Positions 1 through 64,000 of a stretch of DNA of 64,000 nt are shown here, in pieces. A program made the position numbers and the translations under genes. The stretch is from Ancylobacter aquaticus (GTDB lineage: Bacteria; Pseudomonadota; Alphaproteobacteria; Rhizobiales; Xanthobacteraceae). Each line of letters begins with the position of its first letter. Within the stretch, counting starts at the first letter, position 1. The DNA is taken from the NCBI RefSeq assembly GCF_004339465.1, contig NZ_SMFY01000001.1, forward strand, positions 310,001 to 374,000. Direction: 5' to 3'. The notes under the pieces are model-generated. The model saw nothing but the letters and a program-made list of their open reading frames with translations. It was not told the origin of the DNA and did no database searches.

Positions 1-2
1 TC

Positions 3-1997
<1,995 letters not shown>

Positions 1998-2031
1998 GGC
2001 GCTCGCCCTGGCGCGAGGGCGGAGCGCCGGG

Positions 2032-2904
2032 TCAGCCCGTGGCGACCAGAGCGGTGGCCAGCGGCAGCGGCGCCGGCCGCAGGAAGCCGGCCGCGCCGGC
2101 AAGCATCCGCCCGGCAATCTCGCTGCCGCGCCGCACCGCCGCCTGCGGCGGCTCGCCGGCCATCCATCCGTCGATGAAGCCGGCGGCGAAGGCGTCGCCC
2201 GCCCCCGTCGTGTCGGGCGGCGTCGTGTGGTCCGGGGTGGCGAGCGGCGGTACCGCGACGCTGCTGCGCCCCTGTGCCTGCAACAGTTGCACCGGCCCGG
2301 ACCCCTGCGTCAGCACCAGCGCCGCGAGGCCCTCGCCGCCGATCTCCCGCGCATGACGGAAGGCGTCGGCGCCGGCGAACAGCGCATGGTCGGAGGCCGA
2401 GGCAATGAGGATATGCGCCGGCCGACGCTCCGTGTGCTCCAGCGGCACCTGCGCCACCACCTTTGTGCGCGCGGCCAGCGCGTCCAGCAGGCCGGGCGCG
2501 GTGCGGCGGATATTGACATAGGCCATGTCGACGTCGAGCGCGGGCAGGGCGGTGAGCCGGCGCGCCTCCGACGCGGCGGGGGCGATGATGGTGCGCTCGC
2601 CGGCGGCGTCGACCAGAATGTCCAGCGGTACGGTCGGCGCGTCGGTGTCGCGCAGGTGCCTGAGGTCGAACCCCATCGTCTCCAGCCGGTCCCGGCAGGC
2701 GCGGCCGGCAGCGTCGGTGGAGAGCGTGGCCACCAGCGTCACGCGATGGCCCAGCGCCAGCAGCGCCGCGCCGGTGTTGAAGCCGCCGCCGCCGAAGCGC
2801 AGCGCCACGTCGCTCCGGGTCAGCCGTTCGCCGGCCTGCAGCGGGGCGGCGAGCCGCCAGATGCGGTCGACATTGACGCTTCCGACCACCAGCACATGGC
2901 CCAT
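2032..2904 (-). CDS. PfkB-family carbohydrate kinase
   Basis: A 290-residue cytoplasmic sugar or nucleoside kinase of the ribokinase/PfkB superfamily. The N-terminal GGGGFNTGAALLALG motif and the C-terminal TTGAGDAFAAGF anion-hole motif, with the catalytic Asp, are both present. The ATG at 2904 is chosen because GGGGA sits 8 bases upstream and the Rossmann-like start GHVLVVGSVNVDR follows directly; a longer reading of the frame adds 44 residues without family character. It converges with nadE and is divergent from the following hydrolase gene. The substrate cannot be read from the sequence; fructose, ribose, adenosine or a sugar acid are all possible. Confidence 0.85.
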   Translation of the reverse strand: MGHVLVVGSVNVDRIWRLAAPLQAGERLTRSDVALRFGGGGFNTGAALLALGHRVTLVATLSTDAAGRACRDRLETMGFDLRHLRDTDAPTVPLDILVDAAGERTIIAPAASEARRLTALPALDVDMAYVNIRRTAPGLLDALAARTKVVAQVPLEHTERRPAHILIASASDHALFAGADAFRHAREIGGEGLAALVLTQGSGPVQLLQAQGRSSVAVPPLATPDHTTPPDTTGAGDAFAAGFIDGWMAGEPPQAAVRRGSEIAGRMLAGAAGFLRPAPLPLATALVATG

Positions 2905-3131
2905 GGCGATTTCCCCGGTGCGTGCGGCGCACGGCCGGCGCGCGCCCTGCGTCGAGCGATAGGAGAGCGGCCTCGATTCGACAAGCCGGCGCAGGCCGAC
3001 TGCCGGCAAGGCAAGCCTCGACGCGGCGCGGTTCATCGCGCCCGGCCTCGACGCGGCCGGGCTTTGCCGGTAGGTCTTTGGCGCGCCCGGCAGGGCCGGC
3101 AGGTGGTTTCGACGGCAGGGAGACAGGGTCG

Positions 3132-3977
3132 ATGAAGCTCGTTCGCTATGGGGACATCGGGCGCGAGCGCCCCGGCCTGATCGACGCGGCCGGCGTGCTG
3201 CGTGATCTTTCCTCGCTGGTGTCGGACATCGAGGGCAAGGCCCTGCTGCCGGAAAGCCTCGCCCGGCTGCGCGAACTCGACCCTGCGGACCTGCTGGCGG
3301 TCGAGGGCGCGCCGCGCCTGGGGCCGTGCGTCGGCGCGGTCGGCAAATTCGTCTGCGTCGGGCTCAACTACACCGACCACGCCATGGAGGCCGGACAGCC
3401 GATTCCCGAGGAGCCGGTGCTGTTCCTGAAGCCGACGAGCTGCATCGTCGGCCCCAACGACAATGTCGAAATTCCCCGTGGCTCGACCAAGACCGACTGG
3501 GAGGTCGAGCTCGGCATCGTGATCGGAAAGCCGGCTAAATATATCGCCGTCGAAGATGCCTATGACCATGTCGCGGGCTATTGCGTCGTCAATGACGTGT
3601 CCGAGCGCAGCTTCCAGCTGGAGCGCGGCGGGACCTGGGACAAGGGCAAGGGCTGCGACACGTTCGGCCCCATCGGCCCCTGGCTGGTGACGACCGACGA
3701 GATCACCGACCCGCAGGCGCTCGACATGTGGCTGGAGGTGGACGGTGTGCGCCGCCAGTCCGGCTCCACCCGCACCATGATCTTCGACGTGCCGACCATC
3801 GTCGCCTATGTCAGCCAGTTCATGAGCCTTCAGCCGGGCGACATCATCTCCACCGGCACGCCGCCGGGTGTCGGCCTCGGCATGAAGCCGCCGGTCTATC
3901 TCGCCCCCGGCCAGACCATGCGGCTCTCGGTCTCGGGCCTCGGCGTACAGGAGCAGCGTCTCGTCGCGGCCGGCTGA
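3132..3977 (+). CDS. Fumarylacetoacetase (FAH)-family hydrolase or isomerase
   Basis: A 281-residue metal-dependent enzyme of the FAH superfamily, which cleaves or isomerises C-C bonds in beta-diketone or 2-oxo acids. The metal-binding acidic residues are visible in DWEVELGIVIGK and the later VVNDVSER, with the usual GDIISTGTPPGVGLG near the C terminus. The ATG at 3132 follows GGGAGACAGGG. Close relatives are annotated as ureidoglycolate lyase or 2-hydroxyhepta-2,4-diene-1,7-dioate isomerase; the exact substrate is not determined. It stands alone: the divergent kinase starts about 230 bases upstream and the dehydratase genes about 150 bases downstream. Confidence 0.85.
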   Translation: MKLVRYGDIGRERPGLIDAAGVLRDLSSLVSDIEGKALLPESLARLRELDPADLLAVEGAPRLGPCVGAVGKFVCVGLNYTDHAMEAGQPIPEEPVLFLKPTSCIVGPNDNVEIPRGSTKTDWEVELGIVIGKPAKYIAVEDAYDHVAGYCVVNDVSERSFQLERGGTWDKGKGCDTFGPIGPWLVTTDEITDPQALDMWLEVDGVRRQSGSTRTMIFDVPTIVAYVSQFMSLQPGDIISTGTPPGVGLGMKPPVYLAPGQTMRLSVSGLGVQEQRLVAAG

Positions 3978-4128
3978 TCGCCACCGGCGGGGTATCTGTG
4001 GCGGGGCGTTTGCGCCTCGGCTCTCGCTGTCCCGCCATCGGACAGGCGGCCGTCCTCCGCTTTATCCTGCGCCCCGTCTTCACTATCGTGAGGTGGGTCC
4101 CGGAGAGGACCGTGCGGGAGGCCCGAGC

Positions 4129-6432
4129 ATGAGCGATCTGCCCCGAGACGATGCGCCCCAAAACTCCAATCGCTGGCGCCGTTTCGCCGAGTGGGACGAG
4201 CGGCCGCTGCGCCACGACCTGTTCGCGGCGGAAAACCCCGAGGCCGGATTCTCGGTGTTCCACAGCCCGTATGACCCCGCGCCCTCCCTCAGCATCGAGG
4301 GCGGCCGGGTCACGGTGATGGACGGCAAGCCGGCCGCCGATTTCGACATTCTGGACGCCTTCATTGCCGCCCACCATATCGACCCCGACATGGCGGCCAC
4401 CGCGATGGCGATGGACCCGGGCGACATCGCCCGCAAACTGGTCGACATCAATGTGCCCCGCCAGGAACTTGAAGCGCTGGCGCGCGGGCTGACCCCGGCG
4501 CGCCTCGCCGAGGTTGTGGGCCGGCTGTCGGCGCTGGAGATCACCTTCGCCTACGCGAAGATGCGCCAGCGCCAGACCCCCGGAAACCAGGCCCATGTGA
4601 CCAATGCCAAGGACGACCCGCTCCAGCTCGCCGCCGACGCCGCCGTCGCGGTCGCTCTCGGCTTCGACGAGATCGAGACCACCATGCGCGTCGCCTCCAA
4701 CAGCTGGGCCAATGCGCTGGCCTGCACGGTGGGGGCCGCGGTGGGGCGTGGCGGGGTGCTGTTCCAGTGCTCCATCGAGGAGGCGGAGGAACTGCAGATC
4801 GGCCTTGCCGGGCTTGCCTCCTATGCCGAGACGGTTTCGGTCTACGGCACCGAGCGCGCCTTCATCGACGGTGACGACACGCCGTGGTCGAAGGCGCTGC
4901 TCACCGCCGCCTATGCCTCGCGCGGCATCAAGGCCCGCTGCACCTCGGGCGCGGCATCGGAACTGCTGATGGGCTTTCACGAGCAGCGCTCGCTGCTCTA
5001 TCTCGAAGCCCGTTGCCTGTGCCTGCAGCGGGCGATGGGCGTGCAGGGCACGCAGAATGGCGGCATTGACGGCGCCCCGCTCACCGCCTCCATGGCCGGC
5101 GGGGTGCGCGAGCTGATGGCGGAGAACCTCATCGCCGTCTGGCTCGGCCTCGAATGCGCCTCCGGCAACGACTGCCGCACCAGCGAATCCGAAATCCGTG
5201 TCGGCGCCAAGATCACGCCCTATCTGCTGGCGGGTTCCGACCTCATCTGCTCGGGCTTCGGCTCGATCAAGAAATACGACAACTCGTTCAACCCCTCGCT
5301 CTTCAATGGCGAGGAAATCGAGGACTATCTGCTGCTCCAGCGCGATTTCCAGACCGATGGCGGCCTTACCCCCGTGGAGGAGGACCAGGTGCTGGGCCTG
5401 CGGGTGCGGGCGGTGGAGGCGCTGGCGGCGGTGATGGAGGAACTCGGCCTCGGCAGCGTGCCGCGGGCGCGGATGATGTCGGTGGTGTTTGCCTCCGGCT
5501 CGGAGGAGACGGAGAGCTACACTGCCGGCGAGGTGACGCCGATCAGCGCTGCCATCAAGGCGCGCGGCCTCACCGCCATCGACGTGGTGCGGGCGCTCGC
5601 CCGGCGCGGCTTCACGCAGGAGGCCGAGAACCTGCTGCTTATGCTGCGCCAGCGCATTTCCGGCGACTATCTCCAGACCTCCGCGATGGTGCGCGACGGG
5701 CGGGTGATGAGCGCCATCAACGATCCCAACAACTATAGCGGGCCGGGCACCGGCTACCGCATGCCGGAGCCCCGTTGGCAGGCGGTGCAGGGCATCCGCA
5801 ACGTTCTCACCCGCGAGCGGGTGCTGGCGGCGGAAAATGTGGGCGAAGGCGGCGCGGAGGCCGACTGGCTGGTGCCCGCCGGTCCGGCGGAAAAGGGTGT
5901 GAACCCGCATGAGGTGGTGATCGGCGTCAGCCCCGGCTTCGGCCGCCAGTTGCACCAGACCACGGCCGGCCACGCGCTGGCCGATGTGGTGGCGGCGCTG
6001 GTCGGCGGCATCACTGCGGGGGGCGGCACGGCGCGGGTGGTGCGGATGCTGCACACCGCCGACACCTCCTTTCTCGGCCTCGCCGCAGCACGGCTGTCGG
6101 GGTCGGGCTTCGGCATCGGTATCCAGGCCAAGGGCACGACGGTTCTGCACCAGGCCGACCGCATGCCGCACATGAACCTCGAACTCTTCTCCAACGCCCC
6201 CCTCGCCGGGCTCGACCATTACCGGGCGCTGGGCCGCAACGCCGCACGTCACACCTTCGGCGAGGCGCCCGAGCCGGTGATGGTGCCGACCCATGGCGAG
6301 GCGCTCGGCGCCCGCTTCCATGTGCGGGTGGCGCTGCTCTACGCCATCGAGACCGGCCTCATCGAACCGGGCGGTCACCCCGTCGAACTCGACTACCGCC
6401 CCGAAATGCGTGCGCCGGAGGCTGCCCAATGA
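4129..6432 (+). CDS. B12-dependent glycerol/diol dehydratase, fused large and medium subunits
   Basis: Adenosylcobalamin radical enzyme that turns glycerol into 3-hydroxypropanal or 1,2-propanediol into propanal. Residues 1 to about 560 match the alpha subunit (PduC/DhaB1): see RQTPGNQAHVTNAKDDP, SYAETVSVYGTE, DGDDTPWSKA and GPGTGYRM. From about residue 592 the chain continues as the beta subunit, with VIGVSPGFGRQLHQT and GIGIQAKGTTVLHQ. In enteric bacteria these are two genes; here they form one 767-residue chain. The ATG at 4129 follows GGGAGG with good spacing. The stop overlaps the small-subunit start by ATGA, so the two are co-translated. No reactivating factor (DdrA/DdrB-like) gene and no microcompartment gene is in the window. 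The convergent neighbour is glpK, which supports glycerol as substrate. Confidence 0.92.
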   Translation: MSDLPRDDAPQNSNRWRRFAEWDERPLRHDLFAAENPEAGFSVFHSPYDPAPSLSIEGGRVTVMDGKPAADFDILDAFIAAHHIDPDMAATAMAMDPGDIARKLVDINVPRQELEALARGLTPARLAEVVGRLSALEITFAYAKMRQRQTPGNQAHVTNAKDDPLQLAADAAVAVALGFDEIETTMRVASNSWANALACTVGAAVGRGGVLFQCSIEEAEELQIGLAGLASYAETVSVYGTERAFIDGDDTPWSKALLTAAYASRGIKARCTSGAASELLMGFHEQRSLLYLEARCLCLQRAMGVQGTQNGGIDGAPLTASMAGGVRELMAENLIAVWLGLECASGNDCRTSESEIRVGAKITPYLLAGSDLICSGFGSIKKYDNSFNPSLFNGEEIEDYLLLQRDFQTDGGLTPVEEDQVLGLRVRAVEALAAVMEELGLGSVPRARMMSVVFASGSEETESYTAGEVTPISAAIKARGLTAIDVVRALARRGFTQEAENLLLMLRQRISGDYLQTSAMVRDGRVMSAINDPNNYSGPGTGYRMPEPRWQAVQGIRNVLTRERVLAAENVGEGGAEADWLVPAGPAEKGVNPHEVVIGVSPGFGRQLHQTTAGHALADVVAALVGGITAGGGTARVVRMLHTADTSFLGLAAARLSGSGFGIGIQAKGTTVLHQADRMPHMNLELFSNAPLAGLDHYRALGRNAARHTFGEAPEPVMVPTHGEALGARFHVRVALLYAIETGLIEPGGHPVELDYRPEMRAPEAAQ

Positions 6433-6860
6433 GCGCCGATCCGATGAGCGACCTCGATCTCTACCCCGTCGCCGAGAAAGCGCCCGAGCGGGTGAGGACC
6501 CCCACCGGCAAGCCGCTTTCCGCCCTCACTCTGGACGCCGTGCTCTCCGGCGACATCGGCGCCGAGGATATCGCGATCACCCCTGAGGCCTTGATGTTGC
6601 AGGCGAAAATTGCCCGCGCCGCCGGCCGCGCGACGCTGGCGGAAAACTTCGAGCGCGCCGCCGATCTGGTTCGCGTGCCGCAGGAGCTGATTCTCGACAC
6701 CTATGAACTGCTGCGGCCGGGCCGGGCTGCCGACGCGCAACAGCTTCTCGACCGGGCGGCGCTGCTGCGCCGCGACTATGGCGCCGCCCGCGTCGCTGCC
6801 CTCATCGAGGAAGCCGCCGCCGTCTATGCCCGGCGTGGCCTTTTCGTGAAGCGTTACTGA
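6429..6860 (+). CDS. Glycerol/diol dehydratase small subunit
   Basis: A 143-residue gamma subunit (PduE/DhaB3-like) of the B12-dependent dehydratase. It shows the family features TPTGKPLSALTLDAVLSG, the DIAITPEALMLQA segment and the helical C-terminal part with RAALLRRDYGAARVA. It lies in an ATGA overlap with the fused alpha-beta gene and so completes an alpha-beta-gamma enzyme from only two genes. It ends 28 bases before the convergent glpK gene. The assignment is strong because both sequence and partner agree. Confidence 0.9.
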   Translation: MSADPMSDLDLYPVAEKAPERVRTPTGKPLSALTLDAVLSGDIGAEDIAITPEALMLQAKIARAAGRATLAENFERAADLVRVPQELILDTYELLRPGRAADAQQLLDRAALLRRDYGAARVAALIEEAAAVYARRGLFVKRY

Positions 6861-6887
6861 GCCGAAGCAGGGATTTGGCTGCGTCGC

Positions 6888-8390
<1,503 letters not shown>

Positions 8391-8400
8391 GTGGCGCTCC

Positions 8401-8580
8401 GCGAAAAGGCGTCATCCCGGAAGGTTCGCACCTGTCCGGGATGAGTGTCCATGTCGGGCGGGATGCCGTCGGGCGACGGCATGACGGGCAAAGGGGGCCC
8501 CGGACGGCGGACGTCCGGGACGAGATGCCGGGGCGGAGCCTTGATGCGCTCCCGATGCCCCGGCGCCGGGATCAGCTGAC
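8401..8580. repeat. Palindromic intergenic repeat between glpK and glpV
   Basis: A run of inverted repeats without a gene. Perfect 10-base arms TCATCCCGGA and TCCGGGATGA lie at 8412-8421 and 8435-8444, then come ATGCCGTCG/CGACGGCAT and a CCCGGACG/CGTCCGGG pair. Arms of the type TCATCC...GGATGA recur elsewhere in this window (59044, 63730), which suggests a dispersed alphaproteobacterial intergenic element. It could slow or protect the glp transcript between the binding-protein gene and glpK. Confidence 0.6.
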
Positions 8581-8585
8581 CCGCG

Positions 8586-10343
8586 TCAGTTCTTCTTCGG
8601 CGGGGTGGCGGGCCAGGAGCCGATCAGCGTGTCGTAGTCGATGGTCTCGCCCTGCGGCTTCTCGTTGGCGAGCTTGGGCTGCGGCGCGAGATTGCCCGAT
8701 TCCTTGGCGAGATTGACCCAGTATTCCATCGGCTGCTTGGCGTTCAGCTTCGGGCCGCATTCGCCCTGCACGCCGGAACGCTCCAGGCGCTCCATCACCG
8801 ATTCCTGCGCGAGCGCCAGCGAGTCCATGGCCGCCTGCGGGGTCTTGGCGCCGGAGGAGGCATCGCCGATCGCCTGCCACCAGAGCTGCGCCAGCTTGGG
8901 GTAGTCCGGGACATTGGCGCCGGTGGGCGACCACTGCACGCGGGCCGGCGAGCGGTAGAACTCGATCAGGCCGCCAAGCTGGGGCGCGCGCTCGGTGAAG
9001 CTCTTGTCCCAGATGTCGCTCTCGCGGATGAAGGTGAGGCCGACATGGCTCTTCTTCAGCGAGACGGTCTTGGAGGTGACGAACTGGGCGTAGAGCCAGG
9101 CCGCCTTGCGGCGGTCGACCGGGGTCGACTTGAGCAGGGTCCAGGAACCGACGTCCTGGTAGCCGAGCTTCATGCCGTCCTTCCAGTAGGCGCCCTTGGG
9201 CGAGGGGGCCATGCGCCATTTCGGCGTGCCGTCGGCGTTCATGACCGGCAGGCCGGGCTTCACCATGTCGGCGGTGAAGGCGGTGTACCAGAACATCTGC
9301 TGGGCGATGTTGCCCTGGGCGGGAACCGGGCCGGCCTCGGAGAAGGTCATGCCGGCGGCCTGGGGCGGCGTGTAGGCCTTGAGCCACTCGATGTATTTGG
9401 CGATGGAATAGACCGCCGCCGGGCCGTTGGTGTCGCCGCCGCGCTCGACGGTCGAGCCGGTGGGGCGGCAGCCTTCCATGCGGATGCCCCATTCGTCGAC
9501 CGGCTTGCCGTTGGGCAGGCCGCGATCGCCATTGCCGGCCATGGAGAGCCACGCATCGGTGAAGCGCCAGCCGAGCGAGGGGTCCTTCTTGCCGTAGTCC
9601 ATGTTGCCGTAGACCTTGACGCCGTCGATTTCCTTCACGTCATTGGTGAAGAATTCGGCGATGTCCTCATAAGCGGACCAGTTCAGCGGCACGCCGAGTT
9701 CGTAATTGTACTTGGCCTTGAACTTGGCCTTGATGTCCGGATTGGTGAACCAGTCATAACGGAACCAATAGAGGTTCGCGAACTGCTGGTCGGGGAGCTG
9801 GTACACCTTGCCGTCGGGCGCAGTGGTGAAGGAGATGCCAATGAAGTCCGGCAGGTCGAGCGACGGCGACGTGACGTCCTTGCCCTCGCCAGCCATCCAG
9901 TCGGTCAGCGGCACGGCCTGCTTGTAGCGGAAATGGGTGCCGATGAGATCGGAATCGTTCACCCACGCATCGTAGATGTTCTTGCCCGACTGCATCTGCG
10001 TCTGGATCTTCTCGACGACGTCACCTTCCTGGATGAGGTCGTGGGTGAGCTTGATCCCGGTGATCTCGGAGAACGCCTTGGCGAGGACCTTGGCCTCGTA
10101 TTCATGCGTGGTGATGGTCTCGGAGACGACGTTGATCTCCATGCCCTTGAACGGTTCGGCAGCCTTGATGAACCATTCCAGCTCACGCATCTGCTCGTCC
10201 TTGGAGAGCGTGGAGGGCTGGAATTCGCTGTCGATCCACTTTTTGGCGGCGGCCTCGTCCGCGCGGACGGGCGCGGCAAAGGCGATCAGCGCCACGGCGC
10301 TGGCGGCCAGCAGAAGCCGGCCTCGGCTCTTAGACGGCAACAT
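8586..10343 (-). CDS. glpV: Glycerol ABC transporter substrate-binding protein
   Basis: Periplasmic binding protein of the rhizobial-type GlpSTPQUV glycerol importer, 585 residues. It has a signal peptide (KSRGRLLLAASAVALIAFAA, cleavage probably after VRA). It is longer than ordinary CUT1 binding proteins, which is normal for GlpV. The ATG at 10343 is preceded by GGGAGGAAAGACC, a near-ideal ribosome site; an upstream in-frame Met would destroy the signal peptide. It is the last gene of the transporter operon and lies just after glpU. Assignment rests on sequence character and on the complete conserved gene order glpD-S-T-P-Q-U-V. Confidence 0.93.
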   Translation of the reverse strand: MLPSKSRGRLLLAASAVALIAFAAPVRADEAAAKKWIDSEFQPSTLSKDEQMRELEWFIKAAEPFKGMEINVVSETITTHEYEAKVLAKAFSEITGIKLTHDLIQEGDVVEKIQTQMQSGKNIYDAWVNDSDLIGTHFRYKQAVPLTDWMAGEGKDVTSPSLDLPDFIGISFTTAPDGKVYQLPDQQFANLYWFRYDWFTNPDIKAKFKAKYNYELGVPLNWSAYEDIAEFFTNDVKEIDGVKVYGNMDYGKKDPSLGWRFTDAWLSMAGNGDRGLPNGKPVDEWGIRMEGCRPTGSTVERGGDTNGPAAVYSIAKYIEWLKAYTPPQAAGMTFSEAGPVPAQGNIAQQMFWYTAFTADMVKPGLPVMNADGTPKWRMAPSPKGAYWKDGMKLGYQDVGSWTLLKSTPVDRRKAAWLYAQFVTSKTVSLKKSHVGLTFIRESDIWDKSFTERAPQLGGLIEFYRSPARVQWSPTGANVPDYPKLAQLWWQAIGDASSGAKTPQAAMDSLALAQESVMERLERSGVQGECGPKLNAKQPMEYWVNLAKESGNLAPQPKLANEKPQGETIDYDTLIGSWPATPPKKN

Positions 10344-10400
10344 GGTCTTTCCTCCCGTTTCTTCCCAGAATTCCGCGGCTTTCATGCCGCTTAGGCGAAC

Positions 10401-10694
10401 TCACACGAGGCGGAACACCGCCAGCGCGTAGACAAGGCAGAGCGCGAGCGCCCAGCCGAGATTGGGTCCCACCAGGGCCAGCCAGGCGAGATTGATGAAG
10501 GCGCTGCCCAGCAGCGTGATGAACAGCCGGTCGCCGCGCGTGGTGGGAATGCCCAGCACGCCGACGCGGGCGCGCTCGGGGCGCCACAGCGCCAGCACGG
10601 TGAATACGAGGAGGAGGCTGGCGATGACGGCGAAGAACGCCGCGGTCGGCCAGGTCCACGCCATCCAGGCGGTGTTCTCGGCGAGTTGTTCCAC
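10401..10694 (-). CDS. glpU: Small membrane subunit of the glycerol ABC transporter (DUF2160-like)
   Basis: A 97-residue inner-membrane protein with two to three hydrophobic helices (AAFFAVIASLLLVFTVLALW, then LLGSAFINLAWLALVG and ALALCLVYALAVF) and the typical GIPTTRGDRLFITLLGS stretch of GlpU. The likely start is the GTG at 10694: GGGAGG lies six bases before it, inside the end of the preceding gene, whose TGA ends one base before this GTG. An internal ATG 10 codons later is an alternative. Its exact role in glycerol import is not known, but it is a constant partner of glpP and glpQ. Confidence 0.85.
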   Translation of the reverse strand: MEQLAENTAWMAWTWPTAAFFAVIASLLLVFTVLALWRPERARVGVLGIPTTRGDRLFITLLGSAFINLAWLALVGPNLGWALALCLVYALAVFRLV

Positions 10695-10695
10695 G

Positions 10696-11037
10696 TCACG
10701 CCTCCCCATCGTTCTTGAGGAAAGCGACGGCACCCGTGCTCTCGGCCGTATGGGCCAAAAAGCCCACGATGCCCTGCAAGTGCTCCAGAGCGTCCCAAAG
10801 CACCATGCCTTCGTTGGCGTTGTAGTCGGCCATCGCACTGCGCAGATCAACGATGTCATCGCAAACGTCGCCTACGCCCCATTCATCATTCTCGCTGAGA
10901 TCGAAAATGTTTCCGGCGACGGCGCGGTAATATTGATCATTAATCGGAACGGTGGTGATGCCCGATTTTTCCAAGGCCGAGAATATTGTTTCGGCCCATA
11001 TCTTGACGTCGGCAATAGCCAAGGAGTTATCAGCCAT
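10696..11037 (-). CDS. Unknown 113-residue protein inserted in the glp operon
   Basis: I do not recognise this protein. It is acidic and soluble-looking, without signal peptide or membrane segment, with segments such as VKIWAETIFSALEKSGITT, NIFDLSENDEWGVGDVCDD and ALEHLQGIVGFLAHTAEST. It starts in a TGATG overlap with glpQ and ends one base before the glpU start, so it is translationally coupled on both sides. The coding strand is visibly richer in A and T than its neighbours (for example around 10911-11035), with codons rare elsewhere here, which suggests a later arrival. The standard rhizobial operon passes directly from glpQ to glpU, so this is an extra gene. Confidence 0.8.
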   Translation of the reverse strand: MADNSLAIADVKIWAETIFSALEKSGITTVPINDQYYRAVAGNIFDLSENDEWGVGDVCDDIVDLRSAMADYNANEGMVLWDALEHLQGIVGFLAHTAESTGAVAFLKNDGEA

Positions 11038-11854
11038 CACACCCTCCCCAGGGCGAAGCCCTTGGCGATGTAGTTGCGCACGAACCAGATCACCAGCGCG
11101 CCGGGGATGATGGTGAGCACGCCGGCGGCGGCGAGCAGGCCCCAGTCCATGCCGGCGGCGGAGACGGTGCGGGTCATCGTCACCGCGATCGGCTTGGCGT
11201 TGGTGGCGGTCAGCGTGCGCGCCAGCAGCAGTTCCACCCAGGAGAACATGAAGCAGAAGAAGGCGGCGACGCCGATGCCGCTCGCGATCAGCGGCATGAA
11301 GATCTTGATGAAGAAGCGCGGGAAGGAATAGCCGTCGATCGCCGCCGTCTCGTCGATCTCGCGCGGCACGCCGGACATGAAGCCCTCCAGGATCCACACC
11401 GCCAAGGGCACGTTGAACAGGCAGTGCGCCAGCGCCACGGCCCAGGGCGTATCGAACAGACCGATGGCCGAATAGAGATTGAAGAAGGGTAGGGCGAACA
11501 CGGCGGGGGGCGCCATGCGGTTCGACAGCAGCCAGAAGAACAGGTGCTTTTCGCCCACGAAGCTGTAGCGCGAGAAGGCATAGGCCGCCGGCAGCGCCAG
11601 GGTGATCGAGATGATGGTGTTCAGCGCCACATAGGTCAGCGAATTGATGTAACCCGAATACCAGCTCGAATCGGTGAAGATCTTGATGTAGTGCTCGAAG
11701 GTGATCTCGTTCGGCCACAGCGAGACCGTCGTGTTGATCTCGAAATTGGTCTTCAGGCTCATGTTGACGAGCCAGTAGATCGGCAGGATCAGGAAGGCGA
11801 GATACAGCGCCATGACGAAGGCGCCGGCGCGCGAGGAGGGCTGCGAGGTCGAGC

Positions 11855-11858
<4 letters not shown>
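11037..11858 (-). CDS. glpQ: Glycerol ABC transporter permease
   Basis: Inner-membrane permease, 273 residues and about six membrane helices, of the MalG type. The cytoplasmic coupling loop with the EAA-like motif EIDETAAIDGYSFPRFFIKIF is present. The ATG at 11858 overlaps the glpP stop by ATGA; frame-open sequence upstream of it belongs to glpP in another frame. It pairs with GlpP to form the channel driven by GlpS and GlpT. The stop codon overlaps the start of the unknown 113-residue gene. Confidence 0.93.
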
Positions 11859-12756
<898 letters not shown>

Positions 12757-12757
<1 letters not shown>

Positions 12758-13860
12758 CAAACGGCTCCCTCGCGGCTTGCTGCTTCGCCGGGCACCAGCA
12801 CCCCGTCGGCATAGATGTGGATCTGCCGGGGATCGAGGGTGAGGCCGGCGCTGTCGCCATCGAGCGACAATTCCTCCGGCACCATGGCGGCGGCGGGATT
12901 GCCTGAAATCTCGATGCGGGCGATGCGGGCGCGCCCGATATCCTCGATGCGCGTCACCTTCACCGGCAAGCCGGTTCCGGGCGCGGCGAGCGTGGCGAAT
13001 TCCGGCCGCACGCCGAGCTCGATCCGCTCGCCCCGAGGCAAAGCGGAGTAGCCGCGATCAAGCGCGATGGCGACATCGCCCACATGCGCGGTGCGGCCCT
13101 CGACCTTTGCCGGCAGCACGTTCATGCCCGGCGAGCCGATGAAATGGCCGACGAAGGTGTGGGCCGGGCGCTCGAACAGCTCTTCCGGCGTGCCGGTCTG
13201 CACCACGGCGCCGTCGTGCATCACCACCACCGTGTCGGCGAAGGTCAGCGCCTCGGTCTGGTCGTGGGTGACATAGATCATGGTCAGGTCGAGCGCGCGA
13301 TGCAGTTCCTTCAGCGAGGAGCGCAGCTGCCATTTCAGATGCGGGTCGATGACGGTCAGCGGCTCGTCGAACAGGATGGCGGCGACATCCTCGCGCACCA
13401 GCCCGCGCCCCAGCGAGATTTTCTGCTTGGCGTCGGCGGTGAGGTTGGAGGCCTTGCGATCCAGCACCGAGGTCAGGTCGAGCCGGCTGGCAATCTCCTC
13501 GACGCGGCGGGCGATGGCCTCGCGCGGCATCCTGCGGTTCTTCAGCGGGAAGGCGAGGTTCTCGCGCACCGTCATCGTGTCGTAGACGACCGGAAACTGG
13601 AACACCTGCGCGATATTGCGCGCCTCGGTCGGCAGCCTTGTGACATCGCGGTCGTCGAACAGGATTTTTCCGCGTGTCGGCACCACGAGACCGGAGATGA
13701 TGTTCAGCAGCGTGGTCTTGCCGCAGCCGGAAGGGCCGAGCAGCGCATAGGCGCCGCCCTGCCGCCAGACATGGTTGATTTCCTTGAGCGCGTAGTCCTG
13801 CGGGCCGCGCGGATCGGGTCGGTAGGCATGGGCGAGACCGTCGAGGGTGATGCTGGCCAT
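12757..13860 (-). CDS. glpT: Glycerol ABC transporter ATPase with degenerate signature motif
   Basis: One of two nucleotide-binding subunits of the glycerol importer, 367 residues: ABC domain first, then an OB-fold regulatory domain from about residue 240. Walker A is GPSGCGKTT (42-50), Walker B is ILFDEP, and the switch histidine is present in YVTHDQTEAL. The ABC signature, normally LSGGQ, reads LTADAKQKISLGRG, so this subunit cannot supply a normal signature to its partner. The partner GlpS shows the opposite pattern (good signature, no switch histidine). Together they would form one complete and one degenerate ATP site. Confidence 0.94.
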
Positions 13861-13871
13861 GGTGCTCTCCC

Positions 13872-14984
13872 TCAGGCAGCCGCCGCGTCGCGGGCGGGCG
13901 CGATGGCCTGTCCCTCGGCGTCGAACAGCAGGATGCGGCGGGGGTCGATCAGCACCTCCACCGGCGCGCCGGGCTCCAGCCGCCGCACGCCGGGAACGAG
14001 GGCGGTGAGACGCTCCGCTCCCATGTCCATGTGCAGGAAGCTTTCCGAGCCCGTGACCTCGGTCACGGCAATGGTGGCGCCAAGCCGGATGAGGCCGTTG
14101 CCGGCGAGCGTGCGCTCGGCGGTGGCGACATCTTCCACCCCGAGATGATGGGCGCGCACGCCGATCGTGTAGACGCCGTTCGGCACCTGCGCCAGCGCCC
14201 CGCTTGCCGGCAGCACGGTGCCGTTCTCCATCAGCACCGTGTGCGCCTGCTTGGTCACGCGCAGCGCGTTGAGCGGCGGGTCGGAGAACACCCGTGCGGT
14301 CGGCAGGTTTGCGGGCCGGCGATAGACCTCGGCGGTCGGGCCGAACTGCGTCACGGCGCCTTCCAGCAGCGTGGCGGTGTGGCCGCCCAGCAGCAGGGCC
14401 TCGGTCGGCTCGGTGGTGGCGTACACGAACACCGCGCCGGTGGAGGCGAAGATGCGCGGAAGTTCTTCACGCAGCTCCTCGCGCAGCTTGTAGTCCAGAT
14501 TGGCAAGGGGCTCGTCGAGCAGGACGAGATCGGCGCGCTTCACCAGCGCGCGGGCGATGGCGGTGCGCTGCTGCTGGCCGCCCGACAGCGCCAGCGGGGT
14601 GCGCTGGAGATAGGGGTCGAGCTTCAGCAGCTTCGCCGCGGAGAGGACGCGCTCCTCGATCTCGGCCTTCCGCAGGCCGGCGACCCGCAACGGCGAGGCG
14701 ATGTTCTCGTACACCGTCAGCGAGGGGTAGTTGATGAACTGCTGATAGACCATGGCGACGCTGCGCTTCTTCACCGAAACGCCGGTGACGTCGCGCCCCT
14801 CCATCCGTACGCGCCCGGTGGTGGGGGCGTCGAGCCCCGCCATCAGCCGCATGAGGCTGGTCTTGCCGGCAAGGGTGGCACCGAGCAGCACGTTGAGGCT
14901 GCCGCGCTCCAGCCGCAGCGAAACGTCCTTGATGAAGGGCGCGCCGCGCACGCTGAGCGAGACGTGATCGAGTTCGAGCGTCAT
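13872..14984 (-). CDS. glpS: Glycerol ABC transporter ATPase lacking the switch histidine
   Basis: Second nucleotide-binding subunit of the glycerol importer, 370 residues. Walker A is GATLAGKT (35-42), the signature [14 protein letters not shown] is canonical and Walker B is LVLLDEP. Where the H-loop normally reads VTHDQTEA it reads ATTEPTEA, so the switch histidine is replaced by Thr. It complements GlpT, which keeps the histidine but has lost the signature. The ATG at 14984 overlaps the glpD stop by ATGA. Nothing suggests a pseudogene: the frame is intact and the operon overlaps are kept. Confidence 0.94.
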
Positions 14985-16531
14985 TGCGCAACTCCCCGCA
15001 GCGAGGCCGGCGATGCGCCATGAAGGGCGCTCTCGGCCATGAAGGCGTTGAGCGCGGTGATTTCGTCGGGCGAGAAGCGCAGGCCGAGCTTGGAACGCCG
15101 CCATAGTACATCCTCGGCGGTGCGGGCCCATTCCTCGCGCATCAGATAGCGCACTTCCGCCTCGGTCAGGTCGGCGCCGAAGACGCGGCCGAGATCGTGT
15201 GTGGAGCGGGTGCCGTCGAGGATACGCATGGCGCGCGTGCCATAGGCGACGACCAGGCGCCGGGCGAGATGCTCGTCGAGCCAGGGATGGGCGCGCAGGA
15301 GCTGGGCGACCACGCGCGGCTGGTCGTGCACGCCGAAATCGCCGCCCGGCAGCGGCGCGGTGCCGGTCCACGAGGTTTTGGAAGCGCCGGGCAGGAAGGG
15401 CGCCAGCTTCTGCATCGCGTGTTCGGCCAAGCGGCGATAGGTGGTGATCTTGCCGCCGAACACCGAAAGAACCGGCACGCGCCCGTCCTGGTCGTCAAGT
15501 TCGAGCACGTAATCGCGGGTGGCTTCCTGCGCCTTGGAGGCGCCGTCATCGTAAAGCGGGCGCACGCCCGAATAGGTCCAGACCACATCGCCCGGCGTCA
15601 CCGGCTGGCGGAAATACTCGCTGGCGGCGGCGCAGAGATAGGCGATCTCCTCCTCACTCGCGACCGGCGGGCTCGGCGTGCGGCCGAAATCGCGGTCGGT
15701 GGTGCCGATGAGCGTGAAGTCCTGCTCATAGGGAATGGCGAAAATGATGCGCCCGTCCGCGTTCTGGAAGATGTAGGCGCGGTCGTGCTCGTACAGCCGT
15801 GGCACGACGATGTGGCTGCCCTGCACGAGGCGGACATTGGCCGGCGAGTTGGCGCGCAGCACATGGGCCAGCACCTCGTGCACCCAGGGGCCGGCGGCGT
15901 TCACCAGCACCCGCGCATTGACGACGCGGCGCGTCCCGTCCTCTTCAAATTCAACGCGCCAGAACTCCGCCTCGCGGCTCGCCGAAATCACGCGGGTGCC
16001 GCGACGAATGTCGGCACCGCGCTCGGCGGCGTCGAGCGCGTTCAGCACGACAAGGCGGCTGTCCTCGACCCAGCAGTCGGAATATTCGAACGCGCGGCGG
16101 TAGCCCTCGCGCAGCGGCCGGCCGGCGGGGTCGCGCGTCAGGTCCAGGGTGCGGGTGGCGGGCAGGAGCTTTCGCCCGCCGAGATGGTCATAGAGGAACA
16201 GGCCGAGGCGCAGCAGCCAGGCGGGGCGCAGGCCCGCATGGTGCGGCAGCACGAAGCGCAGCGGGCGGATGATGTGCGGGGCGATGGCCCACAGCACTTC
16301 GCGCTCGGCGAGGGCCTCATGCACGAGGCGAAACTCGTATTGTTCGAGATAGCGCAGGCCGCCATGGATCAGCTTGGTCGAGGCGGAGGAGGTGGCGCCG
16401 GCGAAATCGCCCTGTTCCAGCAGCACGACCGACACGCCCCTGCCGGCGGCGTCACGCGCGATGCCGCAGCCATTCACGCCCCCGCCTATGATCGCAAGGT
16501 CGTAAATCTCGTCGAGAATCCGAGCGTTCAA
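14981..16531 (-). CDS. glpD: Glycerol-3-phosphate dehydrogenase (respiratory, FAD)
   Basis: Membrane-associated flavoprotein that oxidises glycerol-3-phosphate to dihydroxyacetone phosphate and feeds electrons to the quinone pool. The FAD dinucleotide fold is DLAIIGGGVNGCGIARDAAG; TSSASTKLIHGGLRYLE and FGGKITTYRRLAEH are GlpD signatures. The best start is the TTG at 16531 (516 residues), which has GGGAG six bases upstream; a GTG at 16549 would cover that ribosome site. It heads the operon that also carries the glycerol importer. The upstream region holds TTCG-type inverted repeats that look like DeoR-family (GlpR-like) operators. Confidence 0.95.
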   Translation of the reverse strand: MNARILDEIYDLAIIGGGVNGCGIARDAAGRGVSVVLLEQGDFAGATSSASTKLIHGGLRYLEQYEFRLVHEALAEREVLWAIAPHIIRPLRFVLPHHAGLRPAWLLRLGLFLYDHLGGRKLLPATRTLDLTRDPAGRPLREGYRRAFEYSDCWVEDSRLVVLNALDAAERGADIRRGTRVISASREAEFWRVEFEEDGTRRVVNARVLVNAAGPWVHEVLAHVLRANSPANVRLVQGSHIVVPRLYEHDRAYIFQNADGRIIFAIPYEQDFTLIGTTDRDFGRTPSPPVASEEEIAYLCAAASEYFRQPVTPGDVVWTYSGVRPLYDDGASKAQEATRDYVLELDDQDGRVPVLSVFGGKITTYRRLAEHAMQKLAPFLPGASKTSWTGTAPLPGGDFGVHDQPRVVAQLLRAHPWLDEHLARRLVVAYGTRAMRILDGTRSTHDLGRVFGADLTEAEVRYLMREEWARTAEDVLWRRSKLGLRFSPDEITALNAFMAESALHGASPASLRGVAQ

Positions 16532-16581
16532 GCGTCTCTCCCGCAGCACTCGTTTACGTCAGGAGTGCTTTCGTTTTTATC

Positions 16582-16602
16582 TTCGTATCGACGCTATACG
16601 AA
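16582..16602. promoter_or_regulatory. Inverted repeat, candidate GlpR-like operator 1
   Basis: Perfect 7-base arms TTCGTAT (16582-16588) and ATACGAA (16596-16602) separated by seven bases, about 50 bases upstream of the glpD start. The TTCG core is also the core of the known E. coli GlpR operator, a DeoR-family site. A further TTTCGTTTTT lies at 16569-16578. No DeoR-family gene is in the window, so the regulator would be encoded elsewhere. Confidence 0.55.
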
Positions 16603-16637
16603 ACCATATGGGCTCGCAATAGCGCAAAAAGCGAAAG

Positions 16638-16653
16638 AAACGAACCTTCGTTT
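16638..16653. promoter_or_regulatory. Inverted repeat AAACGAACCTTCGTTT, candidate GlpR-like operator 2
   Basis: Perfect 7-base arms AAACGAA and TTCGTTT around a CC spacer, about 107 bases upstream of glpD. It shares the TTCG half-site with operator 1, centred 53 to 54 bases away, about five helical turns. The adjoining GCGAAAGAAACG adds a partial direct repeat. The spacing and shared core suggest cooperative binding of one repressor. Confidence 0.6.
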
Positions 16654-16850
16654 AGGTGCAATGCAGCAATTGTGGCCGCTTTCTGGCATGCCAGAGCGCG
16701 TGTCTGCGTCGCAGCTTGGCCGCTCGTCCCCGGCCCGATGCGGCACGCTCGCCAGGGCTCCCGGCGGAACGGCGGGGATTCGCCGGTCCGGTGGTGGGCC
16801 GGAGCTTTCGCTGCGGTCAGCGCACGCGCTGCCGACGGTCCCCCCGCACC

Positions 16851-16874
16851 GTTGCAGTGCAGCAACGAATTGCT
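16851..16874. promoter_or_regulatory. Overlapping inverted repeats before the second importer operon
   Basis: Two overlapping palindromes: GTTGC(16851-16855)/GCAAC(16862-16866) and AGCAA(16861-16865)/TTGCT(16870-16874). They lie 120 to 140 bases upstream of the binding-protein gene and just before an AT-rich tract. This is a candidate operator for the plus-strand operon; the regulator is unknown. Confidence 0.35.
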
Positions 16875-16993
16875 CTTGTCATGTTGAGCAAATTGGACAT
16901 AACTAAACATAATGCTAAATCGAACCGGCGCGGGTCGTGCCGGCGTGAGGCTATCGAGAGGGCAAAAAGCCCTTCGTTCTCTGGGAGGAGAGC

Positions 16994-18316
16994 ATGCTGA
17001 AGAAGTGGATACCCCTTCTCGGGGCGACGGCCGTCTGTGCGTTGATGTCGACACCGCAGGCCGCGAAGGCCGAGCAGCTCACGCTGTGCTGGGCGGCCTG
17101 GGACCCGGCCAATGCGCTGGTCGAACTCTCCAAGGATTTCACCACCAAGACCGGCATCGACATGAAGTTCGAGTTCGTCCCGTGGACGAGCTATGCCGAC
17201 CGCTTCCTCAATGAGCTCAACTCGCGCGGCAAGCTGTGCGACCTCATCATCGGCGACAGCCAGTGGGTCGGCGGCGCGGCCGAGAACGGCCATTATGTGA
17301 AGCTGAACGACTTCTTCGCGAAGGAAGGCATCTCGATGGATGACTTCGTTCCCGCGACAGTCGTCGGCTATTCCGAATGGCCGAAGAACACGCCGAACTA
17401 CTGGGCCCTGCCGGCGATGGGCGACGTGGTCGGCTGGACCTACCGCAAGGACTGGTTCGAGCGCCCGGAAATCCAGAAGGAGTTCAAGGCCAAGTATGGC
17501 TGGGACCTCGCCGCCCCGAAGACCTATGACCAGCTCAAGCAGATCGCCGAATTCTTCCAGAAGCGGCAGATCGACGGCAAGACCGTCTATGGCGCCTCGA
17601 TCTACACCGAGCGCGGCTCGGAAGGCATCACCATGGGCGTGACAAACGTCCTCTATGACTGGGGCTTCATGTATGAAAACCCCAAGAAGCCCTATGACAT
17701 GCAGGGCTATGTGAACTCGGCGGACGCGGTGAAGGGCCTCGAATTCTACAAGTCCCTGTATGATTGCTGCACCCCGCCGGGCGCCTCCAATGTTTACATG
17801 GTCGAGGCCGCCGACGCCTTCAAATCCGGCCAGGTGGCGATGCAGATGAACTTCGCCTTCACCTGGCCCGGCCTCTACAAGGACGAGAAGGTCGGCGGCG
17901 ACCGCATCGGGTTCTTCCCCAACCCGGCGGAGAAGTTCCATTTCGCCCAGCTCGGCGGGCAGGGCATCTCGGTCGTGTCCTATTCCGACAAGCGCGACGC
18001 CGCGCTGCAATACATCAAGTGGTTCGCCCAGCCGGACGTGCAGGCCAAATGGTGGCAGCTCGGCGGCTATTCCTGCCTGAAGGCGGTGGTCGACGCGCCC
18101 GGCTTCAAGGCCAGCCAGCCCTATGCCCCGGCCTTCCTGGAATCCATGGCGATCGTGAAGGATTTCTGGGCCGAGCCCTCCTATGCCGAGCTGCTGCAGG
18201 CGATGCAGAAGCGGGTGCATGACTATGTCGTCGCCGGCAAGGGCACGGCGAAGGAAGCGCTCGACGGCCTGGAGAAGGACTGGACCGAGATCTTCAAGGA
18301 AGACGGCAAGATCTGA
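16994..18316 (+). CDS. CUT1-type sugar/polyol ABC transporter substrate-binding protein
   Basis: Periplasmic binding protein of 440 residues with a signal peptide (KKWIPLLGATAVCALMS, cleavage probably after AKA). It is an extracellular solute-binding protein of the CUT1 type; Trp-rich stretches such as LCWAAWDPANA and LPAMGDVVGWTYRKDWF fit a polyol or sugar pocket. The ATG at 16994 follows GGGAGGAGAGC. It heads an importer with two permeases, a small membrane protein and two ATPases, the same architecture as the glp system, and is followed by dihydroxyacetone kinase genes. The substrate is likely a C3-C5 polyol or ketose; this is inference from the neighbours. Confidence 0.88.
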   Translation: MLKKWIPLLGATAVCALMSTPQAAKAEQLTLCWAAWDPANALVELSKDFTTKTGIDMKFEFVPWTSYADRFLNELNSRGKLCDLIIGDSQWVGGAAENGHYVKLNDFFAKEGISMDDFVPATVVGYSEWPKNTPNYWALPAMGDVVGWTYRKDWFERPEIQKEFKAKYGWDLAAPKTYDQLKQIAEFFQKRQIDGKTVYGASIYTERGSEGITMGVTNVLYDWGFMYENPKKPYDMQGYVNSADAVKGLEFYKSLYDCCTPPGASNVYMVEAADAFKSGQVAMQMNFAFTWPGLYKDEKVGGDRIGFFPNPAEKFHFAQLGGQGISVVSYSDKRDAALQYIKWFAQPDVQAKWWQLGGYSCLKAVVDAPGFKASQPYAPAFLESMAIVKDFWAEPSYAELLQAMQKRVHDYVVAGKGTAKEALDGLEKDWTEIFKEDGKI

Positions 18317-18339
18317 CGTCTTTGTTGTCCTTATCCCCT

Positions 18340-18450
18340 CCCCTAGGGGGAGAGCTGGCCCGCGAAGCGGGTCGGTGAGGGGGGACGCGCCTGCGAAGCG
18401 TCGAAGACCCCTCACCCAACCCTCTCCCCGTCAGGGAGAGGGAGAAGGCT
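18340..18450. repeat. Intergenic hairpin repeat after the binding-protein gene
   Basis: A non-coding stretch with GC-rich inverted repeats: TCCCCTCCCCTAGGGGGAGAG and, at 18421-18441, CTCTCCC and GGGAGAG around a short loop. The CCCTCACCC...CCTCTCCC type is common between genes in Hyphomicrobiales, and a related element lies at 59201. It probably keeps the binding-protein mRNA more stable than the rest of the operon. Confidence 0.55.
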
Positions 18451-18533
18451 CCGCTTCCTCCCGACGGCGACCCGGTCGCATCAACGACCTGACCGGGTCG
18501 CCCCTTTTTCAGCCGACGCCAGCGAGTGCGCGC

Positions 18534-19502
18534 GTGACAACATCCCCCAACTCCTATGCCGACAAGGCCGCCGAGGTGGCTGCGCGGGCGACGCCGGAAC
18601 GCCTCGTGGTGAGGGTGAGGGCGCTTTCGGACCGGGCCATCGCCTGGCTGTTCATCGCCCCCACCATCGTCCTGCTGCTGGCGATCAACATCTTCCCGCT
18701 GTTCTGGGCGATCTACCTGTCCTTCACCAATTTCCGCGCCAACCGGCCCAATGCCGAGGTCAAGCATGTCGGGCTGGATAATTACACGCGGGTGCTCAAC
18801 GACCCCGACATCTGGGTGTCGATGCAGACCACCGCGCATTTCGTTTTCTGGACCATCCTGCTGCAGACGCTGATCGGCTTCGCGCTGGCCTATCTCATCG
18901 ACCGCAAGTTTCGCGGCCATGCCTTCTGGACGACGCTGATCCTCATTCCGATGATGCTGTCGCCGGCGGTGGTCGGCAATTTCTGGCGCTTCCTCTACGA
19001 GCCGCAGATCGGCCTGTTCGCCTATGCGGTCTCGTTCCTCACCGGCATCCCGACCTCCGAGATCCAGATGCTCGGCAGCGTGAACCTGGCGCCTTGGGCG
19101 ATCATCATCGTCGATACCTGGATGTGGACGCCCTATGTGATGCTGATCTGCCTCGCCGGGCTGCGTTCCATCCCCGATTACATCTACGAGGCGGCCGAGG
19201 TCGACCGTGCCTCGAACTGGCGGCAGTTCTGGTCGATCACCGTGCCGATGGCGCTGCCCTTCATCATGCTGGCGGTGCTGTTTCGCGGCATCGAGAACTT
19301 CAAGATGTTCGACATGGTGAACCTGCTCACCGGCGGCGGGCCCGGCTCGACCACCGAGGTCGCCTCCATCACGCTCAAGCGCGACGCCTTCGAGGCGTGG
19401 GCGACGGGGCGGTCCTCGGCTTTCGCCATCGTGCTGTTCGTCGCGGTGTTCGGCCTCGCCAACATCTACGTCAAGGCGCTCAACAGGGTGAAGCAGCGAT
19501 GA
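18534..19502 (+). CDS. ABC transporter permease (MalF-type) of the second importer
   Basis: Inner-membrane permease of about 322 residues with six membrane helices, the first being AIAWLFIAPTIVLLLAINIF. The coupling motif is SIPDYIYEAAEVDRASNWR. No strong ribosome site marks the start; the GTG at 18534 is the most upstream plausible in-frame start after the hairpin repeat, and a GTG at 18609 is possible. It overlaps the next permease gene by ATGA. It should form a heterodimeric channel with that permease. Confidence 0.87.
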   Translation: MTTSPNSYADKAAEVAARATPERLVVRVRALSDRAIAWLFIAPTIVLLLAINIFPLFWAIYLSFTNFRANRPNAEVKHVGLDNYTRVLNDPDIWVSMQTTAHFVFWTILLQTLIGFALAYLIDRKFRGHAFWTTLILIPMMLSPAVVGNFWRFLYEPQIGLFAYAVSFLTGIPTSEIQMLGSVNLAPWAIIIVDTWMWTPYVMLICLAGLRSIPDYIYEAAEVDRASNWRQFWSITVPMALPFIMLAVLFRGIENFKMFDMVNLLTGGGPGSTTEVASITLKRDAFEAWATGRSSAFAIVLFVAVFGLANIYVKALNRVKQR

Positions 19503-20482
19503 GCTCCGCCAAAGCACCGTCCGCCAAAACAACCTCGGTCAACGCCGCCCATTCGGTCGTCGAGCCCAGCTCGCGCTCCAAGCGCATCGCCGCGACGCTG
19601 GTGATCGTCTACGCCGTCGTCACCATGGTCCCGCTGGTGTGGATCTTCCTCACCTCGATCAAGTCGCCGCCGGACTCGATCTCCTATCCCCCGAAAATCC
19701 TCTTCACCCCCTCGATCGAGGGCTATTGCAACCTGTTCACCACCCGCACGCGGCAGACGGCGGAATACATCGCCTCGCTGCCGGAACCGGACGGCGTGTG
19801 CGATGCCGTCACACGGCAGCGCAACATGGTGATCGCCGGATCGTCCAACTTCCTGCCGCGCTTCGCCAATTCGCTGATCATCGCCTTCGGCTCGACCTTC
19901 CTCGCCGTGGGGCTGGGCACGCTGGCGGCCTATGGATTCTCGCGCTTCAAGGTGCCGCTGGCCGATGATCTGCTGTTCTTCATCCTCTCCACCCGGATGA
20001 TGCCGCCCATCGCCGTCGCCATCCCGATCTACCTGATGTACCGGCAGCTCGGCCTGTCGGACACCGCGCTCGGCATGATGCTGCTCTACACGGCGGTGAA
20101 CGTTTCGCTCGCCGTCTGGCTGCTCAAGGGCTTCATCGACGAGATCCCGCGCGAATATGAGGAGGCGGCGATGATCGACGGCTATTCGCGCCTTCAGGCG
20201 TTCCGCAAGGTGGTGCTGCCGCAGGCGACCACCGGCATCGCGGCCACCGCCATCTTCTGCCTGATCTTCGCCTGGAACGAATATGCCTTCGCCTCGCTGC
20301 TCACCTCCGGCAGCGCCCAGACCGCGCCGCCCTTCATCCCCACCATCATCGGCGAGGGCGGGCAGGACTGGCCGGCGGTGGCGGCGGGCACGACGATCTT
20401 CCTCGTGCCGATCCTTGTCTTCACCATCCTGCTGCGCAAGCAGCTCCTGCGTGGGATCACCTTCGGGGCGGTGCGCAAATGA
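19499..20482 (+). CDS. ABC transporter permease (MalG-type) of the second importer
   Basis: Inner-membrane permease, 327 residues, with the coupling motif EIPREYEEAAMIDGYSRLQA. Between the first and second helices there is a periplasmic stretch of about 75 residues containing two cysteines (SIEGYCNLF and EPDGVCDAV), longer than usual for MalG-type subunits; the cysteines could form a disulfide. Both ends are coupled by ATGA overlaps to the flanking genes. Confidence 0.88.
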   Translation: MSSAKAPSAKTTSVNAAHSVVEPSSRSKRIAATLVIVYAVVTMVPLVWIFLTSIKSPPDSISYPPKILFTPSIEGYCNLFTTRTRQTAEYIASLPEPDGVCDAVTRQRNMVIAGSSNFLPRFANSLIIAFGSTFLAVGLGTLAAYGFSRFKVPLADDLLFFILSTRMMPPIAVAIPIYLMYRQLGLSDTALGMMLLYTAVNVSLAVWLLKGFIDEIPREYEEAAMIDGYSRLQAFRKVVLPQATTGIAATAIFCLIFAWNEYAFASLLTSGSAQTAPPFIPTIIGEGGQDWPAVAAGTTIFLVPILVFTILLRKQLLRGITFGAVRK

Positions 20483-20700
20483 CGGACCAAAGTCTTACCC
20501 CGCACAGCCTCACCCCCGCCAAGCCCCGCCGCCCCTTCTTCCTGCGGCGCGGGCCGATGGAGGCGGTCGCCGTCACGGTGATCGCGCTCGGCTTCCTCAT
20601 GCTGTTCCAGCCCTTCTTGCTGGTCCTCTACACCTATTCCCTCGTCACCCTTCTCGCCGGCACGTTCATGTTCATGATCGTGTCCAAATTCCCGGAGTAG
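20479..20700 (+). CDS. Small two-helix membrane protein of the second importer
   Basis: A 73-residue protein with two hydrophobic segments (AVAVTVIALGFLMLFQPFLL and SLVTLLAGTFMFMIVSKF) after a basic, proline-rich N terminus. I do not recognise a family by sequence. Its place, between the permease and ATPase genes with an ATGA overlap, mirrors GlpU in the glycerol importer, so it is probably an accessory subunit of this transporter. It is only four bases from the next gene. Confidence 0.78.
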   Translation: MTDQSLTPHSLTPAKPRRPFFLRRGPMEAVAVTVIALGFLMLFQPFLLVLYTYSLVTLLAGTFMFMIVSKFPE

Positions 20701-20704
20701 GCGC

Positions 20705-21817
20705 ATGGCCGAGATCAGGGTCGAGCATCTGCGCAAGGCGTTCGGCGAGTTCGTCGCCGTGCAGGATTCCACCTTCACCGTCGAGGACGGCGAGTTTCTC
20801 GCCTTGCTCGGCCCCTCCGGCTGCGGCAAGACCACGACGCTGCGCATGATCGCCGGGCTGGAACTGCCGACGGGCGGCACCATCCGCCTCGCCGGCGAGG
20901 ACGTGACCTACAGGCGGGCGAGCGAGCGCGACATTGCCTTCGTGTTCCAGCTCTTCGCGCTCTACCCGCACATGAATGTGCGCAAGAACATCGGCTTCCC
21001 GCTGCTCGCCCAGGGCGTGCCGAAGGCGCAGATCAAGGCGCGGGTGGAGGAAACCGCGCGCCTGCTCCAGATCGACCACATCCTCGATCATCCGGTGTCG
21101 GGCCTCGCCGGCGGCGACCGCCAGCGGGTGGCGCTCGGCCGCGCGATCGTGCGCCGGCCGATGTGCTTCCTGATGGACGAGCCGCTCGGCACGCTCGACG
21201 CCGAGTTCCGCGAGGTGATGGTGCGCGAGCTGCGCGAACTGCACAACCGCATCCATGCCACCACGGTCTATGTCACCCACGACCAGATCGAGGCCATGGC
21301 GATGGCCGACAAGATCGCGGTGATGAACCATGGCGTCATCGAGCAGTTCGGCACGCCGCAGGAAATCTATGACCGCCCCGCCTCCATCTATGTCGCCGAC
21401 TTCATCGGCTCGCCGCCCATGAACTTCATCCGCTTCAAGGCGGGGCTGCCCAAGGGCGCACGCGTGGCGCGCATCGGCGCGGCGGAGGTGGAGATGCCGG
21501 AACTGCGCAGGGATGTCGCGCCCGGCGAACTGGCGCTCGGCGTGCGGCCCGAGCATGTGCGTTTCTCCGACGCCTCGCCGCTGCGCGGCGCGGTCTATGG
21601 CAGCGAATATCTCGGCACCAACCAGATCGTGACCGTGGAAATCGAGGGCGGGCTGGTGCGCGCGCGGCTCCCGGCCGAGCAGAGTTTCAGCATCGGCGAG
21701 CCGGTCGGCCTCACCTTCAAGAGCGAGCGGCTGTCGCTGTTCGACGCCGGCTCCGGCCGGGTGATCCCGTCCGTCCTTCACGAGGGTGCGCTGCGCCAGG
21801 AGGCCCGCCATGGCTGA
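20705..21817 (+). CDS. ABC transporter ATPase 1 of the second importer
   Basis: Nucleotide-binding subunit of 370 residues: ABC domain, then a C-terminal OB-fold (MalK/UgpC-type TOBE) domain. Walker A is GPSGCGKTT, Walker B is CFLMDEP, and the switch histidine is present (YVTHDQIEAM). The signature reads LAGGDRQRVALGRA, that is LAGGD instead of LSGGQ, a mild departure. The partner ATPase has LSGGE. Two different ATPase genes in one CUT1 importer is the same arrangement as glpS/glpT. It begins 4 bases after the small membrane protein gene. Confidence 0.9.
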   Translation: MAEIRVEHLRKAFGEFVAVQDSTFTVEDGEFLALLGPSGCGKTTTLRMIAGLELPTGGTIRLAGEDVTYRRASERDIAFVFQLFALYPHMNVRKNIGFPLLAQGVPKAQIKARVEETARLLQIDHILDHPVSGLAGGDRQRVALGRAIVRRPMCFLMDEPLGTLDAEFREVMVRELRELHNRIHATTVYVTHDQIEAMAMADKIAVMNHGVIEQFGTPQEIYDRPASIYVADFIGSPPMNFIRFKAGLPKGARVARIGAAEVEMPELRRDVAPGELALGVRPEHVRFSDASPLRGAVYGSEYLGTNQIVTVEIEGGLVRARLPAEQSFSIGEPVGLTFKSERLSLFDAGSGRVIPSVLHEGALRQEARHG

Positions 21818-22826
21818 TGTGACGCTCAAGGGCATGACCAAGAGCTTTGGCAAAGGCGGGGCCAAGCGCGCGGTCGACGGCATAGACCTGCACATCGCCG
21901 ATGGCGAGTTCGTGGTTCTCCTCGGCCCCACCGGCGCGGGAAAAACCACCACGCTCCGCCTCATCGCCGGCATCGAGACGCCGGACGCCGGCACGGTGAG
22001 CATTGGCGGGCGGCCGATGGCGGGGCTCGCCCCGGCGAGCCGCGACGTCGCCTTCGTGTTCCAGCAATATTCGCTCTATCCGCACCTGACCGTGTACGAG
22101 AACCTCGCCTTTCCGCTGCGCTCCCCCGCGCGCAGAATGGATGCCGCCACCATCGACGCGCGGGTGCGCGAGGTGGCGAAGATGGTCCGCATCGACCACA
22201 AGCTGGAGAGCCGGTCGACCCGCCTGTCCGGCGGTGAGATGCAGCGCGTCGCCATCGGCCGGGCGCTGGTGCGCCGACCCTCCATTTACCTCATGGATGA
22301 GCCGCTTTCCTCGCTCGACGCCAAGCTGCGCGGCGAACTGCGGCTGGAACTGAAGCGCATCCAGAAGGACCTCGGCGCGACGCTGCTCTATGTCACCCAC
22401 GATCAGATCGAGGCGATGACCATGGCGGACCGCATCGGCATTCTCGCCGAGGGGCGTCTCGTGCAGATCGGCACGCCGCGCGAGATCTATGCCGATCCGG
22501 CCAATCTCCACGTCGCGGCGCGGCTCGGGCAGCCGCACATCAATCTGCTGCCCGCCGGCCTGCTGCCCGGCGTGGAGATGCCGCCGGGGACGAAGACCAT
22601 CGGCGCACGGACGGAGCACATCGCCATCGCGCGGGAGGAGGGGGGCAATGCGCGGATCGACTGGATCGAGCATCTCGGCGACCAGAACCACCTGCACATC
22701 AAGCTAGGCGAGCAAAAGCTGGTGACGCTCGCCGATCCCGATATGGCGGTGGCACCCGGTGACCCGATCAGCCTGTCCTTGAAGAATCCGCTCTATTTCG
22801 GCAGGGACGGCCAGCGGCTTGTGTAG
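21810..22826 (+). CDS. ABC transporter ATPase 2 of the second importer
   Basis: Second nucleotide-binding subunit, 338 residues. Walker A is GPTGAGKTT, the signature LSGGEMQRVAIGRA is near-canonical, Walker B is IYLMDEP and the H-loop is YVTHDQIEAM. The ATG at 21810 is preceded by AGGAGG inside the end of ATPase 1, so the genes overlap by 8 bases. It should pair with ATPase 1 under the two permeases. The shorter C-terminal domain suggests its regulatory part is reduced. Confidence 0.9.
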   Translation: MADVTLKGMTKSFGKGGAKRAVDGIDLHIADGEFVVLLGPTGAGKTTTLRLIAGIETPDAGTVSIGGRPMAGLAPASRDVAFVFQQYSLYPHLTVYENLAFPLRSPARRMDAATIDARVREVAKMVRIDHKLESRSTRLSGGEMQRVAIGRALVRRPSIYLMDEPLSSLDAKLRGELRLELKRIQKDLGATLLYVTHDQIEAMTMADRIGILAEGRLVQIGTPREIYADPANLHVAARLGQPHINLLPAGLLPGVEMPPGTKTIGARTEHIAIAREEGGNARIDWIEHLGDQNHLHIKLGEQKLVTLADPDMAVAPGDPISLSLKNPLYFGRDGQRLV

Positions 22827-22890
22827 CGGACATGCGTAAAGACGAACGGTCACGCGCCGTATGTCGCGTCGAACGGATGGGAAGGCAGCC

Positions 22891-24525
22891 ATGAAACATT
22901 TCTTCAACCGGCGGGACAGCATCGTCACCGAAGCGCTGGACGGGCTGCTGCGCACGACGCCGCCCGGCCGGCTGGCCCGGCTCGACACCTATCCCGACAT
23001 CAAGGTCGTCCTGCGCGCCGACTGGGACAAATCGAAGGTTGCCGTGGTCTCAGGCGGCGGCGCTGGTCACGAGCCCTCCCATGCCGGCTTCGTCGGCAAG
23101 GGGCTGCTGACCGCTGCCGTTTCCGGCGAAATCTTCGCCTCGCCCAGCGTCGAGGCGGTGCTCACCGCCATCCGCGCCGTGACCGGCAAGCCCGGCTGCC
23201 TGCTGGTGGTGAAAAACTACACCGGCGACCGGCTGAATTTCGGCCTCGCCGCCGAGCGCGCCCGCATGGAGGGCTTCAAGGTCGAGATGGCGATCGTCGC
23301 GGACGACATCGCGCTGCCCGATATCCCCCAGCCGCGCGGCGTCGCCGGCACGCTGTTCGTCCACAAGATCGCCGGCCATCTCGCCGAGACGGGCGCTGAT
23401 CTCGCCACGGTGGCGGCGGCGGCGCGCGCGGCGGCGGCGGACATCGCCTCGCTTGGCGTGTCGCTGTCCTCCTGCTCGATTCCCGGCCAGCCTTTCGAGG
23501 CCCGGCTGGGCGCCGATGAGGGCGAACTCGGCCTCGGCATCCATGGCGAGCCCGGTGTGGAGCGTATCCCGCTGCAGCCAGCCGGCGACATCGTCGCGCT
23601 GATGAGCGCGCGCCTCGCGGCCCGGCTCGACCCTGACGCCGACTATGCGCTGCTGATCAACAATCTCGGCGCCGTGCCGCCTTTGGAGATGAGCCTGATC
23701 GCCGAGGCGCTGCTGGCGTCTTTGCTCGGGCGCGGGGTGAAGCTGGTGATCGGCCCGGCGGCGCTGATGACCGCGCTGAACATGAACGGCTTCTCGCTTT
23801 CCTTCCTGCGGCTCGACGCCGACCGCACGGCAGCATTGACCGCCCCGGCCGAGCCGCTCGCCTGGCGCCCGGCGGTCGCGCCCAGCAGGGTCGAGGTGCT
23901 GGCTGCGCCGTCCGCGCCGGCGGCCGAGGCGTCTGCGGCCAGCACGGACGCGGCCGCCGAGGCGGTGATCCGCAACGTCTGCGCCACGCTGATCGGGCTG
24001 GAGGAGGAACTCAACCGGCTCGACGCCCGCGCCGGCGATGGCGATACAGGTTCAACGGTCTCCAACGGCGCCCGCGCCATCGACTCAAAGCTCCCCACAC
24101 TGCCGCTTGCCGATGTTGCGGCGACCCTCAAGGCCATCGGCGCGGAACTCGGCACCGCCATGGGTGGATCGAGCGGCGTGCTGCTCTCCATCTTCTTCAC
24201 CGCCGCCGCGCAGGCGCGCGGGGAAGGGCGGGAACTCCCGGCCGCGCTGCTGGCCGGCCTTGATCGGGTGGTGTTCTATGGCGGCGCCGTGCCCGGCGAC
24301 CGCACCATGATCGACGCGCTCGATCCCGCCCTCAGGGCGCTCTCGGCCGGCGATCTCACGGGCGCTGCCGCAGCCGCCTCGGCAGGGGCCGAGGCGACGA
24401 AGGCAATGGTACGGGCGCGGGCCGGACGGGCGGCCTATGTCGCCGCGCGCGATCTGGAAGGGTCGCCCGATCCCGGCGCATTGGCGGTGGCCAAGGTGTT
24501 CGAGGCGCTGGCTGCGCGCGGCTGA
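22891..24525 (+). CDS. DhaK-DhaL fusion kinase (ATP-type dihydroxyacetone or ketose kinase)
   Basis: A 544-residue fusion. Residues 1-330 are the DhaK domain with GGGAGHEPSHAGF and the ketose-binding histidine H218 in GLGIHGEPG. After an Ala-rich linker (about 345-365) comes the DhaL-type nucleotide domain with GDGDTGSTVSNGA near residue 385. This is the layout of ATP-dependent dihydroxyacetone kinases (Citrobacter DAK). Members of the family also phosphorylate erythrulose, so a C4 ketose is possible. The ATG at 22891 follows GGGAAGG. The operon also encodes a separate PEP-dependent kinase, so the two are unlikely to be simply redundant. Confidence 0.9.
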   Translation: MKHFFNRRDSIVTEALDGLLRTTPPGRLARLDTYPDIKVVLRADWDKSKVAVVSGGGAGHEPSHAGFVGKGLLTAAVSGEIFASPSVEAVLTAIRAVTGKPGCLLVVKNYTGDRLNFGLAAERARMEGFKVEMAIVADDIALPDIPQPRGVAGTLFVHKIAGHLAETGADLATVAAAARAAAADIASLGVSLSSCSIPGQPFEARLGADEGELGLGIHGEPGVERIPLQPAGDIVALMSARLAARLDPDADYALLINNLGAVPPLEMSLIAEALLASLLGRGVKLVIGPAALMTALNMNGFSLSFLRLDADRTAALTAPAEPLAWRPAVAPSRVEVLAAPSAPAAEASAASTDAAAEAVIRNVCATLIGLEEELNRLDARAGDGDTGSTVSNGARAIDSKLPTLPLADVAATLKAIGAELGTAMGGSSGVLLSIFFTAAAQARGEGRELPAALLAGLDRVVFYGGAVPGDRTMIDALDPALRALSAGDLTGAAAAASAGAEATKAMVRARAGRAAYVAARDLEGSPDPGALAVAKVFEALAARG

Positions 24526-24548
24526 GCCGGGAAGCTGGGAGGGAGCCG

Positions 24549-25208
24549 ATGCCGCTCGATGCCGCCGATCTCAGCGCACTCATTGGTCTGTGCCGTGAGG
24601 AAATCGAGCTTCACTGCGAGCATCTCGGCCGGCTCGACAGCGCGATCGGCGATGGCGACCATGGCGCCAATATGCGGCGCGGTCTGGAGGCCGTGTATCG
24701 CGAGCGCGACGCGATTTCCGTCCTGCCGCTGCCGGCGGCGCTGGAACGTATCGGGTTGGTGCTGGTCATGAGCATCGGCGGCGCGGCAGGACCGCTTTAC
24801 GGCACGCTGCTGATGGAGCTCGGGCGCGGCCTTGCCGCCCGGGATCTGGCCGCCCGGGAGCTGGCAGTGCGGGAGCTTGACGCCCGGGAGGAAGAGACCG
24901 ATTTCGCCGCCGTCCTCGCTGTGGCGGTTACGGCGGTGGCGCGGCGCGGTCGCTCCGGGCCGGGCGACAAGACGCTGCTGGATGTGCTCTATCCCGTGCA
25001 GGCGGAGTTAGCCAGCCACGCCGCCCCGGTCCGCATCGCCGAATGCGCCCGCCTCGCGGCGCGGGGAACGGAAATGATGCTGGCGCGGCGGGGCCGGGCG
25101 TCCTATCTCGGCGAGCGCTCGATCGGTCACGAGGACCCCGGCGCGTCGAGCTGCGCCCTGCTCACCATGACCATCTGCCACTATTTCAAGGAGCAAGCGC
25201 CGTCATGA
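24549..25208 (+). CDS. dhaL: Dihydroxyacetone kinase ADP-binding subunit
   Basis: A 219-residue cytoplasmic subunit that carries tightly bound ADP, which is rephosphorylated by DhaM and passes the phosphate to dihydroxyacetone on DhaK. The magnesium-binding aspartates D30, D35 and D37 (LDSAIGDGDHG) match E. coli numbering; the C terminus has RASYLGERSIGHEDPGA. Residues 96-114 are an extra segment made of 15-base tandem repeats. The start at 24549 follows GGGAGGGAGCCG. It overlaps dhaM by ATGA. Confidence 0.93.
   Translation: MPLDAADLSALIGLCREEIELHCEHLGRLDSAIGDGDHGANMRRGLEAVYRERDAISVLPLPAALERIGLVLVMSIGGAAGPLYGTLLMELGRGLAARDLAARELAVRELDAREEETDFAAVLAVAVTAVARRGRSGPGDKTLLDVLYPVQAELASHAAPVRIAECARLAARGTEMMLARRGRASYLGERSIGHEDPGASSCALLTMTICHYFKEQAPS
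24834..24893 (+). repeat. 15-base tandem repeat inside dhaL
   Basis: Four in-frame units of 15 bases, the first two (GCCGCCCGGGATCTG, GCCGCCCGGGAGCTG) differing at one position, the third and fourth more diverged. They encode AARDL, AAREL, AVREL and DAREE. The segment replaces a loop of ordinary DhaL proteins and would form a charged helix. Slippage could change the copy number without breaking the frame. Confidence 0.8.
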
Positions 25209-25606
25209 CCCCCGCGCGCATCGCCAATGTGGGAATCGTGATCGTCTCGCACTCGCCATTGGTGGCGCAGGGCGCTGCCGACATGGTGCGCCAGATGGTG
25301 GGCGACTGCGTGCCGCTCGCCTGGACGGGCGGCAATGTGGAGGGTGGGCTCGGCACCCATGTCGCCGGCATTCTGGCAGCTATCGAGGCGGCATGGTCGG
25401 AGGCGGGCGTCGCCATCTTCGTCGACCTCGGCGGGGCGGAGACCAATAGCGAGGCGGCGGTGGAGATGCTCGGGCCGGCGCGCGCGGCCAGAATTGCCAT
25501 CTGCAACGCCCCGCTGGTGGAGGGCGCCGTGGTGGCGGCGGCGGAGGCGTCGGGGGGCTCGACGCTGGCGCGGGTGGTGGCTACGGCCGAAGAGTTGTCC
25601 GCGTGA
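25205..25606 (+). CDS. dhaM: PTS EIIA-like subunit of dihydroxyacetone kinase
   Basis: A 133-residue protein of the mannose-type EIIA fold, corresponding to the first domain of E. coli DhaM. The phosphorylated histidine is H16 in IVIVSHSPLVAQG. In E. coli this domain is fused to HPr and an enzyme I fragment; here each is a separate overlapping gene. It receives phosphate from the HPr encoded next and rephosphorylates ADP on DhaL. The ATG at 25205 overlaps the dhaL stop; the stop overlaps the HPr gene start by TGATG. Confidence 0.92.
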   Translation: MTPARIANVGIVIVSHSPLVAQGAADMVRQMVGDCVPLAWTGGNVEGGLGTHVAGILAAIEAAWSEAGVAIFVDLGGAETNSEAAVEMLGPARAARIAICNAPLVEGAVVAAAEASGGSTLARVVATAEELSA

Positions 25607-25953
25607 TGGCCGACATCGCTCCCTCCATCGGGCGGCCTTCCGCCCATCGCTGCCAGGCCGAAGTGGAGGTCACGCACGGGGTGGGGCTGCACGCGCGCCC
25701 CTCGGTCGCCTTCACCCGACTTGCCAAGACCTTTCCCTGCACCATCGAGGTGGCGGTGGACGGATCGGGCGAGTGGCTCAATGGCAAGAGCATCGTCAAA
25801 ATCATCGGGGCCCGCATAAGGCGCGGGACTAAGATCAGAATTCGCGCTGAAGGAGCACGTGCGGAGGAGGCTATCGCGGCGCTCAGCGGGCTGGTGCGGC
25901 GCAATTTCGACGAGGATCGCAAGGCGGGGCGTGCCGATGGCCGCCCCTCGTGA
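25606..25953 (+). CDS. HPr-family phosphocarrier protein
   Basis: A 115-residue HPr homologue with the phosphorylatable histidine H29 in GVGLHARPSVAF and the NGKSIVKIIGA helix that carries the regulatory-serine position. It is longer than plain HPr (about 85) by N- and C-terminal tails. It should pass phosphate from the enzyme I encoded next to DhaM. The ATG at 25606 is used rather than the GTG one codon earlier because it gives a TGATG overlap. The 3' end overlaps the enzyme I gene by 17 bases. Confidence 0.92.
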   Translation: MADIAPSIGRPSAHRCQAEVEVTHGVGLHARPSVAFTRLAKTFPCTIEVAVDGSGEWLNGKSIVKIIGARIRRGTKIRIRAEGARAEEAIAALSGLVRRNFDEDRKAGRADGRPS

Positions 25954-27580
25954 CTTTCGCGGCCACCCCGCCTCGCCCGGCCGGGCAGTGGGCCCGGTCC
26001 ACCGGGCGGGCGAACCGCCGGCGCCGTCCGGCCTTGCCGGCAACGGGTCCGATGCCCGTGCGGCGCTGGAAGCGGCGGTGAGCCGGGCGGTTCACGAACT
26101 GCGCGAACTCTCCGCCCGCGCCGACCCGGAAAGCGCCGGCATTCTCGATTTCCAGATCGAGCTGCTGCTCGATGGCGAACTGCTGGCCCCCGCCCTGGCG
26201 CGCATCGGCGCGGGCGAGGGAGCGGCCCTGGCCTTCGCGGCGGCGCTGAACGATCAGATCGACGAGATGGCCGGTGGGGGTGGTGAGGGCGAAGCAACCC
26301 ATGGCGACCCTTTCGTGCTGCGCGCCGTCGACCTGATGGACCTTCAGCACCGCGTGCTCGACGCGCTCGCCGGCCGCACCCGCGCCGACTTCCCGCCCGG
26401 CGCGGTCTATGTCGGGCGCGACATGCCGCCCAGCGTGTTTCTCGCCCATGACTGGTCGAGCGGCGGCGCCATCGCGCTTGGTGCGGGCAGCACGGCGAGC
26501 CATGTCGCCCTGCTGGCGCGGGCGCGCGGCGTGCCGATGGTGGTCGGTCTCGGGGCGCTGCCGGGAGAGACCGGCGAGCCGCTGCTGGTGGACGGCACAC
26601 GGGGAATGGCCTGCCTCCACCCCGATGCGCGACAGGCCGCGTCGCCCTCCGCGCCCGACCTCGCGCCCCTTCTTTCGCCCGTCCCTGCGTGCGAACCCGC
26701 CGCATGGGAGCCGCTTCGCGCCGCTTCGGCCGTCCCCGACCGGCCCTTCCTGTTCGCCAATCTCGACACGCTGGCAGATCTCGACACGCTCGATCCCGCT
26801 GTGGTGGACGGCGTCGGTCTGGTGCGGACCGAGTTTCTGCTCACCAGCGCCGCCGAGGCGCTGAGCGAGGAGCGGCACCTGGCGGTCTACCGCCGCGTCC
26901 TCGACCATCTCGCCGGCAAGCCGGTGACGTTGCGCATGCTTGATCTCGGCGGCGACAAGGCGCTGCCGGGCCTTACCGAGGGCGACCCCGCCGGTGTGCT
27001 GGGCACGCGCGGGGTGCGCTTTCTGCTCGCCCATCCCGATCTCGCCCGCATCCAGGCGCGCGGGCTGATCCGCGCGGCGGCGCATGGCCCGGTCAGCGTG
27101 CTGCTGCCCATGGTGACGCTGCCGGCCGAACTTGCGGCGATGGCGCTGCTGTTCGACGAGGAGGCGGTGCGGCTGGCGCGGCAGGGAATCGAGGGCAGGC
27201 GGCCCCCGCTCGGCATCATGGTGGAGGTGCCGGCGGCGGCGTTGACGCTCGACCTGTTTGGGCAGGCGGCCTTCTTTTCCGTGGGCAGCAACGATCTGAT
27301 GCAGTATCTCGCAGCGGCGGCGCGCGACAATCCTGCCGTGGCGCCTCTCTATGCGGGAGCGGAGACGGCGATGTTCCGGCTGCTGGACCTCATCTGCGCG
27401 GCGGCCCGCGCGCTTGGCCGCCCGGTGTCGCTGTGCGGCGACCTCGCCGCCGAGCCGGCGGCGGTCGGCCGCCTCCTTGCCCTTGGCCTCGATGGGCTCT
27501 CGGTGGCGCCGAGGCGCCTTCCCGCGTTGCGCGCGGCGCTGGGCGCCGCTTTCCCAGCCCTGCCGCCGGGGCGCGCCTAG
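25937..27580 (+). CDS. PTS enzyme I (PEP-protein phosphotransferase)
   Basis: Takes phosphate from phosphoenolpyruvate and hands it to HPr. It is 547 residues, full length for enzyme I, unlike the truncated EI part of E. coli DhaM. The phosphohistidine H189 lies in GSTASHVALLARARGVPMV. The PEP-binding half shows GVGLVRTEFLL, RMLDLGGDKALPGL, FSVGSNDLMQYL and the active-site Cys in SLCGDLAAEP. Its place after dhaM and the HPr gene makes it a dedicated phosphate donor for dihydroxyacetone kinase, although it could also serve other carriers. Confidence 0.92.
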   Translation: MAAPRDFRGHPASPGRAVGPVHRAGEPPAPSGLAGNGSDARAALEAAVSRAVHELRELSARADPESAGILDFQIELLLDGELLAPALARIGAGEGAALAFAAALNDQIDEMAGGGGEGEATHGDPFVLRAVDLMDLQHRVLDALAGRTRADFPPGAVYVGRDMPPSVFLAHDWSSGGAIALGAGSTASHVALLARARGVPMVVGLGALPGETGEPLLVDGTRGMACLHPDARQAASPSAPDLAPLLSPVPACEPAAWEPLRAASAVPDRPFLFANLDTLADLDTLDPAVVDGVGLVRTEFLLTSAAEALSEERHLAVYRRVLDHLAGKPVTLRMLDLGGDKALPGLTEGDPAGVLGTRGVRFLLAHPDLARIQARGLIRAAAHGPVSVLLPMVTLPAELAAMALLFDEEAVRLARQGIEGRRPPLGIMVEVPAAALTLDLFGQAAFFSVGSNDLMQYLAAAARDNPAVAPLYAGAETAMFRLLDLICAAARALGRPVSLCGDLAAEPAAVGRLLALGLDGLSVAPRRLPALRAALGAAFPALPPGRA

Positions 27581-27582
27581 GC

Positions 27583-27993
27583 ATGGCGCGCGAGACCAGC
27601 GACGAGGCGGTGATCGCCTACAAGACCCTTCTCTCCGACATTCTCGACAACCGACCCTCCGGCACGCGCCAGCGGCTGGCGGCGGCACTGGGCAAGCACC
27701 GCAGCTTCGTGACCCAGGTCACGAGCCCCAGCTACGACACGCCCTTGCCGGCGCGGCATCTGCCGACCATCCTGCGGGTGTGCCATTTCAGCCCGGCGGA
27801 GCAGGAACGGTTTCTCGCCGCCTATCAGGCCGCCCATCCCGGCCGGCTGCCGGAGGTGGGCGGGGCGTCGACGATGCGGACCCTGGCGCTGATGGTGCCG
27901 GAGTTCGGCGACGAGAAAAAGAACCGCAGCTTCGACGACGCCGTTTCCGACTTCGTGGCTAAGATGGCGGGGCTGGTGAACGGGGGCGATTGA
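27583..27993 (+). CDS. Small protein with a helix-turn-helix-like N-terminal region
   Basis: A 136-residue protein starting two bases after the enzyme I stop. Residues about 28-80 (TRQRLAAALGKHRSFVTQV and the following PARHLPTILRVCHFSPAEQE) look like an XRE-type helix-turn-helix; the rest, including SFDDAVSDFVAKMAGLV, has no feature I know. It could be a regulator of the kinase operon. The family is not recognised with certainty, so the function stays open. Confidence 0.7.
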   Translation: MARETSDEAVIAYKTLLSDILDNRPSGTRQRLAAALGKHRSFVTQVTSPSYDTPLPARHLPTILRVCHFSPAEQERFLAAYQAAHPGRLPEVGGASTMRTLALMVPEFGDEKKNRSFDDAVSDFVAKMAGLVNGGD

Positions 27994-28082
27994 ATGCACG
28001 TGATGGAAAGCGGCGCGCGCGCCCCTGCAGGCGGGGCTGAGCGGGCGCGGCGGCAGCGAACGCTGCAAGGAGCGCGGCAAAG

Positions 28083-28100
28083 GGCGCCATAGATGGCGCC
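28083..28100. promoter_or_regulatory. Perfect palindrome GGCGCCAT-AG-ATGGCGCC before dhaK
   Basis: An 18-base inverted repeat with 8-base arms and a 2-base centre, 18 bases upstream of the dhaK start in a 125-bp gap. It could be an operator for the adjacent HTH-like protein or an mRNA hairpin that sets dhaK translation. The sequence alone does not decide between these. Confidence 0.4.
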
Positions 28101-28118
28101 AGAGGGGGCGATGATCGG

Positions 28119-29108
28119 ATGACGCGAATCCTCCACGCCGCCGAAACGGCGGTGGCACAGAGCCTCGCCGGTTTCGTCGCCGCGCATGAGGAACTCGTCA
28201 CATTCGGCCGCGACGACAAATTCGTGCGCCGCCGCACCCTCAGCCCGGGCAAGGTGGCGGTAATCTCCGGCGGCGGGGCCGGGCACGAGCCGCTGCATTG
28301 CGGCTTCATCGGGGTCGGCATGCTGGATGCGGCCTGCACCGGCCACGTCTTCACCTCGCCGACGCCCGACCAGATCCTCGCCGCGATGGACGAGACCGAC
28401 ACCGGCGCCGGCTGCCTGCTGGTGGTGAAGAACTATGATGGCGACGTGATGAACTTCGAGATGGCGGCGGAAATGGCCGCCGACCGCCACCGCATCGAGA
28501 CGGTGATCGTCGAGGACGATGCCGCCTATGGCCCTTCCGTCCGCAGCCGGGGGCGGCGCGGTGTCGCCGGGACGATGGTGGTGGAAAAGCTTCTCGGCGC
28601 GGCGGCCGAACGCGGCGAGGACCTCGCCGGCCTGAAGGCGCTCGGCGAGGGTCTTTCCGGGCGGCTGCGCAGCATGGGCGTGGCCTTGCGCGGCGTCACC
28701 CTTCCCGACAACACCCGCGAGACCTTCGCTCTGGGCCCGGACGAGATGGAGATCGGCGTCGGCATTCATGGCGAGCCGGGGCTCTACCGCACTGGGCGCG
28801 CCGGTGCCGACGAGATCGTGCGGCTGCTCTGCGAGCCGGTGCTGGCGCAGCTTTCGCCGCTGACGGACGCCCGCCCGCTGCTGATCGTCAATGGCTTTGG
28901 CGGCACCCCGCCGATCGAACTGCACCTCGCCCATAACCTGACCCGCGCTTTCCTGCGCCAGCACGGCATCGTGCCGGCGCGGGCACTCGTCGGCACCTTC
29001 GTCACCTCGCTCGACATGGCGGGGCTCTCGGTGACGCTGGCGCTTCTGACGCCGGAGGAGTTCGCCCTCTGGTGCGCGCCGGTGACGACGCCGACCCTGG
29101 TCTGGTGA
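28119..29108 (+). CDS. dhaK: Dihydroxyacetone kinase substrate-binding subunit
   Basis: A 329-residue cytoplasmic subunit that binds dihydroxyacetone covalently as a hemiaminal through H217 in GVGIHGEPG, with GGGAGHEPLHCGF near residue 51. It is the natural partner of the separate DhaL (24549) and DhaM (25205) and completes a PEP-dependent dihydroxyacetone kinase. It is unusual that dhaK comes last, behind the enzyme I and HTH-like genes. The start at 28119 is the first in-frame ATG; an ATG at 28111 is out of frame. Confidence 0.92.
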   Translation: MTRILHAAETAVAQSLAGFVAAHEELVTFGRDDKFVRRRTLSPGKVAVISGGGAGHEPLHCGFIGVGMLDAACTGHVFTSPTPDQILAAMDETDTGAGCLLVVKNYDGDVMNFEMAAEMAADRHRIETVIVEDDAAYGPSVRSRGRRGVAGTMVVEKLLGAAAERGEDLAGLKALGEGLSGRLRSMGVALRGVTLPDNTRETFALGPDEMEIGVGIHGEPGLYRTGRAGADEIVRLLCEPVLAQLSPLTDARPLLIVNGFGGTPPIELHLAHNLTRAFLRQHGIVPARALVGTFVTSLDMAGLSVTLALLTPEEFALWCAPVTTPTLVW

Positions 29109-29224
29109 GGCCGGGCTCCGGAGCGACCCCTTTGCCGGTACCATTGCGCGGCACGGCGCGCTGTTGGTAAGCTCGCGGCGATGTCGGGCGCGGTCCCGCG
29201 CCGGCCACCCGGTGTTTCCTCCCG

Positions 29225-31408
29225 ATGCCCTGGAGCACCATGAGAACGGCCGGCACCGCACTCCCGGACCTCTGGAAGAGCGTCCGCGCGGCGATCCCCG
29301 TCGATCTCGGCTGGCGCAATGTCGCCTTCTCGCTGCGCACGGCCTGCGCGGCGGTCGTGGCCCTTGCCGCCGCCTATTGGCTCGAACTGCAGGACCCGCA
29401 ATGGGCGGCACTCACCGTCTATCTGCTGGCGCAGCCGACCGCCGGCGCCGCCGTGGCGAAGGGCGCCTTCCGTATCGTCGGAACGCTGGGCGGGGCGGCG
29501 GCGGGGCTCGTCATTCTCGGCCTCTGGTCGCAGGCACCGCTGCCGCTCATTGGCTCGCTCGCGCTGTGGCTCGGCCTGTGCTTCACCCTCGCGACGCAGC
29601 GGCGCAACTATGCCGCCTACAGCTTCCTGCTGGCCGGCTACACCGCGCTGCTGGTCGGGCTGGAGGGGGCTTTTGCGCCGACCGAGGCCTGGCACATCGC
29701 CTTTGACCGTACGGCCGAGATCGTCATCGGCATCGCCTGCATCACGGCGGTGAGCGTGCTGGTTTTTCCCGTCTATGCCGGCGACGTGCTGCGCGGCCAG
29801 TTGGTGACGCTGTTCGGCCGCCTCTGCCATTACGGCGCGGTGGCGCTGCAGCCGCGGACGCCGCAGGCCACCTTTGCGGCGCTGCGCCGGGAGATGGTGG
29901 AGGGGGTGGTGAAGTTCGATGCGCTGCGCTCCTACACCGTGTTTGAAGCGCCGGAGATGCGCGCCAGCGATGCCGGGCTCCGCCGCATGACCCACGAATT
30001 CCTGCGCGTGCTGGCCGTGGCGCGCGGGCTCTATGTGCGGCTCGACGATTTTCAGGTGGAAGGGGCAGGGCCGGTGGCCGACCGGCTGGGCCCCGTGATG
30101 GCGGACGTCTCGGCGCGGCTGGAGCGGCTCGCCGGCGACCCCTCGGCGTTTCGAGACCCGCGACGGGTACGCTCCGAGCTGCTCGCCGCCCGGGTCGCGC
30201 TCAACGCGGCCAGCGCCGACCTTGAGGCGATGACCGGGCGCGTTCCCTTCGTGCCGCTGGCCGATGGGGTGCTGATCCTGCGCCGGGCCGGCGACCTGCT
30301 GCACGGCCTCTCCATGGTGATGGTGAGCGAGGCGGCGAGCCTGCGCCCGCCGCGACGCCTTGCCCCGCGCGGGCCGGCCAAGGCCCTGCCCGCCAAGGCT
30401 CTTCCCGCTTCGCCGACTTCGCAGCGGGAGGCCTGGCTCGCCGGGCTCCGGGCCGGGCTCGTTCTGCTCATGATGTGCGGCTTCTGGGCGGCCAGCGAGT
30501 GGGCCGACGGCTTCAACGCCGCCTCGGGCCTTGCCGTCCTCCTGTTCTTTGCGGTCAATCAGGACCGGCCGGGGGCGCTCGGCTTTTCCTTCCTGCTGTG
30601 GACCGCGCTCGGCATGGCGGCGGCGTTTCTCGCCATGGTGTTCGTGCTGCCGCGCATCGAGGGCTTCGAGGCGCTGGGGCTGTTCCTCGTGCTCGCCATG
30701 TTTCCGGCAGGGCTGATGGCGGGGACGCCGCAGATGGCCTGGGCGGGCATCGCCTTCGGGGGGTTCTTCGTCGCCGAAATCGGCACCGGCAACGTCTTCC
30801 AGCCGGACGAGGCGGGGTTCTTCAACGCAACGCTGGCGACCCTGTTCGGCATGGCGCTCGCCCTCGTGCTGCTCAACCTGCTGCCGGTGAATTCGCGCGC
30901 CTCGCGCCGGCGGCTCTGGGCGACGACGCTCGGCACGCGGCTGCCGGAGGCGGCGCGCGGCGTGCGCCATGAGCGGGTCATCCTGCGCGAGATCGTCAGG
31001 GCGCTGGCCGAGCTGCTGCCGCGCCTTGCGCTCGCCCGGCCGGGCGAGGACGATTTCCTGCGCGGCACGCTGGGGGCGGCCTCGACCGGGCTGGAACTGG
31101 GGCGCCTGCGCCGGCTACTGACGGTGCCGGAGCTTGCGGAGAGCACGCGCGGCCTCGTTGCCGGTTTTCTCGACCGTTTCGCCGCGCAGCTGGAGGCATT
31201 TCCCGCCGCCGGCCGGGATCTGGCGGCCCGGGTCGGCGAGGCGGAGGCGACCGCGCGCGAGGCGGCGGCGGCGCTGGCCGCGATCGACCTGCCCCCCGGC
31301 TCGCCGGCGGCCGGGCTGAACCTGCGCGCCGGGGCCTCGCTGCGCTTCATCGCCGACCGCTTCGACATCGACCGGCCGTTTTTCCTGCACGCCTTCGGGG
31401 AGGCGTGA
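29225..31408 (+). CDS. FUSC-family inner-membrane efflux protein (AaeB-like)
   Basis: A 727-residue inner-membrane transporter of the aromatic-acid exporter/fusaric-acid-resistance (FUSC) family. It has the typical two halves: an N-terminal block of about six helices (LRTACAAVVALAAAYWLEL onward), a cytoplasmic stretch around residues 180-390 and a second membrane block (LRAGLVLLMMCGFWAASEW onward), then a cytoplasmic tail. ATG codons at 29225 and 29240 are both possible. It is followed directly by a DUF1656 gene and an HlyD-type adaptor gene, the usual trio for efflux of small organic acids or drugs. Confidence 0.9.
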   Translation: MPWSTMRTAGTALPDLWKSVRAAIPVDLGWRNVAFSLRTACAAVVALAAAYWLELQDPQWAALTVYLLAQPTAGAAVAKGAFRIVGTLGGAAAGLVILGLWSQAPLPLIGSLALWLGLCFTLATQRRNYAAYSFLLAGYTALLVGLEGAFAPTEAWHIAFDRTAEIVIGIACITAVSVLVFPVYAGDVLRGQLVTLFGRLCHYGAVALQPRTPQATFAALRREMVEGVVKFDALRSYTVFEAPEMRASDAGLRRMTHEFLRVLAVARGLYVRLDDFQVEGAGPVADRLGPVMADVSARLERLAGDPSAFRDPRRVRSELLAARVALNAASADLEAMTGRVPFVPLADGVLILRRAGDLLHGLSMVMVSEAASLRPPRRLAPRGPAKALPAKALPASPTSQREAWLAGLRAGLVLLMMCGFWAASEWADGFNAASGLAVLLFFAVNQDRPGALGFSFLLWTALGMAAAFLAMVFVLPRIEGFEALGLFLVLAMFPAGLMAGTPQMAWAGIAFGGFFVAEIGTGNVFQPDEAGFFNATLATLFGMALALVLLNLLPVNSRASRRRLWATTLGTRLPEAARGVRHERVILREIVRALAELLPRLALARPGEDDFLRGTLGAASTGLELGRLRRLLTVPELAESTRGLVAGFLDRFAAQLEAFPAAGRDLAARVGEAEATAREAAAALAAIDLPPGSPAAGLNLRAGASLRFIADRFDIDRPFFLHAFGEA

Positions 31409-31409
31409 G

Positions 31410-31643
31410 ATGGGCACCGCTTGGCCTTTCTTCACCCTGGAGGCGCTGGGGGTGTATTTTCCGCCGGCGCTCATCTGGGCGGTGGTGGCGCTGGGGCCCT
31501 ATCTGCTGCTGCGCTGGGGTCTGGCGCGGGCCGGGTTCTATCGCCTTGTCTGGCACCGGCCGCTGTTCGACGCGGCGCTCTACATCATCCTGTTCGGCAT
31601 GATCGTTTTCCTGCTGCCGGCGCTCAGAGAGGTCTTGCGATGA
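31410..31643 (+). CDS. DUF1656 small inner-membrane protein (AaeX-like)
   Basis: A 77-residue membrane protein with two hydrophobic helices (PPALIWAVVALGPYLLLRWG and DAALYIILFGMIVFLLP). It lies between the FUSC and HlyD genes, overlapping the latter by ATGA. This position and size match the DUF1656 partner of FUSC pumps; its biochemical role is not established. Confidence 0.85.
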   Translation: MGTAWPFFTLEALGVYFPPALIWAVVALGPYLLLRWGLARAGFYRLVWHRPLFDAALYIILFGMIVFLLPALREVLR

Positions 31644-32506
31644 ACATCGGCCCGGCATTGCGGGTGGGCGTCACGTTGGTGGCGACCGGGGCGGCGGTCT
31701 TCGTCGGTTGGCGGTTGTGGCTCTACTACACCGTCTCGCCCTGGACCCGCGACGCGCGGGTGCTGGCGCAGGTGGTGGAGATTGCCCCCGATGTCTCCGG
31801 CCTCGTCGACGCGGTGAATGTCGGCGACAACCAGTTCGTGCAGAAGGGCGACGTGCTGTTCGTCATCGACCAGGAGCGCTTCACGGCGGCGCTGCGGCAG
31901 GCGCAGGCCAATGTGGAGCTGAAGCAGCAGGCGCTGACCTATGCCCGCGACACCGCCCGGCGCGACGCCAATCTGGAGCGCGCCGACGCGGCCGCGATCG
32001 CAGCCCAGACCGTTGAATTCACCGCCTCCACCGCCGCCGAGGCACAGGCCGAACTCGATGCCGCGCAGGCGGCGCTCACCACGGCGCAGATCAATCTCGA
32101 CCGTTCCCGCGTGCGCGCGCCGACCGACGGCTACATCACCAATTTCAACGTCGATGCCGGCGACTATGCCCGGGTTGGCGATGGCATGCTGGCGCTGGTC
32201 GACAGCCATTCCTTCTATGTCTACGCCTATTTCATGGAGACCAAGCTGCCCGCCATCCGCGAGGGCGACCCGGCCCGGGTGGAGCTCATGGCCGGCGGCG
32301 TGGTGATCGACGGCGTGGTCGAGGGGCTGAGCCGCGCCATCGCCATTCCCGGCGAGGGCCTGCTGGCGCAGGTGAACCCGAATTTCGACTGGATCCGCCT
32401 TGCCCAGCGCATTCCGGTGCGGATCAAGCTCGGCCCGCTGCCGCCGGAAGTGCGGCTGGTGTCCGGTCTTTCCGCCACGGTCGTGGTGCGGCCGAAGGCG
32501 CGGTAA
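31640..32506 (+). CDS. HlyD-family periplasmic adaptor (AaeA/EmrA-like)
   Basis: A 288-residue membrane-fusion protein anchored by one N-terminal helix (VGVTLVATGAAVFVGWRLWL). It then has a biotinyl-lipoyl-like part (EIAPDVSGLVDAVNVGDNQ), a coiled-coil hairpin (about residues 85-150, rich in Ala and Gln) and a beta-barrel part (RVRAPTDGYITNFNVDAGD). It links the FUSC pump to an outer-membrane channel, which is not encoded here. The ATG at 31640 overlaps the DUF1656 stop. Confidence 0.9.
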   Translation: MNIGPALRVGVTLVATGAAVFVGWRLWLYYTVSPWTRDARVLAQVVEIAPDVSGLVDAVNVGDNQFVQKGDVLFVIDQERFTAALRQAQANVELKQQALTYARDTARRDANLERADAAAIAAQTVEFTASTAAEAQAELDAAQAALTTAQINLDRSRVRAPTDGYITNFNVDAGDYARVGDGMLALVDSHSFYVYAYFMETKLPAIREGDPARVELMAGGVVIDGVVEGLSRAIAIPGEGLLAQVNPNFDWIRLAQRIPVRIKLGPLPPEVRLVSGLSATVVVRPKAR

Positions 32507-32557
32507 CGCCGCGCGCGGCATCTTGCGGTTGACAGTTCGGCCGGGCCGGTGATCCTT

Positions 32558-32566
32558 TCATACCAG
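32558..32566. promoter_or_regulatory. TCATACCAG motif upstream of the GntR gene, copy 1
   Basis: The nine bases TCATACCAG lie 15 bases before the GTG start at 32581; the same nine bases recur at 33337-33345 just after the gene. Read on the other strand it is CTGGTATGA, reminiscent of FadR-type half-sites (TGGT). A TTGACA at 32529 could be the -35 box. Confidence 0.35.
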
Positions 32567-32580
32567 CCAGGGGAGTTGCC

Positions 32581-33297
32581 GTGCTCGATATCGAACCGAT
32601 CCGCCGCCGCCGCATCTATGAGGATGTGGCCGAGCGCCTTCAGCAGCTGATGCTCGATGGCACACTGGGCGAGGGCGACGTGCTGCCCTCCGAGCGCGAG
32701 TTGATGGAGCAGTTCAAGGTTGGCCGGCCGGCGATCCGCGAGGCGCTGATGTCGCTGCAGAAGGCCGGGCTGGTGTCGATTGCCAATGGCGAGCGGGCGC
32801 GGGTTGTGCGGCCGGACCCCACGCATTTCATCCATGAACTCTCGGCTTCGGTGCGCTCCTATCTCGCCCATCCTGCCGGCATGCGTCATTTCCAAAATGC
32901 GCGGCTTCATCTGGAGATGGCGCTGGCCCGCCATGCCGCGCGCGAGGCAGGCGCGGCCGATATCGCCCGCATCGGCGACGCGCTTGCCCGCAACCGGCGC
33001 GACATTGGCGACATGGCGGCGTTCGAGGCCTCCGACATCGCCTTCCACTACGAGATCGTGCTGGTCGCCCAGAATCCGCTGTTCGACGGCGTGCATCGCG
33101 CAGTGGTGCAATGGCTGTCCGAGCAGCGCAGCGTCACGCTGAAGATCGCGGAGGCGAAGGAGATGGCGCTCGCCTTCCATGAACGCATCTATGAGGCCAT
33201 TGCCGCTCACGACCCCGACGCGGCGGAAGCGGCGATGCGCGCCCATCTGGAATCGGTGGGGGCGCTCTATTGGGACCGCAACCGCCCGGCGGGCTGA
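32581..33297 (+). CDS. GntR-family transcriptional regulator (FadR/FCD type)
   Basis: A 238-residue regulator: winged helix-turn-helix at residues about 10-75 (LPSERELMEQFKVGRPAIRE is the recognition region), then an all-helical FCD ligand domain with HERIYEAIAAHDPDAAEAAM containing metal-binding histidines. The start is GTG at 32581 behind GGGGAG. It sits between the efflux trio and the tctCBA operon, so either could be its target. It may repress itself through the repeated TCATACCAG motif. Confidence 0.88.
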   Translation: MLDIEPIRRRRIYEDVAERLQQLMLDGTLGEGDVLPSERELMEQFKVGRPAIREALMSLQKAGLVSIANGERARVVRPDPTHFIHELSASVRSYLAHPAGMRHFQNARLHLEMALARHAAREAGAADIARIGDALARNRRDIGDMAAFEASDIAFHYEIVLVAQNPLFDGVHRAVVQWLSEQRSVTLKIAEAKEMALAFHERIYEAIAAHDPDAAEAAMRAHLESVGALYWDRNRPAG

Positions 33298-33336
33298 GCG
33301 CGCGACGCCTTCGTTCTGCCCGCACCTGTTGACCTG

Positions 33337-33345
33337 TCATACCAG
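33337..33345. promoter_or_regulatory. TCATACCAG motif, copy 2
   Basis: Exact repeat of the motif at 32558, placed 8 bases after the start of TTGACC. It lies at the left end of the tctC upstream region. Together with copy 1 it flanks the GntR gene. Confidence 0.35.
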
Positions 33346-33761
33346 TTGCGCTTAGCATCGCCTGCGGATCGCGAGGCGATGCCGTTTGCCGGGTATGGCC
33401 CGCGCGACGGCGGTGTCGTCGCGGCCCCGTGGATGTCGGCGCGGCGATCGCCCGGCGATTTTCCGGGGAAGGATCGTGCCCGCAACGGCTTTGCGCGCCG
33501 CGCGGCCGTTTCGACCGCTGTCGCGCCGGCGTGCAGGAATGCGCCCCGGGCGGCATGCCGACGACGTCCCCGGGGCGAGCGACATCGCCCCGGCACAGGT
33601 AAGCCTGAAACCGCCGGTCCGGCCGGCGAGGCGCGGGCAGGGGCGCGCGCCAGGAAGCGCGTTTCCCCACGCCTCAGCCCGCACATGCGGACCGTCTGCG
33701 GAGGGAGATGAACGTTTAGCTGCGGCGCCAGACAAAAGACGCTTGATCTTTGCATCCGACA

Positions 33762-33777
33762 ATATCATAGATGATAT
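33762..33777. promoter_or_regulatory. Operator-like palindrome ATATCAT-AG-ATGATAT (site 1)
   Basis: Perfect 7-base arms around AG in an AT-rich island upstream of tctC. The core ATCAT-NN-ATGAT is the same as in site 3 (41128), and the 8-mer ATGATATA is shared by all four AT-rich sites of this window. It is a likely operator of an FCD-type GntR regulator, probably the one encoded at 40277. Confidence 0.6.
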
Positions 33778-34042
33778 AGGATTTGGCGCGGTAGCGGACC
33801 TGCCATCCCGTAACCGGGCCACGCCGGGCATCTTGCCCCGGGGTGTGCCCTGCCGATCCCGCACGACGTCCCTTGCGGTCGGTCCACACTTTCCCTCGAC
33901 GCGGCGCGGCCCGTTCCGCCGCCGGGTGCGAGGCAACAGCAACAAGAAGGCCGCCGGCAAAGGCAGCCCGCCATATCGCAATGATTGCCCGGATGCGGGC
34001 GGCGAGAGGCCGCGACGCGCAGGGCAACTGGGAGGAAACGAC

Positions 34043-35065
34043 ATGCAGATCACTTCGCTCCGTAAGGGCGTTCTCACCGCGTCCGCGCTCGCCATCGGCC
34101 TCACGGCAGCAAATGCGGCGATGGCCGAATGGAAGCCGAACCGTCCGGTCGAACTGGTGGTTTCCGCCGGTCCCGGCGGCGGCTCGGACATTTTCACCCG
34201 CGTGGTCCAGGCGGCGCTGACCAAGAACGACCTGGTCGAGACCCCGCTCATCGTCGTCAACAAGCCGGGCGGCTCCGGCTCCGAAGCCTTCAACTACGCC
34301 GAGGACAATGTCGGCAGCCCCTACAAGGTCTATTTCGGCACCCAGGACGCCTATGTGCTGCCGCTCGGCACCAAGGTGAACTACGCGATGAAGGACCTGA
34401 CGCCGGTGGCGTCCATGGTGTTCGACGTGTTCATCCTGTGGGCCAACCCGAAGGCGTCGGGCATCAACACCGCGCAGGAATTCGTCGCCAAGGCGAAGGA
34501 AAACCCGGGCAAGGTCCGCGTCGCCGGCGCCAAGGCCAAGGATGCCGACGAGACCGTGGTGACGCTGGTCGAGCGCGCCGCCGGCATCGACCTCGCCTAC
34601 ATCCCCTACAAGTCCGGCAGCGAAGCCGCCATCCAGGTCGCGGGCGGCCATATCGAGGCCAACACCAATAACCCGAGCGAGAGCCTGGAGCAGTGGAAGG
34701 CCGGCAACCAGAAGCCGCTCTGCGTGTTCACCTCCGCCCGTCTCACCGACAAGACCGTGGTGGCCGACGGCATGAGCTGGGCGGACATTCCGACCTGCGT
34801 CGAGTCGGGCATCGATGTGAAGGACTTCGTCCAGCCGCGCACCGTGTGGATGGCCGCCGACGTGCCGCCTGAGGCGCTCGCCTACTACACCGACCTGATG
34901 AAGAAGGCGATGGATACGCCGGAGTTCAAGGACTACACGACGCGCAACGTCCAGATCACCAAGTTCATGACTGGCGATGAGCTGAAGACCTTCCTCGCCG
35001 AGCAGATCAAGAACTACGAGAAGATCTACGCCGACAATAACTGGCTGCTGCCCGCCAGCCAGTGA
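34043..35065 (+). CDS. tctC: Tripartite tricarboxylate transporter binding protein
   Basis: Periplasmic solute-binding protein of the TTT family (Bug/TctC), 340 residues. The signal peptide ends near AANAAMA. PVELVVSAGPGGGSDIFTR and NKPGGSGSEAF are family motifs. The ATG at 34043 has GGGAGGAAACGAC before it; reading further upstream gives no signal peptide. It captures a carboxylate for the TctA/TctB membrane complex encoded next. TctC proteins bind many carboxylates, so the substrate is unknown; the downstream enzymes suggest a C4-C5 hydroxy or dicarboxylic acid. Confidence 0.92.
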   Translation: MQITSLRKGVLTASALAIGLTAANAAMAEWKPNRPVELVVSAGPGGGSDIFTRVVQAALTKNDLVETPLIVVNKPGGSGSEAFNYAEDNVGSPYKVYFGTQDAYVLPLGTKVNYAMKDLTPVASMVFDVFILWANPKASGINTAQEFVAKAKENPGKVRVAGAKAKDADETVVTLVERAAGIDLAYIPYKSGSEAAIQVAGGHIEANTNNPSESLEQWKAGNQKPLCVFTSARLTDKTVVADGMSWADIPTCVESGIDVKDFVQPRTVWMAADVPPEALAYYTDLMKKAMDTPEFKDYTTRNVQITKFMTGDELKTFLAEQIKNYEKIYADNNWLLPASQ

Positions 35066-35068
35066 AGC

Positions 35069-35170
35069 CAGGTGCCGGCTTGGTCCGGCGCCTGTGACGG
35101 ACGAGACGGGCGTCGGCTTCGGCCGACGCCAGGGTGGGGCGAGACGGGGCGCCGGCCTTGGCCGGCGTCC
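35069..35170. repeat. Three GC-rich stem-loops in tandem between tctC and tctB
   Basis: Hairpins at 35069-35094 (10-bp stem with one G-U, 6-base loop), 35109-35130 (perfect 9-bp stem closed by a TTCG tetraloop) and 35147-35170 (10-bp stem, one G-U, CTTG loop). They fill the gap between the binding-protein gene and the membrane genes. No T-run follows, so they look like mRNA-stabilising or attenuating structures that let tctC be expressed more than tctBA. Confidence 0.7.
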
Positions 35171-35193
35171 CGGGCTCCCGCGGAGTGAGCGCG

Positions 35194-35715
35194 ATGGAAA
35201 TTTCCCGCAAGACCATGGAAGTGGCAACGGCGGTGCTGACCGGCAGCGTCGGAGCGCTGATCTGCTACGGCTCGACGGAGAACGGCATCGGATGGGGGCC
35301 GGGTGGGCCCGAGCCGGGCTATTTCCCCTTCGGCATCGGCTGCCTGATCCTTCTGGGCAGTCTCGCCACGCTGGCGCAGACCTTCTGGAAATATGCCGGC
35401 GCGCGGCCTGAGGCGGCCCATGGCGTTTCAGGCGCCGTGCCCGAGGAGCCCTTCATCAACGGGACGCGGCTGCGGCTGCTGGTGGCTTTCGTGCTGCCGA
35501 TCGTGGCGATGACGGCGATCTCGGCCTGGCTCGGGCTCTATATCGGCATGGGCCTGTACATCTTCTACACGATGCGGGTTTCCGCCGGATTCCGCACGCT
35601 GACCAGCCTTGCCACGGCGCTCTTGGTCATCGCGGTCAACTTCGTGGTGTTCGAGAAGCTGTTCATGGTCCCGCTGCTCAAGGGGCCCATCCTCGAATAT
35701 TTCGGCATCTACTGA
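35194..35715 (+). CDS. tctB: Tripartite tricarboxylate transporter small membrane subunit
   Basis: A 173-residue inner-membrane protein with four hydrophobic helices (ATAVLTGSVGALICYG, FGIGCLILLGSLATLAQTF, LLVAFVLPIVAMTAIS and SLATALLVIAVNFVVFEKLF). The family motif GPGGPEPGYFPFGIG is present. The ATG at 35194 has GGAG upstream. It forms the membrane complex with TctA, 26 bases downstream. Confidence 0.9.
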   Translation: MEISRKTMEVATAVLTGSVGALICYGSTENGIGWGPGGPEPGYFPFGIGCLILLGSLATLAQTFWKYAGARPEAAHGVSGAVPEEPFINGTRLRLLVAFVLPIVAMTAISAWLGLYIGMGLYIFYTMRVSAGFRTLTSLATALLVIAVNFVVFEKLFMVPLLKGPILEYFGIY

Positions 35716-35741
35716 AAACAAAAGCGGACTGAGGAAGCGTC

Positions 35742-37265
35742 ATGGGCAATTTCGGGCAATTGATGGACGGGTTCGTCGTCGCCCTCACCATGCATCACGT
35801 GATGATTATGGTGATCGGCGTCCTGCTCGGTCTCGTCGTCGGCGTGCTGCCGGGCCTCGGTGCGCCGAACGGCGTGTCGCTGTTGCTGCCGCTGACCTTC
35901 ACCATGGACCCGATCGCGGCGATCATCCTGCTGACCTCGATGTATTGGGGCGCGCTGTTCGGCGGGTCGACCACCTCCATCCTGTTCAACATTCCCGGTG
36001 AACCCTCCTCCGTCGCCACCACCTTCGACGGGCACCCGATGGCCAAGCAGGGCGAGGCGGTACGGGCGCTCACTCTTGCCTTCGGCTCGGCCGGCTTTGG
36101 CGCCATGGTCGGCGTGGTGGTGATCACGCTGCTCTCCGGCTGGGTGGCGAACTTCGCGCTGCAGTTCGGCTCGCCGGAATATTTCGCCGTCTATTTCATG
36201 GCCTTTGCCAGCTTCATCGGCATGGCCGGCGGCTCGCCCTTCAAGACGCTGGTGTGCATCATGCTCGGCCTTGCCGTCGGCACGGTGGGCATGGACACCA
36301 TCTCCGGCGAGGGCCGCCTGACCTTCGGCATCACCCAGCTTACCAATGGCATTTCCTTCCTCATCGTCGTCATCGGCCTGTTCGGCATCGGTGAATTGCT
36401 GCTCACCATCGACGAGGGCTACAAGTTCGATGGGGTGAAGGCCAAGCTCAGCCTGCGGGTGATCCTGCGCACCCTCGCCGAGCTGCCGCGCTACTGGGTG
36501 ACGCTGCTGCGCAGCGCGCTGATCGGCTGCTGGATGGGCATCACCCCCGGCGGGCCGACCGCCGCCTCCTTCATGAGCTATGCGCTGGGCAAGCGCTTCT
36601 CGCGCCGGGGCAAGTATTTCGGCAAGGGCGAGCCCGAGGGCATCGTCGCCCCCGAGACGGCCGACCATTCCGCCGGCTCCTGCGCGCTGCTGCCGATGCT
36701 GGCGCTCGGCGTGCCGGGCTCGGCGACGGCGGCTGTCATGATGGGCGGGCTGATGATCTGGGGCCTGTCGCCCGGGCCGATGCTGTTCACCACGCGGCCG
36801 GACTTCGTCTGGGGCCTCATCGCCTCGATGTATCTGGGCAATGTCATTGCCGTGGTGTTGGTGCTGGCGACCGTGCCGATCTTCGCCTGGATCCTGCGCG
36901 CGCCCTTTACCGTCGTCGGGCCGCTCATCGCCATCGTCTGCCTGATCGGCGCCTATACCGTCTCGAACCATGTGTTCGACATCTGGGTGGCGCTCGGTTT
37001 CGGCCTCGTCGGCTACGTCTTCAAGAAGCTCGAATACCCGCTCGCCCCCTTCGTGCTGGCGGTGGTGCTGGGCGACAAGGCGGAGGATGCCTTCCGCCAG
37101 TCCATGCTTTCCTCGGGGGGCTCGCTCAGCGTCTTCTTCGAGGGATCGCTCGTCGCCACCATGATGGGCATTGGCATTCTCTTGCTGTCGCTGCCGCTGA
37201 TCACCGCGCTGTTCGGCGCGCTGTTCCGGCGCGGCAGGGAAGAAGGCCAGACCCACAGCAGCTAA
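35742..37265 (+). CDS. tctA: Tripartite tricarboxylate transporter large membrane subunit
   Basis: A 507-residue inner-membrane protein with about 12 helices, the transport subunit of the TTT system. The family motif GVLPGLGAPNGVSLLLPLT and the later GITPGGPTAASFMSYALGK and LGVPGSATAAVMMGGLMIWG are present. It starts soon after tctB. It works with TctB and TctC as an ion-gradient-driven importer. Confidence 0.94.
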   Translation: MGNFGQLMDGFVVALTMHHVMIMVIGVLLGLVVGVLPGLGAPNGVSLLLPLTFTMDPIAAIILLTSMYWGALFGGSTTSILFNIPGEPSSVATTFDGHPMAKQGEAVRALTLAFGSAGFGAMVGVVVITLLSGWVANFALQFGSPEYFAVYFMAFASFIGMAGGSPFKTLVCIMLGLAVGTVGMDTISGEGRLTFGITQLTNGISFLIVVIGLFGIGELLLTIDEGYKFDGVKAKLSLRVILRTLAELPRYWVTLLRSALIGCWMGITPGGPTAASFMSYALGKRFSRRGKYFGKGEPEGIVAPETADHSAGSCALLPMLALGVPGSATAAVMMGGLMIWGLSPGPMLFTTRPDFVWGLIASMYLGNVIAVVLVLATVPIFAWILRAPFTVVGPLIAIVCLIGAYTVSNHVFDIWVALGFGLVGYVFKKLEYPLAPFVLAVVLGDKAEDAFRQSMLSSGGSLSVFFEGSLVATMMGIGILLLSLPLITALFGALFRRGREEGQTHSS

Positions 37266-37341
37266 GCCTCGGTGACAGGCGCGCCTTGGTCGGCGCACGT
37301 GTCAAAAGGTATTCAGTAACCATTAGCGAATGAGAGCCGCC

Positions 37342-38565
37342 ATGTTCGGAGCCCTGCGCTTGCCCCACACCATCCTCTTCGGAGGCGGCCAACGCCATGT
37401 CATCGGCGCGGCCGCCGCCCGCATCGGCGCCCGCACGCTGGTGTGCACCGATGCGCGGCTGGCGCAGTTGCCGGTCTTCGCCGACCTGCTGGCGGACCTC
37501 GCCGCGCATGGGGTCGAGGCCCGCGTCTATGACGGCACCATCGCCGACCTGCCGATCGAGTCGATCCAGGACTGCGTTGCCGGAATCGGCGATTTCAAGC
37601 CGGACAGCATCATAGGCATCGGCGGCGGCAGCTGTATCGACATGGCCAAGGTGGTGTCGGTGCTGCTCACCCATGGCGGCGAGGTCAGCGCCTATTACGG
37701 CGAGTTCGCCGTGCCCGGCCCGGTGCTGCCGCTGATCGCCGTGCCGACGACCGCAGGCACCGGCTCGGAAGTGACGCCGGTGGCGGTGATCCTCGACAGC
37801 GGGCGCGGCACCAAGATCGGCATTGCCAGCCCCTACATCATCCCGCACATGGCGGTGTGCGACCCCGAGCTGACCATGACGTGCCCGAAGGGGCTCACCG
37901 CCTGTTCCGGCGCCGATGCGCTCGCCCATGCCGTGGAGGGCTTTACCAGCAAGACCCGCCCGGCCGAGCCGATGCTGACCGAGCAGCATGTGTTCATCGG
38001 CAAGAACCTGCTGTCCGATCATTTCGCCAAGCTGGCGGTGGTGAACGTGTTCCGCTATCTCGCCCGCGCCTGCACTGACGGCAGCGATGTGGAGGCGCGC
38101 GAAGGGCTGATGCTGGCCTCACTCGCGGCCGGCTGCGCCTTCGGCACCTCCGGCACGGCGGCGGCGCATGCGCTGCAATACCCGGTAGGCAACATCACCC
38201 ACACCTCGCATGGCGACGGGGTGGGGACGCTGCTGCCCTACGTGATGCAGTTCAACCGTTCCGCCAACCCCGAAGCCTTCGCCGAGCTGGCCGAAGTGGT
38301 CGGCCTCGGCCATGCGAGCATGGGCGTGGAGGCGCGCTCGCAGCTCTTCATCGATGAGGTGGCCAAGCTGTTCGCGGAAATCGGCATTCCGCGCTCGCTG
38401 GAGGCGTTGGGCCTCGGTGCCGGCCATCAGCAGGACGTGGCGGCCGGCGCGCTCAAGGCGGAGCGGCTGGTGAAGAACAACCCGCGCCCGCTCGACCTCG
38501 CCGCCATGCTGAACATCACCCAGGCTGCCTTTGCCGGCGAACGCGCCGCTTTGCGCGACCTCTGA
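37342..38565 (+). CDS. Iron-containing alcohol dehydrogenase
   Basis: A 407-residue group III (Fe-type) alcohol dehydrogenase. The NAD-binding GIGGGSCIDMAK and PTTAGTGSEVTP motifs, and the metal ligands in GADALAHAVEGF and HTSHGDGVGTLLP are present. The ATG at 37342 with GAGAG nearby is preferred to one four codons earlier that has no ribosome site. With the next gene, an aldehyde dehydrogenase, it could oxidise a hydroxy acid such as 4-hydroxybutyrate to the semialdehyde and then the diacid; that is inference from gene pairing. Confidence 0.9.
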   Translation: MFGALRLPHTILFGGGQRHVIGAAAARIGARTLVCTDARLAQLPVFADLLADLAAHGVEARVYDGTIADLPIESIQDCVAGIGDFKPDSIIGIGGGSCIDMAKVVSVLLTHGGEVSAYYGEFAVPGPVLPLIAVPTTAGTGSEVTPVAVILDSGRGTKIGIASPYIIPHMAVCDPELTMTCPKGLTACSGADALAHAVEGFTSKTRPAEPMLTEQHVFIGKNLLSDHFAKLAVVNVFRYLARACTDGSDVEAREGLMLASLAAGCAFGTSGTAAAHALQYPVGNITHTSHGDGVGTLLPYVMQFNRSANPEAFAELAEVVGLGHASMGVEARSQLFIDEVAKLFAEIGIPRSLEALGLGAGHQQDVAAGALKAERLVKNNPRPLDLAAMLNITQAAFAGERAALRDL

Positions 38566-38581
38566 CACGGGGACATCTGCG

Positions 38582-40093
38582 ATGACCATCAACACTGCAA
38601 GCGCGACGGTCCAGAAGGCCGCCAATACCTATCTCGTCCCCGGATTCGAGAAGGCGAGCTTCCCGGTGCCGACCGACCTTCTGGTCGGCGACGCCTGGGT
38701 GCCCGGTTCGGGGGGCAAGCGCATCGACATCCTCGACCCCGCGACCGGCGGGGTGCTGACCTCCGTCGCCGACGCCACCGTCGCCGACGGCATGGCGGCG
38801 CTGGACGCGGCCGAGGCCGCCGCCGCGGGCTGGGCCGCAACCCCGCCGCGCGCCCGCGCGGTCATCCTGCAGCGCTGCTTCCAGGCCATCGTCGACAATG
38901 TCGACTGGCTGGCCCAGCTCATCGCGCTGGAGAACGGCAAGGCGCTGCCGGACGCGCGCGGCGAGGTGCTCTATGCCGCCGAGTTCTTCCGCTGGTATGC
39001 GGAGGAGGCGGTCCGCATCAATGGCGATCTCTCCATCGCCCCGGCCGGCGGCAACCGCATCATGGTGCAGTATCAGCCGATCGGCATCTCGCTGCTGATC
39101 ACGCCGTGGAATTTTCCGGCGGCCATGGCGACCCGCAAGATCGCCCCGGCGCTGGCGGCGGGCTGCACCTGCATCCTCAAGCCGGCGGAAGAGACGCCGC
39201 TGACCGCGCTGGCGGTGGGCGAGATATTGCGCCAGGCCGGCGTGCCGGCGGGCGTGGTCAACATCGTCAACACCTCCGACCCCGCCAGCGTGTGCAGCGC
39301 CATCCTGCGCGACCGGCGCACCCGCAAGCTATCCTTCACCGGCTCCACCGAGGTCGGGCGCATCCTGCTGCGCGAGGCCTCCTACAACGTCATCAACTCC
39401 TCGATGGAACTGGGCGGCAACGCGCCTTTCCTGGTGCTGGACGATGCCGATCTCGATGCCGCCATCGACGGCGCGATGATCGCCAAGATGCGCAATGCCG
39501 GGGAGGCCTGCACCGCCGCCAACCGCTTCTATGTGCAGGAGGGCATCTACCCCGCCTTCGTCGAAAAGCTGGTGGAGAAGATGGGCGCGCTGAAGATGGG
39601 CGCCGGGACCGACGCGGCCAGCCAGTGCGGCGCCATGATCAACCGCGCCGCCATCGACAAGATCGAGACGCTGGTGAACGACGCGGTGGCCAAGGGCGCC
39701 AGCGTGCGCCTCGGCGGCAAAACGCCGGAGGGGGCGGGCTTCTTCTATCCCCCCTCGGTGCTCGCCGACGTGTCGCTCGACGCTGATCTGCTGCGCGAGG
39801 AGATCTTTGGCCCGGTGGCGGCCGTGGTGCCGTTCGCCCATGTCGAGGACGCCGTGCGGATGGCCAACGACACCGAATATGGCCTCGCCGCCTATGTCTA
39901 CACCGAGAACATGAAGCTCGGTCTCCAACTCGCCGAGCGGCTGGAATACGGCATGGTGGCGCTCAATCGCGGCCTCGTCTCCGACCCGGCGGCCCCGTTC
40001 GGCGGCGTCAAGCAGAGCGGGCTCGGGCGCGAGGGCGCTCATCACGGGCTGCTGGAATTCACCGAGGCCAAGTATATCGCGGTCAATTGGTGA
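38582..40093 (+). CDS. NAD(P)-dependent aldehyde dehydrogenase (succinate-semialdehyde type)
   Basis: A 503-residue aldehyde dehydrogenase of the GabD type. The catalytic Cys is in NAGEACTAANRF and the general-base Glu in MELGGNAPF; TPWNFPAAMATRKIAPALAA is the cofactor region. An N-terminal extension of about 30 residues (TINTASATVQKAANTYLVPG) precedes the usual family start. It follows the alcohol dehydrogenase by 16 bases and is likely cotranscribed. It probably turns a short semialdehyde into the acid. Confidence 0.92.
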   Translation: MTINTASATVQKAANTYLVPGFEKASFPVPTDLLVGDAWVPGSGGKRIDILDPATGGVLTSVADATVADGMAALDAAEAAAAGWAATPPRARAVILQRCFQAIVDNVDWLAQLIALENGKALPDARGEVLYAAEFFRWYAEEAVRINGDLSIAPAGGNRIMVQYQPIGISLLITPWNFPAAMATRKIAPALAAGCTCILKPAEETPLTALAVGEILRQAGVPAGVVNIVNTSDPASVCSAILRDRRTRKLSFTGSTEVGRILLREASYNVINSSMELGGNAPFLVLDDADLDAAIDGAMIAKMRNAGEACTAANRFYVQEGIYPAFVEKLVEKMGALKMGAGTDAASQCGAMINRAAIDKIETLVNDAVAKGASVRLGGKTPEGAGFFYPPSVLADVSLDADLLREEIFGPVAAVVPFAHVEDAVRMANDTEYGLAAYVYTENMKLGLQLAERLEYGMVALNRGLVSDPAAPFGGVKQSGLGREGAHHGLLEFTEAKYIAVNW

Positions 40094-40097
40094 AGGC

Positions 40098-40143
40098 CCT
40101 CCGGGCGGGCGGCACCCCACGGAGCCCGTCGCCCGCCCGGAGG
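40098..40143 (+). terminator. Strong inverted repeat after the aldehyde dehydrogenase gene
   Basis: Perfect 13-base arms CCTCCGGGCGGGC (40098-40110) and GCCCGCCCGGAGG (40131-40143) with a 20-base loop, starting 4 bases after the stop codon. No T-run follows, so it may be a Rho-dependent or weak terminator. It would separate the tct/dehydrogenase operon from the GntR gene. Confidence 0.6.
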
Positions 40144-40238
40144 CAGCCGCCCGCACTCACGCCGGGACTGTCAGGCCGTCACTTCGGCAGCCTGTGGAGG
40201 GGCCACCTGGCAGCTGGCTTGGTTCGCATGATGAAAAC

Positions 40239-40256
40239 CTATATCTTATATCATTA
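40239..40256. promoter_or_regulatory. AT-rich operator-like site upstream of the GntR gene (site 2)
   Basis: The sequence CCTATATCTTATATCATT lies 20 to 38 bases before the ATG at 40277. On the other strand it contains ATGATATAAGATAT. It shares the ATGATATA core with the other three sites but is less symmetrical. Its position suggests autoregulation of the GntR gene. Confidence 0.5.
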
Positions 40257-40276
40257 CGGGTTTGGGTTCGATTCTC

Positions 40277-41062
40277 ATGGCTGCCAACAATCAGGAGCCG
40301 CTGTCGTTCGCGCGGCTGGTCACACGCGAAGAACGGCGGCCGGCTTATCCGCAGTCGCTGGTGGAACTGGCCTACGAGCAGCTGCTCTCCATGCTGGTGA
40401 CGATGAAGATCGCCCCCGGCGCGCATATCGGCATCGAGGCGCTGGCGCGGCAGCTGGACATTTCCCAGACCCCGATCCGCGAGGCGCTGACGCTGCTGGA
40501 GGCGCAGAAGCTCGCCTACAAGATTCCCAATGTCGGCTTCCGCGCCGCCGAATTGCTGACCCGGCGGGAAGTGCACGATTTGTTCGACCTGCGTCTGCTG
40601 ATCGAACCGGCGGCGGCGGCGTTCGCGGCGCAGAAGGCGGACGACGGCGCGCTGGCGCGCCTTGCCGGCCTCGCCGGGGAGATGTCGGACGCGCAGACCG
40701 GCAACGAGCTGGCCTATGCCCATTTTGCCGAGGGCGATGCGAACCTGCACCGTCTGGTGGCGGCGGCGAGCGGCAACCGCTTCATCGCCGAGACGGTGGA
40801 GGGGCTGCACGCTCATCTCCACATCTTCCGCTTCCTGTTCAAGACCAACGCCACCACCAAGGCGCTGCAGGAGCACGAGGCGATCATCGCGGCACTGCTG
40901 GCGCGCGACGCCGTGGCGGCCGAGGGCGCGATGCGCGCGCATCTGGAAGCCTCGCGCGCACGCATGAACGTGGTGCTGGAGGAGCAAGAGCGTCTCGCGG
41001 CGGCGCAGACGCCGATCGAGCCCGGCGGCGGTTCGCGGCGCGGGCGTTCCCGGCGGCGCTGA
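40277..41062 (+). CDS. GntR-family transcriptional regulator (FCD type)
   Basis: A 261-residue regulator with a winged helix-turn-helix (IGIEALARQLDISQTPIREA) and an FCD domain whose metal-binding residues show in FDLRLLIEP, NLHRLVAAASGNRF and HEAIIAALL. The C terminus ends in a basic GSRRGRSRRR tail that could touch DNA. The ATG at 40277 has no strong ribosome site. It lies between the tct/dehydrogenase genes and the CoA-transferase genes and is flanked by AT-rich sites, so it is the best candidate to bind them. Confidence 0.88.
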   Translation: MAANNQEPLSFARLVTREERRPAYPQSLVELAYEQLLSMLVTMKIAPGAHIGIEALARQLDISQTPIREALTLLEAQKLAYKIPNVGFRAAELLTRREVHDLFDLRLLIEPAAAAFAAQKADDGALARLAGLAGEMSDAQTGNELAYAHFAEGDANLHRLVAAASGNRFIAETVEGLHAHLHIFRFLFKTNATTKALQEHEAIIAALLARDAVAAEGAMRAHLEASRARMNVVLEEQERLAAAQTPIEPGGGSRRGRSRRR

Positions 41063-41127
41063 GGCGCGCCAGAGCAGCTTTACTAGCCCGCGCGGCGGTT
41101 TCGACGGGGTTTTGCCTCGCCGATAAA

Positions 41128-41148
41128 TCATATATGATATATGTATTG
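41128..41148. promoter_or_regulatory. Operator-like palindrome ATCATATATGAT (site 3)
   Basis: Perfect 12-base palindrome with the extension ATATGTATT, about 150 bases upstream of the CoA-transferase gene. The arms ATCAT/ATGAT match site 1 exactly. AT-rich DNA is rare in this window, and this island lies between the GntR gene and its likely target. Confidence 0.6.
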
Positions 41149-41294
41149 GGCGTTGCGGACCGGCATCGGGGCGGCGCCAGCCTTTGCCTCTGCGCCCGCC
41201 ACCAAGGGCGCGCAAGCCACGAAGAATCACGCCGACCGGCGAGGAGCGCCGCCAGGGCGCGGGCCGAGGACAATCGAAACGGGAGGAATTTCTG

Positions 41295-42482
41295 ATGGCG
41301 CTGCCCCTGCAAGGCATTCGCGTGCTCGACATCTCGCAGGTGATGGCGGGGCCCTTCTGCTGCATGCTGCTGGCGGATATGGGCGCCGACGTCATCAAGA
41401 TCGAGCCGCCCGGCACGGGTGATTCCACCCGCCACTCCATGGGCTTTCGGCTCAAGGGCAGCGACAGCCCGGGCTTCCTGGCGCTCAACCGCAACAAGCG
41501 CTCGATCACGCTGGACCTGAAGTCCGACGCCGACCGCGAGGTTCTCTATGCGCTGGTGAAGACCGCCGACGTGCTGGTGGAGAATGCCCGCCCCGGAGTC
41601 GCCGGCCGGCTCGGCATGGACTACCCGACGCTCAAGGCGATCAACCCGCGCCTCGTCTATGCCAGCATTTCCGGCTTCGGCCAGACCGGGCCGTGGTCGC
41701 AGCGGCCGGGCTTCGACCTGATCGCGCAGGCGGTTTCCGGCATTCTGAGCTCCAACGGCTTCCCGGACATGGAGCCGGCGAAGAACTCCATCGCGGTCGC
41801 CGATCTCGGCGCCGGCCTGTTCAGCGCCTACGCCATTCTCAGCGCGGTGATCGGCCGGCAGACCAGCGGCGAGGGCCAGCACATCGACGCCTCGCTGTTC
41901 GAGGCGGCGCTGGCGCTCTCCATCTGGGAGACGACGGAGCTGTGGGGCACCGGCAAATCGCCGACTCCCATCGGTTCGGCCAACCGCATGTCGGCGCCCT
42001 ATCAGGCGGTGGAGGCCTCGGATGGCTGGTTCGTCATCGGCGCCGCCAATCAGGGCCTGTGGATCACCTTCCTGAAGGTGCTCGGCCGCGAGGAACTGCA
42101 GGACGACCCGCGCTTTGCCACCAATGCGGCGCGCGTGAACAACCGCCTGCTGCTTATGGAGGAACTGACGCCCACCTTCCTCACCCGCACGCGCGAGCAA
42201 TGGATCGACGCGCTCACCAAGGCGGGCGTGCCCACCGCGCCGATCCTCGACTATGGCGAGGCGGTCACGAGCGAGCAGGCGGTGGCCCGCGAGATGGTGC
42301 AGATGGTGCCGCACCCGGTGGAGGGCGAGTTCCGCGCGCTCGGATTCCCGGTGAAGATGAGCGCCACGCCGCAGGAAATCCGCCTGCCGCCGCCGCTGCT
42401 GGATGAGCATGGCGCGGAACTTCGCCGCGAGCTGGTGGAAAAGGGCCTCCTCAAGCCCGCGACGACGAAAGAGACCGTGTGA
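41295..42482 (+). CDS. CaiB/BaiF-family CoA-transferase
   Basis: A 395-residue family III CoA-transferase. It starts with LQGIRVLDISQVMAGPFCCM; the catalytic Asp is in GEGQHIDASLFEAAL. Family III enzymes move CoA between organic acids, for example formyl/oxalyl, succinyl/itaconyl or carnitine/crotonobetaine pairs. The ATG at 41295 follows GGGAGGAATTTCTG. It overlaps the crotonase gene by TGATG, so activation of an acid followed by crotonase chemistry on the thioester is likely. The acid may be what TctCBA imports. Confidence 0.92.
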   Translation: MALPLQGIRVLDISQVMAGPFCCMLLADMGADVIKIEPPGTGDSTRHSMGFRLKGSDSPGFLALNRNKRSITLDLKSDADREVLYALVKTADVLVENARPGVAGRLGMDYPTLKAINPRLVYASISGFGQTGPWSQRPGFDLIAQAVSGILSSNGFPDMEPAKNSIAVADLGAGLFSAYAILSAVIGRQTSGEGQHIDASLFEAALALSIWETTELWGTGKSPTPIGSANRMSAPYQAVEASDGWFVIGAANQGLWITFLKVLGREELQDDPRFATNAARVNNRLLLMEELTPTFLTRTREQWIDALTKAGVPTAPILDYGEAVTSEQAVAREMVQMVPHPVEGEFRALGFPVKMSATPQEIRLPPPLLDEHGAELRRELVEKGLLKPATTKETV

Positions 42483-43264
42483 TGAGCACCCCGCGCATTG
42501 ATGTCGAGAAGACCGGCGGCGTCGCCTTTGTCCGCTTCAACAACCCGGAGGCGCACAACGCCCTGACCAGCCAGATGTGGCTGGACCTGCGCGACGCGGC
42601 GCTGGGGATCGCGGAGGATTCGTCCATCCGGGTGGCGGTGTTCCGGGGCGTCGGCGGCAAGGCCTTCGTCTCCGGCACGGACATTTCAGGCTTTACCAAG
42701 TTCACCAGCGGCGTCGACGGCATCGCTTATGAGCACAAGATCGACGATTGCATGCGGGCGGTCGACGCCATTCCGGTGACGACCATCGCCGTGGTCGATG
42801 GCTGGGCGGTCGGCGGCGGGCTCAACATCGCCTCGGCCTGCGACTTCCGCCTCGCCACGCCGGGCGCGCGCTTCGGCTCGCCGATCGGCCGCACGCTGGG
42901 CAATTGCCTCTCCGCGCTCTCCATGGCGCGCATCGGCGGCGCGGCGGGCGTCGGCATCGCCAAGCGGATGGTGCTGCTCGGCGAGATCATCACCGCGCAG
43001 GAAATGCTCGACACGGGGTTCCTGCTGAAGATCGTCGAACAGGAGGCGATGGACGCCGAGATCGCCACGCTGACCACGCGCGCGGCGGAGAATGCGCCGC
43101 TCACGACGCGCGCCAGCAAGGAGACGATCCGCCGGCTGGCGCTCGGCACCTTGCCCGACATCGAGGCGATCGTCGAAGAGGTCTATGGCAGCGACGATTT
43201 TCGCCGTGGCGTCGAAAACTTTCTCGCCAAGACCAAGGCGGTACCGAAATGGACCGGCACCTGA
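42482..43264 (+). CDS. Enoyl-CoA hydratase/isomerase (crotonase) family protein
   Basis: A 260-residue crotonase-fold enzyme. The oxyanion-hole regions GKAFVSGTDISGF and VDGWAVGGGLNIASACD are present. Where typical hydratases have PEV or PEI with the first catalytic Glu, this protein has FGSPIGRTLGNCLS, so that Glu is missing. It may therefore be a hydrolase, lyase or decarboxylase rather than a standard hydratase. It overlaps the CoA-transferase gene and converges with the next GntR gene 13 bases away. Confidence 0.88.
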   Translation: MSTPRIDVEKTGGVAFVRFNNPEAHNALTSQMWLDLRDAALGIAEDSSIRVAVFRGVGGKAFVSGTDISGFTKFTSGVDGIAYEHKIDDCMRAVDAIPVTTIAVVDGWAVGGGLNIASACDFRLATPGARFGSPIGRTLGNCLSALSMARIGGAAGVGIAKRMVLLGEIITAQEMLDTGFLLKIVEQEAMDAEIATLTTRAAENAPLTTRASKETIRRLALGTLPDIEAIVEEVYGSDDFRRGVENFLAKTKAVPKWTGT

Positions 43265-43277
43265 ACGCGCATGCGTT

Positions 43278-44000
43278 CTAGAGGTCCGGCTGCACCTCGT
43301 TGTCCAGCACCTTGCGGGTGACGTGCCAGCCATTGAGGTGGTGGGCGCGCAGCAATTCGCGCAGCAGCGGGCCCTGCCGCTGCTGCAAGGCGAGCAGTAT
43401 CTGCTCATGCTCCATCACCGCGCGGCTCCAGCGCGCGCTCACCCGGTTGCCGGCGAAGCGATAGAGCCGCACCCGCGCGCTCTCGGCGCGGTAGACCCGC
43501 GACAGGGCAGGGTTGTGGGCGCAGTCGACGATGTTCTGGTGGATGTTCTGGTTGATGCGGAAATAGCCGACCAGATCGCCCGCGCGCTGGCAGGCCACCA
43601 TGCGCGCATGCAGCGCCGCCACTTCCGCGAACTGCTCGGAGGTGCCGCGCGCGCAGGCCAGCTCCGCCGCCACGCTTTCCAGCCCGGCGAGCAGTTCCAT
43701 CGCCATGTCGACATCGGCGGAGGAAAGCTCGACCACCTGTGCGCCGCGATTGGGCACGATGTTGAGCAGCCCCTCGGCTTCCAGAATCTTGAACGCCTCG
43801 CGCAGCGGCGTGCGGGTGACGCCCAGACCCTCGGTCAGGCTGCGCTCCGAAAGCCGCTCGCCCGGCGGCAAGGCGCCGGAGAGGATGCGGTCGCGAATGC
43901 GCTCGGCGACATGGGCGGCGCTGCGCCCGCGCAGATTGCGGGGCTCCGGCGCCTCTTCCGGGACATCCTCTGGAGTCATGGCGTCTTGCAGATATTGCAT
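43278..44000 (-). CDS. GntR-family transcriptional regulator (FCD type)
   Basis: A regulator of about 240 residues: winged helix-turn-helix (LSERSLTEGLGVTRTPLREA) then FCD domain. Three in-frame ATGs compete: 44018, 44000 and 43979. The one at 44000 has GAGG eight bases upstream and is chosen. It diverges from the acid-sugar genes at 44270; two copies of TTGCATGCAA lie between, one overlapping its own 5' end, so it likely represses itself and the divergent operon. Confidence 0.88.
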   Translation of the reverse strand: MQYLQDAMTPEDVPEEAPEPRNLRGRSAAHVAERIRDRILSGALPPGERLSERSLTEGLGVTRTPLREAFKILEAEGLLNIVPNRGAQVVELSSADVDMAMELLAGLESVAAELACARGTSEQFAEVAALHARMVACQRAGDLVGYFRINQNIHQNIVDCAHNPALSRVYRAESARVRLYRFAGNRVSARWSRAVMEHEQILLALQQRQGPLLRELLRAHHLNGWHVTRKVLDNEVQPDL

Positions 44001-44004
44001 GCAA
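43995..44004. promoter_or_regulatory. TTGCATGCAA palindrome, operator copy 1
   Basis: Perfect 10-base palindrome overlapping the translation start region of the minus-strand GntR gene. On that strand it extends to TTGCATGCAATAT, the same 13 bases as copy 2 on the plus strand. Binding here would block the regulator's own gene. Confidence 0.65.
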
Positions 44005-44058
44005 ACATCCTCGCACATTCAGCTTTGTTGGTCCAGACGGCTTGATTTATGCGCATGA

Positions 44059-44068
44059 TTGCATGCAA
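44059..44068. promoter_or_regulatory. TTGCATGCAA palindrome, operator copy 2
   Basis: Second perfect copy, 64 bases centre to centre from copy 1, about six helical turns. It lies 200 bases upstream of the SAF-domain dehydrogenase gene, in the AT-richer part of the divergent region. Two in-phase copies allow looping or cooperative binding by the GntR regulator. Confidence 0.65.
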
Positions 44069-44269
44069 TATGTGAAACGAGAGTTCACAGACGCCCGAGC
44101 AAGAGGCGCTGGAACGCGAGGAAATGTCGAGGAGAAGCAGGCCGCGCCGCCCGCGCTGCCGGGCGCGTGCATTCACCCGCCCCGTGCGGGCCGCAGGCGC
44201 TTCGCCCCCCGCCGCCCTCGTCGTTCCCCGGCGCTGCCGCTCGCGGCCGGACCGACAGTGAGGCAAGGC

Positions 44270-45682
44270 ATGAACTTCCATCGCTATTTCGCCGTTGACC
44301 GGCCGCCGGTCGAGACTTGTGTCGTCGGCACCGGCGGCTTCGGCCGCAGCTTCCTGGCGCAGGGCCTGCGGGTGCCGCGCATGCGCTGCCGCGTCGCCGT
44401 GGACCGGGACGCGGCGGTCGCTGCCAGCGCGCTCGCTTCGGTCGGCATCGATCCCGCGCGCATCCATGTCTGTTCGACGCCCGCCGAGGCGCTGGCGGCT
44501 TTTGCGGCGGGGGATTTCGTGGCGGCGGGCGATCTTGCCACCGTCATCGACCTGCCGGTCGAGGTGGTGGTGGAGGCGACAGGCCATCCCGAGGCCGGCG
44601 CCCGCCATGCCCGCCTCACCATCGAGGCCGGCAAGCATCTCGCCGTGGTGTCGAAAGAGCTCGACAGCGTGGTCGGCCCCGGCCTCGCCCGCATGGCCGC
44701 CGCGCGCGGGGTGGTGGCGACGCCGGTGGATGGCGACCAGCCGAGCCTGCTGATCGGCCTCGTCACCTGGGCGCAGATTCTGGGCTTCGAGATTGTCGCG
44801 GCCGGCAAGTCGAGCGAATATGACTTCGTGTTCGACGCCGCGACGGATGAGTTGACCAGCAATGGCCGCTCCATCGCCGCCCCCGGCATGGCCGCGCATC
44901 TCACGATGGGCGCGCGCCCGGCCGCGGCGATCGTCGCCGCCCGGGCGGAGGTCGCCGCCATGCTGCCGCAGCGCGCCGTGCCGGATCTGTGCGAGCTGCT
45001 CATTGTCGGCAATGCCACCGGATTCCTGCCCGACCGGCCGGACCTGCACGCCCCCATCGCCCGCATCAGCGAGGTGCCGGACCTGCTCGCCGGCCTCAAT
45101 GAGGGCGGCTTGCTCGCTGGCGAACAGCGGATCGACGTGTTCCACTGCCTGCGCGCACCGCACGAGCCGAGCTTTGCCGGCGGCGTGTTCGTGGTGGTGC
45201 GCTGCACCGACCGCGAGACCTGGGACATGCTGGCCGAGAAGGGCCATGTCGTCTCCCGCTCCGGCGCCACCGCCATGCTGTATTTGCCGCGCCATCTGCT
45301 TGGCGTCGAGGCGGCGACCACGATCCTGGAGGCGGCGCTGCTCGGCGCCTCCAGCGGCGGCATGGACCCGCACCCGCATCTCGACCTCGTGGCCCGCGCC
45401 ACCCAGCATCTGCCGGCCGGCGGCGTTCTCGCCATGGGCGGGCATCACCACACCATCGAGGGCGCCACGGCGGAGCTGGTGCCGGCCATGGCGCTGACGC
45501 CGGACGCACCGGCGCCGTTCTACCTCGCCGCCAACCGCACCCTCGTCCGGCCTGTGGCGGCGGGGCAGCTGATCACCATGGCCGACATCGCGGTGGAAGA
45601 CGGGTCAGAACTGCTGGCGCTGCGCCGGCTTCAGGACGCGGCGTTCTTCGGCGCATCCGTTCCCGCGCTGGCCGACGCCTGA
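44270..45682 (+). CDS. NAD(P)-binding dehydrogenase with C-terminal SAF domain
   Basis: A 470-residue protein. The N terminus is a homoserine-dehydrogenase-like Rossmann fold (ETCVVGTGGFGRSFLAQGL; VVVEATGHPEAGARHA). The C-terminal part, FYLAANRTLVRPVAAGQLIT onward, is an SAF domain as in AFP/FlgA proteins. This combination is frequent in sugar-acid gene clusters, but I know of no fixed reaction for it. The ATG at 44270 has GAGGCAAGG upstream; about 75 in-frame codons before it are rejected because they cover the operator region. It heads an operon with pdxA-like and denD-like genes. Confidence 0.85.
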   Translation: MNFHRYFAVDRPPVETCVVGTGGFGRSFLAQGLRVPRMRCRVAVDRDAAVAASALASVGIDPARIHVCSTPAEALAAFAAGDFVAAGDLATVIDLPVEVVVEATGHPEAGARHARLTIEAGKHLAVVSKELDSVVGPGLARMAAARGVVATPVDGDQPSLLIGLVTWAQILGFEIVAAGKSSEYDFVFDAATDELTSNGRSIAAPGMAAHLTMGARPAAAIVAARAEVAAMLPQRAVPDLCELLIVGNATGFLPDRPDLHAPIARISEVPDLLAGLNEGGLLAGEQRIDVFHCLRAPHEPSFAGGVFVVVRCTDRETWDMLAEKGHVVSRSGATAMLYLPRHLLGVEAATTILEAALLGASSGGMDPHPHLDLVARATQHLPAGGVLAMGGHHHTIEGATAELVPAMALTPDAPAPFYLAANRTLVRPVAAGQLITMADIAVEDGSELLALRRLQDAAFFGASVPALADA

Positions 45683-45725
45683 CCCTCACGCCGACATCAA
45701 GCGCGCCGACATCAAGGAGACACCT

Positions 45726-46733
45726 ATGATCCCCCGTATCGCCATCGCCCCGGGCGACCCTGCCGGCATCGGCGCCGAACTCGTCGTCCGCCTGCTCGCC
45801 CACGCGCCGAACCGCGACGCCGCCGACATCCTCATCGTCGCCGACCGCGACGAGCTGGAAGAAGCCATGGGCATCTGCGGCGCGCGCTTCGACTACGCGC
45901 TCGCGACCGACGCCGAGCGGCCGGAGTTCACACCCGGCGTGCCGGTGCTGGTGGATTATCGCGGCCGGGGCGAAGCGCCGTTCGAGCGCGCCGTCTCCAC
46001 CGCCAATGGTGGGCGTTACGCCATGGACACGCTGCGCCGCGCCATCGACTATACCACGGCCGGCGTGACCGACGCGGTGTGCTTCGCGCCGCTGAACAAG
46101 CATTCGCTGCATCTGGGCGGGCTCGGCCACCCTGATGAGACCCACTGGTTCGCCGAAATGCTGCAGCCTAACGGTCCCTATGGCGAACTCAACGCGCTGG
46201 ACGGGCTGTGGACCAGCCGCGTCACCAGCCATGTGCCGCTGAAGGACGTGGCCGGCCTGCTGACCGAGGAGCGGATCGTCGGGGCCATCCGGCTCATCCA
46301 CTCGACGCTGGTGCGGGTGGGCGTGGCCGAGCCGCGCATCGCCCTGTGCGGGCTCAACCCGCATGCCGGCGACAATGGCAGCTTCGGCCGCGAGGAGATC
46401 GACGTGATCGCCCCCGCCATCGAGGCGGCGCGGGCACAGGGATTGCCGGTGCTCGGCCTGTTCCCCGCCGACACGCTGTTCCTCAAAAAGGACGAGCTCG
46501 ACGCGATCGTCACCATGTATCACGACCAGGGGCAGATCGCGATGAAGCTCATGGGCTTCTCGCGGGGCGTCACCGTGCATGGCGGCATGCCGATCCCGAT
46601 ATCCACTCCCGCCCATGGCACCGCCTTCGATCGCTATGGCAAGGGCGAGGCCGGCTGGGGCGCCATCCAGGCGGCGTTCGATGTCGCCTGCCGCATGGCG
46701 CGGGCGCGCCGGGACGCGGCAGAGGTCGCCTGA
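45726..46733 (+). CDS. PdxA-family dehydrogenase (4-phospho-threonate/4-hydroxythreonine-4-phosphate type)
   Basis: A 335-residue NAD- and metal-dependent oxidative decarboxylase of the PdxA family. The three metal histidines are visible in TSHVPLKDV, NPHAGDNGSFG and YHDQGQI. Genomic context with a DenD-like dehydrogenase and an SAF dehydrogenase suggests PdxA2, which oxidises 4-phospho-D-threonate or -erythronate to DHAP, rather than vitamin B6 synthesis. The kinase that should make the phosphorylated substrate (DUF1537 family) is not in the window. The start has AGGAGA 8 bases upstream. Confidence 0.88.
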   Translation: MIPRIAIAPGDPAGIGAELVVRLLAHAPNRDAADILIVADRDELEEAMGICGARFDYALATDAERPEFTPGVPVLVDYRGRGEAPFERAVSTANGGRYAMDTLRRAIDYTTAGVTDAVCFAPLNKHSLHLGGLGHPDETHWFAEMLQPNGPYGELNALDGLWTSRVTSHVPLKDVAGLLTEERIVGAIRLIHSTLVRVGVAEPRIALCGLNPHAGDNGSFGREEIDVIAPAIEAARAQGLPVLGLFPADTLFLKKDELDAIVTMYHDQGQIAMKLMGFSRGVTVHGGMPIPISTPAHGTAFDRYGKGEAGWGAIQAAFDVACRMARARRDAAEVA

Positions 46734-46780
46734 TACAGAGGGGGTATTCGCCCCAGAATGTCGATCCGGGAGAGCTGTCG

Positions 46781-47761
46781 ATGAAGATCCTGATCCTCGG
46801 TGCCGCCGGCATGCTCGGCCGCAAACTGCTCTCACGCCTGGCGACGGAAGGGCTGGAAGGGGCGCCGGTCGCCGGCGCCGTGCTGCACGACGTGGTCGAC
46901 CCCGCGCCGGCGCAGGCGCTGCCCTTCCCGGTGGAGTGCCACGCCGGCGACTATGCCGTGCCCGGCGCGGCCGAGGCACTGGTGGCGGGGCGCCCGGATG
47001 TGATCTTCCACCTCGCCTCCATCGTTTCGGGCGAGGCGGAAGCGCGGTTCGAGGAGGGCTACCGGGTCAATCTCGACGGCACGCGGGCGCTGCTGGAGGC
47101 GATCCGCGTCCTGCCGGGCTATCGGCCGCGCGTGGTCTTCGCCTCCTCGCTCGCCGTGTTCGGCGCGCCCTGCCCGGAAATGGTCGACGACGATTATCTG
47201 TGCGCCCCATCCTCCAGCTACGGCGTGCAGAAGGCGATGGTGGAGCTGCTGCTGGCGGATTACAGCCGGCGGGGTTTCATCGACGGGCTGGCGCTGCGCC
47301 TGCCCACCGTGAGCGTGCGCCCCGGCCGGCCCAATGCGGCGCTGTCGGGCTTCCTCTCCAGCATCATGCGCGAGCCTCTGAACGGGCTGGAGGCGGTGCT
47401 GCCGGTGGAGGAAGCGATGCGGGTATGGATCGCCTCGCCGCGCGCCGCCGTGTCCTACCTCGCCCATGCCGCGACGCTGGACACCGCCCCGCTTGGCGCG
47501 CGTCGGAGCCTCAACATGCCCGGTGTCTCGGTGACGGTGGGCGAGCAGATCGCGGCGCTGCGGGCGCGGGCCGGTGAGCGGGTGGCCGGGCTGATCCGCC
47601 GCGCACCCGATGCCACGGTGACCCGCGTGGTCGGGAGCTGGCCGCAGCGTTTCGCGCCGGCCCGAGCGCAGCAACTGGGCTTTGTCGGCGACACGGATTT
47701 TGCGGCGATACTCGACGCCTATATCGACGAGGAACTGGGCGGCCGCCTTCCCCCGCCGTGA
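46781..47761 (+). CDS. NAD-dependent epimerase/dehydratase, DenD-like (D-erythronate dehydrogenase)
   Basis: A 326-residue extended short-chain dehydrogenase. The cofactor loop is ILGAAGMLGRKL, and the catalytic pair YxxxK lies in SSYGVQKAMVELL. PDVIFHLASIVSGEAEARFEEG and LRLPTVSVRPGRPNAALSGF are typical of DenD, which oxidises the C2 hydroxyl of D-erythronate in four-carbon acid-sugar catabolism. The ATG at 46781 has GGGAGAG upstream. It lies 47 bases after pdxA. The identity as DenD is from memory of the family and its context; a related sugar-acid epimerase is possible. Confidence 0.8.
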   Translation: MKILILGAAGMLGRKLLSRLATEGLEGAPVAGAVLHDVVDPAPAQALPFPVECHAGDYAVPGAAEALVAGRPDVIFHLASIVSGEAEARFEEGYRVNLDGTRALLEAIRVLPGYRPRVVFASSLAVFGAPCPEMVDDDYLCAPSSSYGVQKAMVELLLADYSRRGFIDGLALRLPTVSVRPGRPNAALSGFLSSIMREPLNGLEAVLPVEEAMRVWIASPRAAVSYLAHAATLDTAPLGARRSLNMPGVSVTVGEQIAALRARAGERVAGLIRRAPDATVTRVVGSWPQRFAPARAQQLGFVGDTDFAAILDAYIDEELGGRLPPP

Positions 47762-47777
47762 GGTCGCCGCCCGGGCC

Positions 47778-49103
47778 TCAGCCTTCCTCGCCCGCTACCA
47801 ACCGGCGCAGCACGGCCTCCATCTCGAACAGGTCGCTATAGACGATGGCGTAGCGCGGCAGCTGGTCCAGCGTGTCGAAGAAGGCGTCGAACTCGGCCGC
47901 GCCGGCCTCCTCGGCGAGATCGAATTCCGCGTCCATCAGTTCGAGCAGCGCCTGCGAGGACGAGATCGCCGCGACCCGTGTCGGCGCTCCCGCCTCGAAG
48001 CGGGGGAAGACGAAGCAGCGGACATGGTTCTCGCCACCCTCGGGGCCGAGATGGAGAGCGAGCGGCACAGGCAGATAGCGCCCGCGCTTCTCGCCCACGC
48101 CGATCAGCGGCAGCGCCGCCAGCTGGGGGTGGAAGGGCAGGAGGGTGGGGTAGCTCCCCGACTTGACATTGATCGCGCCGGGGCAGGGCAGCACCACCGC
48201 CTCGCCATCCCGAAAGCCGAGGGCGAGAGAATCATCCGTGCCGAAGCGCCAGCCGCGCGTGACCAGATAGGCGGAAAGCGTGCTCTTGCCGGCGCCCGAT
48301 ACACCGGCCATCACCACCGCGCCGGCAGTGGTGGCAAGCACCGCGCCGTGGACGAAGACGCAAGGGCGGGGGTGGCGGTAGACGAGATCGAGCAGCCAGA
48401 GCCGCACCTTGCCGACCGCGACCGCGACCTTCTCGGTGAACAGGCGGCGCGGGCCGCAGCGCAGCAGGAAACCGTCCGGCGTTACCACGAGATGGATGGT
48501 GGCAAGGGGGGGATGACGATCCGGGGCGGGATCGAGAAAGCCGCCGAAGAAGCCGAACATGCGCCGGCCGCTCGCCAACCGGGCGGCGAAGCAATCGGGA
48601 TCGGGCGCGTCGTCGAAAGCGGACGGGTCGTCTAGCGCCGCCTCCCCGCCGGGGCCCTCTGATCCGCCACCGCTGACGAACAGGCGAAACGCGACGGATG
48701 AGCCGGCCAGCCGGACTTGGTAGCGATCAACCAGACTCTCGTCGCCCGCCGGGACGAGGCTTGTGGCGCGCGTCTCGTCCGGCCGGGGCGCCCTTTCGTC
48801 CCGCAGCCGCACGCGGCCGGCGCCATCGCGTTCGATCCAGCCGAACGCCTCCCACGCGCCGAGGCAATCACGGAGATCCTGCGTGCCGAGCCCGGAGGCC
48901 TCGCCGAGGGCGGTGGGCGTGACGAAGGCGTCGGGCAAAGTGAGGAAAAGCCGTGCGGCGGCCGCGTTAAGCGCGTGCGCCATGTCGCGGTCCTTGTCGA
49001 AGACAAAGAGCACGTCGTCGAGAACGCGGAAATAGAAGCGCGGCTCGGCGCTGCGGGCACCGGGGTCGGTGTCGACCGTCGCGGGGAAAACGATGTCCGT
49101 CAT
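47778..49103 (-). CDS. PqqD-like / HPr-kinase-like fusion protein
   Basis: A 441-residue cytoplasmic protein. Residues about 20-95 resemble a PqqD/RRE peptide-binding winged helix (FRVLDDVLFVFDKDRDMAHA, then ALNAAAARLF). The C-terminal half is an HPr-kinase-like P-loop domain: GVSGAGKS at 267-274, TDDSLAL at 289-295 and preceding VFVHGAVL. Relatives are known as HPrK-related kinases next to PqqD proteins, and as the kinases that phosphorylate the C-terminal Ser of some lasso-peptide precursors. Here both parts are one chain. It follows four small peptide genes on the same strand; the peptides all end in Ser or Cys. I infer that it binds the peptides through the PqqD part and phosphorylates them. 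Confidence 0.8.
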   Translation of the reverse strand: MTDIVFPATVDTDPGARSAEPRFYFRVLDDVLFVFDKDRDMAHALNAAAARLFLTLPDAFVTPTALGEASGLGTQDLRDCLGAWEAFGWIERDGAGRVRLRDERAPRPDETRATSLVPAGDESLVDRYQVRLAGSSVAFRLFVSGGGSEGPGGEAALDDPSAFDDAPDPDCFAARLASGRRMFGFFGGFLDPAPDRHPPLATIHLVVTPDGFLLRCGPRRLFTEKVAVAVGKVRLWLLDLVYRHPRPCVFVHGAVLATTAGAVVMAGVSGAGKSTLSAYLVTRGWRFGTDDSLALGFRDGEAVVLPCPGAINVKSGSYPTLLPFHPQLAALPLIGVGEKRGRYLPVPLALHLGPEGGENHVRCFVFPRFEAGAPTRVAAISSSQALLELMDAEFDLAEEAGAAEFDAFFDTLDQLPRYAIVYSDLFEMEAVLRRLVAGEEG

Positions 49104-49147
49104 GGCGTGCCTTCACCAACCAAGCGGGGGCCAGAAGGCGCCCGCCG

Positions 49148-49183
49148 CCTGCCGCACTGACTATAAGCCGAGAAGGCGGCAGG
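49148..49183 (-). terminator. Hairpin between peptide gene 1 and the kinase gene
   Basis: 8-base arms CCTGCCGC (49148-49155) and GCGGCAGG (49176-49183) around a 20-base loop, in the 173-bp gap before the kinase gene. In an operon read on the minus strand this would reduce transcription from the peptide genes into the kinase gene, as expected for abundant precursor and scarce enzyme. Confidence 0.4.
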
Positions 49184-49276
49184 TCCTGGAGCGCCTGCAA
49201 TGATCCGGTCGATAGGAAAACGCTCGGGAGCACATACCGACCCGTATGCAGCGCACGCTGTTCGGCAGATCACCCC

Positions 49277-49435
49277 CTAGCTGTCGGCGGCGGCGCGGCG
49301 GACCGACATCAGGCTGAGCGTTGCCGGCACCGAGTAGGCCGCCACCTTGCCGAGCCGGCGCAGGGCGTCTCGCCGCCGTTCGTCGGTGGTCTGCAGCGGC
49401 TTCTTGACGAGGTGGGCGTTGTCTTCGGCTGGCAT
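49277..49435 (-). CDS. Small peptide 1 of a four-member tandem family
   Basis: Encodes 52 residues with an acidic/polar N-terminal half and the core RRDALRRLGKVAAYSVPATL, then SLMSVRRAAADS, ending in Ser. GGAG lies six bases before the ATG. The family shared by the four genes is RRxxLxxLG, then AxYxxPAT, then a Met and an Arg before a short tail. I do not recognise a named family. It looks like a RiPP precursor: variable leader, conserved core, next to a PqqD-kinase and a nucleotidyltransferase. It is the peptide gene nearest the kinase gene. Confidence 0.78.
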   Translation of the reverse strand: MPAEDNAHLVKKPLQTTDERRRDALRRLGKVAAYSVPATLSLMSVRRAAADS

Positions 49436-49526
49436 CGAGGGCTCCGAACGATCGGCGGCATCCCTCCTGAGGCGGGTGCAGGTCTTTAGAGATGCCGGTG
49501 GGCCAGGGCCTGGTAGGGCATGTCCT

Positions 49527-49549
49527 CGCCCGGCATCAAGAGCCGGGCG
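49527..49549 (-). terminator. Hairpin between peptide genes 2 and 1
   Basis: Perfect 8-base arms CGCCCGGC (49527-49534) and GCCGGGCG (49542-49549), 7-base loop, 8 bases past the stop of peptide gene 2 on the minus strand. It could stabilise the message for the upstream peptide genes. Confidence 0.45.
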
Positions 49550-49557
49550 GGCAGACG

Positions 49558-49755
49558 TCAGCAGGCGCGGGCGGAGCGGGTCATCGCCATCAGGCTCACC
49601 GTTGCCGGCGCCGCATAGAGGGCCGTCCGCCCCAGCTTGGCCAGTGCCGCCCGCCGGCGGGGGTCGGCCGCCTCGCCCGGCGCCGGGGCTACACTTGCCG
49701 AAGGGCGCACCGCCGGGGCCGGCAAATCGTCGGAGAATTTATCAGGATGGTCCAT
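49558..49755 (-). CDS. Small peptide 2 of the tandem family
   Basis: 65 residues, the longest member because of a Pro/Ala-rich leader (DLPAPAVRPSASVAPAPGEA). The core is RRRAALAKLGRTALYAAPAT, then VSLMAMTRSARAC. It is the only one of the four that ends in Cys instead of Ser. GGGAG lies eight bases before the ATG. All four genes have their own ribosome site or spacer and none overlap, as is common for repeated precursor genes. Confidence 0.8.
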   Translation of the reverse strand: MDHPDKFSDDLPAPAVRPSASVAPAPGEAADPRRRAALAKLGRTALYAAPATVSLMAMTRSARAC

Positions 49756-49832
49756 GCGAGGTCTCCCGAAAAAGGTGTGTGAAGTCGGGGCCGCGCCGCG
49801 TCATCGGCGGCGGAGCGATGCCGCTGCCGCCA

Positions 49833-50009
49833 TCAGCTTGCCCGAGCGGAACGGGACATCATCATCAGGCCCACCGTGGCGGGCACGCTGTAGGCGGCGA
49901 CCCGGCCGAGCTTGGCCAGTGCCGCACGCCGGCGCAGCTCGGCGCCTTCCAGGGGTGGGCTGGAGGCGGGAGCGTCCCGCCCGGTCGTCGGTTCGTGATC
50001 AGTCGCCAT
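49833..50009 (-). CDS. Small peptide 3 of the tandem family
   Basis: 58 residues with the core RRRAALAKLGRVAAYSVPAT followed by VGLMMMSRSARAS, ending in Ser. The core is nearly the same as that of peptide 2 (ten identical residues in RRRAALAKLGR), so these two are likely the most recent duplicates. GGGGG lies upstream of the ATG at 50009. A longer frame crosses this place on the same strand but has no family features. Confidence 0.8.
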   Translation of the reverse strand: MATDHEPTTGRDAPASSPPLEGAELRRRAALAKLGRVAAYSVPATVGLMMMSRSARAS

Positions 50010-50067
50010 GGTGCCCCCAGATATATCGAGCCGAGAGAGGTAAAAATGAACCTCTGCCGGTCTGTCG

Positions 50068-50229
50068 TCAACTGCCCGCCACGGCCCGGCCCATCATCAT
50101 CACCGCCAGCGTGGCCGGCACCGCATAGGCGGCGCTTCGGCCGAGCCGGCGCAGGGTTTCGCGGCGAGGCTCGTCGGTGGTGGCCGTCTTTTCCGGCTCG
50201 GTCAGCGAAGGCGTCTTGCACATATTCAT
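50068..50229 (-). CDS. Small peptide 4 of the tandem family (first in the operon)
   Basis: 53 residues with the core RRETLRRLGRSAAYAVPAT, then LAVMMMGRAVAGS, ending in Gly-Ser. ATG codons at 50229 and 50223 are both possible; neither has a strong ribosome site. It is the most upstream gene of the minus-strand set and faces the nucleotidyltransferase gene across a divergent gap of about 195 bases. Confidence 0.78.
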   Translation of the reverse strand: MNMCKTPSLTEPEKTATTDEPRRETLRRLGRSAAYAVPATLAVMMMGRAVAGS

Positions 50230-50423
50230 CTCGTCGGGGGAGGTTGGAAGGCGGGGCGAAGGTAGTTCCTTGGTACCTCTAGCGTGTTATGAGACAGCGC
50301 GAACTGCGCTGCCATCCTGGCCGCAAGCCCGCGTGCTTGCCTGCCCGGGAAGGCTCCAATACCGTTAGCGCGAGCGCCTGATCCGCGCGCCACGCCGCGC
50401 CGCCGGCGCTGTCAGGGGTTGCC

Positions 50424-51494
50424 ATGCCGAGCCGGTCTCCCGCCCTTGAAGGCCTGCGCCTGCTCTGCGCCCTCGTATCGCCGTTCTCCACCCGCGACCC
50501 GTTGCTGGCCGACTGGCCCGCAGTGACGCCATGGGGAGCCCTCCTCGCCCAGGCGGACACGCATCGGCTCATTCCCGCCCTTTCCGTCGCCCTCGCCCGC
50601 CATGGGCTCGGCGACCGCGTCGACGCGGAGCTGGCCGATGTGCTCGCGGCCGTGGCGGCCTGGAACACGGAGCGCAACGAGGGTTTCCGGCGGCAGATGC
50701 GGACGCTGGGCGAGGCGCTCAATGCGGCGGGTGTCCAGCCGGTATGGCTCAAGGGGGCGCTGTCGCTGCTGCCGCCGGACGGCCCCGCCGCCGGGCGCCA
50801 GATGATGGACCTCGACATGTGGGTGCCGGGCGAGAGCCAGCGGCGCGTGGCGATGGGCGTGCTCAGGAGCCTTGGCTACGCCTCGGACGGGCCGGAGGAG
50901 AGCCGGCGGCATTATCCGCCCTTCTTCCATCCCGACGAGATGGCGCGGGTGGAGCTGCACCACAGCGTGATCGCTCCCCACGACGCCCTGTTGCCGGGCG
51001 ATATCGCCGCCGGGGTGGAGTGGCTGGACTGGGAAGGACAGCGGATCGGCCGGCTCGACCCGCTGTCGCGCGCGCTGTGCTCGCTGGCGCAATGCACCAG
51101 CCCGCTGCTGTACACCCGGCTGGCGACGGCCGAGGTTCCGCTGGTGAAGGTGCTCGATCTGGTCGGGCGCATCCATGACGATTTCGGCGGCGTCGTGCCG
51201 CCGGCCTTCATTGCCCGCGTCAGGGCGGCGGGGTGGGAACGGCCGACGCAGCGCCTCCTCACGCTGACCGAGGCCTGTTTCGGCCTGCCCAATCCGTTGC
51301 CGGCGGACCCGGCGCAATTGCGGATGCTGGAGCGGTTCACCCGGCTGCCGCGCTGGCATCTCACGCTGAGGGCAACGCAGGCGCTGATGGGTGGCGGAGG
51401 GCGGCGAATCCTGCGCGCGCCGTGGCAGGCGCCGGGCATGGTTGCGCGCTACGTCCGGGGGCTCATCGCGCCGCGTGCGCCGAAGGAGCTTTGA
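50424..51494 (+). CDS. Nucleotidyltransferase-family protein (NTP_transf_5 type)
   Basis: A 356-residue protein of the uncharacterised nucleotidyltransferase family often found with PqqD- and HPrK-like proteins. The nucleotidyltransferase signature is visible as VWLKGALSLL (K110, G111) and the metal-binding pair in MMDLDMWVPG (D129, D131); VELHHSVIAP follows. The ATG at 50424 has GGGG upstream. It diverges from the peptide/kinase operon. I infer that it modifies the same peptides, perhaps adding a nucleotide after phosphorylation; its real substrate is unknown. Confidence 0.8.
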   Translation: MPSRSPALEGLRLLCALVSPFSTRDPLLADWPAVTPWGALLAQADTHRLIPALSVALARHGLGDRVDAELADVLAAVAAWNTERNEGFRRQMRTLGEALNAAGVQPVWLKGALSLLPPDGPAAGRQMMDLDMWVPGESQRRVAMGVLRSLGYASDGPEESRRHYPPFFHPDEMARVELHHSVIAPHDALLPGDIAAGVEWLDWEGQRIGRLDPLSRALCSLAQCTSPLLYTRLATAEVPLVKVLDLVGRIHDDFGGVVPPAFIARVRAAGWERPTQRLLTLTEACFGLPNPLPADPAQLRMLERFTRLPRWHLTLRATQALMGGGGRRILRAPWQAPGMVARYVRGLIAPRAPKEL

Positions 51495-51621
51495 GCGGCG
51501 CGGCTCGGAAGGGTTGATCTCCCAGACGTCATTCTGCCCGGCTTGCGCCCGCGACCCCCGCCGCCTAAGCCTTGGCCCCTTCGCGGCCCGGGGCCCGCGT
51601 TTCGCCGAGACCGTATCCGCC

Positions 51622-52863
51622 ATGGCGCTGACACTCCTCATCTTCCTGCTCGTCTATGTCGCCATGGGCTTCGGCAAGCTGCCGGGCTTCAAGGTGGACC
51701 GCACCGGCGCGGCCGTTGTCGGCGCGCTGGCCATGATGGTGGCCGGCAGCATCAGTTCCAAGGCAGCGTGGGACTCGATCGACTATGCCAGCGTCGGCAT
51801 GCTGTTCGGGCTGATGGTGGTGTCGTCCGCCTTCGTCGTCTCTGGCTTCTATGGCTGGACTGCCGCGCGCGTGGCGCTGCTGCCGGTGAGCGCGCCTGCG
51901 CTGCTGGCGGTGCTGGTCGGTGTCGGGGGCGGGTTGTCGGCGCTGTTGACGAATGACGTGGTGGTGGTGGCGATGACGCCGCTGCTGGTGTCGCTCACTT
52001 TGGCGCGCGGGCTCAACCCGGTTCCGTTCCTGCTGGCCTTCTGCTTCGCCGCCAATACGGGGTCCGCCGGCACGCTGATCGGCAGCCCGCAGAACATGAT
52101 CGCGGCCCAGCAGCTCGGCCTGTCCTTCAACGGGTTCCTGTCCATTGCCGGCCTGCCGGCGCTGGCCTCGCTGCCGCTGGTCTGGGGGATCGTGGCGCTG
52201 ATCTATCGCGGGCGCTGGACGCTGCCGCAAGGCGCCGGCGTGCCGTCGGCGGACCCGGCACCCGCGCCGGTAAAACTCGATCGGGTGGAGACGGCGAAAG
52301 CCGGGCTGGTGACGGTCTTCGTGGTGGCGGCGTTCATTTTCAGCGACTGGCCGCGCGAGCTGATCGCGCTCGGCGCCGCCGGCGTGCTGCTGATCAACCG
52401 GCAGATCGCCTCGCGCGACCTGCTCGCGCATATCGACGGTGATCTGCTGCTGCTGATCATGGGCCTGTTCGTGGTCAATGCCGCGATGGCGGCCACAGGC
52501 CTGCCGCAGGAACTGCTCAGCGGCATGCGCGCCATGGGGCTGAACCTCGACGATCCGCTGTCGCTCTATCTCGTGGGCGGCGCGCTGAGCAACATCGTCG
52601 GCAACAACCCTGCCGTCATGCTGCTCATTCCCTTCCTCACCCCCGGTGCTGACGCCGAGGCGCTGGGCGCCGCGCTGGCGCTGGGCACCGGCTTTTCCAG
52701 CAATCTCATCGTCTTCGGCAGCCTTGCCGGCATCATCGTGGTGGAACAGGCGGCGGCCTGCGGGGTGCGGATCTCGTTCGGGGAGTTCGCACGCGCCGGC
52801 GTGCCGGTCACGCTCGCCTGCATGGCAATGGCAGCCGGCTGGATACTGCTGATCGCCGCCTGA
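51622..52863 (+). CDS. Anion permease of the ion-transporter superfamily (ArsB/CitMHS/DASS-like)
   Basis: A 413-residue inner-membrane transporter with about 11 helices. The repeated hairpin motifs LTNDVVVVAMTPLLVSL and NIVGNNPAVMLLIPFL and the GTLIGSPQNMIAAQQ segment are typical of ArsB/CitMHS-type permeases that export arsenite or import di- and tricarboxylates. The ATG at 51622 is chosen because the first helix begins right after it; no strong ribosome site is seen. It converges with the NCS2 permease gene. The substrate is not clear; no arsenic genes are near. Confidence 0.82.
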   Translation: MALTLLIFLLVYVAMGFGKLPGFKVDRTGAAVVGALAMMVAGSISSKAAWDSIDYASVGMLFGLMVVSSAFVVSGFYGWTAARVALLPVSAPALLAVLVGVGGGLSALLTNDVVVVAMTPLLVSLTLARGLNPVPFLLAFCFAANTGSAGTLIGSPQNMIAAQQLGLSFNGFLSIAGLPALASLPLVWGIVALIYRGRWTLPQGAGVPSADPAPAPVKLDRVETAKAGLVTVFVVAAFIFSDWPRELIALGAAGVLLINRQIASRDLLAHIDGDLLLLIMGLFVVNAAMAATGLPQELLSGMRAMGLNLDDPLSLYLVGGALSNIVGNNPAVMLLIPFLTPGADAEALGAALALGTGFSSNLIVFGSLAGIIVVEQAAACGVRISFGEFARAGVPVTLACMAMAAGWILLIAA

Positions 52864-52867
52864 GCCG

Positions 52868-54568
52868 CTACTGGTCGATCCGGCAGGTCAGCTCGTGCCG
52901 GCCCTCGGGCAGCTCGCGCGCCGTCAGCCGGTCGGCGAGGCGGCTCATCAGGGCGAACACCACCCCGTTCATCTGCGCGTCCTCGTCCGCGTCGATATCG
53001 AGGGTCAGTCCCGGGCCCGGCGCCAGCGCGCGTCCGGACCAGGCAAAGGTTAGTTCCAGCGCATACTCGTCGAAGCGAGCGGTGACGGTGATAAGCGATG
53101 TCGGCGAAAGGCTCGGCGCGGCCTCGGCAAACTCGTCGGCCAGTTGCGTCACCCGCAGCAGGGCTTCCGCGCGCACGCCCTCGCGGGCGCCGATCTCGGC
53201 CAGGAAGTGCCGCAGCGGCGCGTGGCCGTCACGTGGGCTCCAGCTCAGCCGGTGAATGGTCCGGGTGCCGATGCGGAACAGCGCGTTCAGCACCAGTGCC
53301 GCCAGCAGGGCCAGAACGAGGGACGAGGTGATGAAGGGTTGCAGCGCGGGCGGCAGGTGCTCGGCATAGAAGCCGGGCAGGTCGTCGAAGGACAGGCCGA
53401 GAAACAGCGCCAGCCCGATCGTCAGCGTTCGCCGGGCATCGAGCACGCGCTGGCCCAGAATGGAAATACCCGACAGCACCACGAAGGTGGCGGCGAACAG
53501 CAGCGCCGCGCCCAGCACGCCCTGCGGGACCACCAGCAGCAGCGTGGCCGCGCGGGGCAGGAAGGCGAGGGCGATCCAGCCGATGCCGACGCCGATGACC
53601 ACCCGGCGCGCCAGCACCTCGGTGGCGACCGACAGCCCCACGCTGGCGGAATAGGTGTTGAGCCCCATCGTGCCGATCATCCCCGCCGCCAGCGTCCCGA
53701 CACCGTCGGCCAATATCCCGGCCTCGATGCTGGCATAGTCGGGACGCTTCCAGTCCGGGTCGTTGATCTTCTGGCTGGCCACCACATCGCCGAAGGCGCG
53801 CAGCGTGCAGGCGAGCGCGCCGACGAGGAAGCCCGGTACCAGCACCAGATCGAAGCGCGGGGTCAGCAGCGGCCAGGTCAGTCCTCCCGGCACGAAATCC
53901 CCGGCGTCGAGGTGGACGGCGCCGACAGGCTGATGGAACGACAGGTGGAGGGCGAGGCCGGCGCCCAGCCCGAGGAGAACCGCGATGGTGCGCAGACGCG
54001 GCCCGCCCCACACGGCGACGCCGATCATGATGGCGAGCGCGGCGAGCGCCGGCCCGGTCTGCGACAGCACCAGCGGGTGGCCGGTGTCGTAGCCGACGAT
54101 GAGCTTCAGCGCGACAATGCCGAGGATGATGCCGATCATCAGCACCGTCAGCCCGACGATCTCGACCGGCAGAAAGGGCCGCAGCCGGCTGATGAACCGG
54201 CTGAGCACGATCTCGGTGAGCCCGGCGGCGATGGTGAGGCCGGCAACCGCCTCAAGCCCGCCCTTGCGGGCGACGAAGAGCGCCGCCGGAAGATAGGCCG
54301 CGGTGAACACCGCCGGCAGCAGGAAGCCGCTTCCCATCCGCGGCAGGCCGAAGACGCGCCCGCCCCAGCCCTGCGCCAGCGTCGCCACGCCCATGGCGAG
54401 CATGGCAAGCTGGAGATAGCGCGCCTGCAGCGCTTCATCCGCCCCGGCCGCCCGGGCGACGAGCAGGGGAAAGACCAGCGTGACCGCCATCAGCCCCATA
54501 TGCTGCAGCACCGCCGTCAGAAGGACGACGTTCGGGGGGCGTGAACCGAGGTCATAGCGCGCGGTCAT
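52868..54568 (-). CDS. NCS2 xanthine/uracil-type permease with a C-terminal soluble domain
   Basis: A 566-residue protein. Residues 1 to about 440 are a nucleobase permease of the NCS2/UapA fold with about 13-14 helices (FGLPRMGSGFLLPAVF, FLPVEIVGLTVLMIGIILG). From about residue 450 there is a soluble domain of about 115 residues beginning LRHFLAEIGAREG, with LLRVTQLADEFAEAAP and ELTFAWSGRALAPGPG, that faintly resembles a GHKL/anti-sigma ATPase fold without its glycine-rich boxes. Ordinary NCS2 proteins end after the membrane part. An AT-rich operator-like site lies upstream. Confidence 0.83.
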   Translation of the reverse strand: MTARYDLGSRPPNVVLLTAVLQHMGLMAVTLVFPLLVARAAGADEALQARYLQLAMLAMGVATLAQGWGGRVFGLPRMGSGFLLPAVFTAAYLPAALFVARKGGLEAVAGLTIAAGLTEIVLSRFISRLRPFLPVEIVGLTVLMIGIILGIVALKLIVGYDTGHPLVLSQTGPALAALAIMIGVAVWGGPRLRTIAVLLGLGAGLALHLSFHQPVGAVHLDAGDFVPGGLTWPLLTPRFDLVLVPGFLVGALACTLRAFGDVVASQKINDPDWKRPDYASIEAGILADGVGTLAAGMIGTMGLNTYSASVGLSVATEVLARRVVIGVGIGWIALAFLPRAATLLLVVPQGVLGAALLFAATFVVLSGISILGQRVLDARRTLTIGLALFLGLSFDDLPGFYAEHLPPALQPFITSSLVLALLAALVLNALFRIGTRTIHRLSWSPRDGHAPLRHFLAEIGAREGVRAEALLRVTQLADEFAEAAPSLSPTSLITVTARFDEYALELTFAWSGRALAPGPGLTLDIDADEDAQMNGVVFALMSRLADRLTARELPEGRHELTCRIDQ

Positions 54569-54744
54569 GCGGGCCTGAGGTGCGAGGCGCTCGTGCAGGG
54601 GCGCTGCTGGGGAGAGGAGTTAGCCCGAAAAACACGCCGCCGCCAACTGCTCCCCGTCACAGGTCGCTGCACGGTCACTGGCCGCGCCCATGGCGGACGC
54701 GCCGCCCCGCGCGGGAGCGCCAACCGATCAGCCCGCAACGCGAG

Positions 54745-54771
54745 CTGATCGGATAATACATTATATATCAT
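54745..54771. promoter_or_regulatory. AT-rich operator-like site upstream of the NCS2 permease (site 4)
   Basis: The sequence AATACATTATATATCATGG reads CCATGATATATAATGTATT on the minus strand, close to site 3, which has ATGATATATGTATT. It lies about 190 bases upstream of the minus-strand permease gene and downstream of the tex stop. It suggests that the permease shares a regulator with the tct/CoA-transferase genes. Confidence 0.5.
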
Positions 54772-54823
54772 GGAGTTAGAGGGCGGTTCACCATAGATTG
54801 GCTCAGGCCAGCCGGATAGCGCT

Positions 54824-57187
54824 CTACCGCCGCTTGAGCGCGTCCATCAGCGCCGCGCCGAGCGCGCCCTGCGGTGCCTTTTGCGGTTCGCGCGCCGGCG
54901 GGCGGGGAGTGGGCGTGCGCGGCGCGCCCGGCTTGTCCCGGGCCTCGGCCGCGCCGCGTTCGCCCTGCGGCTTCGCCCCGGCAGCGGCGGCATCGCGGCG
55001 CATGGAGAGCGAGATGCGCTTGCGCTTGAGGTCGATCTCCAGCACCCGCACCTTCACCACATCGCCGACCTTCACCACCTCATGGGCGTCCTTTACGAAG
55101 CGGTCGGCGAGCTGGGAGACATGCACCAGCCCGTCCTGATGCACGCCGATATCCACAAAAGCGCCGAACGCGGCGACATTGGTCACGGTGCCTTCCAGCT
55201 CCATGCCGGGCTTCAGGTCCTTCATGTCGTCGATGCCATCGGCAAAGGTCGCGGTCTTGAAGGCGGGGCGCGGGTCGCGGCCGGGCTTGTCGAGTTCGGC
55301 GATGATGTCGCGCACCGTGGGCAGGCCGAAGCGCTCATCGACGAAGGCGTTGGGGTTGAGGCCGGACAGCGCCGCGCTGTCGCCCATCAGCGTGCGCAGG
55401 TCGCGCCCGCATGCGGCGACGATCTTGCGGGCGACGCCATAGGCTTCCGGATGGACGGCGGAGGCGTCGAGCGGTTCATTGCCGTCGCGGATGCGCAGAA
55501 AGCCCGCGCATTGCTCGAAAGTGCGCGGCCCGAGCCGGGCGACGTCCTTCAGCTGCTTGCGGCTGGCGAAGGGGCCATTGGCGTCGCGATGGGCGACGAC
55601 GGCCTCGGCGAGCGCGGTGCCGAGCCCCGACACCCGCGCCAGCAGCGAGGCGGAGGCGGTGTTGAGATCGACGCCGACGGCGTTCACCGCGTCTTCCACA
55701 ACCGCGTCGAGCGCGCGGGCGAGGTGATACTGGTCGACATCGTGCTGGTACTGGCCGACGCCGATCGACTTCGGGTCGATCTTGACCAGCTCCGCCAGCG
55801 GGTCCTGCAGCCGGCGGGCGATGGAGACCGCGCCGCGCAGCGACACGTCGAGGCCGGGGAATTCCGCCGCCGCCAGCGCCGAGGCGGAATAGACCGAGGC
55901 GCCGGCTTCCGACACCACCACCTTGAGCGGTTTGGTGCCGGCCTCGGAGGCGGGGAGGGCGGCCAACAGCTCCGCCACCAGCTTCTCGGTCTCGCGGCTG
56001 CCAGTGCCATTGCCGATGGCGATGAGATCGACGCCGTGCGCGCGGATGAGCCGCGCCAGCTCTGACTGCGTGCCGCGCACATCGTTCTTCGGCTGGAACG
56101 GATAAACCGTCGAGGTAGCGAGCAGCTTGCCGGTGCCGTCCACGACCGCCACCTTGACCCCGGTGCGGATGCCGGGATCGAGCCCCATCGTGGTGCGCGA
56201 GCCGGCCGGGGCGGTGAGCAGCAGGTCCTTCAGGTTGCGGGCGAAGACGTCGATCGCTTCCTTCTCCGCCCGCATCCGCAGCTCGGTCATCAGATCGAGC
56301 GAGAGGTGCAGCGACAGCTTGACCCGCCACGTCCAGCCGGCGACTTCCATCAGCCAGATGTCGCCCGGCAGCCGGTCGCCGATGGCGTAGGCCTCATTGA
56401 TCATCCGCACCACCGGCTTGAGCGGGCGAGTGTCGTCGGCGTCGACCTCGATCTCCAGCGCCAGCACGTCCTCGTTGCGCCCGCGCAGCATGGCCAGCGC
56501 GCGGTGGCTCGGCGCGGTGGCCCAGCGCTCGACATGGTCGAAATAGTCGGAGAACTTGGCGCCTGCCTCTTCCTTGCCCTCAACTACGCGGGAGCGAAGA
56601 CTGGCGTTCTGCCGCAGATGCCCGCGCAGCCGGCCGAGCAGATCGGCATTCTGCGCGAACTGCTCGGAAAGGATGTCGCGCGCGCCTTCCAGCGCCGCCT
56701 TCACATCCGCCACCTCGTCGGTGAGATAGGCGGCCGCCAGCTCGGCCGGCACAGCGGCGCGGTCGGCCAGGATGCCTTCCGCCAGCGGGCCGAGGCCGCG
56801 CTCGCGGGCGATTTCCGCCCGGTTGCGGCGCTTGGGCTTGAAGGGGAGGTAGATGTCCTCAAGCTCCGCCTTGGTGGTGGCGGCACCGAGCGAGGCTTCC
56901 AGCTCCGGGGTGAGCTTCTCCTGCTGGCGGATGGAGTCGAGAATGGCGGCGCGCCGCGCTTCCAGCTCGCGCAGATAGATCAGCCGCTCGCCGAGCAGGC
57001 GCAGCTGCGTGTCGTCCAGCCCGCCCGTCGCCTCCTTGCGGTAGCGCGCGATGAACGGGACGGTGGCGCCCTCGTCGAGCAGGGCGATGGCGGCTTCCGC
57101 CTGCTGCGGGCGCGCGCTTATCTCCTGCGCGATCGTCTGCGCGATCTGGCGGGCGATGGCGGCGGCGAGGGTGCTTTTATCGGTCAT
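54824..57187 (-). CDS. tex: Transcription accessory protein Tex (S1 RNA-binding)
   Basis: A 787-residue cytoplasmic nucleic-acid-binding protein. In order: N-terminal helical domain ([18 protein letters not shown]), YqgF/RNase H-like domain ([20 protein letters not shown]), helix-hairpin-helix repeats ([15 protein letters not shown]) and an S1 domain near residues 650-720 ([20 protein letters not shown]). The tail after S1 is Pro/Arg-rich. The ATG at 57187 gives the usual N terminus; an earlier in-frame start adds 21 unrelated residues. Tex is conserved in most bacteria and is a likely core chromosomal gene. Confidence 0.95.
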
Positions 57188-57295
57188 GCGGAACACGGAA
57201 TCGCTTGAGGGGAAGGCGAGACCATATTCATTCGGGCGCAAGAGCGCCACGCCACGCGAGGTGCGCGACGTGGCTTGTGGATGAGGCGCCGGCGT

Positions 57296-59014
57296 TCAGC
57301 GGATGAGCGGCAGATAGTGATGGGGCTGGCGCATCGTCACCAGATCCTTCCGCCGCACCACATTGGTGGGGTAGGGCGTGTCGAGATTGGTGGTGTCGAT
57401 CTCCGTCGTGGCGACGCCCTCGCCCGAACCGAGAATCGTCTCGCGGCGGGGAAACTCGAACGTATCCGGCCCGAACACGCCGCTCTTGCCGCCATAGCCG
57501 GAGGCTTCGTCGAGCACGTTGGCGAAGGCGAGGTGGACGTTGTTCTCGCCCGCCCGCGCCCGCATCAGGTGCCAGTGATGCGGATCGGCGCCGGTGGGGA
57601 TGGGGTAGTTCTGGGCGATGGCGGTTCCGGCATGGGCGGAGGTGAGCGCCCCGCGCAGCGCCGCCGGACAGAGGATGAGATCGCAGCCGCGCAGCGCCAG
57701 CACGCGGCCGGCCTCCGGGAAGGCGGCGTCGTGGCCGATGAGCAGGCCGATGCGGCCGAACTTGGTGTCGAACACTCCCCACTCGTCGCCCGGCGTTGCC
57801 CAATTGTGGTCCGAGGCGTCGAGGTGGGTCTTGCGGTAGCGGCCGATCACCCCTTGCGGGCCCACCAGCACGGCGGAATTGTAGAGCGTGCCACCCTCGT
57901 CCTCGGCGAGACCGGCGGCGAGGTGCAGGCCGTGGCGCGTGGCGATGGCGATGAGGCGGGCGACCGCCTCGCCCTCCAGCTTCACGGCGGCCGGCGCGTC
58001 GAGGCCGGTGATGGCGCGCTCGGGGAAGACCACGAGTTCCGCCCCGTCGGCGCGGGCCTCGGCGGCGAGCTGCTCGATACGGTCGAGATTGGCGGCGATG
58101 TCCCCCGTGGGGGCGAACTGCGCGACGGCGACCTTTGAGCGCCGGCCCTTGGGCAGCGGGCGGTGGCCGTAGAGCGTGAAGAAGTCGAGCGGGTTCCAAG
58201 TGAAAGTGTTGGTCGGCAGCTCCATATAGAGCTCCGGCCGGCGCTGCTCGAACACGGGTTCGCCGAGCATGCGGCGGGCGCGGGCCCGCTCCAGGTCGAT
58301 GTCGACGCAGGCGACGCCGTCGCCCGTATCGATCACCGCCTCGATGGCCCCGTCCGGGCCAATGACGCAGCTGCCGCCGGAGAATTGCACGCTGCGCTCC
58401 AGCCCCCAGCGGTTGGATTCGATGAGGTAGCAGCTGTTCTCGACCGCCCGCGTGATCCAGTAGGGCGCCGGGGTGCGCTCGGCCAGCCAGTTGGAGATGT
58501 GGCAGATGATGTCGGCGCCACCGAGCCCGACAAGGCGGGCGGTCTCAATGAAATGGATGTCCATGCAGACCAGCAGGGCGATGCGGCCGACGGGCGTGTC
58601 GAACACGACATGGCCACGATCGCCCGGGGCGGACCATTTCGGCTCGGAGATATAGGGGTGGGTCTTGCGGTGGGTGCCGACCACGCCTTCCGGGCCGATG
58701 AGCACGGCGGCATTGTAATAGAGGTTGGTCGCGGGATCGACCTCCGGCATGCCGATGACGATGTAGCAGCCCCGGGCGCGGGCGATCTCACCGAAGCGGT
58801 CGGTGGTCGGGCCGGGGATCGGCTCTACGAAGGGGGCGACTTCCGCGCGGTCGAACCAGCAATAGCCTGTCGTGCCCATTTCTGGTGTCACGATGAGTTT
58901 CGCCCCTTCCGCTGCGGCCTGCGTGACCAGATCGGCGAGGCGCGCGATGTTGCGCTCCTTCTCGAACATCGTCGGCTCGAACTGGACGGTCGCGACCTTG
59001 AGCGTGGTGGTCAT
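57296..59014 (-). CDS. Double nitrilase-fold amidohydrolase, second domain without catalytic Cys
   Basis: A 572-residue protein made of two carbon-nitrogen hydrolase domains. Domain 1 has the full triad E45 (TPEMGTTG), K117 (HRKTHPYI) and C150 (LLVCMDIHF). Domain 2 (from about residue 293) keeps E332 (FPERAITG) and K395 (YRKTHLDA), but the Cys position is G427 (LLIGHDAAFPE), so it should be inactive. Members hydrolyse nitriles, amides or carbamoyl compounds. The ATG at 59014 has GGAGACC upstream. It is the last gene of an amide import/hydrolysis set on this strand. Confidence 0.9.
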   Translation of the reverse strand: MTTTLKVATVQFEPTMFEKERNIARLADLVTQAAAEGAKLIVTPEMGTTGYCWFDRAEVAPFVEPIPGPTTDRFGEIARARGCYIVIGMPEVDPATNLYYNAAVLIGPEGVVGTHRKTHPYISEPKWSAPGDRGHVVFDTPVGRIALLVCMDIHFIETARLVGLGGADIICHISNWLAERTPAPYWITRAVENSCYLIESNRWGLERSVQFSGGSCVIGPDGAIEAVIDTGDGVACVDIDLERARARRMLGEPVFEQRRPELYMELPTNTFTWNPLDFFTLYGHRPLPKGRRSKVAVAQFAPTGDIAANLDRIEQLAAEARADGAELVVFPERAITGLDAPAAVKLEGEAVARLIAIATRHGLHLAAGLAEDEGGTLYNSAVLVGPQGVIGRYRKTHLDASDHNWATPGDEWGVFDTKFGRIGLLIGHDAAFPEAGRVLALRGCDLILCPAALRGALTSAHAGTAIAQNYPIPTGADPHHWHLMRARAGENNVHLAFANVLDEASGYGGKSGVFGPDTFEFPRRETILGSGEGVATTEIDTTNLDTPYPTNVVRRKDLVTMRQPHHYLPLIR

Positions 59015-59043
59015 CGGAGGTCTCCGGGCTCGGTTGAGAACAG

Positions 59044-59149
59044 CGTCATCCTGAGGCGCGAGCTCGGCGAGCCTCGATGGAGGCTCGCGCAGGACGCACG
59101 CAGCCTTCCTCCTTCGAGGCCCGGCATTGCCTGGCACCTCAGGATGACG
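59044..59149. repeat. Dispersed palindromic repeat, copy A
   Basis: Perfect 13-base arms CGTCATCCTGAGG (59044-59056) and CCTCAGGATGACG (59137-59149). Further inverted pieces lie between, such as GAGCCTCGATGGAGGCTCGC. The same arms occur at 63730-63836 and 63978-63993. It is an intergenic repeat between the formamidase and nitrilase genes, not a gene. Confidence 0.8.
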
Positions 59150-59200
59150 TTCAGCTTTGGGCAGGCGTGAAAGGTGCGCGGCAGATGCGGCGGGGGCTCT

Positions 59201-59223
59201 CCCCTCTCCCGGCGGGAGAGGGG
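59201..59223 (-). terminator. Perfect 11-base palindrome after the formamidase gene
   Basis: Arms CCCCTCTCCCG and CGGGAGAGGGG around one base, 10 bases beyond the formamidase stop on the minus strand. Related CCTCTCCC elements lie at 18421. It may act as a pause or stabilising hairpin before the nitrilase gene. Confidence 0.5.
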
Positions 59224-59232
59224 AAGGGGCGC

Positions 59233-60225
59233 TCAGGCCGTGAGGTACGACTTCAGGATCGAGGCGCCCATCGTGTATTTCGGGTCCACCATGTTGCCGA
59301 GCCGCACGCGGCCGCACTGGGTCAGCAGCATGTAGGCCTCGATCTCGTCGAAGCCGTAGTCCGACGCCATCCAGCGGATGAGGTCGCGATAGGCCATGCG
59401 GGTGGCGTCCTCCATCGGCCGGGTGGAGCCGATGGACATGATGAACTCTTCCGTCTCAAGGCGCGGGGTGTGGATGGTCCAGCCCTTGATGAGGTCGATC
59501 TGGATGGTGGTGACGGTGGGGTGCTCCAGCGCGACGCCGCACAGTTCGCCATCGCCCTGGGTGGCGTGGCAGTCTCCGAGATAGAGCAGGCCGCCGGCAA
59601 TGTTCACCGGGAGATAGATGACGGCGCCGATGCCGACATCCGGCAGGTCCATGTTGCCGCCGTAATAGTCCGGCTGCAGCGAGGTGATGGCCTCGATCTC
59701 CGGCGAGGTGCCGATGGTGCCGATGAAGGGCACGTAGGGCAGGGTGATCTTGTCGCTCCATTTGGTGCCGGTCTCGGCATCGACATGGAGCTTCTTGACC
59801 CGGACAGGCAGCGGCGCGTTGAGCATCGCGGTGTCCTTGGTCGGCACCAGGCCGCCGAAGTCCGGCATGATCAGCGTGGTGCCGACCGGCTGCGGACCGC
59901 GCGGGACGATGTTCTTGATGTAGACGGCAAGCGTGTCGCCCTTCTCCGCGCCATTGACGAAGATCGGGCCGTTCTGCGGGTTGAGATAGGGGAAGTTGAG
60001 GATCTCCAGCGGGTTGTCGCTCTCGCTCTTGATCGCGCCCTCGAAGGCGTCATGCGTCTCCGCTGCCACCACCGCGCCGGGATCGACCTTGAGCACCGGG
60101 TCGACATAGGGGCCGTAGACATAGTGGTACTTGCCCTGCTCCGCCTCGGTGAGGGAGTGGGTGGCGCCCGCCTGGCCTTTGGCGAGGCCCTTGCGTGCCA
60201 TGAGGGAATTCTGGAGCCAGGACAT
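59233..60225 (-). CDS. Acetamidase/formamidase family protein
   Basis: A 330-residue amidase of the FmdA/AmdA family, which hydrolyses formamide or short-chain amides to the acid and ammonia. Family features are VPFIGTIGTSPE, the GGNMDLPDVGIGAVIYLPV stretch and YLGDCHATQGDGELCG with the metal-binding Asp and His. The ATG at 60225 has AAGGAGAACACC upstream. It follows importer genes of the urea/short-chain amide type, which supports a role in nitrogen scavenging from amides. Confidence 0.92.
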   Translation of the reverse strand: MSWLQNSLMARKGLAKGQAGATHSLTEAEQGKYHYVYGPYVDPVLKVDPGAVVAAETHDAFEGAIKSESDNPLEILNFPYLNPQNGPIFVNGAEKGDTLAVYIKNIVPRGPQPVGTTLIMPDFGGLVPTKDTAMLNAPLPVRVKKLHVDAETGTKWSDKITLPYVPFIGTIGTSPEIEAITSLQPDYYGGNMDLPDVGIGAVIYLPVNIAGGLLYLGDCHATQGDGELCGVALEHPTVTTIQIDLIKGWTIHTPRLETEEFIMSIGSTRPMEDATRMAYRDLIRWMASDYGFDEIEAYMLLTQCGRVRLGNMVDPKYTMGASILKSYLTA

Positions 60226-60255
60226 GGTGTTCTCCTTGGATTGCTGGCTGTCCGT

Positions 60256-60969
60256 TCAGACGGCGAGGTGACGGCGCATGGCCTCGCCATCGGCGAGCCC
60301 CTCGCGCGTGAGTTCGGCGACGACGCGGCCCTTGTCCATGACGTAGCAGCGCTGCGCCATCGCCCGGATCATGTCGATGTTCTGCTCCACCAGCACGACG
60401 GTGACGCCGGTGTCCTTGTTGAGCTGGACCATGATGCGGGCGATGTCCTGCACGATGTTGGGCTGGATGCCCTCGGAGGGTTCGTCCAGCAGGATGAGCT
60501 GCGGATTGGCCACCAGCACCCGGCCGATGGCGAGCTGCTGCTGTTGGCCTCCCGACAATGTGCCGGCGCGCTGCGACCAGCGCTCGCGCAGGATGGGGAA
60601 ATAGCCGAGCACGCGCTCGCGGTCGGCCTCGGTGACGCGCCCGGCCCGCATGCCGCCCACCGCGATGTTTTCGCCCACGGTAAGGCGGGGAAACACGTCG
60701 CGGCCCTGCGGCACATAGCCGATGCCGAGCCGCGCCCGCTTGAAGGCGGAGAGCTGCTCCACCGGCTTGTCGCCGAACACGATGGAGCCTTCCATCGCGG
60801 GCACCAGGCCGATGAGGCTCTTCATCAGGGTGGACTTGCCGACACCGTTGCGGCCGATGACGGCGACGATCTCGCCTTGCCGCACCTCGATATCGAGCCC
60901 CTGCAGCACCGGCTTGCCGCCATATCCGGCCCGCAGGCCGAGAGTGGAGAGCATGATTTCCTTACGCAT
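60256..60969 (-). CDS. Branched-chain/urea/amide ABC transporter ATPase (LivF/UrtE-like)
   Basis: A 237-residue ATPase of the hydrophobic amino-acid/urea/amide uptake family. Walker A is GRNGVGKSTLM, signature LSGGQQQQLAIGRVL, Walker B LILLDEP and H-loop VEQNIDMI. The ATG at 60969 has GGGAG upstream and overlaps the previous gene by 8 bases; an ATG at 60954 is an alternative. With the LivG-like ATPase it drives the importer. Its neighbours suggest amides or urea as cargo. Confidence 0.92.
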   Translation of the reverse strand: MRKEIMLSTLGLRAGYGGKPVLQGLDIEVRQGEIVAVIGRNGVGKSTLMKSLIGLVPAMEGSIVFGDKPVEQLSAFKRARLGIGYVPQGRDVFPRLTVGENIAVGGMRAGRVTEADRERVLGYFPILRERWSQRAGTLSGGQQQQLAIGRVLVANPQLILLDEPSEGIQPNIVQDIARIMVQLNKDTGVTVVLVEQNIDMIRAMAQRCYVMDKGRVVAELTREGLADGEAMRRHLAV

Positions 60970-61717
60970 GGGGTGCTCCCGCCGGCTCGTGCGCGGTCTC
61001 GTGTGCCGTGGTCTGGCCGAGATAGATGGCGGCGACGTCCTCATTGGCCACGATCTCGTCGATCGTGCCCTGCGCGAACACCCGGCCCAGATGCAGCACC
61101 GTGACCTGCTGCGCGACCTGGCGCACAAAGGCCATGTCGTGTTCCACCGCCAGCACGGTCATGCCCTGCGCATTGAGGCGCTTGACCATCTCGCCGGTGG
61201 CATGGGTTTCCTCCGGCGACATGCCGGCGGTGGGCTCATCGAGCAGCAGCAGGCGCGGCTTGAGGCTGATGGCCATGCCGATCTCCAGCCACTGCTTCTG
61301 GCCGTGCGAGAGATTGCCGGCGAGGCGGGTGGAATCCTCGGTGAGGTTGAGGAACTCCAGCAGCTTGTCGATCTCCTCGGCAAGCACCGCCGGGTCGTAA
61401 TGGTGCTGCATCGCGATTTCGAGATTCTGCCGCACGCTCAGCGCCTTGAAGATTCCGGGCACCTGGAACTTGACGCTCATGCCGCGGCGGATGCGCTGGA
61501 ACGGCTTGAGGCTGGTGATGTCCTCGCCGCCGAACAGGATGGCGCCGCTGCTCGGCAAATGCTCGCCGAGGATCAGCCGGAACAGGGTCGACTTGCCGGC
61601 ACCGTTCGGCCCGATGAGGCAGTGCACCTCGCCGGCCTCAAGCGTCAGGTCGACATTGTTGGTGACGTGCAGCCCGCCGAAGCGCTTGTTGAGGCCTAGT
61701 GTCTGGAGCATCGGCAT
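60962..61717 (-). CDS. Branched-chain/urea/amide ABC transporter ATPase (LivG/UrtD-like)
   Basis: A 251-residue ATPase. Walker A is GPNGAGKSTLF, the signature reads LSHGQKQWLEIGMA, the form typical of UrtD, Walker B is LLLLDEPTAGMSP and the H-loop is VEHDMAFV. The C terminus has a His/Glu/Ala tail (TAHETAHEPAGAPHA). It starts in a TGATG overlap with the LivM-like permease gene. The LSHGQ form supports urea or amide import over amino-acid import. Confidence 0.92.
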   Translation of the reverse strand: MPMLQTLGLNKRFGGLHVTNNVDLTLEAGEVHCLIGPNGAGKSTLFRLILGEHLPSSGAILFGGEDITSLKPFQRIRRGMSVKFQVPGIFKALSVRQNLEIAMQHHYDPAVLAEEIDKLLEFLNLTEDSTRLAGNLSHGQKQWLEIGMAISLKPRLLLLDEPTAGMSPEETHATGEMVKRLNAQGMTVLAVEHDMAFVRQVAQQVTVLHLGRVFAQGTIDEIVANEDVAAIYLGQTTAHETAHEPAGAPHA

Positions 61718-62793
61718 CAGGCGTCTCCCGGCTGGCCGTTGGAGGCGCGTTTTGAGAAGGGCCGGGCGACGAGGCGGGCCAGCGCATAGATGAGGCCGCG
61801 CGGCGCCAGCAGCACGGTGAGCACCAGCATCACACCCATCACCACAAGCGCGTACTGGCTGCCATGGATGGTGAGCGCCTGGAACACGGCGAGCACGGTG
61901 ACGGTGCCGACAAGCGTCGTGGTGAGGTCCGAGCGCCCGCCGACCGCGACCCAGACGATGGGCAGGGCGGCGGCGGTCATGCCCATGGAGGAGGGCGTGA
62001 TGTACTGGCCCCAGCTGGTGTAGAGCACGCCCGACAACCCTGCGAGCGCCGCGCCGATGACGAAGGTACCGAGCTGGTATTTGCGGATGTCGTAGCCGAG
62101 CATTTCCGCCCGCTCGGGATTCTCGCGGATGGCGACGAGGACATTGCCGAAGGGCGAGTTCACCAGAATGCGCAGGCCCAGATATACGAGCACCAGCATG
62201 CCGAGCACGACATAATAGAGCTGCACGTCGGGATACAGCACGATGTCGCCGCCGGGCCAGGGCAGGGTGAGCGGGGGCATGTTGCTCATGCCGTTGAAGC
62301 CGTTGAGCCGGGCGGCGCCGATCTTCCATTCCGGCCCCGCCGTCTGCGCCATGAAGCGCTCCAGCACCAGGGTGATCGACAGGGTAACGATGCCGAGGAA
62401 CACGCCGGAGATGCGGCCGAAGAACAGGAAATAGCCGAGCAGCGCCGCGAACAGCGCGGCGATCGCCACCGCGAACAGCAGGGCAACGAAGGTGAAGCCG
62501 TAGGCGGCGCCGAAATTGATGGTGAGGATGCCATAGGCATAGCCGGCAATGCCGAAGAACGCCGTCTGGCCGAAGCTCAGCGAGCCGCCATAGCCCCAGA
62601 TGAGGGAGAGGCCGAGCGCCATGAAGATCCAGGTGAAGAAGTACACCGTGTTGCCGACCGTGTAGCCGTCCGAGAACAGCGGGTAGGCGCAGGCGCCGGC
62701 CAGCACGACGAGGAAGCCGACCCAGAAGCCGGGCCCCCGGCCCAGCGTCTGCGGGCCTTCGAGGCGGCGGAAAAAGCGTGAGAGCGCGTTCAT
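61717..62793 (-). CDS. Branched-chain/urea/amide ABC transporter permease (LivM/UrtC-like)
   Basis: A 358-residue inner-membrane permease with about ten helices. ALGLSLIWGYGGSLSFGQTA and the ATPase-contacting AIRENPERAEMLGYDIRKYQ are family motifs. It overlaps the LivG-like gene and lies 22 bases after the LivH-like gene. It forms the channel together with that permease. Confidence 0.93.
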   Translation of the reverse strand: MNALSRFFRRLEGPQTLGRGPGFWVGFLVVLAGACAYPLFSDGYTVGNTVYFFTWIFMALGLSLIWGYGGSLSFGQTAFFGIAGYAYGILTINFGAAYGFTFVALLFAVAIAALFAALLGYFLFFGRISGVFLGIVTLSITLVLERFMAQTAGPEWKIGAARLNGFNGMSNMPPLTLPWPGGDIVLYPDVQLYYVVLGMLVLVYLGLRILVNSPFGNVLVAIRENPERAEMLGYDIRKYQLGTFVIGAALAGLSGVLYTSWGQYITPSSMGMTAAALPIVWVAVGGRSDLTTTLVGTVTVLAVFQALTIHGSQYALVVMGVMLVLTVLLAPRGLIYALARLVARPFSKRASNGQPGDA

Positions 62794-62815
62794 GTGCTGG
62801 TTTCCGTGTCCGGGA

Positions 62816-63688
62816 TCAGGCCCGCTCGCGCAGGAGGAAGCCGGAGATGCCGCGCGGCAGCACCCGGATGACGATGATCACGGCCATGAGCAGGCCGATC
62901 TGGCCGGCGAGCTGGCCGTACCAGGAGGTCATGGTGGCCTTGACCACCGCGAGCACCGCCGCCGCCGGGGCGGTTCCGAGGAACACGTCGGCGCCGCCGA
63001 CCACCACGGTGACGAAAGCTTCCATGATGAAGGTGGTGCCCATGGTCGGCACCAGCGTCATGGTCGGGGCGTAGAGCCCGCCCGCGAGGCCCGCGAGGCC
63101 CGCGCCCAGCGCGAAGGTCAGGCTGTAGACGAGGCGCGTGTCGATGCCCAGAGCGGCGGCCATGTGCGGCACCTGGATGGTGGCGCGGGCCATGACGCCG
63201 AAGCGGGTCCAGTTGAACAACGCGTAGAGCCCGATGATGACCAGCACCGCCATGCCGCACAGAACGAGGCGGTAGAGCGAATAGGAATAATCGCCGACGG
63301 TGAAGCTGCCGAACGGGGTGCCGACGCCGGTCATGGTGGAACCGAGAACGATCAGCGTGCCCTGGGTGAAGATGAGGCTGAGGCCCCATGTGGCGACGAT
63401 GGTGTCGAGCGGCCGGTCATAGAGATGGCGGATGATCAATATCTCCACCACCGCCCCGACCAGCGCCGAGACAAGAGCCCCGATGAGGATGGCGAGCGGC
63501 AGCGGCACGCCGGCATGGGCGGCGGAGACGGTGACATAGGCCCCGCACATGATGAATTCGCCATGCGCCAGATTGATCACGCCCATCATGCCGAAGATGA
63601 CGGCGAGGCCGCAGGCGGACAGCACCAGAAAGGCGAAGGCGTCGCCGAACTGGTAGAGCGCGGAGAAGGCGAGTGTTCCGACATCCAT
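62816..63688 (-). CDS. Branched-chain/urea/amide ABC transporter permease (LivH/UrtB-like)
   Basis: A 290-residue permease with about eight helices. GVINLAHGEFIMCGAYV and TRFGVMARATIQVPHMAAALG are LivH/UrtB features. The ATG at 63688 is the first Met before the first helix; upstream in-frame codons are repeat sequence. No binding-protein gene precedes it inside the window; 300 bases of hairpins and repeats follow up to the right edge, so that gene probably starts the operon just outside. Confidence 0.92.
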   Translation of the reverse strand: MDVGTLAFSALYQFGDAFAFLVLSACGLAVIFGMMGVINLAHGEFIMCGAYVTVSAAHAGVPLPLAILIGALVSALVGAVVEILIIRHLYDRPLDTIVATWGLSLIFTQGTLIVLGSTMTGVGTPFGSFTVGDYSYSLYRLVLCGMAVLVIIGLYALFNWTRFGVMARATIQVPHMAAALGIDTRLVYSLTFALGAGLAGLAGGLYAPTMTLVPTMGTTFIMEAFVTVVVGGADVFLGTAPAAAVLAVVKATMTSWYGQLAGQIGLLMAVIIVIRVLPRGISGFLLRERA

Positions 63689-63729
63689 GTGCGGTGGGGC
63701 CCTTAATCTTTCGCTTCGAGGGGACGGCC

Positions 63730-63836
63730 TCATCCTGAGGTGCGGCCTCGCGGGATGGTCGTCCGGGTGAGCCTCCGTCGAGGCCGGGCTGTCGGCCGGC
63801 ACCTCGGGATGACGCATTGAGCGTCACCTCGGGATG
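63730..63836. repeat. Dispersed palindromic repeat, copy B
   Basis: Left arm TCATCCTGAGGTGC (63730-63743) and right arm GCACCTCGGGATGA (63799-63812), one mismatch; the right arm is then repeated nearly exactly as TCACCTCGGGATGACG. It is the same family as the copy at 59044. A further right arm lies at 63978-63993. No gene is present in 63689-64000. Confidence 0.75.
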
Positions 63837-63872
63837 ACGCCGTTCATGGCAAGACGTCTTTGCGGATCAGCG

Positions 63873-63948
63873 ATCGCCCCGGCCAAAACTGGGGGGGCGG
63901 GCCGGGGCGATGCTCCGGAAGCCGCCGAGGGGAACAGGGCGGCTTCCG
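63873..63948 (-). terminator. Two strong hairpins upstream of the LivH-like gene
   Basis: Hairpin 1 has perfect 12-base arms ATCGCCCCGGCC (63873-63884) and GGCCGGGGCGAT (63900-63911). Hairpin 2 has perfect 11-base arms CGGAAGCCGCC (63916-63926) and GGCGGCTTCCG (63938-63948). Such pairs are typical just after a binding-protein gene in ABC operons, which supports a binding-protein gene beyond the right edge of the window. Confidence 0.65.
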
Positions 63949-63977
63949 CATTGGGTGAGAGGCCGGCCTTTGGCCGT

Positions 63978-63993
63978 GCACCTCAGGATGACG
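63978..63993. repeat. Dispersed repeat, half copy at the right edge
   Basis: The right arm GCACCTCAGGATGACG of the repeat family seen at 59044 and 63730. Its left partner is not visible here, so the copy is either partial or paired with the copy B arms. Confidence 0.6.
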
Positions 63994-64000
63994 GTGCGAA

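Follow-up and report, generated by a model that had tools for sequence, protein, structure and literature searches.

A candidate RiPP-type peptide-modification locus with four tandem precursor genes and an RRE-kinase fusion in Ancylobacter aquaticus

In the window (the whole 64,000-nucleotide stretch of Ancylobacter aquaticus DNA that was analysed), four small peptide genes lie between a gene for a predicted RRE-kinase fusion and a divergently oriented nucleotidyltransferase (NTase) gene:

47778..49103, minus strand: predicted fusion of an RRE (PqqD-like, B1 type) and an HprK-like peptide kinase, 441 aa
48804..49049, minus strand: RRE domain of the fusion, residues 19-100, predicted bbb-aaa-b topology
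49277..49435, minus strand: putative precursor peptide 4 (ORF, ortholog group D), 52 aa, ending ...RRAAADS
49558..49755, minus strand: putative precursor peptide 3 (ORF, ortholog group C), 65 aa, ending ...TRSARAC
49833..50009, minus strand: putative precursor peptide 2 (ORF, ortholog group M), 58 aa, ending ...SRSARAS
50068..50229, minus strand: putative precursor peptide 1 (ORF, ortholog group G), 53 aa, ending ...GRAVAGS
50424..51494, plus strand: NTP_transf_5 nucleotidyltransferase-like protein (N component), 356 aa, PF14907

The four tandem ORFs (52, 65, 58 and 53 aa; 49277-50229, minus strand) are exactly as an earlier note on this DNA had described them, and the motif series RRxxLxxLG, AxYxxPAT, then Met and Arg ahead of a short tail is found in all four. 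The bases 5' of the ATG read GGGGG in peptide 2, GGGAG in peptide 3 and GGAG in peptide 4; an uninformative sigma-70 promoter scan found no promoter. YxxP is present in each window peptide and in 21 of 23 complete peptides from Ancylobacter-type genomes and genome G130. Three of the window peptides end in Ser and peptide 3 in Cys, and the last residues of 20 Ancylobacter-type peptides were Ser (12), Cys (4), N, V, G and R (1 each); a strict C-terminal Ser rule, with which 12 of the 20 comply, was ruled out. The Ancylobacter peptides are nearly all leader, usually with 1-2 residues past an AxA motif, and other Alphaproteobacteria carry the same kind of leader together with Gly/Ser/Pro-rich cores of about 6-165 residues; outside Ancylobacter and G130, all 45 measurable tails (from 48 peptides) contained Ser, Thr or Cys. 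For none of the four peptides in the window did a Pfam scan (E<=1) return a family model, and the same scan of eight relative peptides gave insignificant matches only. Across the scanned peptides no family model reached its Pfam cut-off, and one match, to a generic Tat model, passed an NCBIfam cut-off.

Conservation of the peptides beyond this genome, on which the earlier note had made its reading depend, was found in four related genomes, where related multi-copy sets adjoin the kinase and two to six complete copies are kept. Calculated from RR through the C-terminus without a significance test, pooled pN/pS ranged from 0.19 to 0.48 across the four ortholog groups: 0.34 for group G (peptide 1), 0.35 for group M (peptide 2), 0.48 for group D (peptide 4) and 0.19 for group C (peptide 3), for which the value before RR was 0.94. 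A profile of these peptides scored peptides 2, 3 and 4 at 79.6, 80.3 and 75.5 bits, and peptide 1, whose own sequence was included in the profile, at 72.2 bits. Of 132 first-look candidates in the genome itself, 16 were scored; the four profile matches obtained all fall inside the cluster.

Outside the genus, peptide and kinase profiles were compared across 397 genomes of the order and at held-out class-level kinase loci; both searches scored just part of their first-look candidates. With at most 16 candidates scored per genome, the peptide profile matched in 28 of the 397 order genomes, and peptide and kinase occurred together in 16, where 2.0 would be expected (hypergeometric p 1e-13); when the three genomes that supplied the profile were left out, both occurred in 13 of 394 (expected 1.6, p 5e-11). 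Twenty-four of 45 peptide matches, spread over 12 genomes, lay within 1.7 kb of a kinase match. Twelve of the 28 peptide-positive genomes were without a TIGR04352 kinase match (best E above 0.001 in 8 of the 12). At the held-out loci a peptide lay within 2.5 kb of the kinase in 20 of 40, and no peptide scored above threshold at the other 20; the outer flanks (162 kb) yielded no match at E<=0.001 and one at E<=0.01, and two-base-block shuffles (n=5) yielded none.

The joining of a PqqD-like domain to an HPr-kinase-like domain, likewise put forward in the earlier note, was confirmed by a TIGR04352 match, by the predicted RRE topology and by RRE profiles. HprK_rel_A (TIGR04352) matched fusion residues 243-435 at 80.8 bits, under its 200-bit cut-off, and TIGR04353 reached 13.6 of 35 bits; no order genome scored above the TIGR04352 cut-off (0 of 397). 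The fusion resembles the HPr-rel-A system (TIGR04352/TIGR04353) in combining an HprK-related kinase with a PqqD-type chaperone, but misses its curated cut-offs and carries the RRE as part of the kinase. H252, K273, D290 and D291 of the fusion match the H-K-D-D of PadeK-type peptide kinases, a motif reported as conserved in lasso kinases in the cited part of a review (PMC9266682).

For the RRE, support comes from predicted topology and profiles rather than from the insignificant PqqD_rel_X match over residues 28-67 (E 0.1). The predicted model (pLDDT 81.8, pTM 0.80) places strands at 23-28, 31-36, 41-45 and 90-92 and helices at 47-55, 63-70 and 74-87. In a structural comparison of the whole model, all the folds listed were of HprK or PEPCK type and covered the C-terminal region, so that it is silent on the RRE. 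When a profile of the fused domains only was searched, the best-scoring solved relatives were TbiB1 (1.8e-11) and TfuB1 (3.6e-9), with 7bqq, a designed protein matched over short stretches (0.0013), ranked between TfuB1 and LppB; hhalign of the fused RRE against four discrete PqqD-like proteins gave 98.5%. TbiB1 and TfuB1 were solved as lasso RRE-leader complexes (PDB 5v1u/5v1v, 6jx3; cited part of PMC13381572) and are discrete proteins of pathways having a cyclase and a leader protease, whereas in the window the domain is fused, the B1-type RRE and the YxxP leader of lasso systems being both present. Judged by profile and predicted fold, the N-terminus of the fusion is a B1-type RRE, the type that binds YxxP leaders. 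In two related loci, L166 and L173, a discrete PqqD gene (PF05402) adjoins the kinase with an NTase alongside, so that the same parts occur unfused. Because the peptides are conserved beyond the genome, are linked to the kinase above chance and accompany an RRE of the lasso B1 type, the fusion probably takes them as its substrates; the earlier note's proposal to this effect is upheld in these respects, and is tempered by the peptide-positive genomes without TIGR04352 and the kinase loci without a peptide.

The nucleotidyltransferase of the earlier note is an NTP_transf_5 protein (PF14907, 4e-28, 99.1 bits, cut-off 31.2), although to say that its gene faces the peptides was loose: it and peptide 1 point away from each other, their start codons 194 bp apart. 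Five residues (K110, G111, R125, D129 and D131) are invariant across 20 aligned NTase sequences, the window's included. An NTase relative was found in 14 of 15 regions at the first-checked kinase loci (a fragment at L005, weak at L024). At the held-out loci it was found in 22 of 40, made up of 10 of the 20 with a peptide match and 12 of the 20 without, indicating that the NTase is not tied to the peptides and that a modification step by it is not general; an obligatory NTase in the wider family is thereby ruled out. At L005 the NTase survives just as its 3' part, and one of the three peptides there retains YxxP; this lone instance might reflect joint decay and would speak for the LPP-like reading given below, an argument weakened by L003, where one peptide lacks Y beside an intact NTase. 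A second NTP_transf_5 gene (C2:1261321) was considered and set aside: its neighbours are of the patatin and LysR families, and its 17 kb locus gave no peptide match.

A Pfam scan of the neighbourhood covered ten chosen ORFs between 41.2 and 61.1 kb. Among these ten, neither a macrolactam cyclase (C) or B2 protease nor an SpI-like leader peptidase or MsbA-like exporter was found, in keeping with the earlier note's statement that lasso cyclase, leader protease and exporter are missing. No polysaccharide gene was recognised among them either, one epimerase aside, which bears on the idea that kinase and NTase target another molecule (e.g. a polysaccharide or lipid), the peptides being regulatory or membrane-active co-travellers. 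HPr-rel-A-type genes are frequent in polysaccharide loci, and half of the held-out loci show no peptide match while having the NTase equally often. Linear polyphosphorylated peptides (LPPs) and paeninodins, too, often lie in capsule loci (cited part of PMC13381572). The tight peptide linkage and the fusion of a peptide-binding RRE type to the kinase nevertheless make this reading quite unlikely.

The same scan bears on a degenerate lasso locus, in which leader, RRE, kinase and NTase would remain after loss of the cyclase and B2 peptidase. Such decay would fit the B1-type RRE and YxxP leader, the kinase/NTase pair known in lasso clusters (cited part of PMC9266682), and a lone Transglut_core3 gene elsewhere in the genome, about 1 Mb away. 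That gene adjoins ABC-2 transporter genes, six ORFs scanned there included no cyclase, and a lasso locus was rejected on this and on the lack of cyclase and B2 among the ten neighbours. Decay is rendered very improbable by the recurrence of like peptides next to the kinase at many further loci in Alphaproteobacteria (cyclase check confined to ten ORFs of L166 and L173, none found), by pN/pS below 1 with several complete copies kept, and by the lack of a lasso-length core in Ancylobacter.

Twin Arg, an uncharged h-region, a basic c-region and AxA are hallmarks of Tat signals. By our own script, all 23 peptides of Ancylobacter-type genomes and G130 carry twin Arg and an AxA within the last 12 residues, 22 carry a basic c-region residue, and an uncharged stretch of 13-18 residues was found in the 23 counted. 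The genome has one TatC match and one S26 signal peptidase match. These features would suit ordinary short Tat signals or small exported proteins, with the RRE-kinase as a proofreading chaperone or regulator and phosphorylation gating export; a signal peptidase I homologue likewise processes LPPs (cited part of PMC13381572), and one wider relative among the 15 relatives scanned (8 + 7) passes the TIGR01409 cut-off. The other 14 fail it, however, and at E<=1 no NCBIfam Tat model matched any of the window's four peptides, nor did one match the two retried at E<=10. The profile, found in few genomes and with about half of its matches kinase-adjacent, does not behave as a generic Tat signal, and the Y..P pair inside the hydrophobic stretch together with the B1-type RRE points to leader recognition. 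We therefore regard the Tat-signal explanation as unlikely.

The earlier note had taken the system to be of an unfamiliar type, a view overtaken by the publication in May 2026 of LPPs, which combine kinase, NTP transferase, RRE and YxxP without a cyclase (Popov et al., Nat Commun; PMC13381572), and also at odds with the kinase/NTase pair of paeninodin and pseudomycoidin (cited part of PMC9266682). According to the cited part of the LPP paper, these peptides, whose cores carry polyphosphorylated Ser, occur in Bacillota alone and are of unknown role. The window shares with them an HprK-like kinase, an NTP transferase (here a PF14907 protein), a PqqD-type RRE, a YxxP leader, small precursor genes and the lack of a cyclase. 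LPP clusters differ in having a discrete RRE (as the PF05402 genes of L166 and L173 are), a dedicated SpI-like peptidase and an MsbA-like exporter, neither of which was seen among the neighbours scanned; their leader reads YxxPxVLxHQxIxFETxxS, of which the window peptides keep YxxP (4 of 4) and lack the rest, and the LppA core has 45 residues, whereas the window peptides have a twin-Arg/AxA leader, a putative cleavage site and a core of about one residue. In paeninodin and pseudomycoidin, according to the cited part of PMC9266682, an HprK-type kinase (PadeK, PsmK) acts on the C-terminal Ser, and pseudomycoidin undergoes PsmN-dependent hexosylation of that Ser phosphate; the kinase with H-K-D-D is alike and the NTase putatively comparable, but those products are lasso peptides, made with the help of a cyclase and a B2 protease.

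By analogy, we lean somewhat towards a compact RiPP-type peptide-modification system working like the LPP pathway. The RRE of the fusion would grip the precursor by its YxxP strand, as domain type and motif suggest, and the HprK-like kinase would, on the precedents of PadeK, PsmK and LppK, phosphorylate the extreme C-terminal nucleophile, usually the terminal Ser. That Cys could serve as acceptor is doubtful, since LppK was inactive on S3T and S3Y variants in the cited part of the LPP work. Less securely, the NTP_transf_5 protein might add a hexose or nucleotide to the phosphate, following PsmN-dependent hexosylation in pseudomycoidin; the review leaves hexose versus nucleotide transfer by PsmN unsettled (cited part of PMC9266682). 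Least certain of all, the Tat-like precursor features suggest that housekeeping Tat export and a signal peptidase I cut at AxA may follow. With this cut, just 0-2 residues would remain for 22 of the 23 Ancylobacter/G130 peptides, which is an odd product. It is a long shot that the precursor is a disposable carrier releasing one C-terminal residue (Ser/Cys) with a phospho or phosphoglyco modification, an amino-acid-derived small molecule; the locus would then stand at the extreme of a large, hitherto undescribed group of phosphopeptide RiPPs in Pseudomonadota, whose leaders use one stretch both for RRE binding and for Tat-type export.

A search of the open-licence PMC literature found no description of this alphaproteobacterial group. 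Together these data point to a broad alphaproteobacterial counterpart of the LPPs with its own precursor family and a simpler architecture, in which recognition and kinase are combined in one protein, the leader is signal-like and the cores are very short or rich in Ser/Gly/Pro. HprK-like kinases, and an NTase type whose reaction has yet to be settled, gain substrates that can be tested directly, and peptide recognition, phosphorylation and perhaps Tat export could be studied within one small system.

The gene set is as the earlier note had described it, all six genes being confirmed:

49277-50229, minus strand: four tandem peptide genes
47778-49103, minus strand: fusion of a PqqD-like B1-type RRE with an HprK-like kinase
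50424-51494, plus strand: nucleotidyltransferase (NTase) gene

The peptide genes are separated by intergenic gaps of 58, 77 and 122 bp, with a purine-rich element upstream of the start in three of the four; the kinase gene follows the array on the same minus strand after 173 bp, and the NTase gene is divergent, with 194 bp between its start and that of the first peptide. Ranked by the best tblastn segment of the kinase, the nearest named relatives are Ancylobacter vacuolatus (85%), Xanthobacteraceae bacterium 501b (79%), A. rudongensis (70%) and A. polymorphus (60%). The clusters of three related loci (L002, L003 and L004) are flanked as in the window, by a pdxA-like/epimerase pair and a citrate-transporter-type gene; at the A. 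polymorphus locus (L005), the flank agrees on the citrate-transporter side only. A Pfam scan of 10 selected neighbour ORFs between 41.2 and 61.1 kb identified CoA-transferase, enoyl-CoA hydratase, DRL oxidoreductase, PdxA, epimerase, CitMHS, purine-type permease and Tex families, left two ORFs without a family, and found no MsbA-like exporter, signal peptidase, radical SAM enzyme or cyclase among the 10. The genome of the window (4.83 Mb, 11 contigs) gave one match each for TatC and S26 signal peptidase. Elsewhere in it, a lone Transglut_core3 (lasso B2-like) gene lies beside ABC-2 transporter genes (C1:1357984; L213 7931-8485).

The peptides were followed across the order with a profile (A1) built from the Ancylobacter-type and G130 peptides (E<=0.01), and the kinase with TIGR04352 (E<=1e-10). 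The resulting counts are lower bounds because only limited first-look candidates, at most 16 for A1 and 6 for TIGR04352, were scored per genome. Among 397 genomes, A1 matched in at least 28 and TIGR04352 in at least 29, and both were found in at least 16, against an expectation of 2.0 (p = 1e-13); without the profile-source genomes G000, G077 and G130, both occurred in 13 of 394 (expected 1.6, p = 5e-11). In 12 genomes, 24 of the 45 peptide matches lay within 3 kb of a kinase match, the farthest at 1.7 kb. A TIGR04352 match was absent from 12 peptide-positive genomes, in eight of which the best E-value was above 0.001; the peptide of G037 adjoins a diverged kinase-like ORF.

The held-out test drew on 385 class genomes, of which 38 were positive with a kinase profile (A2); of its 42 matches 40 were fetched, the two left aside being that of the window and a fragment at a contig end. 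A wider peptide profile, made from window and order-level peptides only, matched within 2.5 kb of the kinase at 20 of the 40 loci (24 matches in 230 kb); the 162 kb of outer flanks gave no match at E<=0.001 and one at E<=0.01, and shuffled DNA gave none. Some match-free loci hold sub-threshold look-alikes (L152-L155, E 0.02-0.14; L159, E 0.011), and the others had no look-alike either. Of 15 initially examined loci, 14 had the NTase in the region fetched, as a fragment at L005 and weakly at L024; the exception, L020, is on a contig of only 3.7 kb. In the held-out set it occurred at 22 of 40 loci, 10 of the 20 that had a peptide and 12 of the 20 others. Together these counts indicate that the kinase pairs with the peptide and that the NTase is a frequent, not obligatory, companion; of the co-occurrence that the earlier note proposed to test, the part on peptide and kinase is supported, and the NTase is not tied to the peptides in the held-out set.

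Judged by their sequences, the peptide ORFs are real genes. Kinase-adjacent copies number five at L002, six at L003, three at L004, and two complete plus one remnant at L005. Four ortholog groups, each of 3-4 sequences and without L005 or extra paralogs, gave pooled pN/pS values of 0.48, 0.35, 0.19 and 0.34 from RR onwards and, in the same order, 0.66, 0.57, 0.94 and 0.22 in the N-terminal part (NG86 counts, no significance test). The values of 0.19-0.48 indicate constraint between RR and the C-terminus; by these counts, residues ahead of RR appear to drift more freely in three of the four groups, group G being the exception.

The wider family was surveyed in a hand-picked list of 63 loci, training members included, of which 40 yielded 68 kinase-linked peptides. 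Three positions before the Pro, 38 of them have Y and 10 have F, and by a simple rule an AxA or AxS site lies downstream in 65 of the 68, followed, by crude measurement, by tails of 1-165 residues. Among the 23 complete peptides of Ancylobacter-type genomes and G130, 22 have 0-2 residues beyond the last AxA and one has five. Outside these genomes, the tails are by the same crude measurement at least 6 residues long and rich in Gly (22.6%), Ser (16.0%) and Pro (9.6%), and each of the 45 tails that could be measured, among 48 peptides, has a Ser, Thr or Cys. No scanned peptide reached a Pfam cut-off; one passed an NCBIfam cut-off (TIGR01409).

Several arrangements stood out. Kinase-linked arrays of seven (L092 5618-7390) and three peptides (L093 6374-7096) are of the type KRxTLDxLVKGAAF.xPVVASFAMD...AQAQVANGSGV, with short variable ends. 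Peptides at L021 7557-7865, L022 7039-7332 and L028 7905-8222 share a GHSGC C-terminal end after variable cores, which suggests a shared site of modification close to the C-terminus. Long Ser-Pro-Gly/Arg repeat cores in kinase-linked peptides (L161 6182-6493, L177 4388-4723, L173 4358-4678) are possible substrates for multi-site phosphorylation. At L025 1078-10332 and at L029, kinase, peptide and NTase lie near ORFs resembling, by eye, asparagine synthase, AMP ligase and acyl carrier protein.

Beyond what is directly observed, namely gene structure, conservation, peptide-kinase linkage, domain types and the presence of the motifs, a working pathway can be proposed, in which the precursor would be bound via YxxP and phosphorylated by the kinase, a sugar or nucleotide would be transferred in an NTase-dependent step, and the product would be exported by Tat and cleaved at AxA. 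Among lasso tailoring enzymes, PadeK is reported to phosphorylate a C-terminal Ser, and PsmK/PsmN to yield a phospho-hexosyl Ser (PMC9266682). The last residue is Ser in three window peptides and Cys in one; in 20 Ancylobacter-type peptides it is Ser in 12, Cys in four, and N, V, G and R in one each. The window NTase matches PF14907 with 99.1 bits, and its catalytic-looking residues are kept, since an alignment of 20 sequences, the window included, shows no variation at K110, G111, R125, D129 or D131. At L005 (4905-5311 and 3534-5787), a single case, the NTase is reduced to its 3' part, overlapping the remnant of the first peptide; of the three peptides there one retains YxxP and two have lost it, with the kinase ORF intact; at L003 the NTase is whole, yet one peptide lacks the Tyr of YxxP. 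A second, stronger NTP_transf_5 gene in the genome (C2:1261321; L214 7998-9326) is neighboured by patatin and LysR genes, with no peptide match beside it.

In the linear polyphosphorylated peptide (LPP) pathway, the kinase LppK is reported to polyphosphorylate Ser3 of a linear core, and not Thr or Tyr substituted there, and the signal peptidase I homologue LppS to remove the leader, helped by the RRE (PMC13381572). The window cluster shares this logic and, by analogy, most likely works like the LPP pathway. However, it is not classed as LPP, because its RRE is not discrete, the 10 scanned neighbour ORFs include no SpI-like peptidase or exporter, and the full leader motif is absent. LPPs are called restricted to Bacillota by their authors (PMC13381572), and no description of the alphaproteobacterial peptide-kinase group was found among the open-licence PMC papers searched.

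In a phylum sample of 299 genomes, the kinase profile was positive in 76, mostly, among the matches listed, with the kinase domain alone. Three kinase loci outside the class (L191 372-896, L193 366-884, L203 207-878) carry leaders of the form RRRLxKxL...VPVxLTLSSGAALAA in stop-to-stop frames of 173-224 residues, ending in SCWNSFMQP (L191, L193) or SCWSSFAK (L203). In five of 22 kinase-domain loci, the short flanks held stop-to-stop frames of 73-224 residues for RR/AxA-type proteins, at E 0.0006-0.4, a faint signal which hints that the pairing of peptide and kinase may extend to other Pseudomonadota.
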